Below, in pieces: positions 1-64,000 of a stretch of DNA of 64,000 nucleotides (position 1 is its first letter; each line of letters opens with the position of its first letter). Location of the stretch: positions 34,521 through 98,520 of the forward strand of contig JAIDDH010000104.1 in NCBI GenBank assembly GCA_029055435.1, given 5' to 3'. A program made the position numbers and the translations under genes. This stretch comes from Acetatifactor sp. GTDB taxonomy: Bacteria > Bacillota > Clostridia > Lachnospirales > Lachnospiraceae. The notes below the pieces were generated by a model. It was not told the origin of the DNA. It did no database searches and was given only the letters and a program-made list of their open reading frames with translations.

Positions 1-390
1 CTCCTCCGTGTAATAGGGGAGATATTCCACCAGCAAAGGCCTGGGACCCACAATGCTCATATCTCCTCTAAGAATGTTAAAGACCTCCGGCAGCTCATCC
101 ATACTGGTGGAACGCAGGATGCGTCCAAACCGGGGAAGCCTCTCATCATCCGGCAAAAGCTTTCCCTGCGCATCCCTCTTATCCGTCATGGAACGGAATT
201 TATAGAGACGGAAGATTTTGCCGTTCTTTCCGGGCCGATCCTGGGTAAAGAGCACCGGCGAACCAAGCTTCACCCGCACCAGAACCGCCACAATCACAAA
301 GACCCACCAAAAGAACAGGATTGCCAGCACGGCACAGAGGATATCCAGACCTCTCTTTATATAGTTCTCATAAATCCGCTTTCGTGTCAT
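1..390 (-). CDS. Sugar transferase, PglC/EpsL-like phosphoglycosyl transferase (3' end cut by window start)
   Basis: Reverse-strand reading from ATG at 390: MTRKRIYENYIKRGLDILCAVLAILFFWW...KFRSMTDKRD...RILRSTSMDELPEVFNILRGDMSIVGPRPLLVEYLPYYTEE; canonical sugar-transferase motifs. Confidence 0.92.
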   Translation of the reverse strand, partial: MTRKRIYENYIKRGLDILCAVLAILFFWWVFVIVAVLVRVKLGSPVLFTQDRPGKNGKIFRLYKFRSMTDKRDAQGKLLPDDERLPRFGRILRSTSMDELPEVFNILRGDMSIVGPRPLLVEYLPYYTEE

Positions 391-401
391 TTTGTTTAAC
401 C

Positions 402-1661
402 TTATTCTCCAAAGCAGCTCTTTACCATCTCGATAATGATATCCTGCTGCTCCTCTGTCATCTTGTTGTCGCTGGGCAGGCACAGTCCGCGGTCAAAGAT
501 ATCCATGCCCACATCCAGAGGTCTTCCGTCCGCTCCCACTGCGCCGTCGTCAATATAGGCATTGGTCACAGCCCTGCCGTCGCCCTCTCTGGTGACGAAG
601 CCGTTCATGCGATAGATGGGCTGCATATGCATGGGCTTCCAGATGGGACGCCCCTCGGCATTGTATTGCTCCAGAGTCTCCAGTATCTGCGTGGGGCAGG
701 ATTTGCCCGGCTCGCTGATGTACAGTGCCTCCCGCTCCGACCGCACCTGTATGCACATGGCCTCTCTGTCAATCAGCATACAGGAGAGCCAGAAATTGGG
801 CTCGCTGTCTTCCGCGTCATAAGGATTCATGGTCACGGGCAGGTCTCGGAAGCCCTCCCGATATCTCATATAAATCGCCTTTTTCTGAGCGATATGCTCC
901 TCCAGATGGGGAAACTGTCCCCGCACCACTCCTGCAATCACATTGCTCATACGATAATTATAACCAAGCTCTTCATGCTGATACCATGGCGCGCTCTCCC
1001 GGGCCTGGGTGGACCATTTCCGCACTTTATCCGCGGCCCTGCCATCGTCCGTGAGAAGCATCCCGCCCGCGGAGCCGGTGATGATTTTGTTTCCATTGAA
1101 GGAGACAGCATTGATGTCTCCCAGCCGCCCCGTCTGTATTCCTTTATAGGAAGCGCCCAGAGATTCCGCCGCATCCTCGATGATCACCGCGTGATGTCTG
1201 TCGCAGACTGCCCGGATTTCCTCCATGCGGCAGGGCGTCCCGTAGAGATGGGCCAGCACCACCACCCGCACCTCGGGATAGATTTCAAAAGCCCGCTCCA
1301 GAGCCGCCGGATCCATATTCCAAGTATCATACTCCGTGTCGATAAAAACCGGCACGCCCCCCTCGTACACCACGGGATTCACCGTGGCATCAAAGGTCAT
1401 ATCCGAGCAAAAGACCTTTTCCCCGGGTTTCACTCCCGCCAACTTTACCGCCATATGCAGAGCCGCCGTGCCCGAGGACAGAGCCACCGCATGAGCACAG
1501 CCGACCTTCTCGCAGGCCAGTCGCTCTGCCTCGTTGATATTGGCCCCCACGGTGGACATCCAGTTCGTCTCATAGGCCTGAGTCATATATTCCAGTTCCT
1601 CGCCGTGCATGGTGGGACTGGAAAGCCAGATTTTGTTTTCAAACGCCTTGAATTCTCCCAT
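402..1661 (-). CDS. DegT/DnrJ/EryC1/StrS family PLP-dependent aminotransferase (PglE-like)
   Basis: ALSSGTAALHMAVKLAGV, IIEDAAESLGASYKG, FNGNKIITGSAGGM motifs; adjacent to PglC-like and PglF-like genes. Confidence 0.92.
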   Translation of the reverse strand: MGEFKAFENKIWLSSPTMHGEELEYMTQAYETNWMSTVGANINEAERLACEKVGCAHAVALSSGTAALHMAVKLAGVKPGEKVFCSDMTFDATVNPVVYEGGVPVFIDTEYDTWNMDPAALERAFEIYPEVRVVVLAHLYGTPCRMEEIRAVCDRHHAVIIEDAAESLGASYKGIQTGRLGDINAVSFNGNKIITGSAGGMLLTDDGRAADKVRKWSTQARESAPWYQHEELGYNYRMSNVIAGVVRGQFPHLEEHIAQKKAIYMRYREGFRDLPVTMNPYDAEDSEPNFWLSCMLIDREAMCIQVRSEREALYISEPGKSCPTQILETLEQYNAEGRPIWKPMHMQPIYRMNGFVTREGDGRAVTNAYIDDGAVGADGRPLDVGMDIFDRGLCLPSDNKMTEEQQDIIIEMVKSCFGE

Positions 1662-1672
1662 TGTTTAACCTC

Positions 1673-3544
1673 TTATTCAAAGTGATAGGTGGGTACAATC
1701 TCCTGTACGTCCCGCCTGATGTCAGCGGTCTCGGACTCTGCATGTTCCTTCAGCTTCTCCAACTGTCTCTCAAATACTTCCGCGTCAAACTCTATTTGTC
1801 TGCCGATATAGATGCGCTGGTTTGCAGTCTGTCGAAGCCCCTCCTCATCCATGAGCAGTTCCTCGTACATCTTCTCCCCGGGACGCAGGCCCGTGAATTG
1901 AATCTCGATATCCTCGCCCACCCGGTAGCCGGAGAGCTTGATCAGATTCTGCGCCAGATCCAGTATCTTCATGGGCTCGCCCATATCCAGCACAAAGATT
2001 TCTCCGCCCCTGGCGTATGCTCCTGCCTGCAGCACCAGAGACACCGCCTCCGGTATCGTCATAAAATATCGGATAATATCCGGGTGTGTCACCGTCACCG
2101 GACCGCCCTCTGCAATCTGCTTTTTAAAGAGGGGAATCACACTTCCGTTGCTGCCCAGCACATTTCCGAAGCGCACCGCCACAAAATTGGTCCGGGATTT
2201 CTGGTTCATCATCTGAACCACCATCTCACAGATACGTTTGGAGGCCCCCATGATATTGGTGGGATTCACCGCCTTGTCTGTGGATATCAGCACGAATTTC
2301 TCCACACCGCACCGATCCGCCGCCTGTGCGGTCTTCAGAGTGCCCAGCACATTGTTTTTGATGGCCTCGTTGGGACTGTCCTCCATGAGCGGCACATGCT
2401 TATGAGCCGCTGCATGATACACGATATCCGGGCGATATTTTTCAAAAATTGTTTGCACACGCCGGGTGTTGCGCACCGAGGCAATGAGCACGACCATGTC
2501 CAGCTCCGGGTATTTACGGAGAAGCTCCTGCTGGATTTCGTAGATGTTGTTCTCATAAATATCCAGCATCACCAGACGTTTGGGCTGATGTGCGGCAATC
2601 TGCCGGCACAGTTCGCTGCCGATGGAACCGCCCCCGCCCGTCACCAGCACGGTCTTGCCGTGGACATAGTCCAGCACCTCCGCCGTGTTAATCTGAATGG
2701 GCTCCCTGCCCAGCAAATCCTCAATCTCCACTTCCTTCAGCTCGGAGACCGACACGTCCCCGTTGATAAGCTGATACACTCCGGGCAATGCTCGAAGCTT
2801 GCAGCCCGTCTCCTTGCAGATATCCAGAATCTCCTTGCGGGTCTTGTTGCCCGCGGAGGGAATGGCAAAAATAATCTCGTCAATGCCGTACTGCTCTGCC
2901 GCCGCCGCGATGCTCTCCCTGCCGCCCACAATAGGTACTCCCCGCATGAATTTGCCGTGGCACCCGGGCTGGTCGTCGATGATACATTTCACCTGTAAAT
3001 TCAGATACCGGCTGACCTCGATCTCCTTCAAGATTGCGTTGGCTGCAGCTCCCGCACCGATGAGCATCACCGTTGTTCTGGGATTTTTGTCGATGCTCTC
3101 CCGATACTTTGAGCGAAACATCCGCAGAATACGATAGCTGAAGCGGATGCAACAGACCGAGCCAAAGAGCAATATCCAATAAAGAAAATAATAGCTGCGG
3201 GGCATGTGCCATCTGGTGGCACTGCAGAAAATCAGATGCGCCAGCGCAGCCGTGGTGGTGGCAAACACAATGTTAATCAGCTCCGTGGCACTGGCATAGC
3301 GCCACACACTCCGGTAAAGCCGAAACAGCACGAACAGAATCAGGGTCATGCAGATATTATAGGGCAGAGTATACTCATAGTTTTTTAAAAATACCGGCTG
3401 AATAGCGCGAAAACTGAATTCAAAGCGAATGTAGAGCGCAGCAAAGGAAGACACCATAATCGCCATGATGTCCATGAGCACCAATGCCGCCCTCCGATTG
3501 AAAGGAGCCTTTAAAATTTTAGGATTCTCTTTCTTTTCCTTCAT
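1673..3544 (-). CDS. Membrane-anchored nucleoside-diphosphate-sugar 4,6-dehydratase (CapD/PglF/FlaA1-like)
   Basis: N-terminal TM segments, LVTGGGGSIGSELCRQ Rossmann motif, HAAAHKHVPLMEDSPNEAIKNNVLGT, STDKAVNPTNIMGASKRICE. Confidence 0.94.
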   Translation of the reverse strand: MKEKKENPKILKAPFNRRAALVLMDIMAIMVSSFAALYIRFEFSFRAIQPVFLKNYEYTLPYNICMTLILFVLFRLYRSVWRYASATELINIVFATTTAALAHLIFCSATRWHMPRSYYFLYWILLFGSVCCIRFSYRILRMFRSKYRESIDKNPRTTVMLIGAGAAANAILKEIEVSRYLNLQVKCIIDDQPGCHGKFMRGVPIVGGRESIAAAAEQYGIDEIIFAIPSAGNKTRKEILDICKETGCKLRALPGVYQLINGDVSVSELKEVEIEDLLGREPIQINTAEVLDYVHGKTVLVTGGGGSIGSELCRQIAAHQPKRLVMLDIYENNIYEIQQELLRKYPELDMVVLIASVRNTRRVQTIFEKYRPDIVYHAAAHKHVPLMEDSPNEAIKNNVLGTLKTAQAADRCGVEKFVLISTDKAVNPTNIMGASKRICEMVVQMMNQKSRTNFVAVRFGNVLGSNGSVIPLFKKQIAEGGPVTVTHPDIIRYFMTIPEAVSLVLQAGAYARGGEIFVLDMGEPMKILDLAQNLIKLSGYRVGEDIEIQFTGLRPGEKMYEELLMDEEGLRQTANQRIYIGRQIEFDAEVFERQLEKLKEHAESETADIRRDVQEIVPTYHFE

Positions 3545-3556
3545 AACAAATTATCC

Positions 3557-5203
3557 TTACGTGTTATCTCCACAGAGCACTCTCTGCCAAATCACGAAGA
3601 GCAGAGTCACCGCCAGACTTCCCGTCCCCCAGCAATATTCCAAAAGCCCGAACACCGCAGGTATCAGCAAAAACAGCAGACAGCCTGCGGAATGCTCGGA
3701 GGGTTTCCTGACAAATTCCTTTACAAAGCTCACTGCGGACCAGCCAATCAGTACCGTAAACAGAAGCATCACAGGAATACCGAAGTCCACTCCGTACTGC
3801 AGATAGATATTGTGGGCATGTCCGATTCTCTGATTGGGAAAAATCTGAAAGCCCTGCTCAGAGTCGGGATGTCCCCGGAAATTCAAAAGATGGATATAAT
3901 AGCGGTAGATGGCTTTTCGCACCAGCAGTGCATTACCTCTGTCGGCGCGGTCCAGCGCAAATCCTGCAGCCAGCGCCTCATCGTAGAGCTGCTGCTGCAG
4001 CGGCGATACCTCAATCTGGTTCGTCTTGTTTTCCGATGTCTTCGCAGGATTGTCCGGTGTCTCCTTCGCTTCACCGCCGGGAGCAATTTTCTCCAAAACA
4101 GGCTCTAAAATCGTGGCCACACGACTGCTGGCCGATCTCATCAGCCTGTCCAGATTCACAAATTTCTCCGAGTCCCATTTGTCCCATGAATGCACTTTAT
4201 TCTCATTCCACTCGCCGAAAAACCACACCGGATGATGAAATGCGGGGGGAAGATAGCGCACGGCACCAAACACCAGCGGAAAGGTCAGAACAAAGCAAAG
4301 CACTATGATAAGACCGTTCTTGAACAGGGAGACAAACAGGTTCCTGCGCGGCAGCACCCGCCACAGGCAGAGCAGTCCCGCCAGCGTCAGCACCGCCGCC
4401 GCCATCCAGCCGGTGCGGCTGATCGTCATAAACAAAAAGCCGAAAACTGTTCCCACACCCAGCCAATAGTACAGGCGAATCCATCGGCTGCATTCTCTGC
4501 GGTACACATACGCAAGCTTAGTGAGCGCCGCCGCCAGCACTGCCAGATAAAACAGAGCGTTTAAGTTGCAGTTGCTGTAAACGCCCACATAGCGCACCGC
4601 GTCATAAGGCCGGAACGCAAAGCACCAGCCCTGCAGCATGAAAAATCCCAAGATGATACCATCCAGCATCCCCTGAAACAAATCCTCCCGCTCTGCCGCC
4701 GTATAGTCCGTCAGATAAAAACATCCGAACATCACCAGATAACAAAAGGGCCAGAGATACTCGCTGCGGGATACAATCATCAGAACCATCATAATCAGCC
4801 AGACCAGGGCAAAAGGCCTGTAAAGCCTCGGTCTTTTCCGCTCTAAAATCAAATCTGTAAAAGTATGGATGAGGATGATTCCAAAGAGAAATATGTCCAG
4901 CACAAGAACTGCTCTGTCGTTTGCAAACCAGACCAGAGCCTGTCCTTTCAGCAGGAAAACAACTCCCCCTATAACGCAAACAAGACTCCATACCAGGTAA
5001 GGAATCTTTCGTTTTCTGAAATCATTCAAATGATAATGAGAGAGAATGAGCGCCGCCATAATCACGCCCGTCAGGTCCCGGAAGGTTTCACCCCATCCGT
5101 CCAGACCGCTGGTCGTCTTAATCCGCTGGTCGATGAGACAAAAGAAAAAGAAACAGACTGTATATAAAATTCTCTTTTTGCTCACCTGAAGCTTGACCGG
5201 CAT
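3557..5203 (-). CDS. O-antigen ligase/polymerase (Wzy/WaaL) family membrane protein
   Basis: Polytopic 548-aa protein; SRTGWMAAAVLTLAGL and GHAHNIYLQYGVDFG ligase-type motifs. Confidence 0.85.
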   Translation of the reverse strand: MPVKLQVSKKRILYTVCFFFFCLIDQRIKTTSGLDGWGETFRDLTGVIMAALILSHYHLNDFRKRKIPYLVWSLVCVIGGVVFLLKGQALVWFANDRAVLVLDIFLFGIILIHTFTDLILERKRPRLYRPFALVWLIMMVLMIVSRSEYLWPFCYLVMFGCFYLTDYTAAEREDLFQGMLDGIILGFFMLQGWCFAFRPYDAVRYVGVYSNCNLNALFYLAVLAAALTKLAYVYRRECSRWIRLYYWLGVGTVFGFLFMTISRTGWMAAAVLTLAGLLCLWRVLPRRNLFVSLFKNGLIIVLCFVLTFPLVFGAVRYLPPAFHHPVWFFGEWNENKVHSWDKWDSEKFVNLDRLMRSASSRVATILEPVLEKIAPGGEAKETPDNPAKTSENKTNQIEVSPLQQQLYDEALAAGFALDRADRGNALLVRKAIYRYYIHLLNFRGHPDSEQGFQIFPNQRIGHAHNIYLQYGVDFGIPVMLLFTVLIGWSAVSFVKEFVRKPSEHSAGCLLFLLIPAVFGLLEYCWGTGSLAVTLLFVIWQRVLCGDNT

Positions 5204-5342
5204 ATCCGTCTCCTTAAAATCTGAATATATTCTGTTGTATTATAGCATTTCTGCCAATAAATAGCAAATTAAAATGAGGTGCTGCGCGCTGCAGTGGTTT
5301 CTGTTCAGCCTGATTCGATGTGCCTGTTCATTAAGCAGTGTC

Positions 5343-5390
5343 GGCAGGAGAAAGCAACGGTCGGATTTGTGGACGTTGCTTTCTTCTGCC
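5343..5390. repeat. 17-bp near-perfect inverted repeat (one G/T wobble, 14-nt loop)
   Basis: GGCAGGAGAAAGCAACG - 14 nt - CGTTGCTTTCTTCTGCC read directly. Confidence 0.8.
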
Positions 5391-5744
5391 TTGATACCGC
5401 TGAATGTAGCTGGTACATCGCTTTAGGCTGGAGTATAATCTGCAGCACTGAGTCTTATATCAGTATTCCTGTGAATGAAGATTGTAATACTCTTCCTCTC
5501 AAAAAATAACTGTCAATACAAAGTGTAACTTCGTAACACTCGACGCTGTACTTTAGCGTCTTAGGTGAGGTTGGCGCGCAATGTCATTAACTTAAGCCCG
5601 TAATAACAGATATTTATGGGCATAATCCTCTGTCTGAATGGCTGAAACTATACCAAAGTTGCTCATTTATAGTTGATATATAGGATTTGCTGTAATAGAA
5701 TAATATTGGAAAGCTATAAATATATGAAAACGAGGTGTATACAT

Positions 5745-6656
5745 ATGGATATTGCTGTTTTGGGTGCAGGTGCAATGGGTATTTTATTCGGCGGATATTT
5801 GTCTGAAAGAAACAATGTTGTGCTTGTGGGGCGCAATAAAGAAAATATGGAAAGCATAAAAAGAGATGGAGTCATTATTAGGGAAAAGGATGAAAAAGAA
5901 AAAGTGTACTTTCCTAGTGCCACAGTCGATACCGATGAAATTAAAAATGTCGACCTTGTGATTTTATTCGTTAAATCAGGAAATTCTGAGGAAGTTCTCG
6001 AAAAACATAAAAGCATTATAGGAAAAAATACGGTTCTTATGACTTTACAAAATGGTGTAGGCCATGAAGAAATACTGTGTAGGTATGCCAACAAGGAAAA
6101 TGTTATTATAGGTACCACTCAGCAAGGAAGTTTCAGAATTGATTACAGGACTGTGTGCCACAGTGGTGGAGGAAATTCCGCTTTGGGTGCCATATGCGGA
6201 AAAAGTGAAAGATTTAAATATATAGCCGAGGAATTTGAAAAGTGCGGTTTTCTGTGTGAAGTATCCGATAATGTAGGATACATGATATGGAACAAAATTA
6301 TGATAAATGCTTCTTCAAGTATACTTTCGGGACTTTTGCAGGTACCGCAGGGATATGTGGCTGAAAATAGAAATGCTTGGAATATTGCAGAAAAACTTAT
6401 TGAGGAAATATGTATTGCTGCCGACTGTCAAGGATATAAATTTGATATGAATGAGCAGAAACAAAGACTGTACGACCACTTAAAAAATGCTCCTGACGGA
6501 CTCACAAGCATTTATGCTGATATTAAAGAGGGAAGAAAAACAGAAGTGCGGAAAATAAACGGTGCCGTTATTGAGGCGGCAAAAAGCAAAGAAATATCTT
6601 TGCCCGTTAATGAAACGATTTTTAATTTGGTCACAGCTCTTGAAGGTAAGTTTTGA
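5745..6656 (+). CDS. Ketopantoate reductase PanE/ApbA family protein
   Basis: MDIAVLGAGAMGILFGGYLSERNNVVLVGRN; LQNGVGHEEIL; WNKIMINASSSILSGLLQ; ATG at 5745 rather than the ORF start at 5673. Confidence 0.88.
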   Translation: MDIAVLGAGAMGILFGGYLSERNNVVLVGRNKENMESIKRDGVIIREKDEKEKVYFPSATVDTDEIKNVDLVILFVKSGNSEEVLEKHKSIIGKNTVLMTLQNGVGHEEILCRYANKENVIIGTTQQGSFRIDYRTVCHSGGGNSALGAICGKSERFKYIAEEFEKCGFLCEVSDNVGYMIWNKIMINASSSILSGLLQVPQGYVAENRNAWNIAEKLIEEICIAADCQGYKFDMNEQKQRLYDHLKNAPDGLTSIYADIKEGRKTEVRKINGAVIEAAKSKEISLPVNETIFNLVTALEGKF

Positions 6657-6672
6657 TGGAGACCAGTTTCTT

Positions 6673-7878
6673 TTATCCGATCAATTCTCCCTCCAATATC
6701 ACTTGTCTTATCTCCAGATTCTCCTTTTGAAGCAGCAGCACATTGGCCAGCTTTCCGGGAGTGATACTGCCGCAGCGCTCATAAACACCGATACATTTAG
6801 CGGGGTTTACGGCCGCGCATTTCACCGCCGACGCCAATGGGATACTCATCTCCAGCACTGCTCTGCGCATGCAATCCGTCAAATTTGTCACAGAGCCTGC
6901 AATCGTGCCGTCCTGCAAAAGAGCCCGCTTTCCCGTCACGTTTACCGGCTGCCCTCCCAGAGTATAGCTCCCGTCCCCAAGACCGGCAGCCCGCATACTG
7001 TCACTGATAAAAATAATGCGGTCGTCCCCGAATATTTTAAAGGTCGTCCTGACTGCCGCGGGATGCACATGTACTCCGTCGCAGATCAATTCCACCCCTA
7101 CTGACTCGTAGTCTGCGGCTGCGCCGATCAGCCCGGGCTCTCTGTGTGTATAACCGTTCATGGCATTATACAGATGCGTCACATGGGACGCCCCCTTCGC
7201 AAATGCTTTCATCGCAGTCTCATAATCCGCCTCCGTGTGCGCCAGAGAGATCATGGTCTCCCCGCTTAATCTCCCGATCAATTCCATTGCTCCGTCTATC
7301 TCCGGCGCAATATCCAACAGTTTGATCAGATTTCCGGAGGCCTTCTGCAGCCTGTCGTAGAGCGCAATGTCGGGAGTGCGCAGATATGCCTCGTTCTGCG
7401 CTCCTTTCTTTCCATGTGACAAAAAAGGCCCTTCCATTCGGATGCCGTACAATCTCGCCCGACCGCCAGACTCCGTCCCCGGGGCATACATGTCTGACAA
7501 TTGACCCGCACCTGCCGATCTGTTATAGGCTTCCGCCGCCCTGCAGACGGCAAACAGCTCCTCCTCCCCCAGCGTCATGGCGGCGGGCACCATACCTGTC
7601 ACTCCCACGGAGGCCTCATACTGCGCCATGGCCTTTAATGCCTCCTCGGAGCCATCGCTGAAGTCATATCCCGCACAACCGTGAAAATGGATATCCGTCA
7701 GCCCCGGAACAGCATAGCATCCGCTTCCGTCTATCACCATGTCCTCTGTTCCGGCATCTTCCAAAAAGTCTCCCATCCCGGCATCTCTCGAAGCGGCAAA
7801 GAATTTTCCCTGTATAAAAATATCTCCGGGTACAAATGTTCCGTCCTCTGTATACACGCTCGCATTTCTGATAAGCAT
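6673..7878 (-). CDS. nagA: N-acetylglucosamine-6-phosphate deacetylase
   Basis: GLTDIHFHGCAGYDFSDG, THLYNAMNGYTHREPGLIGAA, ISDSMRAAGLGDGSYTLGG; ATG at 7878 (MLIRNASVY). Confidence 0.94.
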   Translation of the reverse strand: MLIRNASVYTEDGTFVPGDIFIQGKFFAASRDAGMGDFLEDAGTEDMVIDGSGCYAVPGLTDIHFHGCAGYDFSDGSEEALKAMAQYEASVGVTGMVPAAMTLGEEELFAVCRAAEAYNRSAGAGQLSDMYAPGTESGGRARLYGIRMEGPFLSHGKKGAQNEAYLRTPDIALYDRLQKASGNLIKLLDIAPEIDGAMELIGRLSGETMISLAHTEADYETAMKAFAKGASHVTHLYNAMNGYTHREPGLIGAAADYESVGVELICDGVHVHPAAVRTTFKIFGDDRIIFISDSMRAAGLGDGSYTLGGQPVNVTGKRALLQDGTIAGSVTNLTDCMRRAVLEMSIPLASAVKCAAVNPAKCIGVYERCGSITPGKLANVLLLQKENLEIRQVILEGELIG

Positions 7879-7900
7879 AGCCGCTCCTCCTTCTGATCTC

Positions 7901-8647
7901 TCATAACGCCTGCCCGGCATTTCCCACAAGCGAAAGCGCCGCCTCATCGGCGATTACGGTCACATTCCGGTGAAGCTGCAGTACAGAAGCCGGAACCATA
8001 GTAGTGACCGGCCCGCAGACAGCAGTTTTTAAAATTTCTGCTTTGTCCTCTCCGCTTACTGCCATCACGATCCCGGCAGCCTGCATAATGGTTCCGATAC
8101 CCATAGTGTAGGCTTGTCCGGGCACCTCCTCTATGGAGGAAAAGAATCTCCGATTTGCCTTCACTGTAGATTCGGTCAACTCCACACAATGTGTCTGTGT
8201 CTCAAAATCTGTTCCCGGTTCGTTGAAACCGATATGTCCGTTATGCCCCAGTCCCAAGAGCTGTAGATCCACGCCGCCTACGGCGGCGATAATGCCGTCG
8301 TATTCCCTGCAGGCTCTGCCGCTGTCCTGTTCCATGCCGTCCGGCACAAAAGTCCTGTCCTGCCGGATATTCACTCTGGAAAAAAGCTTTTCTTTCATAT
8401 AGTGATAATAGCTATGCACATTTCCTCTGTCAAGCCCTCTGTATTCGTCCAGATTCACCGTTGTCACCCGCGCAAAATCCAATTCCCCTGCACAATACCA
8501 TTCTGCCAGTTTCTCATAAATACCTTGTGGCGTGGACCCGGTGGCCAGCCCCAGCACGCAATCCGGTTTTCTGCGTATCTGCTCTGCAATCATGTGCGCC
8601 GCCTTTTCGCTCATGTCCTGATAATCTTTTGCCCTGACAATCCTCAT
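7901..8647 (-). CDS. nagB: Glucosamine-6-phosphate deaminase
   Basis: LGLATGSTPQGIYEKL, VTTVNLDEYRGL, LLGLGHNGHIGFNEPG. Confidence 0.95.
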   Translation of the reverse strand: MRIVRAKDYQDMSEKAAHMIAEQIRRKPDCVLGLATGSTPQGIYEKLAEWYCAGELDFARVTTVNLDEYRGLDRGNVHSYYHYMKEKLFSRVNIRQDRTFVPDGMEQDSGRACREYDGIIAAVGGVDLQLLGLGHNGHIGFNEPGTDFETQTHCVELTESTVKANRRFFSSIEEVPGQAYTMGIGTIMQAAGIVMAVSGEDKAEILKTAVCGPVTTMVPASVLQLHRNVTVIADEAALSLVGNAGQAL

Positions 8648-8717
8648 GATATCTCCCCCCGCATTTCCCCAAATCGGGCGTTGTACCCGCCACAGGGCGG
8701 TCAGCGCGCTGTGCAGA

Positions 8718-10011
8718 TTACACTAAAGCATCCGTCTGTCTGCGCATAAATGTCTCCATGTCTATCACACTGCCGTTTAGTCTGGACTCTTCCGCCGCGA
8801 AGGCTATCATATGACTCTCACAGGAAATGCCGATTTCCGTCACCCGGTCTCCCGTCTCCTCCCCTCGCAGCACACGCACAAAATCTCTGACCAAACCCTC
8901 ATCACCGCCGCCGTGTCCGATATGTCCAAACTGCCCGTTCTTCGTATCTATCTCCTCAGTATGCTTGGTCAGAAAGTCTGTCACCCAGATTTTTTCCTGC
9001 TCAAGACTGCCGCGCAGATACCCTTTCGTACCCATAATAGTCATTTCTCTCTCAATGGCCGGCGTAAATGCTGCCATGGTAAAGGCCACCGTGACCTCAT
9101 CCTCAAACTCCAGATTCACCACCATATGATCCACAACATTGTTGTCGCACTGAAACACACATCTTCCGTAGGGACCTGTCTTGACCGCCTCCATCAGTTT
9201 CTCCTGTGTGGGATTCGGATCGCCCGTGGCGGCAGCCTGAAACCAATAGGACGTGTCAGGACTGCAATATACCTTAACGGCGTCATAGGGACATTCCGCA
9301 GCATGGATACAGCCGTCCGTACACCGCGGCGGAGCCCCCTTTGGCATATGCGCTCTGTTAAAATACTTCAGTGATCCAAAGGAAGACAGTCTTGTACATT
9401 TTTTCCCTATAATCCACCGCAGCAAATCCATATCATGACAGGACTTTGCCAAAATCATGGGAGAACTGGTTTCACTGTTGTTCCAGTTGCCCCTAAACAT
9501 AACTGTGAGCCTGATGATAATCTCCCACTGCCTCAATATGATTGATGTGTACGATCTCCCCAATCAAACCGCTGTCCACGATCTCCTTCACTTTTCTGTA
9601 ATGATTGGCATATCGCAGTACATGGCAGACTAAAACTCTGACCCCGGCCTTCCGGGCTGCCTGTTCTATCAGAGAACACTCTCGGGCAGTAGGTGCTATA
9701 GGTTTCTCTAACAGAATATCGTAGCCGGCCTCGATGGCTTTCATAGTCGGTTCAAAATGCATCTGATCCTGTGTACAGATAAACACAGCGTCGGCAAATT
9801 TTTGTCTCTGAAGACATGCCTGCCAGCTGACAAAACAGTTTTCTGCGGGAATATCATGCAGCCTGCGCATATGTTCCCGCCGTATATCGCTTGGATCTGC
9901 CACACCGACGATCTGCAGTTTGTCGGGATTTTTCAGCGCATAAGGCGCGTAGGCATCCGTGCCTCTTCGTCCCGCACCCAGAACAATAACTTTGATTGGT
10001 TCCATAGTCAT
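8718..10011 (-). pseudogene. Gfo/Idh/MocA family oxidoreductase, split by a 1-nt frameshift near 9493-9498
   Basis: N-terminal ORF 10011..9493 (KVIVLGAGRRGTDAYAPYAL...LLEKPIAPTARE...DYHQAHSYV*) continues in another frame in ORF 9563..8718 (RGNWNNSETSSPMILAKSCHDMDLLRW...); removing one T of GTTTAGG restores HSYVRGNWNN. Confidence 0.88.
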
Positions 10012-10174
10012 ACCTCCTGCCCGCTTCAGCGGATTTCTGATATTTTACAGGTTACAGTGTCAGTGTAGTTCAAATTTTTAAAAGCTTCATTCATAATAAT
10101 GCGGTTTTATTTGAAATTTCTTAGGAATTATGACATATTATAAAATGAGGAGATTAAAATGGAGGAGATTTCAT

Positions 10175-11005
10175 ATGCCGATCATATTGCCCGAGGGAAA
10201 AAGGATTACCATAAAACACAATGTGCGTCCTGCCGATTATCGAATGCATTCCATGCAAATGGCCACGGATCACTATAATATCGGCTACGTTATCTCCGGC
10301 GACAGGCGCACCATCACGCCGACCCAGAGCTTTGATTACCACGCCGGCGACGTGGCTATGGCGCCGCCTTTTTTATATCATTACACAATTCCCCAGAGCG
10401 CCCTGCCCTATGAGAGTTACATCATCAAATTTTCTCCAGATTTTATTGAGCCCTTCTTCCGACAGATCGGAAAATATATGATCGACGAACTCTATGAGCA
10501 GAAAGTCTGTCATCTGACCGGACAGTCTCAGGAAAAAGTTAAGCGGATGTTTGGCGAAATGCTATATGAATATGAGAAAGGCACAGAGTATACAGAAGTC
10601 ATTCTACAGGGAATGCTGTTCAGGCTTTTCACAACCATCTGGGAAGAACGTCTGCCGGGCAGCGCCGTCTATTTTCGCACTCCCCTGTCAGAAAAAATTA
10701 TCAGATCCCTGTATATCATAGAACAAAATTATGACTGTAAACTGACGCTGGAAAAACTGGCACGGGAATCAGGCCTCTCCGTCTCCTATTTCTCCAGATT
10801 GTTTTCCGAACAGTTGGGAATGTCCTTTACAGATTATCTGAGCGATGTCCGGATCCGGCATGCACAGTCGCTGCTCGCACAGACCGATAAAACCATTATG
10901 GAGATCGCCCTGGAAACCGGATTCTGTCACGGAGATTATCTCGCCACACAGTTCAAGGCCAAAACCGGTATGACGCCGTCTCAATTCCGGCGAAACTCCA
11001 GATGA
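10175..11005 (+). CDS. AraC family transcriptional regulator
   Basis: N-terminal cupin-like region, C-terminal double HTH (LTLEKLARESGLSVSYFSRLFSEQLGMSFTDYLSDVRIRHAQSLL...TGFCHGDYLATQFKAKTGMTPSQFRR); GGAGGAG RBS before ATG 10175; divergent from the oxidoreductase/nag genes. Confidence 0.93.
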   Translation: MPIILPEGKRITIKHNVRPADYRMHSMQMATDHYNIGYVISGDRRTITPTQSFDYHAGDVAMAPPFLYHYTIPQSALPYESYIIKFSPDFIEPFFRQIGKYMIDELYEQKVCHLTGQSQEKVKRMFGEMLYEYEKGTEYTEVILQGMLFRLFTTIWEERLPGSAVYFRTPLSEKIIRSLYIIEQNYDCKLTLEKLARESGLSVSYFSRLFSEQLGMSFTDYLSDVRIRHAQSLLAQTDKTIMEIALETGFCHGDYLATQFKAKTGMTPSQFRRNSR

Positions 11006-11026
11006 GACCCATTGAATATTTGTCTT

Positions 11027-11617
11027 TCAGAACTGTTGTGAACCGCCATCCCACCCCTGCGCAGGAAGCGCTCCCCCAATCCCATCATCGCAAATATGGT
11101 AGCCACGCTCATGGACTGCCGGAATGTTTCGATTATCTATCCGTTCATGCAGGACAGCATTGATTTTATCCGCTATGGGAAGAACTAAATTACTTGTATC
11201 AAGCCTGTTGTCATCCAGCAATGACTGCGGTAATTCTATCACGTTCAAGTAGCATGCTATTCCCCGCTGATTGGCCAGTTTGATGACCGCCAGTCCCCAG
11301 CTGTCAATGGTTGTGGGATTTTTCCTGAAAGTCATAAGGAGAACCGCTGTCAGATTGTTTTCTTTCGCTTTATAAGGGTCAACATCTATCTGCAGGTAAT
11401 AATCTGCAAGAGAGGAATAATGTAAACGAAAATCTCTAAGGCTGTCAATGATCCGATCATACTGCTGTTTTTCAATCCGCTGATCCAATCTTTGATTTAT
11501 GATATCCCAGAAATTTTGACCCTCATAATTTCCCTGCCACAATTTTTCCCATCTGAGCCGTTTACGTTCCAGTTCCGTATCAATGGCCTTCGTGCTGTAT
11601 GTTAATAGCTTGTGCAT
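11027..11617 (-). CDS. Hypothetical protein (196 aa); its 3' end runs through a ligase-gene remnant in another frame
   Basis: ORF with GAGGAGG RBS upstream of ATG 11617; no recognised family. Confidence 0.5.
   Translation of the reverse strand: MHKLLTYSTKAIDTELERKRLRWEKLWQGNYEGQNFWDIINQRLDQRIEKQQYDRIIDSLRDFRLHYSSLADYYLQIDVDPYKAKENNLTAVLLMTFRKNPTTIDSWGLAVIKLANQRGIACYLNVIELPQSLLDDNRLDTSNLVLPIADKINAVLHERIDNRNIPAVHERGYHICDDGIGGALPAQGWDGGSQQF
11041..11130 (-). pseudogene. Displaced 3'-end fragment of an O-antigen-ligase-like gene (homologous to 19179-19267)
   Basis: Direct comparison: ctgcgcaggaagcgctcccccaatcccatcatcgcaaatatggtagccacgctcatggactg vs ctgcgcaggaagcgctctcccaatcccatcactgcaaatatggtggccacgctcatggactg; encodes VATIFAMMGLGERFLRR on minus. 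Confidence 0.85.
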
Positions 11618-11645
11618 TCAAAATGCCTCCTCAACTGGTATTGAT

Positions 11646-11706
11646 TTTCATAGCAGTTAGCTTCATAAAATTATTGATTCTTCTATCCCTTTTATTTTAT
11701 CATAAT
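11646..11706. repeat. 61-bp diverged direct repeat, copy 1 (partner 18569-18629)
   Basis: Ungapped 61-nt alignment with about 10 mismatches, counted by eye. Confidence 0.7.
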
Positions 11707-11791
11707 CTGTATATGATACCAGTTATTTTAGCAAAATATAGAACAACTAAGGAGTATATTGTCGAGCATGCTAAAGCTATCATTTGATGAT

Positions 11792-11826
11792 TGAAATGAC
11801 AACTATGACGAATTGTGGTCATTTCA
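11792..11826. repeat. 9-bp stem hairpin downstream of the HlyD-like gene; possible atypical terminator
   Basis: TGAAATGAC ... GTCATTTCA; no clear U-tract. Confidence 0.45.
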
Positions 11827-11846
11827 GATGTTGCTAGAAAAAATAC

Positions 11847-13256
11847 TTAAGAACCCGCTCTATCTCCTACAAGTCTGACCACATTCCCGTTCATCAAATC
11901 GTCCGTAGAAGTCACCACAATCTTTGTATCCCCGCTGATTTCAGCACTTTCAACTGCCGTCATCATATCTGTCTGATCCAAAATGGTGACAAAAACTTTC
12001 CTCACCTTCCATTCCGTGCCCAGAATCCCCTCTCTTTCCTCTGCCACATAAACATAGTCTGCTCCTTCCTCATCATGAATGCACAGGGATGGAATGCAGG
12101 CTGCATAGTTTTCAGTCTGCCACCGGCAGCTTACTTCCACTGTCTGTCCTATGTTGATATCCAGACCTTCGCCGGACATTTCCGCCAAGGTATCCCCATT
12201 TTCTAATTTTTCTAAATAAGCAACCGCCACAGAAGTATTGATACGAGTTCCACCTTCCTGGTTCGCCTTCAACGACAATTCCTCATTAAGTTCCAGTCCA
12301 ATGCCGCCCTTAAATACAGCTTGAATCACTTTCTCGCCGTCATCCAGCGCATACAGAATCCCAGCCTCGTCCTGTGTCCGTTTTCCCACGGCAATGCGGC
12401 ATTCTATGACACGACCTGCGGATTCGCTGTATACCCATCCCTCTGCTTCTTTCAGTTCCTTCAGTTTAAGCAGTTTCTTCTCTTTATGGGCAATCTCCAA
12501 ATCCGTGCTCTCATATGCAGAACTGCTTATGGAACCTTCACTGGCAGCATCCTCTATTGCTCGGGATGCCGCCTGCAGGATGGTATCTTTCTGGCGTTTT
12601 GCATTTTCCAACTCCTGATTACAGGATTTCACATTCTGCTGAAGTTTGAGTCTTTTCTCCTGCAGATTGTACTGCTGCGTAGAATCCCCGCCTTCCACAT
12701 CTTCTCCACTTACATTGCCGTCAGCTTGAAAATCCTCCAGATATTCCTCATAAAGGGAAAGCTCCTGTTTTGCGGCCTCCAATGCCTGCGTGCATGCTTC
12801 TATCCGGGCATCCGCCTCTTTGGCTGCATTATCATAATCTTCCCTTGCTCGTGCTGCTGCCGTCTGCTGCTTTTGCTTCCTGTCATTCTCTGTCTGGACG
12901 CTTTCTTTACGGATGCTTCTTAACTGATTGATTTCCAACTCTTTTTCGTCAATGATCTCCTGAAGGTCATCGATACAGACCTGAAAAAGAGGCTCTCCTT
13001 CCTCAAAGTACGCACCATTCCGTACCACAACAGTAGATACCCTCAATCCGCTTTCCACAAAAATGCCATATTCCTGCTCCTGTTTCACTACACCGTCTAC
13101 TTTAATTTCATGGGAAAAACTGCCGCTGTAAGGAGCCTGTGTGGTAACCTTAGGCAACCTGGAACGGTAGATTCCTTTCGCTATAACTGTGCATACTGCC
13201 ATAAATCCCAGAAAAATGCCGAACCCGATGACAGCATATTTTTTACTTTTTGACAT
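11847..13256 (-). CDS. HlyD/efflux adaptor-like membrane fusion protein
   Basis: Single N-terminal TM, lipoyl-like half motifs (SGLRVSTVVVRNGAYFEEGEPLFQV; GWVYSESAGRVIEC), long central coiled coil. Confidence 0.8.
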   Translation of the reverse strand: MSKSKKYAVIGFGIFLGFMAVCTVIAKGIYRSRLPKVTTQAPYSGSFSHEIKVDGVVKQEQEYGIFVESGLRVSTVVVRNGAYFEEGEPLFQVCIDDLQEIIDEKELEINQLRSIRKESVQTENDRKQKQQTAAARAREDYDNAAKEADARIEACTQALEAAKQELSLYEEYLEDFQADGNVSGEDVEGGDSTQQYNLQEKRLKLQQNVKSCNQELENAKRQKDTILQAASRAIEDAASEGSISSSAYESTDLEIAHKEKKLLKLKELKEAEGWVYSESAGRVIECRIAVGKRTQDEAGILYALDDGEKVIQAVFKGGIGLELNEELSLKANQEGGTRINTSVAVAYLEKLENGDTLAEMSGEGLDINIGQTVEVSCRWQTENYAACIPSLCIHDEEGADYVYVAEEREGILGTEWKVRKVFVTILDQTDMMTAVESAEISGDTKIVVTSTDDLMNGNVVRLVGDRAGS

Positions 13257-13268
13257 ATGTATTTACTC

Positions 13269-14141
13269 CTACCCTTTCAATGCAGAAGACACAATCCCCT
13301 GCTCTAAAGAATCCTTAAAGATTCCGAATACAAAGAAAGATACAATCAGGGTAATCACGGATGCCGCACATGCCCGCCCTGCCTGCGTTGTATCAATCTG
13401 GGCTAAAAACAGGGACAGAGGCCACAAAGACATATCTTTCAAAAAGGCAAGGGGCTCCTCCACCATGTTCCACACCTCAAAAAAACTCAGGACAAACGCT
13501 GATGTAATGCTGCTTTCTGCCAGAGGCATCCCGATTTTCACTAAAATCGTCCACTCATTGGCACCATCTATTCTTGCCACCTCAAACAATTCCGCAGGGA
13601 TTCTCCTGAAGCCTCTATAAATCAGAAACACGGGAAAAGTGGAAAACACGGACGGCAGGATAACCGCCCACTCACTGTCTAGCAGCCCGGCGCTGTTTAA
13701 TACTATATATTTTGCCAGCATGGTGGCCTGAAAGGGCAGCAGCATAAGTACAATATAAATGAAAAACAGCACTCCCCTCCCTTTCTGATAAACTGCAAAA
13801 AACCATGCCCCCGGAATGCCAATCAAAAGATGTCCTACAAGTATACACGCCGCTATTTTTATGGAATTCCAGAATAATACCAGAAAGTCCGGAGCATAAA
13901 AAAGAAGTTCTTTATAGTTTTCCAAAGTGGGATAATCCGGTATCCATTTCCAGCTGATATATCCTTGATTATCCAGCAGTAACGGTGCTGTCCGTTCTTT
14001 CCATTCAATGGCATCGGTAACCGAACCACAGAAGAGTATTACAAGGGGCATACAGATCAGAATTCCCGTCCCAATCATACAGAACAGGGACAGCTTGTCC
14101 ATACACCAACTTAGCCACCGATTTGCATTATTTTTGTTCAT
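13269..14141 (-). CDS. Carbohydrate-type ABC transporter permease (MalG-like)
   Basis: Six-TM permease with EAA-type loop (ELFEVARIDGANEWTILVKIGMPLAESSI). Confidence 0.9.
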   Translation of the reverse strand: MNKNNANRWLSWCMDKLSLFCMIGTGILICMPLVILFCGSVTDAIEWKERTAPLLLDNQGYISWKWIPDYPTLENYKELLFYAPDFLVLFWNSIKIAACILVGHLLIGIPGAWFFAVYQKGRGVLFFIYIVLMLLPFQATMLAKYIVLNSAGLLDSEWAVILPSVFSTFPVFLIYRGFRRIPAELFEVARIDGANEWTILVKIGMPLAESSITSAFVLSFFEVWNMVEEPLAFLKDMSLWPLSLFLAQIDTTQAGRACAASVITLIVSFFVFGIFKDSLEQGIVSSALKG

Positions 14142-14142
14142 G

Positions 14143-14988
14143 CTAATCCTCCCTGTCCCACTGCCTCCGGAGAAGAAAACTGACCGTCCCCAAGACCGCC
14201 ACCAGCAGCACCGCCCCGGCTGCCAGCTTATCCTGCTCTAAATTCACATACCAATTATTAAATACATTCTGAATCATGTAGATACTCTTCTGGGGATATG
14301 CGCCTCCCACCAAATAGACCTCCCTAAACGCCTTAAAGGAATTTAAGATAGACACCACAAGGATGGTGAACATACTCCCTTTCAGGCAGGGCAGCGTTAC
14401 TTTGAAAAAAACCTGTACTTTTCCTGCCCCGTCCACCTTTGCCGCATCTATGATTTCTCCGGGTATGGATTTCAGTCCGGCAAGCCAAAGCACCACAGTA
14501 TATCCCAGATTTTTCCACAAATAGCTGATTACCAAAATCAAAAATGCGCTTTTTTCCCCCAGAAAATCCACATGGGTTCCCAATGCCCTGTTTAGGAACC
14601 CCTGTTCCGAGAACAGCAGCTTCCACACCAGAACCATTGTGGCAGCCGGTACTGCCATGGGCAGAAGATACAGATACTTATATCTGTCATATACGGGCTT
14701 TCTGTGAATCATCAACGCAAGACCCAGGCTCAGGATCAGAAGCAGGGGAAGCCCCGCCGCCATAAAACGCAGCGTATTTGCAGCGGCAAGACGGAACGCC
14801 GAATTGCGGAGTACTGTGGCATAATTCTTTATTCCCACAAACTCACCGGACATGGCCGTGCAGAAAGAAGATAGCACAACTTTTGCAAAAGGCACCATCA
14901 CAAAAAAGGTCACTCCTGCAAGGCTTGGCAATAAAAAAAGTACATTTTTATTCCGCAAGGTATATTTCCAATTCTTCTTCCATCTCAT
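14143..14988 (-). CDS. Carbohydrate-type ABC transporter permease (MalF/UgpA-like)
   Basis: EAA-type loop (GEIIDAAKVDGAGKVQVFFKVTLPCLKGSMF); start overlaps the upstream gene by 41 nt. Confidence 0.9.
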   Translation of the reverse strand: MRWKKNWKYTLRNKNVLFLLPSLAGVTFFVMVPFAKVVLSSFCTAMSGEFVGIKNYATVLRNSAFRLAAANTLRFMAAGLPLLLILSLGLALMIHRKPVYDRYKYLYLLPMAVPAATMVLVWKLLFSEQGFLNRALGTHVDFLGEKSAFLILVISYLWKNLGYTVVLWLAGLKSIPGEIIDAAKVDGAGKVQVFFKVTLPCLKGSMFTILVVSILNSFKAFREVYLVGGAYPQKSIYMIQNVFNNWYVNLEQDKLAAGAVLLVAVLGTVSFLLRRQWDRED

Positions 14989-17194
14989 CTACAGCCTCCT
15001 TTATGCCAATCTCTCCTGTCAGTGCCCTCTGTCCATATTCGATCACCGCTTCATATATCCGGTTATCGCAGTAATTCACCCCCGAAACGCTCTCAAACAG
15101 GCTGTCCAGCTTGACAAAATTCTCCGAAGTCGGCCAATAGATTCCCAGAACAGCAAATGTTCCATCCGGGGTACTATATCCAAAATGCATGTATGTTCTG
15201 GTGCTGTCCTCTTTAGGATTTGCCTGCCTCTTCTGATAAGCGCTTTTGTTCACGGGAGTCCCGCTTAACGCTGTGCTGCCCTGAAATTCTTGGGAAAAAA
15301 TATATGTAAGGAACAGCCTGCAGTTCTCCTTATTTTGGGATGCGCTGTTCATTGCCATCAAGCTGACAGGCAGGCAGGTTCCGTAATTCTGCCCCGGCAT
15401 CATCCGGTAACTGCCTCCCACATAGTCCAATTGCCCCTGTGCCAGCGGATAGTCCTCCCATGCGCTGCTTAAATATCCTGCATAGAAAGGCTGTTCAGGA
15501 AACATCAACTTGACAGAGAGAGCCCCTGACAGGCCATGAGAGCCATGCTTCCTTACTAGAACATTCTCCCCATTGCCCCAATTCGTCCCTCCTATATATA
15601 TACTTTCTGTACCTTCCGGCAGTCTTTCCATCTGAAGGTCATAAATCCTCTTCACCTGTGTCAGGAAATCCTCCACCGCAACCCTGTCCAGCGTGCCGTC
15701 TTCCGTCATCCATGCCCCCATGGAGGATTGGGCAAAAAGGCGGAGCGTTTCTTCTGCAGAACGGGTTCCTATCACGGAACCTTCCTGCGCTCCTGCAGCT
15801 TTCTCCAGCTCCTGCGCAAGCTGCTGCAGGCTCTGAATCTCTTCCATTGCCTGAATCTTTTCCGCATCCCCGCCCAATGCGGGCACCGCAAAGGTAAGGG
15901 GCATCACATATTGCCCTGCCTCCGATGCAAACCCGTCTATCACCGGCATAAAATATTCTTCCTCCGGCATAGTTTCCCGCAGAGAAGACAAATCCTCCAA
16001 AACACCTTTTTCTATATAGGAATCAATGGGAAGGTCATCCATTACCAGAATGTCCGGCCCGGTACCTGCTGACAGCTCCGTGCTCAGATTCCTGAGGGCA
16101 TCTTCCTCTGTCATGCCATAGTCCGGCTTCACTCCCACCTCATACCGGATGCTCAGTTCCGGGTATTTTCTGCGGAATGCGCTGACTGCCTGCCGGATAT
16201 TTCCATCCTCGTAAAGGCTGTAAACCCGCAGGCAGCTCTCCGGCTCTGCAGGAAGGGTTTCATCCATGACATAGCGCATCAGTTTCCCGTCCGAATACAA
16301 AATATAAAATATACGCCCCGTTTCCCCTTCCGTCACAGCCATGCCGGCAAATTCTTTATCCACATCGCTGATGCTGTACATGTCTCCGTCAAGAATGCAT
16401 TCCGTTTCCCCGCCGTATAGCTTATAGGAATATATCCCGCTTCGCATCAGCAGGAGGATTTCATCCTCGCCGGAACGGCGGGATCCGCAGGGGTAAAGAA
16501 TCAAAGGAGAAGTCTCAATTACGGAATTGTCCAATTTCCCGGCCAGCAGGGAAGACAGAGTCTCGTCCTGTTTCTCTGCAACTTTTTTGTTCTGCAGATC
16601 ATACAGCAGCACTCCGCTTGAATGAACAACGAATAACATATCTTCATCTGCCGCAAGGTAAAGCGGATAGAAAGTGCTTTCTGTCAAAAACAGCATTTCG
16701 CCGGTTGCCGGGTCGATTTGGTATATCTCGTATCCCTTGCACATATAGAAATAATCTGCTCCATAATAAAAATGGGGGTATTCCTCTTCTTTGATCTTTT
16801 CCAGCAGGATTTCCCTGCCGTCAGCAGTCACCAGCGTATATCTTCGGACACCCTCCGGATATTCCGCCACAATCCTGCTTCCGTCAGGAGCCCCCACTTC
16901 ACAGGATGATGCATAGGAAGCATTATTTCCAGATGCGGCAGGTGGCATTTCTGCCTTTTCAAAAGCCGTTCCGTCATTCATACAGACCATGTCCCCGCCG
17001 TATGATTCTATCAAGCGCAGGTTCTGCTCTCCCTGCACCAGCGCAGTATAATTGCCCCGACTATTCGGCAGCGCGACCTGCTCCTCCACATAGCGCCCCA
17101 TGGCTGCCTGTCCGGAGTTTCCGCAGCCGCTACAAAGCAAAACCAGCACTGTTAGAACAAACAAAGCTCTTATGCAAAATTTCATAATTTCCAC
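14948..17194 (-). CDS. Extracellular solute-binding lipoprotein with large N-terminal propeller-like extension (748 aa)
   Basis: Lipobox-like VLLCSGCGNSG; C-terminal half resembles family-1 SBP (QAVSAFRRKYPELSIRYEV, ELSAGTGPDILVMDDLPID). Confidence 0.85.
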   Translation of the reverse strand: MEIMKFCIRALFVLTVLVLLCSGCGNSGQAAMGRYVEEQVALPNSRGNYTALVQGEQNLRLIESYGGDMVCMNDGTAFEKAEMPPAASGNNASYASSCEVGAPDGSRIVAEYPEGVRRYTLVTADGREILLEKIKEEEYPHFYYGADYFYMCKGYEIYQIDPATGEMLFLTESTFYPLYLAADEDMLFVVHSSGVLLYDLQNKKVAEKQDETLSSLLAGKLDNSVIETSPLILYPCGSRRSGEDEILLLMRSGIYSYKLYGGETECILDGDMYSISDVDKEFAGMAVTEGETGRIFYILYSDGKLMRYVMDETLPAEPESCLRVYSLYEDGNIRQAVSAFRRKYPELSIRYEVGVKPDYGMTEEDALRNLSTELSAGTGPDILVMDDLPIDSYIEKGVLEDLSSLRETMPEEEYFMPVIDGFASEAGQYVMPLTFAVPALGGDAEKIQAMEEIQSLQQLAQELEKAAGAQEGSVIGTRSAEETLRLFAQSSMGAWMTEDGTLDRVAVEDFLTQVKRIYDLQMERLPEGTESIYIGGTNWGNGENVLVRKHGSHGLSGALSVKLMFPEQPFYAGYLSSAWEDYPLAQGQLDYVGGSYRMMPGQNYGTCLPVSLMAMNSASQNKENCRLFLTYIFSQEFQGSTALSGTPVNKSAYQKRQANPKEDSTRTYMHFGYSTPDGTFAVLGIYWPTSENFVKLDSLFESVSGVNYCDNRIYEAVIEYGQRALTGEIGIKEAVDEMEEELEIYLAE

Positions 17195-17198
17195 CCCT

Positions 17199-17813
17199 TT
17201 ACTTTAAATCTGGATGAGGGATTTTTATATCCTCTAGTGTAAGATTCTCAAATTCCTCTATTGTTCCCGTATATTGATACTCAACTATCGATATAACTAT
17301 TATTTTGTGGTTCGTATCAAAATCAATATCATATTCTGTGCCTGCATTTTCTAATCGGGCGATATCCCGAAAAAAAATATTCATGTCGGATTCCGAATAT
17401 TCATAACGTCTTTCTGCCGCCAGTCCGAATGGCCTCACTCCTACTCCTGATTTCGGCTTGCCGAACAGAAATACAACTACGAGCAGAACCAGAAGCACTA
17501 TATTTACAGCAATTGCCGCAAGTAACTTTTTCTTAAAATTAGATGCTTCTTTCCCCATCCTTCGCAGGTTATTGTCCGAACTTTCTTTCACCTCATCCGC
17601 ATTCAGATACCGCCCCGCCAATATTTCATTAATGCTGATTTCATAAAAATCACTCAGTCGCTGCAAGGAATCTATGTCCGGAATACCCCTGCCGGTTTCC
17701 CACCGGGACACCGCTTTATCCGAGACTTGTATTGCCTCCGCCACTTCCTTTTGTTTCATTCCTTTTTGTTTTCTCAATTCACTAAGAAAACACCCTATCA
17801 AATACGCATCCAT
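17199..17813 (-). CDS. XRE-family HTH regulator with a C-terminal TM segment and extracytoplasmic domain
   Basis: LRKQKGMKQKEVAEAIQVSDKAVSRWETGRGIPDIDSLQRLSDFYEISINEIL; TM AIAVNIVLLVLLVVVFLF. Confidence 0.92.
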   Translation of the reverse strand: MDAYLIGCFLSELRKQKGMKQKEVAEAIQVSDKAVSRWETGRGIPDIDSLQRLSDFYEISINEILAGRYLNADEVKESSDNNLRRMGKEASNFKKKLLAAIAVNIVLLVLLVVVFLFGKPKSGVGVRPFGLAAERRYEYSESDMNIFFRDIARLENAGTEYDIDFDTNHKIIVISIVEYQYTGTIEEFENLTLEDIKIPHPDLK

Positions 17814-17934
17814 TGCTATCCTCCCTATGTCATACTCTTAATGTAATTTTACTCCTCATCTGTATTTTTTCACCCTATGCTGCATAGAGTGCAGTAAATA
17901 TGGCATATTATTTTTTCTTACGGTGATAGACTAT

Positions 17935-18055
17935 ATGGCTACAACAAATATCAATGTTCGTGTGATATGAAGAGATGAAGAAAAATCCAGGCAATTACAA
18001 ACGATATGAATCTTTTGACGAGATATTAGATGAGGTATTTCAATTAAAATTTGTG
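17935..18055 (+). pseudogene. Internally deleted DinJ/RelB-type antitoxin remnant
   Basis: MATTNINVRV (17935-17964) followed almost at once, in a different frame, by EEMKKNPGNYKRYESFDEILDEVF (17969 onward), resembling the two ends of a DinJ/RelB antitoxin. Confidence 0.6.
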
Positions 18056-18573
18056 TCAATAAACTGGATATACTGTTTTCTATTTATAGCAGTGGAATTG
18101 TTCAAATACCATTCAAATGATTCTTTCAATCCTTCTTCCAGTGATTTTGTCTCCGGCATCAGCATCTCTTGAGATGTCACCTCAAGGCAATATTCATAGT
18201 CATAAAAGCTAAAGTAGCAGGTTTTTTATCCAGAATAATATCCATGAACCGGCACAAATCATTTATATGAAAAAACTGCAGCCTCAATTGTCCCTCTTTG
18301 GGCAAATAGAATTTTCTGTTATTTAATGCACATTCAAAAACAAACGCTTCCCGATATAAGTTGTTCATCGGTCCATACAAATATGGCGGACGTAAAATAT
18401 AGGCGTTGGGATTTCGTTTGGTCAATGTCTGTCAGCTTCAATCAATGTAACTCCCTCTGATTGAGCTTTGCTGTTCCGATTCAAAACAAATACATGATAT
18501 CCTTTTTTGACATAATACTCTGCCGCATACCGGCTGGCAAAAACTGTACCGCCTGTAATTAATACGTTTTTCA
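18040..18573 (-). pseudogene. NAD-dependent epimerase/dehydratase remnant with internal deletion and frameshift
   Basis: N-term MKNVLITGGTVFASRYAAEYYVKKGYHVFVLNRNSKAQSEGVTLIEADRH*; middle RNPNAYILRPPYLYGPMNNLYREAFVFECAL...DLCRFMDIILDKK; C-term in another frame SFYDYEYCLEVTSQEMLMPETKSLEEGLKESFEWYLNN...YIQFIDTNFN*. Confidence 0.85.
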
Positions 18574-18629
18574 TAGCCGTTATCTCCGCTAAATTATTGA
18601 TTTCTCTATCCTTTTTATTTTATTATAAT
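18569..18629. repeat. 61-bp diverged direct repeat, copy 2, spanning the epimerase-remnant start codon and upstream region
   Basis: See copy 1 at 11646-11706. Confidence 0.7.
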
Positions 18630-18659
18630 TAATGAAAAAGGACACGCCGGAGGAGCAAA

Positions 18660-19151
18660 ATGGAATATTTGTTTGGAAACTATAAGGTAGATATCGATGT
18701 CGAAAAAACTCGTGCCTTTTATAATCAGGCAGACTTTATCACGAGTGGATGTCAATGCGACGGATGTTGTAATTATGAAAGAGCTGTAGACTATTTTCCG
18801 GACCAGGTAAAATCATTTTTTGCAGAGATAGGCGTCGATCTGAAAAAAGCTGCTGAAATCATCGCGTATGTTGCTGAAAATGATGGGAAGTCAATCTATT
18901 ATGGAGGTTTCTATCATGTCTGTGGGGTGATGATGTCGAACACGGATGTATGGATTTCTCAATGGGATCAGGAAAACTCTCATTTGTCCGCATTAGATGA
19001 TGATAGTATGTATTCCATAGCAGAGAATTATAAAATTGGCTTTACAAATAAATGTGCTTTGATAGAAGACAATTTCCCGGCGCCTGTGCTGCAAATAGAG
19101 ATTGCATTCCACTGCCCGTGGGTATTGGAAAAAGAAAATACGTATGGCTGA
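18660..19151 (+). CDS. Hypothetical protein with Cys-rich CQCDGCCNY motif (163 aa)
   Basis: Complete ORF with GGAGGAG RBS; no assigned family. Confidence 0.65.
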   Translation: MEYLFGNYKVDIDVEKTRAFYNQADFITSGCQCDGCCNYERAVDYFPDQVKSFFAEIGVDLKKAAEIIAYVAENDGKSIYYGGFYHVCGVMMSNTDVWISQWDQENSHLSALDDDSMYSIAENYKIGFTNKCALIEDNFPAPVLQIEIAFHCPWVLEKENTYG

Positions 19152-19167
19152 TAATTGTTTTGAATTT

Positions 19168-20841
19168 TTAACGTCCTGAATCGCTATCCCGCTCCCTGCG
19201 CAGGAAGCGCTCTCCCAATCCCATCACTGCAAATATGGTGGCCACGCTCATGGACTGTTGGAAGCTCCACAGATTGTTGGCGAAGTAGGCCAGCACGCAG
19301 AGCCCGCATGCGGCGGCATAGGCGTTGTGCTCTCTGGCGCTCAAAAATCTTTTTAACACACTGAACAGGATTCCTGCAAAGGCAAGTCCGCCCCAGATAC
19401 CCACATTCACCAGAAGGGTCAGAAGCTCACAGTGGGCGTTGGTAAGCCTGCGTCCCTCAAAGGCTTCCCGCACAGTCTCCAAAAGTGCAGGGCTGGCATC
19501 CGTATAGAGAAAATCCGACATGCAGTCCGGCCCCACACCCACCAGCTTGTGCAGCGGGTTCTGTTCTCCGAAACAGCGTAGTCCAATGCTCCAGGTTGCG
19601 CCTCTGTGGCTCCCCCATGCATTATTAAAAGTAAAAATCGATTTGTCCGACAAAGGCCCCAGAGTGCCCGGCCGCATGGTATTTACGGCAATCATCAGCA
19701 CAAATACAAGCATCCCGGCAGGAACGGCCACACAGAGTATTCTCGCGGCAATGCGCATTGCTTTCATAACATGCCTTGCAATCGTAATGCGCTTGTCACG
19801 GGGCTTCGCAAGCCACAGTCCCAGCGCCCCTATTCCCAGCAGAATCACCGGAAACGGGCTGCAGGTCAACAGATCGCCCAGTCGGGTAGTGTAATTGAAG
19901 CGCCCGGGAAACATAAACCGCAGTCCCATGGTCACTAAACCGGCCCCGGCAAGCAGTAAAATAATCAGCCAAAACCGTCCGATTTTCAAAATATCTTCAT
20001 CCCGGGCCGAGAGTATAAACAACACAAACAGAACCACTGATAGGGCAAACAAACCGCTGTCGCTGCCATTGGTAATCAGCGCGGCAAAACCCGTAAACAC
20101 ATATATCGACAGCAACGCTGTGTACGACCGCTTCGTTCCCTTGTCCAGCCACAGAAGCCCCACACCCAGAAAAAACACCGCCGTTATATACCCGCAATAC
20201 CAGTTGATATTTCCTATCGTAGAAATGTAGAGCGGCAGCCCGGAATTCGGCATGGACAGCGGCCAGATATCAAAACGATTCAGATATCCCAGCACAAAAG
20301 TCACCGCAGACACCGGCAGGCACAGCCAGAATATCCACTTCTCCCGCAACTGAAACCGGGACAGGAGAAAATAGATCGCCACCAGCGCAAGTTGCGGAAA
20401 CATTCCCATAAACCAGCCCCGGGTGCCCCAGCGCGCGGTCTGTTTATAATCCGAACAAAAATAAGAAACAATAACGGCTATGAAATAAAGAAAACAGAAA
20501 ATGTCCGTGGTCACAAGCCGGCGGCGCATATCGGCAGCCCGGCTCTTTAACATCCCTTTCTCTCTGTGAATCAGAAATTCCGTAAGAATGCAGGCCAGCC
20601 ATACTGCAAGCACCGGCAGAATCAGCTTTGCCATCCTCATGATACCTGTGCGGAAAAAATAAGATTTATCCGTGCCGATATGGGTATAGCCCTCCTGAAA
20701 ATAGAAGGGCATCACCATTAAAATCAATATTGCACAGATACTGACCAGCACCGATAGTATCGTCCGACAAAAATTGTCAATGAATTTTATGCTTTTTTTC
20801 CGTTCGTATTTATTTTGAGTCTCAATTTTCTTAATCTTCAT
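19168..20841 (-). CDS. O-antigen ligase/polymerase (Wzy)-like membrane protein
   Basis: Polytopic; C-terminal VGVGPDCMSDFLYTD...LTNAHCELLTLLVNVGIWGGLAFAGI. Confidence 0.82.
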   Translation of the reverse strand: MKIKKIETQNKYERKKSIKFIDNFCRTILSVLVSICAILILMVMPFYFQEGYTHIGTDKSYFFRTGIMRMAKLILPVLAVWLACILTEFLIHREKGMLKSRAADMRRRLVTTDIFCFLYFIAVIVSYFCSDYKQTARWGTRGWFMGMFPQLALVAIYFLLSRFQLREKWIFWLCLPVSAVTFVLGYLNRFDIWPLSMPNSGLPLYISTIGNINWYCGYITAVFFLGVGLLWLDKGTKRSYTALLSIYVFTGFAALITNGSDSGLFALSVVLFVLFILSARDEDILKIGRFWLIILLLAGAGLVTMGLRFMFPGRFNYTTRLGDLLTCSPFPVILLGIGALGLWLAKPRDKRITIARHVMKAMRIAARILCVAVPAGMLVFVLMIAVNTMRPGTLGPLSDKSIFTFNNAWGSHRGATWSIGLRCFGEQNPLHKLVGVGPDCMSDFLYTDASPALLETVREAFEGRRLTNAHCELLTLLVNVGIWGGLAFAGILFSVLKRFLSAREHNAYAAACGLCVLAYFANNLWSFQQSMSVATIFAVMGLGERFLRRERDSDSGR

Positions 20842-23013
20842 TTATTTTGCATCCTCGAGAATCTTTCTCAGATAGATATCCTCCGGGGAGTCTTTTTCAT
20901 AAGTGCCGTTCTCTAAGATCTGCTGCGCCAGCGCCGTCATGCTTCTGGAAGTAACAGGGCCATACACCACACATTCCACACCGTTTTTCTCCAATACGGC
21001 GTAGGCTCTGAAGGCATATGTGGTGCTGTATTGTGCTTTCGGAAGTCCCACCAGCACGGAAGTAAAGCGCTGTCTTCCGTCTACGGTCTCATAGACCTTA
21101 TCCAGCTTCTGTCCCTTGGCGTCCGTCCCGTAGGACATGGCGGTGAGAATGCCCTTGCCGCCCTTTACCAGCGGATGCTCCGCCGGATTGGCATTGTCCG
21201 AAATTAATGTCCCGTACTCCTTCAGCTTGTAGCCGTCTATTCCTGTCTGCGTCAGCGTTGTCTTTATATCCGTTGCGATGCCGGATTTCATGCGGATGCC
21301 CGGGGCTCCCGAGATGCGTACGGAAAATCCATGATAAGACAACAGATCCTTGAGCTGCGGCTGTGCCTTAGCCGTGTAGGAACCGCTCTGATAAGTCAGT
21401 GTCCACACATACATACCCGTGGGTACACCGGCGGCGTCATAGCTGTAGACCACGGCGCTCTTTGCCTTATCGTCCCCGAGCTTTACAACCTGTGTACCGT
21501 TATCATTCTGTGGTGTGTAGGGCACGCCGTCAATCCACACCGTGCTGTCATATCCCGCGGGAATCTGCAGTCTCACTTCAGTAGATGTGGCAGAGGGATA
21601 GGGACATGCCGTTCCCGGCATATTCTTATACACAGGAATTTTAAACACAAAACTGTTATTCAGGGAATCCGCGGACGCATAGAGTCGCTTAATGCTGGAG
21701 CCCTCAGTGGTAGGCGCGGAAATATTCTGCATATACTGATGGGTGTAAAGCGCATTGCTGGCCTTTGGATTGACATTATATTTCTGCAGATACAGCGTGT
21801 CCTGTCCCTTTTTGATATAATTGGCGGAAATCACATCCGCACCGCCTAAAATCGAAAAATAAGCATTATTCCAGCCATGATCCTTGGCATACTTCAAACC
21901 ATTCTCGATTACCTGAGTAGTACTGGTTCCCGAAGCACCCACATTAAAATAATTATAATATCCCTCATATCCGGGATATTTGCCGGAGATAAGTCCGGAA
22001 GTTCCCTGTCCCTGCTCCTGATACACTCTGGCGGCCAGGTGAAAAGGGCTGACCTCACGGCCTTCCTCTGCTCCCACTGCCCAGAAAATGTGCGCAAAAG
22101 TCATGACTGTACCCGGTGCATTCCCGGGACTTCTCATAAAAGTGTTCTGCAAAAAGCGCTCTACCGCGGCTTCGGTGTGATAGGTCTCATTATAAGTCAG
22201 AAGCTCAAACTGAAAAATCCGATCCTCCGTGAGGCCGTTCCTGGGGTCCATATAGTACTCCAGAATCCCTCTGGTGGCGTAAAACCAGTTTCCGTCGTCG
22301 TACGCGCCATCCTTGGTGTAATCGGGAAAGCTCTTGTGAACCAGACTCTTTCCGCCCTTCAATTCCTCTGTGATGACGGTACTCCAGTTAAGGCCTGTGT
22401 CCATGGGCACAAAAATCCATTGAGGATGCTTGTTTTTCAGGGCAGTGAGCGCCGCCTGATAGCTCTCGGGAAACTGATCGATATCCGCGGAGACGCCTCT
22501 CGTATCCATGGCATAGAGGCTGCTCTGGCTCCCACCGGAAATACCTGTCTCACGGTAAAAAGCCTGCTCCCAATCCAGAAAACGCTCGTCCGAACAGGCC
22601 AGCATCTGACGCTCCACATAGCCGCTGCCCGTATTGCCTCCGCCATTTGTATAAGAGACTAAAGCCCAGAGTATCTCTTCCTCTTCATTATAATATGCAT
22701 CCTGAATAAAGACTGTCTGCCCGCTGAAAATCGTGTCCGACACGGCACTGTCCAGCGATGCCTCCCTGTGCACATCATACTCCTCGCAGAGATAGAGCAG
22801 AGCCATGATATCCCGCTCCGCGGCTATGGCGGAAACCTCCCGCGTATCTCCATCGAAAGCAGAAGCTGCCTCTTGAACTGCACGTTCTCCTGCTGCTTCT
22901 ACTGCCTGCGCTGTGGCGCTCTCTTCCCACAAAACTCCCGCCAAAATCAGCAATGTGAGAATTCCTGCCGTAAATCGTCTGATTTTATTTTTAAAAATTT
23001 TTTTCATAGGCAT
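20842..23013 (-). CDS. Secreted N-acetylglucosaminidase (GH73-like) protein
   Basis: Signal peptide; FPESYQAALTALKNKHPQWIFVPMDTGLNW; SPFHLAARVYQEQGQG; YNYFNVGASG. Confidence 0.85.
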   Translation of the reverse strand: MPMKKIFKNKIRRFTAGILTLLILAGVLWEESATAQAVEAAGERAVQEAASAFDGDTREVSAIAAERDIMALLYLCEEYDVHREASLDSAVSDTIFSGQTVFIQDAYYNEEEEILWALVSYTNGGGNTGSGYVERQMLACSDERFLDWEQAFYRETGISGGSQSSLYAMDTRGVSADIDQFPESYQAALTALKNKHPQWIFVPMDTGLNWSTVITEELKGGKSLVHKSFPDYTKDGAYDDGNWFYATRGILEYYMDPRNGLTEDRIFQFELLTYNETYHTEAAVERFLQNTFMRSPGNAPGTVMTFAHIFWAVGAEEGREVSPFHLAARVYQEQGQGTSGLISGKYPGYEGYYNYFNVGASGTSTTQVIENGLKYAKDHGWNNAYFSILGGADVISANYIKKGQDTLYLQKYNVNPKASNALYTHQYMQNISAPTTEGSSIKRLYASADSLNNSFVFKIPVYKNMPGTACPYPSATSTEVRLQIPAGYDSTVWIDGVPYTPQNDNGTQVVKLGDDKAKSAVVYSYDAAGVPTGMYVWTLTYQSGSYTAKAQPQLKDLLSYHGFSVRISGAPGIRMKSGIATDIKTTLTQTGIDGYKLKEYGTLISDNANPAEHPLVKGGKGILTAMSYGTDAKGQKLDKVYETVDGRQRFTSVLVGLPKAQYSTTYAFRAYAVLEKNGVECVVYGPVTSRSMTALAQQILENGTYEKDSPEDIYLRKILEDAK

Positions 23014-23105
23014 CTCACTTGACCTTTCTTATGAGCATTGTTTTTGAGCATTGTTTTTCCCTTTGTGAAGATTATATCATAATAATTATTCTCTCTCAGG
23101 TGGTA

Positions 23106-24098
23106 CTATTTGTCAAAGCCTTTTAATCTTCTGTGCAGTCTGCGCACACTTTTAGGAGCAATGACAAAGAGCGTCATATAAAGTTTGTTTTTCATCGTGA
23201 GATAGGGATTGAACAGTCCCGCAAAGAACTCTTTGCGGAGAGTGCGTACTACCTGTCTGTAAAATGTATTATCGCCCGTCATCTGACTGATGGGAATATG
23301 AAGCAGATATTCCAGACGCTGAAAGATACCGAAACGCCGCGCAATCTTTGTCAGCTCCCTGTCCTCCCTGTCCACCATCTCCATCACTACATCCGCATTG
23401 ACCACACTGTCCGCAAACACCCGGGAAAACTGCTCCCTATCCGTTTTGCGGGAATTGCTGCCCATGCGGTAAAACACATGATATGCCTGCTCCGGCAGCG
23501 AGATGATATCTCCAATCTCAGGCAGAAGCTGTATCAAAAAATGAAAATCTTCATTTAACGCCCCCACCGGAAAATGTCTCGTCTCCAAAATACTTCTGTG
23601 AAAGAGTTTCGTGCAGAAGGAACAGTCTCCCCGATGCATGAGGAGTTCTTTCAAAAAATCTCTGCTTCCGATCCGCTCTGCTTTCCTCGGGGGCACACAG
23701 ATATCCGGCAGACGGTTGCCCTGTTCATCCCGCTCGTCCCGCCCGATCTGGGCAACACGCACATCATAGGTCACAATAGCGTTATATAGATTCCGGTACA
23801 TATTTTTGTCAATATAATCGTCGCTGTCCACGAAACCAATGTACTCTCCTGACGCGTGATCCAGTCCCAGATTGCGCGCAGAAGAAGAACCGCCGTTTTG
23901 TTGATGAAAGACACGGATGCGGGCGTCCTTCGCCGCCAGCTCATCGCAGAGTGCACCCGTGCCGTCCGTGGAGCCGTCGTCCACCAGCAGAATCTCCAGC
24001 TTCTCATATGTCTGTCCGCAGATAGAATCCACACAGCGAGGCAGATATTCCATAATATTATACACGGGCACAATCACCGTAATCAAAGGGCTTTCCAT
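23106..24098 (-). CDS. Family 2 glycosyltransferase
   Basis: ITVIVPVYNIMEYLPRCVDSICGQTYEKLEILLVDDGSTDGTGALCDELA...GFVDSDDYID. Confidence 0.94.
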   Translation of the reverse strand: MESPLITVIVPVYNIMEYLPRCVDSICGQTYEKLEILLVDDGSTDGTGALCDELAAKDARIRVFHQQNGGSSSARNLGLDHASGEYIGFVDSDDYIDKNMYRNLYNAIVTYDVRVAQIGRDERDEQGNRLPDICVPPRKAERIGSRDFLKELLMHRGDCSFCTKLFHRSILETRHFPVGALNEDFHFLIQLLPEIGDIISLPEQAYHVFYRMGSNSRKTDREQFSRVFADSVVNADVVMEMVDREDRELTKIARRFGIFQRLEYLLHIPISQMTGDNTFYRQVVRTLRKEFFAGLFNPYLTMKNKLYMTLFVIAPKSVRRLHRRLKGFDK

Positions 24099-26689
24099 AT
24101 CATTTTCCTCTCACTGATAACCTCCGCAGGAGAGCATGGGCCCTCCTCAGCCGTCTCACAGGTCTCACAAAATCGCAGCAGCCGCTCCGCCGCATTCTCT
24201 GCATTCCAGATGTTCTCGATATCAGCCACAGCCGCCCGTCCCAGACGTTCACAGAGGGCTCTGTCCCTCAGAAGCTGTTCTACATAAGTATAGAGCTGTT
24301 CCGGCTTTCCTGTATTATAGAGAAAACCGTTCTCACCCTGACGAATCAGATAGGGAGCTGCGCCCATCAGATGAGAGGCAACCACCGCACAGCCGCTGTT
24401 CATCGCCTCATTGATTACTGCGCCCCAGCCCTCCTTGCGGTCACTGGTAGCGATATAGACCGCAGACTCCTCCATGAGTCCGCGCACCTCATCCGGCCCC
24501 CGATATCCAAGCAGGGTCACGCAGTCCGAGAGCTCATATTCCGCCAGAAGCCTTTCTACCAGAGGACGCTGCTCTCCATCCCCCACAATATTCATATGAA
24601 AAGGCACGCCCTTCTCTTTTAAATAACAGGCGCATTTCAATGCTGTCTCAGGATGTTTCCAGTCCAAGAATCGAGCCGCCCATAATATAACATCTGCTTT
24701 CTTATTGTTCATCAGACTATCCACATCATAATGTCTGGTCTCCGGAAAATATCCCCACTTGAGCATCTTACCCGGATACGCCCTGACAATATGAAAATCT
24801 GATGGCACATAGGCTCCGGAGCAGAGCAGATAAATCGGCTTCTTCCGATATCTGGTATGGTCATGGTATTTTTTCAGCAGTCCTCTGGGAGACACCGCCT
24901 TCCACTGGCCCTCCTTATAGAGACGCTCACTGTAACGAATCAAGGACCTGCCGCTCTGCAGTCTCTCCTGAATATAACACTCGTTATCTACACCGCCAAA
25001 GAGAACCATGGGAGCATCCAGAATTAATTTCCTGCATAACTCAGGCTCTTCATAGAAACACTTTACATAAGGAAGCTTTGTCTGCGCCTGCCATCCCATG
25101 CGCACCCGCTCCTCCTCCATGGGCTCTGTCTGCACGAACACAAAAGCTCCCTCCAGACGTTTATCCATTGCATTGCAGAAGGGAATCTGATGGTGATTGA
25201 TATAATTTGACACAAACACAAACCGGGGATTTTGTCTGTTTTGCTCCAAAGTCTGTTTTTGAGATTTTTCTGACTCCTCCGTTTGATTCATTATTTCTGC
25301 ATAAATTTCTGTCATTCTAATATAATTTGCCTCTTTTTCATGGATAATCTTTGCATGATTTCTTGCACTCGTGGAATAATCTCCCATTTCTCCGGCATTC
25401 GACAAAATTCGGATAACTGCATCCGCAAGATTGGCAGCAATGCGTTCCTGCTCGTTTTCTCCGCTCTGATTTTCTCCTTCTGTTTTGTTTCGTATGTTAT
25501 TGATTGAATTGTCTGAACCTTTAAATCCCTCATACAAAATGCCGTCTTTTCCATGGGTAAAAATACTGCTGATCCCCCCCACATCGGCACTCACACAGGG
25601 AACTCCCAGGATCATAGCCTCCCCCAGAGAATTGGGAGAATTCTCGATAGTTGAGCAGCAGACAAACAGATTGCTCTTTAAATAACGCTCCTTCATCTGC
25701 TCCGCATCCAATCTGCCCAAAAAGCACAACTGCTCCTGCAGCTTATACCTGCGGATCAGTCTGCGCAGATAACTCCCGTAGGCCGAGATTTTCAGGCGCT
25801 TTGCCAGACTGTCCTCCCCTATGATACTGTTTCCTGCTATATAAACCTTCACGTCCGGAAATACCTTGCGGATGGCAGGCAATGCCAACAGCATATAGTG
25901 CAGCCCTTTGATGGGATAATCTCCCTGGCTCAGAAAAATCGTATGGGGCTCACACTCCTCCGGATTCCACTGTCCCGTGTAAAAATTCGGACGTAAGGTC
26001 TCATTCATTTTAAAATAACGAGCGTTTGGATTCCATTCCGCAGTGTAATGCCTGTCCCATGCCGTGCGTCCCGTCACATTTCCCGCCAGACGAACGGCCT
26101 CATATTCCATCTCGCCCCGCAGTACAAACTTTCTCTGTTGCTGACGCAGACTGTCTTTTTTTAAAAAATCCCGCAGCGTGACAGTATTGATGACACGCCG
26201 GGGCAGACTGGCAAAATAAGCGTCCGCATAAACCTTGCACAGCCCCTGAATACCAATCAATATCCTCTCCCTTTGGGGAAAACTTCTGCACATGGCCAGT
26301 GTATGCGGATATTCCGTGCCGAAGCAATGCACTACATCCGGCTGGAAATCCCGGGTAATTGCATGCATTTGCAGCTCCAGTTTCTCATCATATAAATGAG
26401 GATTAGCCGTATCCTCCGCAAAGGCATACCAGAGAAGTCCGCTTTCCCCGCTCTTTGCCATCCCTTTATAAACATAACACCCGTCATAAATCATTTCTTC
26501 CACACCGGCTGTATCCCGGGGAATCCCGGCGGCAGGAAAGGCCACAGCCAGCTCGATACCGTTCTTCTCCCGGCGTTCCAGCACAGCCCCGGCAAGACCC
26601 GAGAGCCATCCCTCCTTATTGCTGGCCTCCATATGAAGTTGTTGCGCAATCATGGGAAGCATGATATTGCACAGCCACAGTATCCGCAT
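24083..26689 (-). CDS. Two-domain GT4-type glycosyltransferase fusion (868 aa)
   Basis: Two GT-B C-terminal signatures: ENSPNSLGEAMILGVPCVSADVGGISSIF and EGWGAVINEAMNSGCAVVASHLMGAAPYLI. Confidence 0.88.
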   Translation of the reverse strand: MRILWLCNIMLPMIAQQLHMEASNKEGWLSGLAGAVLERREKNGIELAVAFPAAGIPRDTAGVEEMIYDGCYVYKGMAKSGESGLLWYAFAEDTANPHLYDEKLELQMHAITRDFQPDVVHCFGTEYPHTLAMCRSFPQRERILIGIQGLCKVYADAYFASLPRRVINTVTLRDFLKKDSLRQQQRKFVLRGEMEYEAVRLAGNVTGRTAWDRHYTAEWNPNARYFKMNETLRPNFYTGQWNPEECEPHTIFLSQGDYPIKGLHYMLLALPAIRKVFPDVKVYIAGNSIIGEDSLAKRLKISAYGSYLRRLIRRYKLQEQLCFLGRLDAEQMKERYLKSNLFVCCSTIENSPNSLGEAMILGVPCVSADVGGISSIFTHGKDGILYEGFKGSDNSINNIRNKTEGENQSGENEQERIAANLADAVIRILSNAGEMGDYSTSARNHAKIIHEKEANYIRMTEIYAEIMNQTEESEKSQKQTLEQNRQNPRFVFVSNYINHHQIPFCNAMDKRLEGAFVFVQTEPMEEERVRMGWQAQTKLPYVKCFYEEPELCRKLILDAPMVLFGGVDNECYIQERLQSGRSLIRYSERLYKEGQWKAVSPRGLLKKYHDHTRYRKKPIYLLCSGAYVPSDFHIVRAYPGKMLKWGYFPETRHYDVDSLMNNKKADVILWAARFLDWKHPETALKCACYLKEKGVPFHMNIVGDGEQRPLVERLLAEYELSDCVTLLGYRGPDEVRGLMEESAVYIATSDRKEGWGAVINEAMNSGCAVVASHLMGAAPYLIRQGENGFLYNTGKPEQLYTYVEQLLRDRALCERLGRAAVADIENIWNAENAAERLLRFCETCETAEEGPCSPAEVISERKMIWKAL

Positions 26690-26748
26690 ACTTATTCCTC
26701 ACTTATCCAAAATTGAGCACCTATAAAATCCGTAAAATCTGCAAAGCA

Positions 26749-27852
26749 TCAGTTAAATATCCAGTTCAGATAGGGCAGAAGCCGAATGTCCGTAGAATAC
26801 ATACCCCGCAGCAGAAACAGAAAATACACGCAAAAGGCCAGGATCACTCCCACACGGCACAATCTCCGAAACCAGCCCTCCGGCATCTCCTGCAATAGTG
26901 CAGGAATTAATAACACTTGCGATATAATCATATAATAGCCCACCCGGGACACTTCCGGAATAAAGGAACCACAGGGATAGACCACCAGTCCTGCTACATT
27001 GAGGAAAAAATAAAAACGCTTGTTATAATTATTCTCACCCTCTCGAAGGCTTCGCTTATAACACACGGCACACAACGCCAACGTACCCACACATTTTCCA
27101 ATATTGACCCAGGAAATATTCCCGGTGTCAAAAGCCGAGTTCCGATAATAGGGATAAAAGGTAAACGCCAGCTCCCGGTAAAAGTCCTGACAGAAAATCA
27201 GGCTGGCGAGAAACAAAGCCCCCACTGCATAATGCCATTTTTTCAGCCGGACCTTCGCCAGAAGATGCGCCGCCAGATACACCGGTATCACCAACAGAAT
27301 CGACTTGTGGAAAATGCTGCCGAACAAAATCCACAGAATAAATTTCCCGTATTCTCCCCGCAGCACATACATCATGGAATATAGGGCTATGGCCAGCGCC
27401 AAATAATAACGCACGGTATTTAAACTATTGAAGTAATATCCGCCCGTCATGAGCAGAAAGAGAGAAAGTGCGTAATCCACCGCCTGCCCGTGCAGCGCCC
27501 GGACAAAGAACCAGACTGTCAGCAAAGAAAACAGTGCAAATATGGGCAGATAATTGTCATACCCGAAAAGCTGCTGCATCCATTTTACGATCAGATTAAA
27601 GCCAAACTCCGAGGAGACATGCCGCTCCTGCGCAATCAGACGAAAATTAAAGCGATACACCCAGTAATCATTGCCCACTGCAATGCGACAGGCGGACACC
27701 CCGGCAAGCAGACAGAATACAGCAAACTCCGCCGTAAGGCTCCGGGCATGGGCTCTGCTCCCCACACGCACACAGCGAAAGCTCTGGATATAGCATGCCA
27801 GGAAAACCGTCGCCACAGTCAGCCCCACATAGACAAGCGCGCTACTCTCCAT
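26749..27852 (-). CDS. EpsG/Wzy-family polysaccharide polymerase-like membrane protein
   Basis: Polytopic; GNDYWVYRFNFRLI...EFGFNLIVKWMQQLFG...FHKSILLVIPVYL; start at 27852 (MESSALVYVG) preferred. Confidence 0.82.
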   Translation of the reverse strand: MESSALVYVGLTVATVFLACYIQSFRCVRVGSRAHARSLTAEFAVFCLLAGVSACRIAVGNDYWVYRFNFRLIAQERHVSSEFGFNLIVKWMQQLFGYDNYLPIFALFSLLTVWFFVRALHGQAVDYALSLFLLMTGGYYFNSLNTVRYYLALAIALYSMMYVLRGEYGKFILWILFGSIFHKSILLVIPVYLAAHLLAKVRLKKWHYAVGALFLASLIFCQDFYRELAFTFYPYYRNSAFDTGNISWVNIGKCVGTLALCAVCYKRSLREGENNYNKRFYFFLNVAGLVVYPCGSFIPEVSRVGYYMIISQVLLIPALLQEMPEGWFRRLCRVGVILAFCVYFLFLLRGMYSTDIRLLPYLNWIFN

Positions 27853-28648
27853 CTGCTCCCTCCTTCCTGAGACGCTTTCCCATGCGAATACCCTCCCGCA
27901 TCCGACCAAGCGCCTGACTCAGACTCAGCTCCCCGCAGAGCAGAGAACGATGGGCCAGCAGAAACCGCAGGGCAAAGGGCAATGCCATCACACCATATAA
28001 ATAATGGTACAGCACCCCTCTGTCATAAAAAAATTTCTCGTTATAGCCTGAAAACCAGGTGGACTCCCCGGCTTCTTCCCGTCCGATAGTGACGGGAGCC
28101 GTATACACCCCGTAGCCCTTACCCATAAATTCCTTCAAAAACAGGCTGTCCTCCCCGTTGCTGAATCTTGCACCCCCGCCAAAGAGCAGAGAAAAACGCA
28201 CGCCCGACTCCAGAAGACTATCTCTTTTCACGGCAAAGCTCACCGCACCATAACGCCCGCAATTAAACCAATGCACCCGCTTACGCTCCTCGATATGATA
28301 GGTGCGTCTGAACTCCTCCACCTCAATGTTAAACAAAATCATATCCGCCTGGGGATTCCGGGCAAACTCCTCCCGGATGGCTTCAGCATAACCCGCCTCA
28401 TACACAATATCCTCATCAGAAAAAAGGCAGATGTCGCCATCCGCCCTCTCAATTGCCGCATTACGGCTTCTGCCGATTCCGCGCTGGGGAAAAGAGAAAA
28501 AGCGCACCCTATGTCCCCGGTAATCCATCTCCGCGCAATCCAGACGATCGCACTGATTGATAATCACCGCGTCGGAGTCCAGCTGCATCTGCTCCGCCAG
28601 AGCCGCCATATCCTGATTCATCACGGAAGCCAAAACTTCTACTCTCAT
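27842..28648 (-). CDS. Family 2-like glycosyltransferase
   Basis: QRGIGRSRNAAIERADGDICLFSDEDIVYEAGYAEAI; GEDSLFLKEF. Confidence 0.82.
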   Translation of the reverse strand: MRVEVLASVMNQDMAALAEQMQLDSDAVIINQCDRLDCAEMDYRGHRVRFFSFPQRGIGRSRNAAIERADGDICLFSDEDIVYEAGYAEAIREEFARNPQADMILFNIEVEEFRRTYHIEERKRVHWFNCGRYGAVSFAVKRDSLLESGVRFSLLFGGGARFSNGEDSLFLKEFMGKGYGVYTAPVTIGREEAGESTWFSGYNEKFFYDRGVLYHYLYGVMALPFALRFLLAHRSLLCGELSLSQALGRMREGIRMGKRLRKEGADGE

Positions 28649-29808
28649 GCCCTATCTCCATCCTGCATCGTCTTCTGTCCGCACGCATCCAGCAAATAAT
28701 AACAGCGAAGCAGCGTTTCATCCGCATTCCACAGGAGCGCAGCCGTCACAGAAATATCCTGCGCCGTCAAAAATTCCAGCACATACTCCAGATGCCTGCC
28801 CACATGAAGCCCTGCTTCCACCACCAGCAACACACCGTCTGCTTCCCGCAGTGTCTCCGCAGTCTCCGGGCTTAAAAGCGGCGTGGGAACAGCCACCCAT
28901 TCTATCTGCCCAATATCTTGATAATTTTCCTGAACAGACACTTCATGTTGTATCTCATGCTCCCTGTCCTGCGCCTCACTCTGCAGGATTTCTTGCAGGG
29001 ATTTTGTCACATCTTGGGGATTTATCCCGTCATTTACCGGACAAACTGCAACTTTTGTTTTATTTTTAAATAAATAACAAATGTTTTCCTTACATCCGAT
29101 ACTTTTTATGGTTCCCAAAGCCTTAAGTCCATAGCGTCTGCGAAGGGTAGCCGGAAGCCAGATGCTGTCCGCCCCGATCTCCCGCAGAAGCACGAAAATC
29201 ACGGCAAAAAAGCAGGAGAGCAACGCACTTAAAATTACTGCCCGCAGCGGCCGTACATCTGGCTTCACCAATTCCGGCCCGCTCACATCAATCACTTTGA
29301 TAGAAGCCACCTCGGGAATACTAGCCGCAAAATCCTCCGTCAAGACCTTCTGTACCACCTGACACAGTGTCTCTGTCTTCTCCCTCATGGGAGTGCTCAC
29401 TGTAAAAGAAGGCACATGAATGTCAGATGCCACCGCCGCGGACAAAGCCCCCGCAACTCCCCCGGGACATCCCGTCCACATATCTACTGTCACATCCATG
29501 TAGGCAAAGGGCGCAGATTCCTCCACCATTAACAAAAACTCCTCCGAATCCAGATAGGTATTCCAGGTCATTTCGTTAATATAATAATCCCCCGACTGCA
29601 CCGGCGGATTCGTGTACTCCAGCTTACAGGTTATAGTGCTCTCATAATTCGGCTGTCTGCCCAGCAACACATTTTTGACATAATACCCGCCGCCGAACAA
29701 GAGCGTTCCCAGCAGCGTAACCAATACGATACCGCCGAGATTCCGCACCATGCGAAGCACTGTCAGCCGCAAGTCAAAGGGCTCGGATGCATAACTGCCT
29801 TCCCACAT
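28645..29808 (-). CDS. Wzz/YveK-like polysaccharide co-polymerase with degenerate BY-kinase-like C-terminal region
   Basis: N-terminal TM, periplasmic Wzz-like region, second TM (LRAVILSALLSCFFAVIFVLLREI), then cytoplasmic region without a Walker A motif. Confidence 0.75.
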   Translation of the reverse strand: MWEGSYASEPFDLRLTVLRMVRNLGGIVLVTLLGTLLFGGGYYVKNVLLGRQPNYESTITCKLEYTNPPVQSGDYYINEMTWNTYLDSEEFLLMVEESAPFAYMDVTVDMWTGCPGGVAGALSAAVASDIHVPSFTVSTPMREKTETLCQVVQKVLTEDFAASIPEVASIKVIDVSGPELVKPDVRPLRAVILSALLSCFFAVIFVLLREIGADSIWLPATLRRRYGLKALGTIKSIGCKENICYLFKNKTKVAVCPVNDGINPQDVTKSLQEILQSEAQDREHEIQHEVSVQENYQDIGQIEWVAVPTPLLSPETAETLREADGVLLVVEAGLHVGRHLEYVLEFLTAQDISVTAALLWNADETLLRCYYLLDACGQKTMQDGDRA

Positions 29809-29832
29809 AGTTCCACTCCTTCTCCCCCGAGT

Positions 29833-31368
29833 CTAATCCTCGTCCGTATCTTTGCCTGTCTCCTCATCATCCTGCTCAGGCGAATGACCGCGTTCCTTCT
29901 TGAAGGCAGTCACCTGCTCACTCTCCACACCCTCCGTACTGTCGGGCCAGAAAAGCACCTTCAGCGTCAGAAGCATCAGCTTCAAATCCAGCCAGACAGA
30001 ATAATTTTCAATATATATCAGATCCAGCTTTAACTTATCATAGGGAGAAGTGTTGTATTTTCCATACACCTGAGCAAAGCCGGCCAGTCCGGCTTTCACT
30101 TTCATGCGATACTCAAACTCCGGCATGACTTCCACATACTCCCGGATAATCTCCGGCCGCTCCGGCCTCGGTCCGATGAAAGACATATCTCCCATAAAAA
30201 TATTCACCAACTGAGGCAGCTCGTCAATTCTGCAGGTGCGGATGAATTTCCCGATGGGAGTGATACGGCTATCATGCTTCTGCGCCAGCCTCGCCACACC
30301 GTCCCTCTCTGCGTCCGGCCGCATGCTGCGGAATTTCATAATCTGAAACTCCCGCTTATTTCTGGTACAACGCACCTGCTTGTACAACACCGGGCCTCCG
30401 TCATAGACCTTGATAGCCACAGCCGTAATCAGCATAATAGGTGAGGTGAGTATCAACAGAATTAAAGAACATATGATATCTATGCTTCGCTTGATAAAAC
30501 GCTGCTCCATGCAGAGACTGTACTCTCTGGTCAGAAGCAGAGGTGAATCAAAGATATGCAGTTCTTCCGCCCCCGATAATATAACATCCGTAATCTTTGG
30601 CATAATATAAATTCGTATCGAGCGGGCATAACAGAATTTTAGAATAGAATTGCGCTCCGCCGTGGACACATCCCAGACCACCACCGCATTGCACTCGCCC
30701 TTCTCATAGCTGCTGACAATCTCCTGACAGATTTGATCCAGCCCCTCGCGGATACACAGCGTTTTCTCTATACTGTACTTGTCCTTCCGGCTCTCAAACT
30801 TATTGTAGATATCCTCGATAGGTCTCTCGCCGTGAATCAGCAACAGCTTTCTGGGCGGAAAAATACTCCGATAGATTCTATTGGCGATATTAGTATAGAT
30901 AACTACTGTTATCGTCTGTTCCACCAGCATCATGATAAACACTTTGAGCACAAAAGGCTGATGCGCCATGATAGATAGCTCCACATAGATAAACATCAGC
31001 GCCAGAACCGTGGAAAACAATTGAGAGAAAATCAGCTCGGAATTCCTCAGATATCCCAGACGCATGCCTCCATACATGGCAGACAGGCTCAAAAGAATCA
31101 ATCCATAAAAGGCAATCTCCACAATATGGCCCTTATAACCGAAATTTCGCAGAGACTCCACCACGCTGTACTGGAAATGCACCAGCCAGTGATAGGCAAA
31201 AATCCCCGTCTCCAAAGCCAAACACAATGCAGACAGCGCCAGATTAATCAGACGCTTGAAGGACTCCATCCGTCTCAATTTGTATTCATTGGTAAGTGTA
31301 CTCAAATCATTTCCTCCGGCTGCCTTATGGGCTGCTGCCCTGCGGGCCGCTCCATCCATATCTATCAT
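29833..31368 (-). CDS. Exopolysaccharide polyprenyl glycosylphosphotransferase (WbaP/CpsE-like)
   Basis: KRSIDIICSLILLILTSPIMLITAVAIK...KFRSMRPDAE...RTCRIDELPQLVNIFMGDMSFIGPRPERPE. Confidence 0.94.
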   Translation of the reverse strand: MIDMDGAARRAAAHKAAGGNDLSTLTNEYKLRRMESFKRLINLALSALCLALETGIFAYHWLVHFQYSVVESLRNFGYKGHIVEIAFYGLILLSLSAMYGGMRLGYLRNSELIFSQLFSTVLALMFIYVELSIMAHQPFVLKVFIMMLVEQTITVVIYTNIANRIYRSIFPPRKLLLIHGERPIEDIYNKFESRKDKYSIEKTLCIREGLDQICQEIVSSYEKGECNAVVVWDVSTAERNSILKFCYARSIRIYIMPKITDVILSGAEELHIFDSPLLLTREYSLCMEQRFIKRSIDIICSLILLILTSPIMLITAVAIKVYDGGPVLYKQVRCTRNKREFQIMKFRSMRPDAERDGVARLAQKHDSRITPIGKFIRTCRIDELPQLVNIFMGDMSFIGPRPERPEIIREYVEVMPEFEYRMKVKAGLAGFAQVYGKYNTSPYDKLKLDLIYIENYSVWLDLKLMLLTLKVLFWPDSTEGVESEQVTAFKKERGHSPEQDDEETGKDTDED

Positions 31369-31466
31369 AATACCATATTTTTCCCGCCGGGTATATAAAA
31401 AAACCGATTCTTAAGATAATTTAAAAATTATGACGATGTGCAGACCGACTGCATGAGCACACTTCC

Positions 31467-31507
31467 CGGACAGTGTGTCTGGACATACTGTCCGTACACA
31501 CTGTTCG
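31467..31507. repeat. 41-nt strong nested hairpin between two EPS genes
   Basis: CGGACAGTGTGT-ct-GGACA-tac-TGTCC-gt-ACACACTGTTCG. Confidence 0.85.
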
Positions 31508-31521
31508 TGCACCCGTCATCA

Positions 31522-32298
31522 TCACACCCGGCGCAGCACTGCCCGCGCAGCCCAAAAACAGAAATTCCAGGCGCTGGTAATAACGCCCAGTCCCTCCACT
31601 CTGCGGTAGAGATTCCAGATACGGCGCATGGCCTCCAGCTTGTTGGAAGAGAGACTTTTGCCCGGACGCCGATATTTTACCAGATTCTCATCCAGTCCAT
31701 AAGCCACATAGCCCCTGCGCAGTACCTTCCACCACAGCGCCGTGTCCTCACTTTTCACCTCCGGCATCTGCAGCAGCTCCCTGGGGATCAGCGCCGTGTC
31801 AAACATGACCGTAGTGGTAAAAATGGTGGTATTTTTCAAAGCCTGCCGATAGGTAAGCTTGTCGGGCACATGCACGATGCGCCCCAGTCCTTTGCCGTTC
31901 TCATCCGCAAACTCATATCCCGTAAAGGCAAAGGCCGCCCGTCTCTCGCGCATAAAGGCAAGCTCATGTTCCAGCTTCCCGGACTCCCACAGATCGTCAG
32001 CGTCCAGATAAGCGATATAGCGGCCCGCCGCCTCCGCAAGTCCCCTGTTTCGCGCTCTGGCAGCCCCTTCATTGACGCCGGAAACAATCAGTCGAATGCG
32101 CGCGTCCCCGGCATTCGCCACATACTCCTCCAAGAGCTGCGCCGTGCCGTCCGTGCTGCCATCCTCCACCAGTAACAGCTCCCAGTCCTCATAAGTCTGA
32201 CAACACACACACTTTATCGTCTCCAGAATATATTTTTTTACATTATAGACGGGCACGATAATACTAATCAGTCCGTCCCGCCCTGCCTCTGCACTCAT
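31522..32298 (-). CDS. Family 2 glycosyltransferase
   Basis: ISIIVPVYNVKKYILETIKCVCCQTYEDWELLLVEDGSTDGTAQLLEEY...AYLDADDLWE. Confidence 0.94.
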   Translation of the reverse strand: MSAEAGRDGLISIIVPVYNVKKYILETIKCVCCQTYEDWELLLVEDGSTDGTAQLLEEYVANAGDARIRLIVSGVNEGAARARNRGLAEAAGRYIAYLDADDLWESGKLEHELAFMRERRAAFAFTGYEFADENGKGLGRIVHVPDKLTYRQALKNTTIFTTTVMFDTALIPRELLQMPEVKSEDTALWWKVLRRGYVAYGLDENLVKYRRPGKSLSSNKLEAMRRIWNLYRRVEGLGVITSAWNFCFWAARAVLRRV

Positions 32299-32302
32299 AT
32301 GC

Positions 32303-33181
32303 TTACCTCATCCTCAACAAAAAATATCCCTCAAGCCTTATTATCTCTAAATCTTCCCCAAATAATAACGCCTGTAATATTTCTTCCTCCGTCTTATGCT
32401 CCGTCTCGTCTAATCCCGGCACATCCTCCGGCAGAAGAATCACATCCACGCCCATGGCAAAAGCACGCCGCACACACTCTCTGCCCTCCGCGGCAGATTC
32501 CTTTGTTCCAAAGCCTTCCGCCCCATAGTCGCTCAAATGCTCCATCCACAGATACAGCGCCTCTGTCTCCTCGGAATACATGTCATAACTGTAAGCATGC
32601 AGCGCTGCGTCCCACATATCTCTCCCGTAGAGCAGACTGATTTTGCCGTCCTGTGTCCGGGCATACTCCAGAATCTCCCGGGGCGCCCACAGACAAAACT
32701 CCTCCCCGCAGACGACCCTCGCCTCTGCCAGAACAGCTTCCGCCCGCACACGCTCCCGCCTCTGCTCTGCCGCATTCACCCGGCTCTCTCCCAGACCGCC
32801 ACAGAGCATCAACACACCCACACACAGAAGCGTCAGTACTGTATTATACAAAAAGGTTCTCCAGCCGCCTTTTTTCCACTGATCCGTCAAAAAGACCGTC
32901 CCCCCCAGCGCAATCAATGCTGTCAAGGGAACCATGCTCCAAATCCAGGGATAATCATAAAAGGCAGTCTGATAGAGCATCAAAAGCGCCGCCGTCACCG
33001 GACAGATACACAGCACAGCCGCAATACCGCCGTATCGCACCAGCCTCCCGGCAGGCCCCAGCCTTCCCTTCCTCATAACCATATAGGCAACCGCCGCAAG
33101 CGCAGGCACCACGAGCTTTCCGCCGTCCGTAAAGCTCTGCCAGCCGACCCAGGCCTTTTGCACAGACTCCCACATACTCAT
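32303..33181 (-). CDS. Hypothetical polytopic membrane protein of the EPS operon
   Basis: Hydrophobic N-terminal half, overlaps upstream ORF by 4 nt. Confidence 0.65.
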   Translation of the reverse strand: MSMWESVQKAWVGWQSFTDGGKLVVPALAAVAYMVMRKGRLGPAGRLVRYGGIAAVLCICPVTAALLMLYQTAFYDYPWIWSMVPLTALIALGGTVFLTDQWKKGGWRTFLYNTVLTLLCVGVLMLCGGLGESRVNAAEQRRERVRAEAVLAEARVVCGEEFCLWAPREILEYARTQDGKISLLYGRDMWDAALHAYSYDMYSEETEALYLWMEHLSDYGAEGFGTKESAAEGRECVRRAFAMGVDVILLPEDVPGLDETEHKTEEEILQALLFGEDLEIIRLEGYFLLRMR

Positions 33182-34179
33182 TCCTCCCCAATCTCAGGAA
33201 AGCTTCTGACACGGCTTTTTCGCCACATCCTAAGAGCCGCCATCCCCAATGTGACCGCAAGACAGGCCCCCATTCCATACAAAGTCCATACTACACAGAC
33301 TTCCGCCAAAATGCAGAGCCCGGCCAGTCTCCATTTATGCCGCAGAGCCGCCCCGAACGCATAAGGCAGAAAAACAGCACCCCTCAGCGTCACTCCGCGA
33401 GCCCCACAGCACAAAAGCCCGAATCCGTCCATCCCGTACAGATAATTCCCTACACAGAATACCACCGCCACAAGCGCCATAAAGAGCAATCTCTTCCGCC
33501 TATCATTTTTCTCCGCAAAAAACGTCCGTGCCAGCAGCCAAAATGCCAGATAACTCATGAGCAGCGTAAACAGCGGCATTAGCCGCCACACAAGCTCCAC
33601 CGCATCCAGACCAAAGATCCGACACAGCATCCCATACAGAGAGGGCAGACCGATGATGCGTATCCTCAGCGGCACACCTCCCTCATAGGCACGCCCGGTC
33701 AGAGGATTAACCAAATAAATAACATCTGTTTCCAAAAAACTCTCCACCGTCTCCACCATCATATCCCCTGTGCGATAGACGCTGTCCCCCGACGTCATAG
33801 TCACAATCTGATAAATTACCGACAGAGCAAACACCAAAAAAAGCCCCGCCACAAACGGCGTGACCTCCGCCCCTTTTCGGCTGGAGACTCTTCTCTCTTT
33901 TCCGAAAGTCCACAGCCATATCCATACTCCCGCCGAAAACACTGAGAGCGCCGCCATTCCCACCACAAACAACAGGACAATATCCGAAAAGGAGCGCCCC
34001 AAAAAGACTGCCACCAAATGCGCAGCCTCCGCCAGCCCGAGTATTGCCATAAATCCCGCAAGCAGCCTGTCCGCCATATGGAGCTTTCGGGACTCTCTCC
34101 CATACAGCACACCCAGTACCCCTGTCCCCAACAGAAGGGAAAACAAAATCATACCTGCCAAAAACAAAAACGCTCTCAT
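33178..34179 (-). CDS. Hypothetical DUF6077-like polytopic membrane protein
   Basis: Multi-TM; GDSVYRTGDMMVETVESFLETDVIYLVNPLTG; start at 34179 has GGGAGAGG upstream. Confidence 0.65.
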   Translation of the reverse strand: MRAFLFLAGMILFSLLLGTGVLGVLYGRESRKLHMADRLLAGFMAILGLAEAAHLVAVFLGRSFSDIVLLFVVGMAALSVFSAGVWIWLWTFGKERRVSSRKGAEVTPFVAGLFLVFALSVIYQIVTMTSGDSVYRTGDMMVETVESFLETDVIYLVNPLTGRAYEGGVPLRIRIIGLPSLYGMLCRIFGLDAVELVWRLMPLFTLLMSYLAFWLLARTFFAEKNDRRKRLLFMALVAVVFCVGNYLYGMDGFGLLCCGARGVTLRGAVFLPYAFGAALRHKWRLAGLCILAEVCVVWTLYGMGACLAVTLGMAALRMWRKSRVRSFPEIGEE

Positions 34180-34229
34180 CCGCAGCGCCTCTCCCACACA
34201 ATCAAAATCCATCTTAATCCATCTGTCTT

Positions 34230-34258
34230 AGCATAGCATTTTATCCAGAAAATAGCAA
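34230..34258 (-). promoter_or_regulatory. Candidate sigma-A promoter of the EPS operon
   Basis: Minus strand TTGCTA - 17 nt - TATGCT (4/6 match in each box). Confidence 0.4.
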
Positions 34259-34296
34259 TAAAAACAGCCTTCTCGGCACAAAACTAAAATAAAACA

Positions 34297-34326
34297 GCCA
34301 CGGCCGCACCCTGTTGCAGCCGTGAC
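34297..34326 (-). terminator. Intrinsic terminator downstream of the Spo0A-C-like gene
   Basis: Minus strand GTCACGGCTGCA-acaggg-TGCGGCCGTGGC followed by TGTTTTATTTTAG. Confidence 0.75.
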
Positions 34327-34374
34327 TGAAGCATTCACATAATACAAGAGCAAAACATTATAAGCAAATCGGCT

Positions 34375-34752
34375 CTACATCGCTTTAAAATCCAAACGCA
34401 CCTTATCTGCAATCCGAGCTATGTACTCGCTGTTGGTCGGCCTGCTTTTCCCCGAAAGCACCGAATATCCAAACATCTTTTTAAAAGTCTCTGCATTCCC
34501 CCTGGTCCATGATACCTCAATAGCATTGCGGATCGCCCGTTCCACCTTCTGATCCGTCGTCTTAAACCTCTTGGCAATGGCGGGATAGAGCAGCTTTGTC
34601 ACACTGCTTACCACCTCCATATCTCTGCCGGAAAGTAAAATTGCATCCCGTAGATAATGATAGCCTTTTAAATGTGCCGGCACTCCTATGTCCAACATAA
34701 TAGCTGTAATATATTTCTCCAATTCATAATCATTTACCCCTGCTATATCCAT
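34375..34752 (-). CDS. Stand-alone Spo0A C-terminal DNA-binding-domain protein (no receiver domain)
   Basis: GVPAHLKGYHYLRDAILL...VTKLLYPAIAKRFKTTDQKVERAIRNAIEVSWTRGNAETFKKMFGYSVLSGKSRPTNSEYIARIADKVRLDFK closely follows the Spo0A effector domain; start at 34752 preferred. Confidence 0.93.
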   Translation of the reverse strand: MDIAGVNDYELEKYITAIMLDIGVPAHLKGYHYLRDAILLSGRDMEVVSSVTKLLYPAIAKRFKTTDQKVERAIRNAIEVSWTRGNAETFKKMFGYSVLSGKSRPTNSEYIARIADKVRLDFKAM

Positions 34753-34771
34753 GATGAATTCCCCTTTCATA

Positions 34772-34879
34772 TGTCGAGTATTGCTCTTTTTTGTGACTGC
34801 CTGCTACTATTTTATCATAGTTGTCGATTGATAAAAAAGTACTTTCGGCCGCATTTTTAGACACAATAACCGACAAAAG
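34772..34879. promoter_or_regulatory. Cluster of 0A-box-like motifs upstream of the Spo0A-C-like gene
   Basis: TGTCGAG at 34772, TTGTCGAT at 34821, CTTTTGTCGG (minus) at 34870-34879; 0A-box consensus TGTCGAA. Confidence 0.45.
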
Positions 34880-34905
34880 GTGCCTGACAGTGTACTTTCT
34901 CCAAA

Positions 34906-35835
34906 TTACAACTCTTCTCGCACCAGATAAATCGGACGGCGTTTGACCTCCATATAAGTCTTGGCCAGATACTGTCCCAAAATACCTGTGCAGAAAAATT
35001 GAATACCACTGGTCAAAAGGATAATACACACCAGAGAGGGCCAACCCGAAACCGGATCGCCGAAAATGATTTTGCGTACAATCGTAAAAATAATCATGAC
35101 AAAGGCCACCACACACAACAGCACACCCATCAGCGAGGAAATCAGGAGAGGCGCTGTGGAAAAGGCCACAATCCCGTCAAAGGAATACATCAAAAGCTTC
35201 CAGAAGTTCCACTTGGTCTCCCCTTTGGCCCGCTCTACATTCTCATACTCCAGCCATTTGGTGCGAAATCCCACCCAGCCGAAAATCCCCTTGGTGAAAC
35301 GATTATACTCCTGCATGGACAGAATGGCATCCACCATCTGCCTTGTCATGAGGCGATAATCTCTGGCACCGTCCATCATCTCTGTCTGGGAAATTCTCTT
35401 CATCAGACCATAAAATCTTCTGGCAAAAAAGCTGCGCACCGGCGGCTCTCCCTTACGGTTCACACGTCTGGTAGCCACGGAGTCATAGCCCTCCTCCAGT
35501 CCCGCGAACATCTCCGGCAAAAGACTTGGCGGGTCCTGCAGATCCACATCCATCATCACCACATAATCGCCTTTCGCCTTCTCCAGTCCCGCAAACATGG
35601 CGGCTTCCTTGCCGAAATTCCGGGAAAAAGATACTAAACGTACCCTCTCATCCTTCTCCCGAAGCTTCTTAACCTCTCTCACGGTGCCGTCCCGCGAACC
35701 GTCATCTATATATAGAAGTTCAAGCTCTATCCCCTTTTCCGAAAAGAAAGGATCATTCTTGATCAGCTCCTGATAAAACAGAGCCACGCTCTCTTCCTCG
35801 TTATAGCATGGAACAATCACACTCAACAGACTCAT
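34906..35835 (-). CDS. GtrB/DPM1-like family 2 glycosyltransferase with two C-terminal TM segments
   Basis: LSVIVPCYNEEESVALFYQELIKN...YVVMMDVDLQDPPSLLPEM; start at 35835. Confidence 0.94.
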   Translation of the reverse strand: MSLLSVIVPCYNEEESVALFYQELIKNDPFFSEKGIELELLYIDDGSRDGTVREVKKLREKDERVRLVSFSRNFGKEAAMFAGLEKAKGDYVVMMDVDLQDPPSLLPEMFAGLEEGYDSVATRRVNRKGEPPVRSFFARRFYGLMKRISQTEMMDGARDYRLMTRQMVDAILSMQEYNRFTKGIFGWVGFRTKWLEYENVERAKGETKWNFWKLLMYSFDGIVAFSTAPLLISSLMGVLLCVVAFVMIIFTIVRKIIFGDPVSGWPSLVCIILLTSGIQFFCTGILGQYLAKTYMEVKRRPIYLVREEL

Positions 35836-35929
35836 GCATTTCCTCTCATTCTGCCGCCCGGCGGCATAGATATTTTCCCCACAATTTCCCAAAGTACTCT
35901 ACACTCACTATACTATCAATCTTTCTAAC

Positions 35930-36859
35930 TTAACGCCAATATTTTTCCAACTGCTCCCTGGCAGTATCTTCCGCCATAGAAAATTTTTCCATCAGCTTAA
36001 TCAGGGTTTCACTCTGTGATAGACCTAAATCCTGACATGTCTCAATCACGCCTTGCATTATTCCCCGTTCTATGCCCTGTTCTATCCCCTGCTCTATGCC
36101 CTGTTCTATCCCCCGTTCAATACCCTGTTGCAGTCCAATCTCCAGAATATTCATCTTGACCGCCTCCCATTCCTCTGATTGTTTTACCTCACCGACAATC
36201 CGATCCAATTCCAGGATTCGTTCATCTTTCACAAGGATATCCGGGTTGTCCAATGTTGTATTTTTCATGTATTGCAATAAACTTACCAGATCCGGCCTGC
36301 CATTTCGACTTGTCATATTCACAAAAATTTTCCTTGTGCCATCTTCCAGAGGCAGATCGGGAATCTCTTCGCATCGCTCGCTAAAAGTATATTTTGCAAG
36401 ATCCTTTCCAAAGATGTCATCCTGTGTAATAAAGATTATGACTGTAGACGGTAAATTCTTGTATCGGGTCTCTTTTCCTGCCTTCAACACAGGAGTGTCA
36501 ATCAAGCTCTGATAGAACCGAGAGCGTTTGCGCACATTATCGCCGGTCACGCTATTCTGCATCTCCATATTAAACTGGCGATTTTCCCTGTCAAGCGCCC
36601 ACGCGTCGAGGCGTATGGCGCGCTTGCCAGACCTGTTTAAAATAACCTGCTCTACCTTTACCTCTTTCAGTTCCAATTCGGGCTCATCCATAATGATACT
36701 CAAAACATCCGCATATGCTTCTTTGACTTTCATAACCGATAGAAATAGTGCGAAATCGCTCAAATTGAGCTGATAATCCTCCGGAATCGCTGCAATATCG
36801 GAATATTTCTCCGCCATTTCCGATTGTACTGAGCCTCTTGTGTCAGTTTTTCGTTGCAT
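35930..36859 (-). CDS. Rpn family recombination-promoting nuclease / PD-(D/E)XK nuclease family transposase
   Basis: LSDFALFLSVMKVKEAYADVLSIIM...KRAIRLDAWALDRENRQFNMEMQ; C-terminal GIEQG-type repeats. Confidence 0.88.
   Translation of the reverse strand: MQRKTDTRGSVQSEMAEKYSDIAAIPEDYQLNLSDFALFLSVMKVKEAYADVLSIIMDEPELELKEVKVEQVILNRSGKRAIRLDAWALDRENRQFNMEMQNSVTGDNVRKRSRFYQSLIDTPVLKAGKETRYKNLPSTVIIFITQDDIFGKDLAKYTFSERCEEIPDLPLEDGTRKIFVNMTSRNGRPDLVSLLQYMKNTTLDNPDILVKDERILELDRIVGEVKQSEEWEAVKMNILEIGLQQGIERGIEQGIEQGIEQGIERGIMQGVIETCQDLGLSQSETLIKLMEKFSMAEDTAREQLEKYWR
36069..36128. repeat. Five tandem 12-bp in-frame units (TCTATNCCCTGT-like; GIEQ/GIER repeats)
   Basis: tctatgccctgt/tctatcccctgc/tctatgccctgt/tctatcccccgt/tcaataccctgt. 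Confidence 0.9.
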
Positions 36860-36865
36860 TTGAAT

Positions 36866-36970
36866 ACCTCTCTTTCGTTATGGGCAGAGAGGTAATTACC
36901 TCCCTGCGGTTATTTAGTTGTAAGCAAGGAGTTTTGGCAGATGTCTGCCTTTCAGAAAGGGCGAATGCCC
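36866..36970. other. Hairpin-rich leader upstream of the Rpn gene
   Basis: ACCTCTC/GAGAGGT pair, GAGGTAATTACCTC palindrome (36889-36902), GGCAGATGTCTGCC (36936-36949), GGGCGAATGCCC (36959-36970). Confidence 0.7.
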
Positions 36971-37176
36971 CCTAAGATTTGTCAGAACAAAAATGTTTTC
37001 TTTGCTTGTGAGTATTGTACCATAAGTCAGACCCTTTTTCAATAAACAGCTTAATTTGAGTTTCCCCATTTTTTTAACGCAAATCAGCCGCGAAAAAGAC
37101 GGCGGAGAATGTTCTCCGCCGCCTGCTTTTCTGCTTATTTTATTACTTACTTTGCCATTTCTGGCATCACGCCGAC

Positions 37177-40100
37177 TTATTCAGCGCTGATATTGAGTGT
37201 TGCGGCAAAGTCGCCAAACGTCCACTCTCTCACATCAATGGAAACCTGCTCGCCTGCAGCCAGCTTATAGCTTAACTTAAAGTTGCTGTCTGCCGCGCTG
37301 CCGTCCGCATATGCCAATACCTTTCCGTCATTATCCTTCAAAGTACCGCAGGTATTGCTGCTTCCTGTGGTCCAGAATGAATAGGTGCCATCCGCAGGTG
37401 CGGTGAAGGTATAGGTATTACCGCTGCCGGTTCCCTCTATCGCTGCCTCGAAGCTGTAATCAGCCTTAGCTGCTACGCTGTCCTTGGAATAGATACCATT
37501 GGACATAGTGGACACATTAAAGATCTGACGCTCGTTCTCGCCAAAATAGCTGTCATGTGCCGTTCCCACTGCGTTTACAGTTACGCGATATCTGGCGATA
37601 ACCTTCTTCGTCACCTTAGACTTCACCTCAATCACAGTAGAACCAGCTCTTACTGCTTTCATGGTAGCGGTATAAGTACCTGCATTGGCCTTGATGGTAG
37701 CAACCTTCTTGTTGCTGCTGGTCCACGTCAGCGTATCGGTGAGCATATTCTTAGCATAGCTCTCCAAGTTAAAGTCACCGCTTCCCACCGTCAACTCATA
37801 AGTATTACCAGAGGTAACAGGTTTGTCATCGCTCAACTCATATCTTCCTCTGTAGTAAACACCCACACCGCCAGATTCATCCTTCTGCAGATATCCATAA
37901 GCTGCAGGCATCTTCGTCGTCTTAATCGCCTTCTTAGCCGGCTTGGAGGACTCGCAAATGGTTGAGTCGCCATTCTGCCAGATAGCAGTCACAGTCACAT
38001 TGTATTTGGAGAGCTTTGCCAGTCCGCTTATATGGAAGAAATAGTAATTCTTTCCTTTTGCATCAGTGTAATAGTAGTTACCACTTCTATAATTGGACAG
38101 ATCATAGCCCAGCTCATATGCCGCCGTCACATCTGTAAAACCAGACTTATTATACAGCTGACTCCCAATAATCCGGCCTCTGCCGTCTGTAACCTCAACC
38201 TTGAACTTATTGGCAAGACCGTTATAATTAAAGCCCATCGTGGCTGAGTTATCCACAATATAACTTGCCTTTAAGCCTGTAGCCGCCGCCAAAGCCTTTG
38301 TCTTCACGGTTACATTAGCGCTCTTGTCAGCCCCGACATACAGATCCTTGAGGGTCAGGTTCAGACTTCCGCCGGGCTTAACCGCGGTAATTCCCCAATC
38401 ACCGTACATCTCAAAATAGGGACTCGCCTCAACCGCCTCTCTCAGCGCCTGATCATACACGATATTCCTGTTGAAATAACCCTTTAATACAAGATTACCT
38501 TCCTTGTAGTCCACCAGACTGGTGAGACTCATTGTCTGACCCACTTCAAAAGTGATGTTCTTTCCAACAATACTGTCAGGAGTTGCCGTAATCTCAAGTC
38601 TCCGCCATGCAGAAACAATTCCGGTTGTGGTGTCTGCGACTCTCACATAAACCGTCGCTACCCCGCTCAGTTTAATCTTTCCGGACTTGTCAACAGACGC
38701 ATAAGGGGTCGGAACATAATAATAACCGTTTACATAATCATACCACACATCCGGATCATACTCAACACGCTCTGCTACCTGATATATCAGCTTCGGCGCA
38801 ACATACGCCTTCTTCTGGGTGGCATTAAGCGGGAGCGCTACCCATATATCATCAACAGCATCCGCTGCTTCATATACAGGAAGCTCCTGGAAGCAACCCA
38901 ATGCGCCTGCCTTAATACTTCCGGTAGACAGCTTCACTCCAAAATGCCCGGTTGCCTCATGGCTGGTATAGTCATAATCCTCAGCCACATCATACTTATA
39001 ATACTGTACAGGCTTACCCTCGCCGTAATCAAAGCTTGCCGACAAAGCTTTCACCTGATGCTTGGTAGTCTTGAAGCTCTTGACATTGCCCTTGCCGGAT
39101 ACAGTAACCTTGCATCCATCGGTTAAAGTCCTTGCCTGACTCACATTACGCACATATACGGTATAATCTGTATTGGGCTCCAGACCGCCAATCGTATAGA
39201 CTGCCTGCTTATTCCACCACTCATCTACGGTCCAATCGTTGTAATTATAGTAAGCAGGAGCCACAGCGAAGAGTCCTTCCCAGTTCTCGTTCGTCATGGA
39301 AACAATACGCTTCTCAAACTCGTCGGCCTTGATGCTCTTCCCTTTCAGGACATAAACCTCTCTGCGATATCCGTCGCTTACCAGACCATAAGTAACTTTC
39401 GCACTGTTGTCCAGAGCAACCACTTTCTGAATCTTAGGCGCTGTCACATCTGTCACGGTGATGGTAACTTTGGCAGACTTCGCACCCTCAATAGGTACCA
39501 GCTTACCATTCTCATCCTCACGAACAGGTGTAACGGTCACATCCGCCTTACCGGAATCTAACGCTACTGCATAGCCGTTCTCGTCAACACACAACACGCT
39601 CTCATCACTTACCGTATACTGCAGGCAGATGATATCATTCTGCAGCTTCTTAGAGAGCTTCACATCCAATGCCTGTTCGCCGCCTACTACCATCTTCTTG
39701 ACGGGAGAATTAAATGCGATGGACTTAGGCTCCACTGCCTTCGTCAGATCCGCGCCCAGAATTGCCGCGCTGAAATCTACGGTGAAGGTCTCAATATAGC
39801 CCTCCTCCCAACGGATCTTGAATTCTTTCTTATCCTTGGCGGAAGCGTTAAATGCTACTACAATAAAGTTATCATAGAGATAGGAGCCATCGCGATAGTT
39901 AAGCACATAGCCGCCTGCCTTCTCCACATCCTCAATGCTGTTCTTGAAGAAAGCATTTTCCCATGTCTCACGTACATCATCAGTATATTCTGCCGGCATA
40001 TAAATCCTGAATGCAAGATAATTTCCGGACACGCTCTTGTTATAATTATTCAGATAATAATTATTAATGTAATCAATTCCCTGCTCGGGTTTAATAACAT

Positions 40101-43100
40101 GCGTCATTTCCGTAATGGTATCTGTAATCGCAACCATAGAAATAGAACCGTAACTCGTTGCGCTGACAGTAGAATTATCCCTTACGGTAGTAAATTTTGT
40201 GCCTTTTGACTCTATGGTATAGTTTCTTGCATAACGGGATGTCAGAGAACCGTTTACATAGACAGTATAGGCCTTCTCACCCTTATATCTATAAACTGCA
40301 TTACCTTTCTCATCCTTCACGGAAGTTGAAATCCCGCTCATGGCCGGATAATGACCATATTCCTGCCATGTGAACGCATCCTTATCACGCTCCACCACTC
40401 CATCAAATGTAAGAGGGAAATCATAGTCCTCTATACGAGAACCCGCCTTAATCTTGGCATCCACTACAGCCTCAACCAGCAAATCCCTGGGGGTGATATC
40501 AAACTCACCAACCTTCTGCTCCGCTACTGCCTTGTAAGTGGTGCTGCCGCTGTAGCTGACATAGAGCGTATAGTGACCGCCATCGATGGGCCAGCTAAAT
40601 TTACCATCATCCAAATAAGCTTTGTCATACACCCATCTGCACTCAGGCTTCACATCTGCAACCGCGCTGCCATCCGCCTTGGTAATCTTTACTGCTCCCT
40701 CAGGGATGACATACTCTGTACCGTCGTATTTCTTATTTGTGAGCTTCGTGCCATCGACCTCAATCTTAAGCTCCGTCGTGCCCATGTCATTCAGTGTAAT
40801 AGCACAAGTCTCATTCAGATATCTTGTCGTTGTAACCGCCGCATCGCCGGTACCTTCCGTAACATATTCAATGTCTGTGTAATTTGTGCGCAGAGCGGCT
40901 CTCAGATTCAGGCTTGCCACCGCCACACGGTAAGAAGTCCCTTTAGTGAAGCTGCCATATGCAGGGTTGAACTCTGAGTCATTCCCAGGCCTTTGCTCAA
41001 CCTGCCAGTTGATATAAAAATCCTTTTCACCTGCATTTACTTCTGCTGCCTTGCCCTCAGTCCAAGCGAGCACTTCACCCTCGCCCACAGCAGGAACCGT
41101 CTGAATCACAAATTCAATCTGTGAAAAATCATACTTATTGACAGCCGTCTCTGTGAGAGCTATAGGTGCTGTCTTAGGCACTACCTTAATCTTCTGCTTC
41201 TCAATTTTGTAGAATATCTCTACAGGCACTGCATGGTTCACATTAGTGGGGTCAGCATAACTCACCACCAACTTATAGTTACCGGCGTTGCGGAATTCAC
41301 CTGCATTGCTCGGAATGGTATTAGAGCTGCCAACCGTTGTCCATGTAGGAATCTCATCATACTTTCCGGTCTCGTTATTTAAAACATAGTCAGTTCCGTT
41401 CTGACGATACCATGTATAGGAAATCGTCTGATTCGTACCGGAGGCAAGTACGCTGCCGTCCGCTCCCTTAACCTCAGCCTGCTTGTAGTTTGCACGCTCT
41501 TCATAGAGTGCTTTGCCGTCATATACCTTGACATAAGGATTCTCATAGGTGGTGCCAGCCTGAGCTTCCTGAATTCCTTCCAGTGCGGGAATCTTGCTCA
41601 CGTCAATGGTTGCCACATTGCCTGCAGCCATGACTACAGCCAGCACATTCAGATTCAGCACTTCCGTGTCAAGATTTACTTCATAATTACGATCCGAACC
41701 ATAACTATAGTTATTAATTGGGAGCGTATACCCCGTGCCGGATCCCTGATAAACAGCCTTATAGCCGCTGAAAATCACACGATAAGGCTTGTCGTATACC
41801 AATGTGAAATCACTCACATCCGCATACAACTTCTTATTGTCCGCATCAGTTGCATCGGTCTCAACCTGAAGCTTAAATACAGGCTCATAAGGAATTGTCC
41901 TGCCGCCATAGCTATAATCGCCCCAGATATGCTCTCTGTCAATCGCAACCTCATTACCAGCCTCGTCCCTTGCCACATAAGTAACAGCTGCCAACACATC
42001 CCGCACAGTCATGCCCGGATAGAAAGTAGGCGCCGTCTCTGTCTTCCACTTCGGCACAAGAGTCAGCTTTTTGGGTGTTACCACTACCTTAATTTCAGCA
42101 GAATTGGATCCAAAAAGGCCAGCCTTCCCTTTATAAGTAATTCTATAATAATAGGTACCTGCATTTACAGGAGTGCTGTCTAATTTATTACGACTGGAAT
42201 CATACCATTCATAAATCAGATCATCCGCCACTGTAAAAGGAATCTGCGTATATTTACGCGTACTATCATCATTATAACTGGTGTTATCCCAATACTGAAC
42301 CTGCAGCGTATAGTCCGTGGGTGCAACGGGCGCTGCAATTTCGTTGCCCGTGTAAATAACGGAATAATCAAGGAATCTGCCCACATTATCCTTATCCGCC
42401 CACTTATCAGACATGGTCACTGTCACTTCCGGGGTGATCAGGCCAGCCATCTGGAGCTTCTGGATCACAGGCTTGAGCGTATAGCTGTCCTTCTGGTCTT
42501 GTGTAACATTGTCTGTAAAAGCAGGGGTAATTTCAACTACATAATCCCCTGTCTTCAGGAGCTGGCCGGAAACCACAGTACCGGTATAGGCATCCTTTAT
42601 TGACAATGTCAATGTAAAGTCAGCAGTCGCATCATCACCATTATACGCAAAGTAATCATTATTATCTGTACGAATATAAGCCCACGAAGCCTTTACACTC
42701 TGAGCCAGAGTTCCCGGGGTGACCGGATCGATGGTAACCTTAGGCTCCACCTCTGCCTTGGTAATCTCAAAGGTCATCTCATAGTCAGCCTTGTCACTCA
42801 CGCCCTCCACAGCAGGAATGAGAATGTTCAGCTTATAGTTTCCTACCTTGGATCTATTGTTCGGTGCGGAAACATCTGTCCATCCTTCCTCTCCCTGCAT
42901 CTGCCACTGGGATTCCCATACAATAATTCCATTATTGTCCACATATTCTAAAGTACCCCTGTTGATTCCATCCGCAAGGACATGGACTGTACTTCTAACC
43001 CAGTAATTCCATGATTGAATATCAGCATCGCCATAAGGCAGTGCAGTCTTGTACTCCTCATCGAACGCAGTTCTATCAAAAGTATACTTAATCGGCTCAG

Positions 43101-43356
43101 GATCACCCACCGCATATACCTCTGCCCCTCCAATCGCGGAATCTGCTGCATCTGCAGCTCCCACGTTCTCCGCTGCAATATCACCTACGGTGACATCATC
43201 ATCGGGAAGTACATTTACCACATCCTCCGTGTCTGCTGCCGGAATCTCCGCAGCATACGCAATGGATGACGGTAACGTCCCTGTTACCATGGTAACTGCC
43301 AGCAACAATGCAAGAAATCTCTTGCCCTGCACCAACAGCTTTCTGTTAATTTTCAT
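37177..43356 (-). CDS. Very large secreted surface protein with Ig-like/MBG-like and Fn3-like domains
   Basis: Signal peptide MKINRKLLVQGKRFLALLLAVTMVTGTLPSSIAYAAE; repeated beta-rich modules; BIG2-like segments (KKVATIKANAGTYTATMKAVRAGSTVIEVKS). Confidence 0.85.
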   Translation of the reverse strand: MKINRKLLVQGKRFLALLLAVTMVTGTLPSSIAYAAEIPAADTEDVVNVLPDDDVTVGDIAAENVGAADAADSAIGGAEVYAVGDPEPIKYTFDRTAFDEEYKTALPYGDADIQSWNYWVRSTVHVLADGINRGTLEYVDNNGIIVWESQWQMQGEEGWTDVSAPNNRSKVGNYKLNILIPAVEGVSDKADYEMTFEITKAEVEPKVTIDPVTPGTLAQSVKASWAYIRTDNNDYFAYNGDDATADFTLTLSIKDAYTGTVVSGQLLKTGDYVVEITPAFTDNVTQDQKDSYTLKPVIQKLQMAGLITPEVTVTMSDKWADKDNVGRFLDYSVIYTGNEIAAPVAPTDYTLQVQYWDNTSYNDDSTRKYTQIPFTVADDLIYEWYDSSRNKLDSTPVNAGTYYYRITYKGKAGLFGSNSAEIKVVVTPKKLTLVPKWKTETAPTFYPGMTVRDVLAAVTYVARDEAGNEVAIDREHIWGDYSYGGRTIPYEPVFKLQVETDATDADNKKLYADVSDFTLVYDKPYRVIFSGYKAVYQGSGTGYTLPINNYSYGSDRNYEVNLDTEVLNLNVLAVVMAAGNVATIDVSKIPALEGIQEAQAGTTYENPYVKVYDGKALYEERANYKQAEVKGADGSVLASGTNQTISYTWYRQNGTDYVLNNETGKYDEIPTWTTVGSSNTIPSNAGEFRNAGNYKLVVSYADPTNVNHAVPVEIFYKIEKQKIKVVPKTAPIALTETAVNKYDFSQIEFVIQTVPAVGEGEVLAWTEGKAAEVNAGEKDFYINWQVEQRPGNDSEFNPAYGSFTKGTSYRVAVASLNLRAALRTNYTDIEYVTEGTGDAAVTTTRYLNETCAITLNDMGTTELKIEVDGTKLTNKKYDGTEYVIPEGAVKITKADGSAVADVKPECRWVYDKAYLDDGKFSWPIDGGHYTLYVSYSGSTTYKAVAEQKVGEFDITPRDLLVEAVVDAKIKAGSRIEDYDFPLTFDGVVERDKDAFTWQEYGHYPAMSGISTSVKDEKGNAVYRYKGEKAYTVYVNGSLTSRYARNYTIESKGTKFTTVRDNSTVSATSYGSISMVAITDTITEMTHVIKPEQGIDYINNYYLNNYNKSVSGNYLAFRIYMPAEYTDDVRETWENAFFKNSIEDVEKAGGYVLNYRDGSYLYDNFIVVAFNASAKDKKEFKIRWEEGYIETFTVDFSAAILGADLTKAVEPKSIAFNSPVKKMVVGGEQALDVKLSKKLQNDIICLQYTVSDESVLCVDENGYAVALDSGKADVTVTPVREDENGKLVPIEGAKSAKVTITVTDVTAPKIQKVVALDNSAKVTYGLVSDGYRREVYVLKGKSIKADEFEKRIVSMTNENWEGLFAVAPAYYNYNDWTVDEWWNKQAVYTIGGLEPNTDYTVYVRNVSQARTLTDGCKVTVSGKGNVKSFKTTKHQVKALSASFDYGEGKPVQYYKYDVAEDYDYTSHEATGHFGVKLSTGSIKAGALGCFQELPVYEAADAVDDIWVALPLNATQKKAYVAPKLIYQVAERVEYDPDVWYDYVNGYYYVPTPYASVDKSGKIKLSGVATVYVRVADTTTGIVSAWRRLEITATPDSIVGKNITFEVGQTMSLTSLVDYKEGNLVLKGYFNRNIVYDQALREAVEASPYFEMYGDWGITAVKPGGSLNLTLKDLYVGADKSANVTVKTKALAAATGLKASYIVDNSATMGFNYNGLANKFKVEVTDGRGRIIGSQLYNKSGFTDVTAAYELGYDLSNYRSGNYYYTDAKGKNYYFFHISGLAKLSKYNVTVTAIWQNGDSTICESSKPAKKAIKTTKMPAAYGYLQKDESGGVGVYYRGRYELSDDKPVTSGNTYELTVGSGDFNLESYAKNMLTDTLTWTSSNKKVATIKANAGTYTATMKAVRAGSTVIEVKSKVTKKVIARYRVTVNAVGTAHDSYFGENERQIFNVSTMSNGIYSKDSVAAKADYSFEAAIEGTGSGNTYTFTAPADGTYSFWTTGSSNTCGTLKDNDGKVLAYADGSAADSNFKLSYKLAAGEQVSIDVREWTFGDFAATLNISAE

Positions 43357-43594
43357 AACAGCTCCTCCTCTCATTGTGTTGTTTACGCGCTATTTGCTCA
43401 TTCTAAAATGCGGTTTAAGTATACCACCGAATATTCCCATATGTCAATCAATTCCATGGTAAATATATCCTGATTCAGCAAATAACGGTATTTTCAACCC
43501 GTTAACGGCATGGACTTTTTTCCAGAAATAGGATATACTGTTTAAGATATATTGTTTAGAATATACAAATTCATTTTATTATAGGAGAGCTTTC

Positions 43595-44056
43595 ATGGAA
43601 TTTTTACATGATTTTTCCGGAAATATCATCTTTTTTTCAGCAGCATCCGGGTGGTTGGTGGCTCAGGTGCTCAAGACAATCATCCATTTGTTTTTCACCA
43701 AACAGTTTGTGGCGGAACGACTGGTGGGCAGCGGCGGCATGCCCAGTTCTCACTCCGCAACCGTCTGCGCCCTGACCACAGCGACGGCATTTGAATACGG
43801 AGGGGGAAGCTTTGAATTTACCATCTCCCTCATATTGGCTATCATCGTTATGTACGACGCCATGGGTGTGCGCCGGGAGACCGGCATTCAGGCAAAGCTT
43901 TTGAATGATATTCTTGAAACTTTTGCGGAAATGGGACGGAGCGAACTCTCCGCTTATGAGAAATTAAAAGAATTTGTGGGACATACCCCGCTTCAGGTAT
44001 TGGCAGGCGCAATTCTGGGCATTCTGATTGCAACGGGAATTCACGCCCTTATTTGA
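43595..44056 (+). CDS. Divergent PAP2 family protein (DUF212, YuiD-like)
   Basis: GSGGMPSSHSATVCALTTA...MYDAMGVRRETGIQAKLLNDI. Confidence 0.93.
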   Translation: MEFLHDFSGNIIFFSAASGWLVAQVLKTIIHLFFTKQFVAERLVGSGGMPSSHSATVCALTTATAFEYGGGSFEFTISLILAIIVMYDAMGVRRETGIQAKLLNDILETFAEMGRSELSAYEKLKEFVGHTPLQVLAGAILGILIATGIHALI

Positions 44057-44095
44057 CTTATTTGTCTGATTCATCCAAGAAAGGAAACAGGTGTT

Positions 44096-45241
44096 ATGCA
44101 AAGACACAAAACAATATGCACGCTTTTGATTGCCGGCATCCTTTTATGCGGCTGCGGCAACAGAAACGATCATCCGGGACCGATTCTGCCGGAAGGCGAA
44201 ACCCTCAGCGGAAGCGATCTCCCCAGCACAAATAATTCCTATAATTCCGACATACAGATTGTGGTGGAAGACGATACCCAGCCACCTGAGGAGGGTATGG
44301 TGCGCAGCCGTCTCACCAATGAATGGGTGGATGCCGAAGTTGCCGAGACACGCCCCATCGCGGTGATGGTTCCCAATGAGAGCGCTGCCATTCCCCATTA
44401 CAACCTCTCCAAAGCCTCCATTCTCTACGAGGCCAATGTGGAGAGCCGCATCACCCGCCTCATGGCGGTCTATGAGAACTGGGATGACTTAGTGCGCATC
44501 GGCAATATACGAAGCGCCCGCACCTACTATGCCTATTGGGCCTTCGAGTGGGACGCCTTCTTCGTGCATTTCGGCGGTCCCTTCTATATCAATGACCTGA
44601 TGGCACAGGAGGACACGGAAAATATCGACGGACTCTCTCAGGACAACGGTGCTTTCTACCGCTCCAAGGATCGTCAGAATCCGCATAATGTCTACACCGA
44701 CGGCGAAAAGCTTCTAGAGCGCATCGAAAAACACAATTACAGTCTCGCTTACCGCGGACTGACGGATGAGTCTCATTTTCAATTTGCCACCAAGGCGGAG
44801 CCCAACGCGCTGACCCAATATGGCAACGATGCCCCCAATGCCACCTATATAGATATGTCAGGCTGCTATCCGCTGACCCGCTGTTACTTTGAATTCAACG
44901 AAGAAGACGGTCTCTACTACCGCTCCCAGCATCTCTCCGGGGCCTCTGACGCGCCACACACAGATGCCACCGGCGAACAACTCTCTTTCAAAAATATTCT
45001 GGTGCAGTACGTCAAACAGGAAGCTCTGGACGAGAACGGTTATCTGGTACTGCAATGTCACGACTCTACCAGAGACGGATGGTTTTTCACCAACGGCAAG
45101 GGAATTCATGTAAACTGGGAGAAGGACAGCGACTATGGCTCTACCAGATACTATGACGACAACGGAAAGGAGATCACTCTGAACACCGGTAAAACCATGA
45201 TCTGCATTGTGAACGAGAATGACTCCTTTACCTTCCGCTGA
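44096..45241 (+). CDS. DUF3048 domain lipoprotein (YerB-like)
   Basis: Lipobox LLCGCG; RPIAVMVPNESAAIPHYNLSKASILYEANVESRITRLMAVYE...RIGNIRSARTYY. Confidence 0.92.
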   Translation: MQRHKTICTLLIAGILLCGCGNRNDHPGPILPEGETLSGSDLPSTNNSYNSDIQIVVEDDTQPPEEGMVRSRLTNEWVDAEVAETRPIAVMVPNESAAIPHYNLSKASILYEANVESRITRLMAVYENWDDLVRIGNIRSARTYYAYWAFEWDAFFVHFGGPFYINDLMAQEDTENIDGLSQDNGAFYRSKDRQNPHNVYTDGEKLLERIEKHNYSLAYRGLTDESHFQFATKAEPNALTQYGNDAPNATYIDMSGCYPLTRCYFEFNEEDGLYYRSQHLSGASDAPHTDATGEQLSFKNILVQYVKQEALDENGYLVLQCHDSTRDGWFFTNGKGIHVNWEKDSDYGSTRYYDDNGKEITLNTGKTMICIVNENDSFTFR

Positions 45242-45259
45242 ATCATTATATTTCACCTG

Positions 45260-46939
45260 TTATTTTTCGCCCAGTCCCAGTCTGTTCACAGCGGAGAAAA
45301 TCGCCCGCACGGACGCCCGCGTGATATTGGAGCTGACGCCCACGCCATAGGTCACATGTCCGGTGTCTGCATCCAGCAAATGGATATAGGCCGCCGCCTG
45401 AGAATTGGAACCGCTCTGCAGCGCATGCTCCTCGTAGTCCAACACTTTGACGCGGATGTCCAGCTCCTCAGCCAGACCTCTCTTCACCGCATCGATAGGG
45501 CCGTTGCCCACCGCCTCAAAGAATTTCTCCTGTCCGTGGTCGGTGTAGACCACGGATACTCTGGTGTCAAACTCTGATTTCACGGAACCGCTCAGATCAT
45601 CCACACGCAGCTTCTTGAAATGAATAGGCTCTTTCTTGTCCAGATATTCCTCCCGGAAGCTTTCCATAATTCTCTCGGGGGACACTTCGCCCTGCTTCTC
45701 GGAGATGACCTGAATCACATTCGCAAACTCCTTGTGCATGGCCTTGGGAAGCTTGAAGCCAAAGTAAGTATCCATAATAAAGGCCACGCCGCCCTTGCCG
45801 GACTGGGAGTTGATGCGCACGATGGGCTCGTAATCCCTGCCGATATCGGAAGGGTCGATGGGCAGATAAGGAACCTGCCATATCTCGCTCTGCCGCTCCT
45901 TCATAGCCTGCACGCCCTTGTTGATGGCATCCTGATGGGAGCCGGAAAAGGCGGTGAACACCAGCTTGCCCGCATAGGGATGTCTGGGATGAATGGGCAG
46001 CTTACAGCAACGCTCATATATCTCTATGATATCATTGACTCTCTCAATATTCAGATTGGGATTGATTCCCTGAGAGAACATATTGTAGGCAATGTTCAGC
46101 ACATCTACATTTCCGGTGCGTTCGCCGTTTCCAAACAGAGTTCCCTCGATGCGGTCCGCGCCCGCAAGCAAAGACAATTCCGCGGTAGCTACGCCGGTTC
46201 CCCTGTCATTGTGAGGGTGTACGCTGATAATCAGACTCTCCCGATTGTCCAGATGCTTGATCATCCACTCGATGCGATCCGCAAATACATTGGGTGTGGT
46301 CATCTCCACCGTGGAGGGCAGATTGATGATCATGGGATTTTCCGGGGTAGGACCCCACTCCCTGATAACCGCATTGCATATCTCAGCCGCATATTCAGGC
46401 TCCGTGCCGGTAAAGCTCTCCGGGGAATACTCCAGAATGATCTTGCCGGGGAACTTGGCGGCGCGCTCTTTCACCATTCTGGTGCCTTCCAGCGCAATCT
46501 CCGTAATCTCGGGCATATCCTTGTGGAATACCACATCTCTCTGCAGTGTGGAAGTAGAGTTGTAAATGTGTACAATAGCCTGCTTACATCCCTCGATGGA
46601 CTCAAAGGTACGGTCAATGAGCTCCTCTCTGCACTGAGTCAGCACCTGTACCACCACATCGTCGGGAATCAGCTTTCTGTCCACCAGCTGACGCAGGAAA
46701 TCAAACTCAATCTGACTGGCAGCGGGAAAACCGATCTCCACCTCCTTAAAGCCCAGCTTCAGCAGGAATAAAAACATCTCGATCTTTTCATCCACCACCA
46801 TGGGGTCTATCAGTGCCTGATTGCCGTCCCGCAGATCCACGCTGCACCAGATGGGCGCTTTGGTGATCTCCTTATTGGGCCACTCCCTCTCGGGATAGTC
46901 CATCACGGGATTTTTCTGATATCTCTGATAATTTAACAT
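45260..46939 (-). CDS. leuA: 2-isopropylmalate synthase
   Basis: WCSVDLRDGNQALIDPM, ISVHPHNDRGTGVATAELSLLAGADRIEGTLFGNGERTGNVD. Confidence 0.95.
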   Translation of the reverse strand: MLNYQRYQKNPVMDYPEREWPNKEITKAPIWCSVDLRDGNQALIDPMVVDEKIEMFLFLLKLGFKEVEIGFPAASQIEFDFLRQLVDRKLIPDDVVVQVLTQCREELIDRTFESIEGCKQAIVHIYNSTSTLQRDVVFHKDMPEITEIALEGTRMVKERAAKFPGKIILEYSPESFTGTEPEYAAEICNAVIREWGPTPENPMIINLPSTVEMTTPNVFADRIEWMIKHLDNRESLIISVHPHNDRGTGVATAELSLLAGADRIEGTLFGNGERTGNVDVLNIAYNMFSQGINPNLNIERVNDIIEIYERCCKLPIHPRHPYAGKLVFTAFSGSHQDAINKGVQAMKERQSEIWQVPYLPIDPSDIGRDYEPIVRINSQSGKGGVAFIMDTYFGFKLPKAMHKEFANVIQVISEKQGEVSPERIMESFREEYLDKKEPIHFKKLRVDDLSGSVKSEFDTRVSVVYTDHGQEKFFEAVGNGPIDAVKRGLAEELDIRVKVLDYEEHALQSGSNSQAAAYIHLLDADTGHVTYGVGVSSNITRASVRAIFSAVNRLGLGEK

Positions 46940-46968
46940 GTGCTTTTACCTCTTTCCATAAAATATAA

Positions 46969-46993
46969 ACAGCCCATCCAAAGGATGAGCTGT
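46969..46993 (-). terminator. Intrinsic terminator downstream of the HPr gene
   Basis: Minus strand ACAGCTCATCC-TTT-GGATGGGCTGT followed by TTATATTTT. Confidence 0.75.
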
Positions 46994-46996
46994 CAT

Positions 46997-47260
46997 TCAT
47001 TCTCCCAGGCCGCTCTCTACAGCCGCCACTAAAGTTCGCAAGGCTTCCGCCTCATCTTCCCCTTCACATACAAATTCAATCTCATCACCGCACTTGACAC
47101 ATGCACCCAACACGCTGAGCACGCTCTTCGCATTGGCTGTACTGTCACGAAATGTAAATGTAATTAATGATTTAAACTGCATTGCCTCCTTGCATAGGAT
47201 ACCTGCCGGTCTCAGATGCAAGCCAGTAGGGTTTTTGATGACTACTTTCTGACTTACCAT
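46997..47260 (-). CDS. HPr family phosphocarrier protein
   Basis: MVSQKVVIKNPTGLHLRPAGILCKEAMQF (active-site His) and STANAKSVLSVLGA. Confidence 0.93.
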   Translation of the reverse strand: MVSQKVVIKNPTGLHLRPAGILCKEAMQFKSLITFTFRDSTANAKSVLSVLGACVKCGDEIEFVCEGEDEAEALRTLVAAVESGLGE

Positions 47261-47281
47261 ATTGCCTACCCTCCCATCTAG

Positions 47282-47322
47282 ATATCACACGGGCCCCCTC
47301 ATGCCCGCCTTCTCTGTGATAT
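47282..47322. repeat. Leader hairpin upstream of the HPr gene
   Basis: ATATCACA/TGTGATAT outer stem with CGGGC/GCCCG inner stem. Confidence 0.6.
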
Positions 47323-47401
47323 GCTGTCATGTATATGTTAAATATAGCATGATTAAAATAGATACACAAGTCATTTTTTGATGAAAAAAATCCGAAGTCC
47401 C

Positions 47402-48751
47402 TTAAAACATAATATCCTGAATCAATCCGGCCAGCCGCTCCGCTTCCTCCTGAATCACTCTCTGATCTTTGCCCTCAATCATGACACGCACCAGAGGCTC
47501 CGTGCCCGAAGGACGAATCAGCACTCTGCCCTCACCGGCAAATTTCTTTTCCAGCTCTGCGATGGCACCCGCAATCTCGGGGTACTCCATATATTTGTCC
47601 TTTTTGTGATTGGCCACCTTCGCATTGACCAAAGCCTGCGGCAACACCTCCATGATGGAGGCAAGCTCCGAAAGAGGTTTCTCCGTATCCACCATCACCT
47701 GCAGAAGATGCAGCGCGGAGAGCAGCCCATCTCCTGTGGTGTTCTCATCCAAAAAGATAATATGTCCCGACTGCTCGCCGCCCAGATTGGCCTTGATCTC
47801 CTTCATGCGCTCCAGCACATAGCGGTCTCCCACCTTGGTCTTTTCCATGGTGATGCCGTGCTTCTGTGCCATGAGGAAAAATCCCAGATTACTCATGACA
47901 GTGGCGACGATGGTGTCCTTTGCAAGCTTTCCCTGCTGTTTCATGTAATTGCCTATGATAGCCATGATCTGGTCGCCGTCCACCATCTTGCCGTTCTCGT
48001 CCACGGCCAACAGTCTGTCAGCGTCGCCATCAAAGGCAAGACCTACATCCGCTTTCTCATAGACCACTCTGGCCTGCAGCTCCTCCATATGGGTGGAACC
48101 GCAGTTTGAATTGATATTGGTGCCGTCGGGATTATTGTGGATGGCGACCACATTGCCGCCCAATTCCTTCAGAGTTTCCACCGAGGTATAAAAAGACGCT
48201 CCTTCCGCACAGTCCACCACGATCTTCAGCCCCTTCAGATCCACATTCACGGAATTCATGGCGTGATTGATGTACTCTTCTCTTGCGTCGGTGCGATATT
48301 TAACCTTACCCACGCCGGGACCGATGGGAAATTTCATTCCGGGCATATTGTCACGGATCATGGCCTCGATTTCATCCTCCAGCGCATCCGGCAGCTTGTA
48401 GCCGTCGCCGTCAAAGAACTTGATGCCGTTAAACTCCACAGGATTGTGGGAAGCAGAGATGACCACTCCCGCGTCCACCTTATACTTTTGTGTCAGATAA
48501 GCCACCGCCGGGGTGGGAATCACACCCACATAGATACAGTTTGCCCCCACGGAGCAAGCTCCTGCCATCAGGGCGTTGGCCAGCATATCGCCGGATATTC
48601 TGGTGTCGCATCCCACCATCAAAGTGGGCTTATGATTCTTCTCCTTTGTCAGCACATAGGCTCCCGCCTGCCCGAGCTGCATGGCGAGCAAAGGCGTCAG
48701 TTCTTCGTTCGCAATGCCTCGTACACCGTCCGTTCCAAATAGTCTAGCCAT
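47402..48751 (-). CDS. glmM: Phosphoglucosamine mutase
   Basis: MARLFGTDGVRGIANEELTP, GVVISASHNPVEFNGIKFF, FDGDADRLLAVD, RPSGTEPLVRVMIEG. Confidence 0.96.
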   Translation of the reverse strand: MARLFGTDGVRGIANEELTPLLAMQLGQAGAYVLTKEKNHKPTLMVGCDTRISGDMLANALMAGACSVGANCIYVGVIPTPAVAYLTQKYKVDAGVVISASHNPVEFNGIKFFDGDGYKLPDALEDEIEAMIRDNMPGMKFPIGPGVGKVKYRTDAREEYINHAMNSVNVDLKGLKIVVDCAEGASFYTSVETLKELGGNVVAIHNNPDGTNINSNCGSTHMEELQARVVYEKADVGLAFDGDADRLLAVDENGKMVDGDQIMAIIGNYMKQQGKLAKDTIVATVMSNLGFFLMAQKHGITMEKTKVGDRYVLERMKEIKANLGGEQSGHIIFLDENTTGDGLLSALHLLQVMVDTEKPLSELASIMEVLPQALVNAKVANHKKDKYMEYPEIAGAIAELEKKFAGEGRVLIRPSGTEPLVRVMIEGKDQRVIQEEAERLAGLIQDIMF

Positions 48752-48761
48752 AAATTAACCT

Positions 48762-50036
48762 CTATTCTTCTATTTCTTTTATAGTCACCCGCACACTGGG
48801 CGTATTGCTTACAGTAATCTTCTCATCCAGCAGGAATGTCACAGGGATGGTATAGCTGCCGGCCTTCAGTCTGTCCATATTCTCTTTCTCCATCCAGGCG
48901 GCCAGATTCACCACGCCGAACACATTGTCATTCCGCAGAGGCTCTATCTGCGCACTCAGTCCCTTCAGCTCCAGCGTCAGCACATCCTCCGCCGACTCGA
49001 CGATTTCCGCCTCAAAATCCTCCGGCACATTAGACACTGTGATGTCCCTCATTGGTATCTGCAGAGTTTTATCTACTACAGGCTCAATATAAACCACCAC
49101 CATAAACCTGCCGTTAAAGCTGCTGTCCGCAAGCTTTACATTGTCCGGCAAATACTCTCTGACATTGAGCGTGCGAGCCACATCGCTGCTCTCTCCCGTG
49201 ATATCCAGTACCTCCTCGGGAACGACTATCTCGTTGATCTGAGATAATGCATAAGAACTTCCCGCAATCTGCACAGAGCCGGGCTCACATGCAATTTCCC
49301 CTGTAGCCATATAGCCTTTGGCCGGTGTTCCCGTAGTCTCGATCCGTATGGGAACCTCTTTCTTTGCCAACACCTCCACGGACATCCTCACATAGCTTAC
49401 ATTCTTTACCAGATTTGTCCGCTCCACCAGATTACCTTCCGCATCATAGAGGTGAATATCCACATTAGCCGTCAGATTGGTAGTGGCGTCCGTCACATCG
49501 ATCTCCACTCCGGCATATTTGACCTGATCCACTGCTGACTTCGGTCCGGAAACCTCGATACGGTTCTGGTCCGGAGTCATGGAAGACACCACATAACCCT
49601 CTGCCACAGAACCTACAGTATTGGTTATCAACGTCACATATTTGCTGGCCTTCTCCTCCACATTCAGCTTTACCATATCGTGACTTCCCCTGATGGAAGC
49701 CACATTGGCATTAAGAGCCGTAAAAGTAATTGGAATCGTATTAATATCCGTGAGCTTGCTCACATCCGCTTCCGCCGTGATATCGCCGGTGCGAAGCTGT
49801 GTAAACACACTCTTTGGCGCATATACCATCACGCGGACCCTATCGGTATTGTCCAAAATCTCATATACCTTATTCTCCCGCTCCAACAGTTCCGTATTAA
49901 CCATTTTTACCTGCACCATGCCCATGTCCCGCTCATCCTTCGGGTCTCCAATCTGCACCACCAGAAACCACAAAAGAAAAGCCAGTACCAGAGATATGAT
50001 CTTCAGGCCCAAATTATTCAGCAATCTTTTCCGCAT
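48762..50036 (-). CDS. cdaR: CdaR (YbbR-like domain protein)
   Basis: Single N-terminal TM (LGLKIISLVLAFLLWFLVV), YbbR-like repeats, gene order cdaA-cdaR-glmM. Confidence 0.92.
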   Translation of the reverse strand: MRKRLLNNLGLKIISLVLAFLLWFLVVQIGDPKDERDMGMVQVKMVNTELLERENKVYEILDNTDRVRVMVYAPKSVFTQLRTGDITAEADVSKLTDINTIPITFTALNANVASIRGSHDMVKLNVEEKASKYVTLITNTVGSVAEGYVVSSMTPDQNRIEVSGPKSAVDQVKYAGVEIDVTDATTNLTANVDIHLYDAEGNLVERTNLVKNVSYVRMSVEVLAKKEVPIRIETTGTPAKGYMATGEIACEPGSVQIAGSSYALSQINEIVVPEEVLDITGESSDVARTLNVREYLPDNVKLADSSFNGRFMVVVYIEPVVDKTLQIPMRDITVSNVPEDFEAEIVESAEDVLTLELKGLSAQIEPLRNDNVFGVVNLAAWMEKENMDRLKAGSYTIPVTFLLDEKITVSNTPSVRVTIKEIEE

Positions 50037-50907
50037 TCTTCGACCTGCTCCTTCCCTTTCGCTTGCGTTTCGGCTTACTCTCCTCATTGTCCAGATTCAA
50101 AACCTGCTGCAGACAGGCTCTCAACGCCTCCGCATCCAGACTGCGCCGAAGATCCCCTTCGTATGCCACGCTGATCTTGCCCGTCTCCTCGGACACGATG
50201 ACAGTCAGAGAGTCCGTCACCTCCGAGATGCCCACACCCGCGCGATGCCTTGTGCCCAACTCCTTGCTCAGAGCCAGATTATCCGACAGAGGAAGATAAC
50301 AGGTGGCGGAGACAATGCGATTGCCCCGTATGATGACCGCCCCGTCGTGAAGCGGCGTGTTGTGCTCAAAAATATTAATCAAAAGCTGATTGGTCACCAG
50401 CCCATCCACATCGATGCCCGTGCGCTCGTAATCCTTCAGCGAAACCTTCTGCTCTATGACGATCAGCGCACCTGTGCGCACTTTCCCCATCTCCACACAG
50501 GCTTTGACGATCTCATTGATAGTCTTCTCAGAGAACGCCTTATCCTCCTTCTTGCCGGAGTCAAAGGGTATCACTGAGGTCAAAATATTTTTCTTGCCCA
50601 GCTCCTCCAGCGCCCTGCGCAGCTCCGGCTGCAGGATAACCACCAGCGCCGTGATGGCAAAACCCAGCACATTCTGCGCCATCCACAAAATCGTATTCAT
50701 CCTGAAAAGAGAGGCAAGCAGCAAAAAACCGCATATCACAATAAGGCCCTTCAGGAGCGTCCATGCCCTGGTGGCCTTCATCCATACTAAAACATAATAC
50801 ACCAAAAGGGCGATTATCAGAATTTCCAATACATCGCCCAGGTCCATTGTTGTCCCATATATGCTGAAATTTCTCAGATATTCTACTATCCTGTCAAACC
50901 GCTCCAT
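50014..50907 (-). CDS. cdaA: Diadenylate cyclase
   Basis: HDGAVIIRGNRIVSATCYLPLSDN and GTRHRAGVGISEVTDSLTVIVSEETG DAC-domain motifs. Confidence 0.96.
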   Translation of the reverse strand: MERFDRIVEYLRNFSIYGTTMDLGDVLEILIIALLVYYVLVWMKATRAWTLLKGLIVICGFLLLASLFRMNTILWMAQNVLGFAITALVVILQPELRRALEELGKKNILTSVIPFDSGKKEDKAFSEKTINEIVKACVEMGKVRTGALIVIEQKVSLKDYERTGIDVDGLVTNQLLINIFEHNTPLHDGAVIIRGNRIVSATCYLPLSDNLALSKELGTRHRAGVGISEVTDSLTVIVSEETGKISVAYEGDLRRSLDAEALRACLQQVLNLDNEESKPKRKRKGRSRSKNAEKIAE

Positions 50908-50910
50908 CCT

Positions 50911-52002
50911 TTAAAACAGCTCCTCATAATCATCCTGTGACTCATCCTGCTGATTGCCGATAGTCACGCTGCGTCCGCCTCCCGCAGAGCCGCCATAGCG
51001 CCCGGAGGGCCTCCTCTGAGTGCGCTCCGCAGTCACACTTCTGCTCGTCCCTGCGGACGTTCTTCTGGGAGTATTAATATGCTTTACCGTCTTAGTCGGT
51101 GCAGCTACCGTCATCTTGGGAATCGCCTTCACATAATAATAATATTCATCGTCCTCAAACTGCACCTTCTCCGTCCGGCTGTAATCCACACAGAATCGGA
51201 AAAATTCAATTACCTTTGCTGCTGCCAGCGCCAGCAGATTTCCAAAAATCGCTCCCACCACAGAGATGTTGGTCTCATAAATCAGATCGCCCACAAGCAG
51301 TATCACCAGATTCAGAATCACACCCGCTGTCATGGCAATAGTCCATGAATAATCCACAGACATTCTGCGAATCAGATATACCGTTATCACAGTGATTATA
51401 AAAGCCACAACCAGCACCAGCATGGCCTTATTGCCCACCAGCGCGTCTATCACCAGACGAAGCTTCGCCGTGGCGTCCCCTGCATTCATGGTATTGATGG
51501 TGGGCGCATTGGCAGTCACCGCCAGAAGCAGATAATACACCACCACACCACAAGCCACAGACACGGCAGATGCAGGCGTCCCCAGAAGTCCCATGGCCAC
51601 CGGCATGACATAAGGCAGCTTCAGAAAACACAACAGCGGCGTCAGCACCACCACCAGGGAATCTTTGGGGCTGAACCGGAAAAACAGCAGAAACATCAGC
51701 ATATATATGATCACTCCCACCAGAGCAATCTCCATGGACAGCGCATACATATGCAACAGGCTGAACAGTGCCCCAAACAAAATGATACAAACCCTGGGAA
51801 GAAAAGAGCACATCAGCGCCACAACCAGCACAATGGCAATATTATCCACTTTTTTCATATATCCCATTCTGTCGTTCAACACAGTCAAAGTGATGAAAGC
51901 CAGCAAAAATTTTACTACAGGCAGAATAAACGCTTCATTTTTGCTGTAAAAATATTTCAGTTTATCTCGTAACTCCAGTAAAGCAGTCATTCTTTCCTCC
52001 AA
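50911..52002 (-). CDS. Hypothetical polytopic membrane protein (363 aa)
   Basis: Multi-TM ORF directly upstream of cdaA in the same direction. Confidence 0.75.
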   Translation of the reverse strand: MEERMTALLELRDKLKYFYSKNEAFILPVVKFLLAFITLTVLNDRMGYMKKVDNIAIVLVVALMCSFLPRVCIILFGALFSLLHMYALSMEIALVGVIIYMLMFLLFFRFSPKDSLVVVLTPLLCFLKLPYVMPVAMGLLGTPASAVSVACGVVVYYLLLAVTANAPTINTMNAGDATAKLRLVIDALVGNKAMLVLVVAFIITVITVYLIRRMSVDYSWTIAMTAGVILNLVILLVGDLIYETNISVVGAIFGNLLALAAAKVIEFFRFCVDYSRTEKVQFEDDEYYYYVKAIPKMTVAAPTKTVKHINTPRRTSAGTSRSVTAERTQRRPSGRYGGSAGGGRSVTIGNQQDESQDDYEELF

Positions 52003-52392
52003 TTAATCCTCTTCATACAGAGAATTCAGCTTCTTCAGATTCTGATAATACAGCTTCAGACTCTTGCGCGTCTTCGCATAACGATGCGCACAGATGACAT
52101 AAGTAGCCGCGCTGTAGACAGCCACCGTAATCCCGTAATACATCAGAATCTTTTTGGCAAAGCTCACCAGGTCCATCTGATAGATGTCCTGCATGAACAC
52201 TTCAAAATCATAAAATATAAACAGGGCGAAAATCAATCCGAAAGCGATGGTTGCGCAAAGAATGGATTTCAACACCTGTATGGCAATATAGTCACTGCGG
52301 AAATAATTGCCGATTTTCATATTTGCTCTGCCCTCATGCTCCTCGTAGGAAGCCATCTTGGTCATCAGAATTACTCTCTCCTCATTTAACAT
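52003..52392 (-). CDS. Hypothetical small membrane protein (129 aa)
   Basis: Two TM segments, co-directional with neighbours. Confidence 0.7.
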   Translation of the reverse strand: MLNEERVILMTKMASYEEHEGRANMKIGNYFRSDYIAIQVLKSILCATIAFGLIFALFIFYDFEVFMQDIYQMDLVSFAKKILMYYGITVAVYSAATYVICAHRYAKTRKSLKLYYQNLKKLNSLYEED

Positions 52393-52434
52393 TCTGTCCT
52401 CCGCGAAAAATCCGCCCAGGATACCGCCGGGCCG

Positions 52435-52842
52435 TTATTTCAGGAATCTCATCTTCGGATTTTCCTTATCCCTCTTTTGCACCACAGGCTCTGCGGGTTT
52501 ATTGCTCTTCATAACGCTCTGCAGACTGTTGGTCATGGTATTCTTACACTTGTCGCAAAATCTTCCGGAACGGATGGGGATACCACAGCTGTCGCAGGTC
52601 AAAAACGATGCAGAGCCCTCTGTCAGCTCCAGGCGTTCCTCTCTCAGCCACTGGCGGATCTGCTGCACATCCACATCGCAGGCGTCAGCCACCTCATGCA
52701 TCGTGCTGCCCCGATGCTCCTCAATATATTGCTTTACCTCCTGAAACTTTACCTCCAGCGCATCTCTGCACGCAGGGCAGATTGTGGGTCCGTTCAGATA
52801 GTTGAAAATCCTCTTACATTTTTTACATGTTCTTACATCCAT
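52435..52842 (-). CDS. YvyF/TIGR03826-like flagellar-operon-associated zinc-ribbon protein
   Basis: CKKCKRIFNYLNGPTICPACRDALEVKFQEVKQYIEEHRGSTMHEVADACDVDVQQIRQWLREERLEL; CDSCGIPIRSGRFCDKC. Confidence 0.9.
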   Translation of the reverse strand: MDVRTCKKCKRIFNYLNGPTICPACRDALEVKFQEVKQYIEEHRGSTMHEVADACDVDVQQIRQWLREERLELTEGSASFLTCDSCGIPIRSGRFCDKCKNTMTNSLQSVMKSNKPAEPVVQKRDKENPKMRFLK

Positions 52843-52860
52843 ATGATAACCTCCGTTTCA

Positions 52861-53595
52861 CTATACACCCGCGCCACAGGCAAGGGTGACGAAATAGATA
52901 TGTTCCACACCACAAGCCGCCAGCGTTCTCGCAGCCTCATCCACAGTGCTTCCCGTCGTATAGATATCATCCACTATTATAACTGTTTTTAATTTTACAT
53001 CATTTTGCGCAATATTAAAAGCTTTTTTCAAATTATTTTGCCTTTCTTTGGGATTTAGGCGTTTCAGCGGCACGGTATTTTTGACTCTGACCAGACAATT
53101 TTCCGCCACAGGTATATCCAGATACCGCCCCAGCGCCCGGGCAAGCAGCGCCGCCTGATTATATCCTCTCCTGCGCTTCCGCCGCCTGTGAAGAGGTATG
53201 GGAATCAATGCATCCGGTCTGATTTCCCGGATAAAACCTCCCAGATAAAAGGCCATTTCCTCCCCGAAAAAGTCCGCGTATTCCTGTCTTCCGCCATATT
53301 TCAGCCGGTAGAGAGCACCCGCCGCACTCTCATACTCATAGAGTGCCCTTCCTCTGACAAAAACATGATTCTTTTCTCTGCAATCTGCACACAATTCTCC
53401 TTCATCCCAAAGCTTTTTCCCGCATTTCATGCAATAGGGCGGCGTCAACAGCCGCTGCTTTCCGGCACATTTCCCACAGACCTTCTCTCCAAAGGAGGTC
53501 ACGATTCCGTCACAGAAAGGACATCTTAAGGGAAATAGCAGCCGCACCGCATTATTCAGGCATTTCCTCAAATTCTCCTTCAAACTTTGCTTCAA
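52861..53595 (-). CDS. comF: ComF family phosphoribosyltransferase-like protein
   Basis: CPFCDG...CGKCAGK zinc motifs; PLHRRRKRRRGYNQAALLARAL; VIIVDDIYTTGSTVDEAARTL. Confidence 0.93.
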   Translation of the reverse strand: MKQSLKENLRKCLNNAVRLLFPLRCPFCDGIVTSFGEKVCGKCAGKQRLLTPPYCMKCGKKLWDEGELCADCREKNHVFVRGRALYEYESAAGALYRLKYGGRQEYADFFGEEMAFYLGGFIREIRPDALIPIPLHRRRKRRRGYNQAALLARALGRYLDIPVAENCLVRVKNTVPLKRLNPKERQNNLKKAFNIAQNDVKLKTVIIVDDIYTTGSTVDEAARTLAACGVEHIYFVTLACGAGV

Positions 53596-55829
53596 ACGGC
53601 CTCCTCTCCGACCACTTCGCGGATTCGCTCTGCCAGACCGGTATAACGGCTGTTCTCGCTCACATTATCTATCATACCGCGCACGGTATCGCTGCTTCCC
53701 AGAATTGTCACACAGCTCTTGGCTCTGGTGATGGCGGTATACAGAAGATTCCTGTTGAACAAAAGCTTTGGACCCGCCAGCAGGGGCAGAATCACCGCCG
53801 GATATTCGCTCCCCTGAGACTTGTGGATAGTGATGGCATAGGACAGTTCCAGCTCCTCCAGAAGTGCAAAGGGATAGGTCACGCGCCTCTGCTCGTCATA
53901 TTCCACCACGAACTCCGACGCCGCCTCATTGATTTCCAGTATCCGCCCCATATCGCCATTGAACACGCCCATTCCTTTATCCACAGGAATGCCATACTTG
54001 CTCACGATCTCCCACTCCAGCTGATAGTTGTTCTTAATCTGCATGACCTTGTCTCCCTCACGGTAAATAACGCTCCCCACCGTATGTTCGCGCTTGCCCG
54101 CATCCGGTGGATTCAAATACCTCTGCAGAATGCCGTTTAAGGTCTCGCAGCCCAGACTTCCCTTCCGCATGGGAGTCAGCACCTGAATATCCATGGGAGA
54201 AGCCTGGACATACCGCGGAAGCTTGTCCTGTATCAATTGTATCATATGTTTGTAAATGACATTCGCGTCATTTCTCTCCAGCAAAAAGAAGTCTTTGGAC
54301 TTGTTATCCATGGAAATCTGCATACCTTTGTTAATCCTGTGGGCATTGACAATGATGTCACTTTCCTCCGCCTGCCGGAAAATATTCTGCAGCACCACCA
54401 TGGGAAACTTCCCGCTCTCCATGATATCGCGCAGCACCTGCCCCGGCCCCACACTGGGCAATTGATTGGCATCCCCCACGAGAATCAGCCTCGTCCCCGG
54501 AATCACCGCCTTGAGCAGTGCCTGAAAAAGCTGAATATCCACCATGGACATCTCATCAATGATGATGACGTCCGCCTCCAGAGGTGTCTGCTCATTCCGC
54601 TCAAACCGTACCCTTTTCCCGTCCTCGTCTGAGAGCGCGCTGTTCAACTCCAGAAGACGATGAATGGTGCGCGCCTCGAAGCCCGTTGCCTCCGTCATAC
54701 GCTTTGCTGCCCGCCCGGTGGGAGCGGCCAGAAAAATATCCAGTCCCTCGGACTCAAAATAGCGCAGCATCATATTGATGGTGGTGGTCTTGCCCGTACC
54801 CGGTCCGCCCGAGAGAATAAACAGACCGCTCTGAATGCTGGTCATCACTGCCCGGAGCTGAAGCTCGTCCAAATCCATCTCCAGCTGAGCCATTATCTCC
54901 TCCAGAGCTTTGCGCAGCGCCGCCTCCTGCGAAGGCAGGGCTTCCGCCTCCCACATAGGAATATTCAGACGCTGCAGCATGGCCGCACAGTTCAGCTCCA
55001 TATAATAATAATGCGCCGCAAATACCCTGTCTCCCTTTATGACAAGCTTCTTGTCCATGGCGAGATTCACTGTCTGAGCCTCAATCGCATCCTCTTCCAC
55101 ACCTAATAGTATATGCGCCCGATTCAGTAAAAGATGCATAGGCAGATAGCAATGACCTTCCCCCGCTGCCTGCAGCAATGTATAGAGGACACCGCTGCGT
55201 ATCCGGTAATCCGAATCCGTGTGGATGCCGATTTTCGCCGCAATCTCATCAGCAGTCTTAAATCCCACACCGCTTATGTCCTCCGCCAGACGATAGGGAT
55301 TTTCCCGCATGACGCCGTAAAGCTCCCCCTTATAAGTATTATATATCTTTATGGCCAATGCATTCGAGATGCCAAACTGCTGTAGATAGACCAGCGCTTC
55401 CCGCAAATCCTTTTTCTCCTCCATCTGCATGGCGATTTCCTGAGCCTTGCGCATGTTGATTCCCTTGACTTCTGCGAGACGCTCCGGCTCCTCCTCGATA
55501 ATGCGGAAGGTGTCGTCCCCAAATTTTTTTACAATCCGGGAGGCCAGCGCCGCCCCCACGCCTTTGATGGCTCCGCTGCCCAAATACCGCTCCATACTGA
55601 CGCTGTCCTGAGGCGCAACTACTCGATAGCCGTTTATCTTAAATTGTTTCCCATAGACAGGATGCTCCACATATTCCCCCTGGGCGGAAATCGTCTCTCC
55701 CTGAGAGAGACCTTTACAGGCTCCCACACAGGTAATCTCCTCCCCCTCTGCCATGAGATTCATAACAGTATATCCATTTTCGCTGTTCTGGAAAATGATA
55801 TGCTCCACATATCCGTTGATTGTTTCCAT
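53592..55829 (-). CDS. recD2: RecD2-like SF1B DNA helicase
   Basis: ILSGGPGTGKTTTINMML Walker A; DVIIIDEMSMVDIQLFQALL; GDANQLPSVGPGQVLRD; YAITIHKSQGSEYPAVILPL; start at 55829 preferred. Confidence 0.94.
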   Translation of the reverse strand: METINGYVEHIIFQNSENGYTVMNLMAEGEEITCVGACKGLSQGETISAQGEYVEHPVYGKQFKINGYRVVAPQDSVSMERYLGSGAIKGVGAALASRIVKKFGDDTFRIIEEEPERLAEVKGINMRKAQEIAMQMEEKKDLREALVYLQQFGISNALAIKIYNTYKGELYGVMRENPYRLAEDISGVGFKTADEIAAKIGIHTDSDYRIRSGVLYTLLQAAGEGHCYLPMHLLLNRAHILLGVEEDAIEAQTVNLAMDKKLVIKGDRVFAAHYYYMELNCAAMLQRLNIPMWEAEALPSQEAALRKALEEIMAQLEMDLDELQLRAVMTSIQSGLFILSGGPGTGKTTTINMMLRYFESEGLDIFLAAPTGRAAKRMTEATGFEARTIHRLLELNSALSDEDGKRVRFERNEQTPLEADVIIIDEMSMVDIQLFQALLKAVIPGTRLILVGDANQLPSVGPGQVLRDIMESGKFPMVVLQNIFRQAEESDIIVNAHRINKGMQISMDNKSKDFFLLERNDANVIYKHMIQLIQDKLPRYVQASPMDIQVLTPMRKGSLGCETLNGILQRYLNPPDAGKREHTVGSVIYREGDKVMQIKNNYQLEWEIVSKYGIPVDKGMGVFNGDMGRILEINEAASEFVVEYDEQRRVTYPFALLEELELSYAITIHKSQGSEYPAVILPLLAGPKLLFNRNLLYTAITRAKSCVTILGSSDTVRGMIDNVSENSRYTGLAERIREVVGEEAV

Positions 55830-55896
55830 ATGATTTTGACCTTTTGCGTATTGTTCCGATTCGGAAGAAGTGAGAAAAAAAGGATTGCAGACAGTC

Positions 55897-56259
55897 TTAG
55901 GCAAGACTGTCTGCATCTAAACCGTAATTGCGTTTCATCTGCTCATAAAGCATCTGTGCGATTCCCAGACTATTCTGCTCCGTGGAATCTGCTGCGATTT
56001 GCTGCACCATCTGATCCTTGAAAAAATCCACCATTGTCGAATTGGAAGAGTTTTCATCACTCTGGGGAATCGTCTTCATCATCCCCTTGAACACCTGCTC
56101 CAGAAAATATGCCTCAAACTGCTTACAGGCAGCCATCAGTTCATCGTCTGTCGCCTTGGAATAGTCGGTTTTTAACTGACCCTCCAGCTTGGATGCATTG
56201 GCGTTGGATGCAGATGCATATATATCTTTGTATGCGGAACCAAGATTACCGATATCCAT
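55897..56259 (-). CDS. Rod-binding protein (FlgJ N-terminal-domain-like)
   Basis: DDELMAACKQFEAYFLEQVFKGMMKTIP. Confidence 0.9.
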   Translation of the reverse strand: MDIGNLGSAYKDIYASASNANASKLEGQLKTDYSKATDDELMAACKQFEAYFLEQVFKGMMKTIPQSDENSSNSTMVDFFKDQMVQQIAADSTEQNSLGIAQMLYEQMKRNYGLDADSLA

Positions 56260-56279
56260 ATATTATCGTCCCTTCTGCC

Positions 56280-57095
56280 TTATCTTCTCAGATTATTGGC
56301 CTGCTGCAGCATCTCGTCAGATGCGATGATTGCCTTGGAATTAAACTCATAAGCGCGCTGTGCCACAATCATATTTACCATCTCATCCACGGCCTGCACA
56401 TTGGAGCCCTCCAGATAGCCCTGAATGACCTTTGTCTTTTCTACCATATTGTTGGTTGCCTCATTAATAGGCTGACCGCTGGCCGCTGTCTGTGCATAAA
56501 GGCTCCCGGCGAGCTTCTCCAGACCGTTGGGATTGTTGAACTGGAATACTCCGATCTGTATGCCCATAGGCTGAGGATTTCCCGTCTCATCGGGATAACA
56601 GAGACTGCCGTCAGCAGCAACCGTCACTCTGCTGAGCACATATTCCTCATCCAGCACAATGGGTCTGCCATCCACATCCAACACGGGAAGTCCGTCTGAG
56701 TTTGCCAGCATATTTCCATTGGTTCCCAGCGTGAACTGCAAATTACCGTTTCGGGTATAGTATGTATTACCATCGGCACCTCTCAGCGCAAAGAACCCTC
56801 TGCCGTCCAGCGCAAAAGCAGTGTCGCTCTCGGATGCAATCATATTTCCTGTTCTGAAAATAGAGGTGATAGCGGAATTGCGCACACCCAGACCCACCTG
56901 TGCGCTGCCGGGCTTGGCCTCGCCGTTGGCGGAAGTGGTTCTCGTCTGAATATTCTGATAGAGCAGGCTCTTAAACTCATTGACCTGCGTCTTGTAACCG
57001 TCGGTGTTGACATTCGACAAATTATGGGCAATCGTGTCGAGATTTATCTGCTGGGCAATCATACCGGTTGCCGCTGTCCATAAACTTCTTACCAT
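56280..57095 (-). CDS. Flagellar hook-basal body protein (FlgG/FlhP-like)
   Basis: MVRSLWTAATGMIAQQINLDTIAHNLSNVNTDGYKTQ; C-terminal LEGSNVQAVDEMVNMIVAQRAYEFNSKAI. Confidence 0.94.
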   Translation of the reverse strand: MVRSLWTAATGMIAQQINLDTIAHNLSNVNTDGYKTQVNEFKSLLYQNIQTRTTSANGEAKPGSAQVGLGVRNSAITSIFRTGNMIASESDTAFALDGRGFFALRGADGNTYYTRNGNLQFTLGTNGNMLANSDGLPVLDVDGRPIVLDEEYVLSRVTVAADGSLCYPDETGNPQPMGIQIGVFQFNNPNGLEKLAGSLYAQTAASGQPINEATNNMVEKTKVIQGYLEGSNVQAVDEMVNMIVAQRAYEFNSKAIIASDEMLQQANNLRR

Positions 57096-57152
57096 TGTTA
57101 ATTCCTCGCCTTTCTATTCCAATCCTTCCATCCTGTTGTCCGGTTTATTCAT

Positions 57153-57992
57153 TTATGACAGTCTGCCAAGCTGCGTCACCGCAATCTGCAGAGAATCGTC
57201 ATAGGTCTGTATAATTTTCTGGTTGGCTTCATAGGCTCTTGTAATGGCAATCAAATTTACCATCTCCGACACTGCCTGCACATTAGCCATCTCCAGATAG
57301 CCGGAGTTGACAGTGGCGGTACCGCCGCCATTTCTAAGCCGCGCGCCCTCCAGCGGACGGAAATAAGTCTCACCATATTTCTCCAGATAATCATAATCTT
57401 CAAAATCAGCCACCTGAATCTGAGCAACCGCTCTGCCGTTCTGAGAGATTGTGCCGTCAGTCGTAATGACAGAATCCACCAGCGTATTCAATTGAATCCG
57501 TCTGTTCTGGACATCCAGCACATAGTCGCCGTCCTGATTCACCAGATAACCATCCCGAGTCAGAGTAAACTGACCCGCGCGGGTATACATGGTCGTGCGC
57601 TGCGTATTCGCGTTGTTGTTATTTGCAGTGCTATTATTATTCACGTTATTGCCCTGACTGTTTTTGTAAGCAAATTCGATGGCAAAAAAGCCGTCGCCGT
57701 CCAGTGCCAGGTCGTAAATATTTCCCGTCTCGCGGAAGGAACCTCCGCTGAAATCTACATAATTTTCCCCAATCTTTACGCCAGGGTTACGGATGCCGGT
57801 GCGCTGTACATTGGAAAGCCCCACGGAAGCATCCTTAATCTTTACCGTGAGCACATCGTCGAAGGCCTGACTAGTAGACCCTTCCTTCTTATAGCCCACA
57901 GTGGAAACATTCGCCAGATTATTGGTCAGGATGTCCATTCTGTTCTGTTCATTGACCATGCCCGTCCAGGCTGTGTACAAACCCCTTAACAC
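57153..57992 (-). CDS. Flagellar hook-basal body protein (FlgF/FlhO-like)
   Basis: MLRGLYTAWTGMVNEQNRMDILTNNLANVSTVGYKKEG; C-terminal LEMANVQAVSEMVNLIAITRAYEANQKII. Confidence 0.93.
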   Translation of the reverse strand: MLRGLYTAWTGMVNEQNRMDILTNNLANVSTVGYKKEGSTSQAFDDVLTVKIKDASVGLSNVQRTGIRNPGVKIGENYVDFSGGSFRETGNIYDLALDGDGFFAIEFAYKNSQGNNVNNNSTANNNNANTQRTTMYTRAGQFTLTRDGYLVNQDGDYVLDVQNRRIQLNTLVDSVITTDGTISQNGRAVAQIQVADFEDYDYLEKYGETYFRPLEGARLRNGGGTATVNSGYLEMANVQAVSEMVNLIAITRAYEANQKIIQTYDDSLQIAVTQLGRLS

Positions 57993-58035
57993 CTTCTGCC
58001 TCCTCCTTTGCTGTCTGTCTATTACTTCTGTTTAT

Positions 58036-59028
58036 TTATTGCTCTCTGTATCCTGCCAGAAATTCTACATACTGCCCTGTGCCGATGGCAACCGCAGTCA
58101 TAGGATCCTCCGCCGTCATGGTATTGATTCCTGTCTTGGCGGAAATCAAATCCTCCAGTCCCCGCAGCAGGCTGCCGCCGCCCGTGAGGACAATGCCTCT
58201 GTCCGCGATATCTGCCGCAAGCTCAGGGGGCGTCTTCTCCAATACGCTGTGAATCGTCTCCACAATCTGAGCAGTAGTCTCTCTCAGAGCCTCCTCCGTC
58301 TCCTCAGAAGAAACCTTCACAGTCTTCGGCAGACCGGTCACCAGATTACGGCCGCGCACATCCATGTAATCTATCTCGGGACGTCTGTAAGCAGAACCGA
58401 TTTTAATCTTGATATCCTCCGCAGTTCTCTCACCAATCAGAAGATTATGTTTTTTACGCATATAGCGGACTATCGCCTCGTCAAAATCATCGCCCGCAAT
58501 CTTTATGGAAGCGCTGACCACTGTACCTCCCAGGGAGATGACAGCGATATCAGAGGTTCCGCCGCCGATATCAACAATCATGTTTCCGCAGGGCTTTGAG
58601 ATGTCAATTCCCGCGCCGATAGCTGCCGCAATAGGCTCCTCAATGATAGATACCTCTCTGGCTCCTGCCTGATAGGTTGCATCCTCCACCGCCTTCTTTT
58701 CCACCTCGGTGACGCCGCTGGGCACGCACACTGCGATGCGGGGTTTGCGGAAGGTCCGCTTACCCAATGCCTTCTGAATAAAATACTTCATCATCTTCTC
58801 GGTGACGGTGTAATCGGAGATAACACCCTGACGCAGAGGCCGCACCGCCACAATATTGCCGGGCGTTCTTCCCAGCATCAGACGGGCATCCTCGCCGATT
58901 GCCTTGATTTTATTGGTATCTCTATCGAAAGCCACAACAGAGGGCTCTTTCAGAACAACTCCTTTTCCTCTGATGTAGACAAGTATGCTGGCTGTACCCA
59001 AATCGATTCCTATATCCGTACACTGCAT
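58036..59028 (-). CDS. MreB/Mbl family rod-shape actin homologue
   Basis: IGIDLGTASILVYIRGKGVVLKEPSVVA, MIVDIGGGTSDIAVISLGG, IVLTGGGSLLRGLEDLI. Confidence 0.96.
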   Translation of the reverse strand: MQCTDIGIDLGTASILVYIRGKGVVLKEPSVVAFDRDTNKIKAIGEDARLMLGRTPGNIVAVRPLRQGVISDYTVTEKMMKYFIQKALGKRTFRKPRIAVCVPSGVTEVEKKAVEDATYQAGAREVSIIEEPIAAAIGAGIDISKPCGNMIVDIGGGTSDIAVISLGGTVVSASIKIAGDDFDEAIVRYMRKKHNLLIGERTAEDIKIKIGSAYRRPEIDYMDVRGRNLVTGLPKTVKVSSEETEEALRETTAQIVETIHSVLEKTPPELAADIADRGIVLTGGGSLLRGLEDLISAKTGINTMTAEDPMTAVAIGTGQYVEFLAGYREQ

Positions 59029-59304
59029 GTATTCTTACCCCTTTCCGGTATCAATTTGTTTCTATCATGCTACTGACTATCTATTATAACCGAAAATTTA
59101 CCAAATTCATAGGGGTTTATGAAATTTTAAAAAATTTGAGTAAAAAAGATGCAAAGGATGCAAATTCAGAATGGTTTCGTCATCCTTTCATCTGCATCCT
59201 TGCGCCTCTTTATCTACAGTCACTATATCGTCAGAAACATATAAATACTTTAGAGCAAAATATAAAAAATTTTAAAATTTTAAAAATTTTAATTTTTTGT
59301 TTCC

Positions 59305-60813
59305 TTATTCTTCCAGGTATTTATCCATAGCCTGTACGGTATTCACCAGATTTTCCATGAGCTGCTCCGCATTACCCGCTTTCTCCCGGGTCTCCACACT
59401 CTTCTCCAGCGTCTGCTGGGTGCTGGCAGCCACCTCCTCGCTGACTGCGGAAATCTGGGCTATGCTGTCCACAATGGTATTATTGGACTCCATAATTTCC
59501 TCAATCTTCGCATAAATCTGCTGCACATTCCCATTCAGTCCATCCATGCTGCTGCCAATCTTCTGGAAATGACTGTGTGTACTCTCAATCAGCTCATGCT
59601 CCACAGCGGAAGCCTCCAATACATTGTTCACAGTTCCGATTGCCTCATCCGCATTGCTCTGCAGCTCAGTCACAATCTCCCCGATTTTCTCGGTGAGCAC
59701 ACGGGTCTCCTCAGCAAGCTTACGAATCTCCTCGGCAACCACTGAGAAGCCTTTTCCTGCCTCTCCGGCTCTGGCGCTCTCAATGGAAGCGTTCAGTGCC
59801 AGCAGATCGGTCTGATCCGAAATGGCAAATATCTGGGACACGATATCCTGCACTTCGCCTACATTCTGAATAAAATGCTGAACAGCCGCCTCCACCTGTC
59901 GATTGGCCTCCGCAGATTTCTTGGAGTTCTCCGCCAGGCTTTGAACGCTCTCTCTGCCGCTTTGCACAGCCTGTGCCGATTGTCCCGACAGATTCAACAT
60001 GTTGTCGGACATCTGCTTGGTCTCCTCGATCATGCTCTGAATATTGCCCGTCATAATCGTCTGCCGCTCAATATTCTGAGCGTTATTATTGTTTCCCTCC
60101 GCAATCTCTCCCATTGCTTCGGTAGTCAGATCCACATCTCTGCCCAGCTCCTGAATATAATTGGAAGCCTCCCGGGAATTCTCCCGTACCGCGGAGGCAA
60201 CCTGCAGAACATCCCGCAAAAGCGAGGCATTTTTCTCCTGCTCAGCCTTGACGCCCGCAATTTTCAATTCATTGTTCCGATTGGAGATTTTGGTGGTATT
60301 ACAGATGACATACATATACATAAGAATGCACGCAGCCTGGATCAAAAGACTAGTGCTGTCTAAGGGTGCACCGGAGTGATGGTGTTTTAATACCAGCACA
60401 ACATAGATCAGGTCTGTTATATTAATCACGGAAAACGCAATGGCTCCCCGCACGATCATACCATAATCAAAATACAGGATAAACAACAGGGTGATTGGAA
60501 ACGCGATACAATAAACCATGTCATTTTTTGCGCCCCACACACATAGCGCATACACAATAATATATCCTGTCAGGGAAACATTTTTAAAGGCCCTGCTGTC
60601 CTTCTTTCTGAAGTAAACAGCATAGTTTGCAATCAAAGAGCCCAAAACTGCCACAATCACAGCAGACACAAACAAGAGACCGATATTGCCTTTCCGATAA
60701 TCTGCAATATACCCTGCGAACATGATCATATCGATGATCGTGATAATCACCAGCGCAAAAGTATTGACTGCTTTATCCATGTTGTAGTTCTGATCTTTTA
60801 CTCCTGTTTTCAT
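59305..60813 (-). CDS. Methyl-accepting chemotaxis protein with polytopic N-terminal membrane domain
   Basis: [46 protein letters not shown] hairpin motif; about six hydrophobic N-terminal segments. Confidence 0.95.
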
Positions 60814-60831
60814 CCGTGTTCACTCCTGTCC

Positions 60832-63702
60832 CTAAGATTCGCGGGCCTGCTTATCCTTCTCCAGCATTCTGCGGACGTAGACTCCCGTGTAGGACTGCTC
60901 GCTCTTCACAATCTCCTCGGGAGTTCCCTTTGCTATGACCGTTCCGCCCCTGTCGCCGCCTTCAGGCCCTATATCAATAATATAATCCACCGTTTTAATC
61001 ACGTCAAGATTATGTTCGATCACCACCACGGTGTTGCCGCCGTCCGCGAGCCTGTGCAGAATTTCCACCAGCTTGTGTACATCCGCAAAGTGAAGGCCCG
61101 TGGTTGGCTCGTCCAGAATATAAATCGTCTTGCCCGTGCTGCGTTTGGAGAGCTCCGTGGCCAGCTTGATGCGCTGCGCCTCACCGCCGGAGAGCGTGGT
61201 GGAGGGCTGCCCCAGCTTCACATAAGAAAGCCCCACATCATAGAGTGTCTCTATTTTACGGCGTATGGAGGGCAGATGCTCAAAGAAGGGCATAGCCTCC
61301 TCCACCGTCATATCCAGCACGTCATAAATACTTTTTCCTTTATATTTTACTTCCAGAGTCTCCCGATTGTAGCGCTTGCCGCCGCACACTTCACAGGGCA
61401 CATACACATCGGGCAGGAAGTGCATCTCGATTTTAATAATACCGTCTCCGCCGCAGGCCTCACATCTTCCACCCTTCACATTGAAGCTGAAGCGTCCCTT
61501 GCCGTAACCTCTGGCTTTGGCGTCTGCCGTAGAGGCAAACAAATCCCGAATCTGGTCGAACACACCCGTGTAGGTGGCCGGATTGGAGCGGGGCGTCCGC
61601 CCGATGGGCGACTGGTCGATGGCAATCACCTTATCCAACTGCTCCAGACCGACGATATCTTTGTGCTTGCCGGGAATGCATCTGGCCCGGTTCAGATCTC
61701 TGGCCAGCCGTTTGTAGAGAATCTCGTTCACCAGCGAGCTCTTCCCGGAACCGGAGACACCTGTCACACAAGTCATGACTCCCAGCGGGAATTCCACATC
61801 GATATTCTTCAGATTATTCTCCTGAGCGCCCACCACCTTCAGCCATCCCGCAGGCTTTCTCCTGACAGCGGGAACCGGAATCCGCAGCGCTCCGCTCAGA
61901 TACTGTCCAGTGACAGACTCCGGCACCTTCATGATCTCCTCCGCCGTTCCGCAGGCCACCACCTCGCCGCCGTGAGAGCCCGCTCCGGGACCGATATCCA
62001 CCACATAATCCGCCGCCAGCATGGTATCCTCATCATGTTCCACCACAATCAGGGTATTGCCCAGATCGCGCAGGCTCTTTAGAGTGTTTAACAGCTTGTC
62101 ATTATCCCTCTGATGCAGACCGATGCTGGGCTCATCCAAAATATAGCACACTCCCACCAGACCGGAACCGATCTGCGTGGCCAGACGAATACGCTGCGCC
62201 TCGCCGCCGGAGAGACTAGCCGTGCCCCGAGTCAGCGTCAGATACTCCAGACCCACATCCATCAGAAACTGCACTCTGGCCCGAATCTCCTTCAGAATCT
62301 GCGCGCCGATGAGCTGCTGCTGTCCGGTGAGCTGCATCTCACCCAGAAAGGCATGCAGATCACAGATCGGAAAAGAGGTGATCTCATAGATATTCTTATC
62401 GCTCACAGTCACCGCCAGAGACTCTTTCTTCAGGCGCATACCCTTACATTCTCTGCAGGGTGTGATACGCATGAAGGACTCGTACTCCTGCTTCATGGTC
62501 TCGGAAAAGGTCTCCTTGTACCTGCGTTCCACATTGTGGATCAGGCCCTCAAAGGCCACCGGATAGACACCTCGACCCCGCTGTCCCACATAGTGTACCT
62601 CCACTTCCTTTCCCCCTGTGCCGTGAATCAGCACATTCTGAACCTTCTCCGGGTAATCCTGAAAAGGCGTCTCCAAATCAAAATGATACTCCCTGCACAG
62701 CGCCTGCAATATGGCGTTGGTAAAGCTGGACTTGTCCGCACAGGACTGCCAGCCCGTCACCGCGATGGCCCCTTCCCTGATGCTCAGACGCCTGTCCGGT
62801 ATCATCAGATCAATATCAAACTCCATCTTATATCCCAGACCCAGACACTCCGGACACGCACCGAAGGGATTGTTGAAGGAAAAGCTTCTGGGTTCCACCT
62901 CGCTGATACTGATGCCGCAGTCCGGACAAGAAAAACTCTGGCTGAAGGTCAGACTCTCCCCGTCTATCACATCCACAATCAGAAGTCCTTCCGCCAGCCC
63001 CAGTGCATTCTCCACAGAATCTGTCAGACGGCGCTCGATTCCTTCCTTCACTACCAGACGGTCTACCACAATCTCAATATTGTGCTTGATATTTTTTTCT
63101 AATTTAATTTCCTCCGTGAGCTCATAGAGATTGCCGTCGATGCGCACGCGCACATAGCCGCTGCGCCTTGCGCGATCCAGCACCTTCTCATGTTCACCCT
63201 TTCTTCCGCGCACCACCGGCGCCAATAGCTGAATGCGGGTGCCTTCCCCCAGCACCATGATTTGATCCACCATCTGATCCACGCTCTGCTTTGCAATCTC
63301 CTTGCCGCACTTAGGGCAATGGGGAATCCCGATGCGCGCATAGAGCAGACGGAAATAATCGTAGATTTCCGTCACTGTTCCCACAGTGGAACGGGGATTC
63401 CGATTCGTAGATTTCTGGTCAATAGAAATTGCGGGAGACAGACCCTCGATTTTCTCCACATTGGGCTTCTCCATCTGTCCCAGAAACTGTCTCGCATAAG
63501 AGGACAGAGACTCCATATAACGCCGCTGCCCTTCCGCATAAATCGTATCAAAGGCCAGAGAGGATTTTCCTGAACCTGACATTCCCGTCAGAACTACCAG
63601 CTCATTCCGGGGGATATCCACGTCAATATTTTTAAGATTGTGTTCACTGGCTCCCCGAACTCTGATATAGTCGCGGGGTCTCATCTTCTTTGCTTCTTCC
63701 AC
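60832..63702 (-). CDS. uvrA: Excinuclease ABC subunit A
   Basis: [76 protein letters not shown]; zinc-finger cysteines. Confidence 0.97.
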
Positions 63703-63728
63703 TGTTTTCTCCTCTTTTCCACTCTTAA

Positions 63729-63953
63729 TTAATATCTGAAATTGATAAAATTGCTGTTGTACTCGTGAATGTATTCATAATATTCCTCCGACTGTGTGCC
63801 CAGCTTCATACTGTTGTCTATCACACCTACATTGCAGAAAAATATCAAGACCGCGAGAACCGCCGTGACAAGCGCCGTCTTCTTCGTCGCCTCAAAACAG
63901 CGCCCGCCCGCAAGCAGCTTCTGATACCCCGCAGCCGCACAGGGAATCGCCAT
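63729..63953 (-). CDS. Hypothetical membrane-protein C-terminal segment near the window edge
   Basis: [54 protein letters not shown]...; in-frame TAA a few codons upstream. Confidence 0.4.
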
Positions 63954-64000
63954 CAGATAAAAGACTTATACCCTGAACCGGGCCCAGGATCCGGTCTTGA

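Follow-up and report, generated by a model that had tools for sequence, protein, structure and literature searches.

Importer-type permeases linked to a HlyD/MacA-type adaptor in Acetatifactor and related Bacillota

The CUT1 importers that are energised by an MsmX- or MsmK-type ATPase (AraNPQ, GanSPQ and YesOPQ of B. subtilis, and the importers of S. pneumoniae that work with MsmK) are built from MalF/MalG-like permeases with EAA loops and a solute-binding lipoprotein (SBP); their operons contain no ATPase gene, an orphan MsmX-type ATPase being encoded elsewhere. The alginate importer of Sphingomonas, AlgM1M2SS with AlgQ, is likewise MalFG-like and serves for the uptake of large oligosaccharides. 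To our knowledge, none of these importers has a HlyD/MacA-type adaptor or a MacB core-domain protein, and we know of MacA, YknX and MacB core domains solely from export, detoxification or mechanotransmission. In MacAB-TolC, YknWXYZ and SpMacAB an adaptor of the MacA type, consisting of an N-terminal TM helix and lipoyl, hairpin, barrel and membrane-proximal (MP) domains, is combined with a MacB core domain; TolC is not expected in the Firmicutes that are the subject of this work. What adaptors do in Gram-positive cells, which have no outer membrane, is an acknowledged puzzle (PMC5985334), and the MacB-type core domain of YknZ directly binds the Gram-positive MacA-type adaptor YknX (PMC4887032). 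In BceRS-BceAB modules a transporter adjoins a two-component system.

The locus described here lies in a stretch of 64,000 nucleotides of an Acetatifactor genome (Lachnospiraceae), the whole of which was analysed and is called the window below. On the minus strand, between positions 11847 and 17813, it encodes an XRE regulator, an SBP lipoprotein, two permeases (PermF and PermG) and a HlyD-like adaptor, in this order. The cassette resembles the MsmX- and MsmK-energised importers in its EAA-loop permeases, its SBP lipoprotein and its lack of an ATPase gene, but differs from them by an extra propeller-like domain in the SBP. With the MacAB-type systems it shares the adaptor and, in its basal relatives, a MacB core domain beside the adaptor; it differs in having no MacB/FtsX permease with a LolD-type ATPase, in TM subunits and an ATPase that are of importer type, and in the presence of an SBP. 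Many of its relatives are similar to the BceRS-BceAB modules in that the transporter adjoins a two-component system, but the cassette has no BceB-type permease (its permeases belong to BPD_transp_1), the ATPase is of another class, an SBP and an adaptor are present, and the window cassette encodes no kinase. Each part is of a known kind and, as far as we can tell, the combination has not been described. The pairing of importer permeases with a HlyD/MacA adaptor or with a stand-alone MacB core domain was found in no annotated class and in no open-access full text, a body of literature that leaves subscription journals mostly outside. The original prediction, made from the DNA sequence, had singled out the cassette as an under-described system, and this judgement stands.

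All five genes that had been predicted to be packed together in this order are present, with operon-like spacing. The XRE gene (17199-17813) and the SBP gene (14948-17185) are separated by 13 nt, the SBP gene and PermF (14143-14988) overlap by 41 nt, PermF and PermG (13269-14141) are 1 nt apart, and 12 nt lie between PermG and the adaptor gene (11847-13256). With such short distances the five genes likely form a single transcript, of which the XRE gene is the probable first gene. Just 3' of the adaptor gene there is a hairpin, TGAAATGAC...GTCATTTCA (11792-11826, minus strand; RNA fold -10.5 kcal/mol), which is a possible transcript end, but as it has no T-run it would make a weak intrinsic terminator. 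The cassette is bracketed by 62-nt direct repeats (11645-11706 and 18568-18629) that are 84% identical, and a repeat search of the genome found these two as the sole full-length copies; they may be the scar left by duplication or insertion of a 6.9-kb segment. Pieces resembling a broken NAD-dependent epimerase-type gene lie just upstream of the cassette (18177-18574) and begin within the right repeat copy. A Gfo/Idh/MocA-like oxidoreductase gene at 8718-10011 is apparently split, in a frameshift-like manner, into overlapping frames (9493-10011 and 8718-9563), and adjoins a divergent AraC-type regulator gene (10130-11005). The possibility that the cassette is a defence system was considered and rejected, PADLOC having returned weak HTH matches alone, and low-scoring Pfam matches to HlyE and LktC were taken as chance.

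A pair of BPD_transp_1 permeases with EAA coupling loops and a dedicated extracytoplasmic SBP characterise CUT1 importers, and the cassette encodes all of these. PermF (BPD_transp_1, 3e-18) is MalF-like and has an intact EAA loop, AAKVDGAGKVQVFFKVTLP; when its family profile was compared with the PDB, MalF, SugA and AlgM1 were matched, and AlgM2 too. PermG, MalG-like by its BPD_transp_1 match (3e-13) and by alignment, carries the EAA loop VARIDGANEWTILVKIGMP. The SBP is recognised by Pfam (SBP_bac_8, 7e-10), by profile and by fold matches. Its gene most likely begins at the ATG at 17185, after the leader AAAGGGGTGG, which gives a protein of 745 aa and not the 748 aa, counted from a GTG start, of the original prediction. 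That the protein is a lipoprotein with an extra N-terminal region proved right, although this region comprises about 290 residues (roughly 28-315) instead of about 340. A signal peptide with the lipobox cysteine at position 21 is followed by an all-beta domain (about 28-315) and by the binding domain (about 316-745). Structures were predicted singly for two proteins, the SBP and the adaptor. In the SBP model (pLDDT 85.5) the N-terminal 290 or so residues form about 23 beta-strands, a number compatible with a beta-propeller, and the N-terminal half of the family profile matches designed as well as natural beta-propellers; the prediction thus supports a propeller-like domain, as had been proposed. 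The C-terminal half of the profile matches CbpC (1e-23), and the fold matches are CbpC, YesO and other oligosaccharide or sugar SBPs. In one relative (L097:2-11248) four propeller-SBP genes surround a single permease pair and adaptor, an arrangement that suggests interchangeable ligand receptors on one transporter.

The adaptor has no match in Pfam, and its NCBIfam matches are all below the cutoff (RND_mfp, 6e-7). Its family profile matches ZneB (1e-8), MexJ (4e-7) and MacA (2e-3) in the PDB. The predicted structure (pLDDT 91.0) starts with a TM helix at residues 3-32 and continues with a lipoyl domain, split by an alpha-hairpin (95-270), and then with beta-barrel and MP domains, so that every feature defining an adaptor (TM anchor, split lipoyl domain, alpha-hairpin, beta-barrel, MP domain) can be recognised in the model. 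Foldseek matched this model to AcrA, MexA and MacA at 1e-14 to 2e-16, and the 50 listed PDB fold matches all are, or look like, efflux adaptors (AcrA, MexA, MacA, EmrA, CusB and others). As judged from profile and predicted structure, the product of 11847-13256 is a genuine HlyD/MacA-type adaptor.

The linkage of such an adaptor to importer permeases was assessed in 80 loci from named genomes, which were gathered by PermF sequence patterns alone, that is, with no selection on the adaptor. In the ORF maps of these loci, which are mechanical ORF calls, the adaptor gene was downstream of the permeases in 68 cases, and in eight cases the contig ended too early. The apparent lack of the adaptor in L128 and L150, and of PermF in L103 and L117, turned out to be due to ORF-calling faults; tblastn detected the adaptor in all four. 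The adaptor is present, directly downstream, in all 72 evaluable loci, across several families; the linkage is not due to chance. The original prediction depended on the HlyD-like gene being linked to these permeases in relatives, and every evaluable locus bears this out. The genes for the adaptor, the SBP and the two permeases have a co-linear arrangement in essentially every permease-selected locus, and the closer same-genus homologues have the same gene order. The adaptor-linked permeases group as a single clade in the PermF tree (support 100/98); four other CUT1 pairs of the genome that were opened had no adaptor and fell outside this clade. Distance matrices of the adaptor correlate with those of PermF (r=0.77), PermG (0.77) and the SBP (0.79), at values near that for PermF with PermG (0.82), and the permutation maxima for the structural genes were <=0.24. 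Such correlation is expected for co-inherited genes and is in part a product of common descent.

In many members the adaptor gene is followed by a gene for a membrane protein of 220-480 aa, which resembles the periplasmic core domain of MacB (MacB_PCD). PF12704 was detected at E <=0.01 in 22 of the 29 sampled genes downstream of the adaptor (best 8.5e-12), and the profile of the core-domain family matches MacB (6e-7) and YknZ (1e-5) in the PDB. A stand-alone protein of this type is encoded after the adaptor in most of the basal members; it is absent from the window cassette and from the subclade to which this cassette belongs. The genome of the window, which contains three paralogous cassettes, has the core-domain form as well, on contig C4 (L067). 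The C4-type version of the core domain is single-copy in 59 of the 61 genomes of the genus sample, and the two genomes without it are drafts, 59% and 84% complete. Eight loci of the genus (L045-L049, L067, L072 and L073) were opened as DNA, and in these, contig permitting, the core domain was found beside the adaptor, the permeases and a second propeller-SBP; in the others the cassette was recognised from the co-located coordinates of adaptor and core domain, obtained in separate searches. A MacB/FtsX permease with a LolD-type ATPase is neither present in the window cassette nor conserved in the relatives. In Paraclostridium ghonii (L154:9557-12609) genes for a LolD-like ATPase, distinct from that of the cassette, and for an FtsX-like permease of 787 aa come after the cassette, as if the importer-adaptor operon abutted a MacB-type exporter. 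Downstream of some cassettes (L043:9098-11876 and L041:1639-4304) there is a gene for an NMT1/phosphonate-type SBP, and then one for a fusion protein of an importer permease and an ABC ATPase.

It had been predicted that no ATP-binding subunit is encoded near the cassette, and we found no ABC ATPase signature across the 64-kb window except in a UvrA-like protein (60.8-63.8 kb), which was rejected as a candidate for a hidden ATPase. The description of the cassette as self-contained could not be upheld: more basal relatives (L154, L170, L171 and L173-L176) hold a MalK/MsmX-type ATPase in the operon, and the genome of the window could supply one in trans. These in-operon ATPases score 428-493 bits against the MsmX-type protein of the window's genome. 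The gene order is SBP-PermF-PermG-adaptor-core domain-MsmX in P. ghonii and PermF-PermG-adaptor-core domain-MsmX-SBP in L173-L176, which are distant members of the phylum; L170 and L171 have an order similar to the latter, the adaptor ORF of L171 not having been called. A search of the genome for a shared MsmX-type ATPase had been suggested, and the genome encodes a single OB_MalK ATPase, whose orphan gene lies on contig C101 (G000:C101, L052:6314-7423). Of the multitask signature published for MsmX (PMC7658222), it has residues D77, R104 and K154, with Q and not E at position 110. In Bacillus and Streptococcus it is established that several importers share an orphan ATPase (PMC7658222), and by analogy the C101 protein may serve the window cassette in trans. 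Loci with the core-domain gene, and loci with the ATPase gene in the operon, are scattered over the basal part of the PermF tree; most simply, both genes would be ancestral and would have disappeared from the operon in the window's branch.

The identities of the parts, their linkage and co-variation, and the ATPase and core-domain genes of the relatives are direct results of the computations. With modest confidence we favour the explanation that the products of the four structural genes form one complex, a type I ABC importer that bears a MacA-like assembly on its extracytoplasmic side and draws its energy from a shared MsmX. Within the cell wall or outside it, the lipid-anchored propeller-SBP would capture its ligand, which is probably an oligosaccharide or another glycan-like compound. 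The adaptor, anchored by its TM helix, would form an oligomeric funnel over the permease pair and would hold or guide the loaded SBP onto the permeases, and the MsmX-type ATPase, common to several importers, would bind the intact EAA loops and drive uptake. In the ancestral form the adaptor may have been paired with a stand-alone MacB-type core domain, which in basal members would be its docking partner, and with a dedicated MalK/MsmX ATPase; in the window's branch the ATPase, and perhaps also the core-domain protein of the C4 paralogue, would be used in trans. An envelope signal would control expression; in most relatives a two-component system would relay it, and in the window cassette the membrane-anchored XRE protein. 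Complex formation, import direction, ligand class and ATPase sharing are what we infer. Import is favoured by the intact EAA loops, by the MalK-type ATPase of the complete relatives and by the oligosaccharide-type SBP, which is present in nearly every complete locus. Homology does not prove this direction, since MacA, YknX and MacB core domains are known from export-type roles. It also counts against an importer that the conserved unit includes no glycoside hydrolase, and that the C4-type copy is near-universal and single-copy in the genus sample, which would be unusual for a dispensable sugar importer.

As the adaptor and the core domain are otherwise known from MacAB/YknXYZ, of which they are hallmarks (PMC5985334), the main rival explanation is a machine for export or detoxification. 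The SBP and the MalFG-like domains would then have been repurposed, and MsmX would drive a MacAB/YknXYZ-like mechanotransmission, by which a peptide or wall-active compound is moved off the membrane via the adaptor funnel. Consistent with this, a divergent two-component system often adjoins the cassette, as is the case with lantibiotic-sensing transporters, and at two distant loci there are, near a complete cassette, genes whose products, judged by eye, look like a VanR/VanS two-component system and a VanY carboxypeptidase (L174:2004-4215 and L176:8415-11832), a possible hint of a cell-wall role. However, the TM subunits, with their EAA loops, are domains of the CUT1 importer type and not FtsX/MacB domains, the in-operon ATPase is of the MalK/MsmX and not of the LolD/MacB type, the oligosaccharide-type SBP has been retained in nearly every complete member, and the core domain was lost in the window branch. 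In the light of these features we think that an export function is unlikely.

The regulatory genes bear on a second alternative. The XRE regulator (204 aa; HTH_3, 1e-15) begins with an HTH, spans the membrane once near residues 96-117 and ends with an extracytoplasmic tail of about 85 aa. Apart from the window, a single one of the loci examined, from a relative of the same genus, encodes such a protein (L034, 48% identical, equivalent position). Most other loci have a divergent OmpR-type response regulator and a histidine kinase (HK), and close homologues of one or both were beside the cassette in 46 of the 78 scored loci. The five-part set of the original prediction must be reduced accordingly: permeases, SBP and adaptor are common to essentially all loci, and the XRE-TM regulator is a local replacement of the commoner two-component system, outside the conserved unit. 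It could be argued that SBP, permeases and adaptor constitute a sensory complex, which signals the ligand to the histidine kinase encoded beside it (in the window, to the XRE-TM protein) and in which transport is secondary, similarly to BceAB/BceS. The frequent presence of the two-component genes, the correlation between SBP and HK distances (r=0.86) and the exchange of the regulator for another membrane-anchored protein in the window branch agree with this, but many members, the near-universal core copy among them, lack a two-component system of this family beside the cassette, and the dedicated ATPase of the basal operons implies work beyond sensing, which makes a mainly sensory role, in our estimation, rather improbable.

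An accidental neighbourhood, in which the adaptor of another exporter happens to lie beside an ordinary CUT1 importer, would be conceivable in a single genome, HlyD-like genes being common among Firmicutes exporters (PMC5985334), but the adaptor keeps to this permease clade and not to other CUT1 pairs in 72 of 72 evaluable loci and no conserved exporter subunit lies beside it, so that this explanation is refuted by the linkage data, unless the non-random sample accounts for the linkage, and must be regarded as extremely improbable.

Going beyond the importer with an adaptor, we tentatively propose, as a possibility rather than a probability, that these operons represent a distinct ABC architecture, composed of importer permeases, a MalK-type ATPase, a MacA-like adaptor ring and a stand-alone MacB core domain, in which an export conduit has been adapted for inward delivery or for a new ATP-driven mechanical task across the Gram-positive wall. 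The ancestral operon would have encoded permease, permease, adaptor, core domain, ATPase and SBP, and the window cassette would be a streamlined, ATPase-sharing descendant. Hitherto, adaptors and MacB core domains have been regarded as equipment for export; here they are tied to importer-type permeases and a MalK-type ATPase, and the tie spans several lineages of Clostridia and other Bacillota. This raises the questions whether an adaptor assembly can serve an importer, and what the MacB core domain does once it has been cut from MacB.

A sample of 150 genomes (149 genera) from the window's family contained 42 genomes (41 genera) with a PermF of this clade, and 8 were found among 398 genomes sampled from the phylum. 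With about a quarter of the sampled genera of the family carrying it, and one version near-universal in the genus sample, the system is one of the usual surface components that common gut bacteria possess. The named carriers include Eisenbergiella tayi, Blautia, Roseburia, Dorea, Extibacter muris, Coprococcus catus, Niameybacter massiliensis, Gemmiger formicilis and Paraclostridium ghonii. In a plasmid search the annotation of the PermF matches was either the merely generic 'sugar ABC transporter permease' or absent. Some records labelled Muribaculaceae or Bacillus group fall within the Lachnospiraceae-dominated PermF clade; these may be mislabelled or may represent transferred genes.
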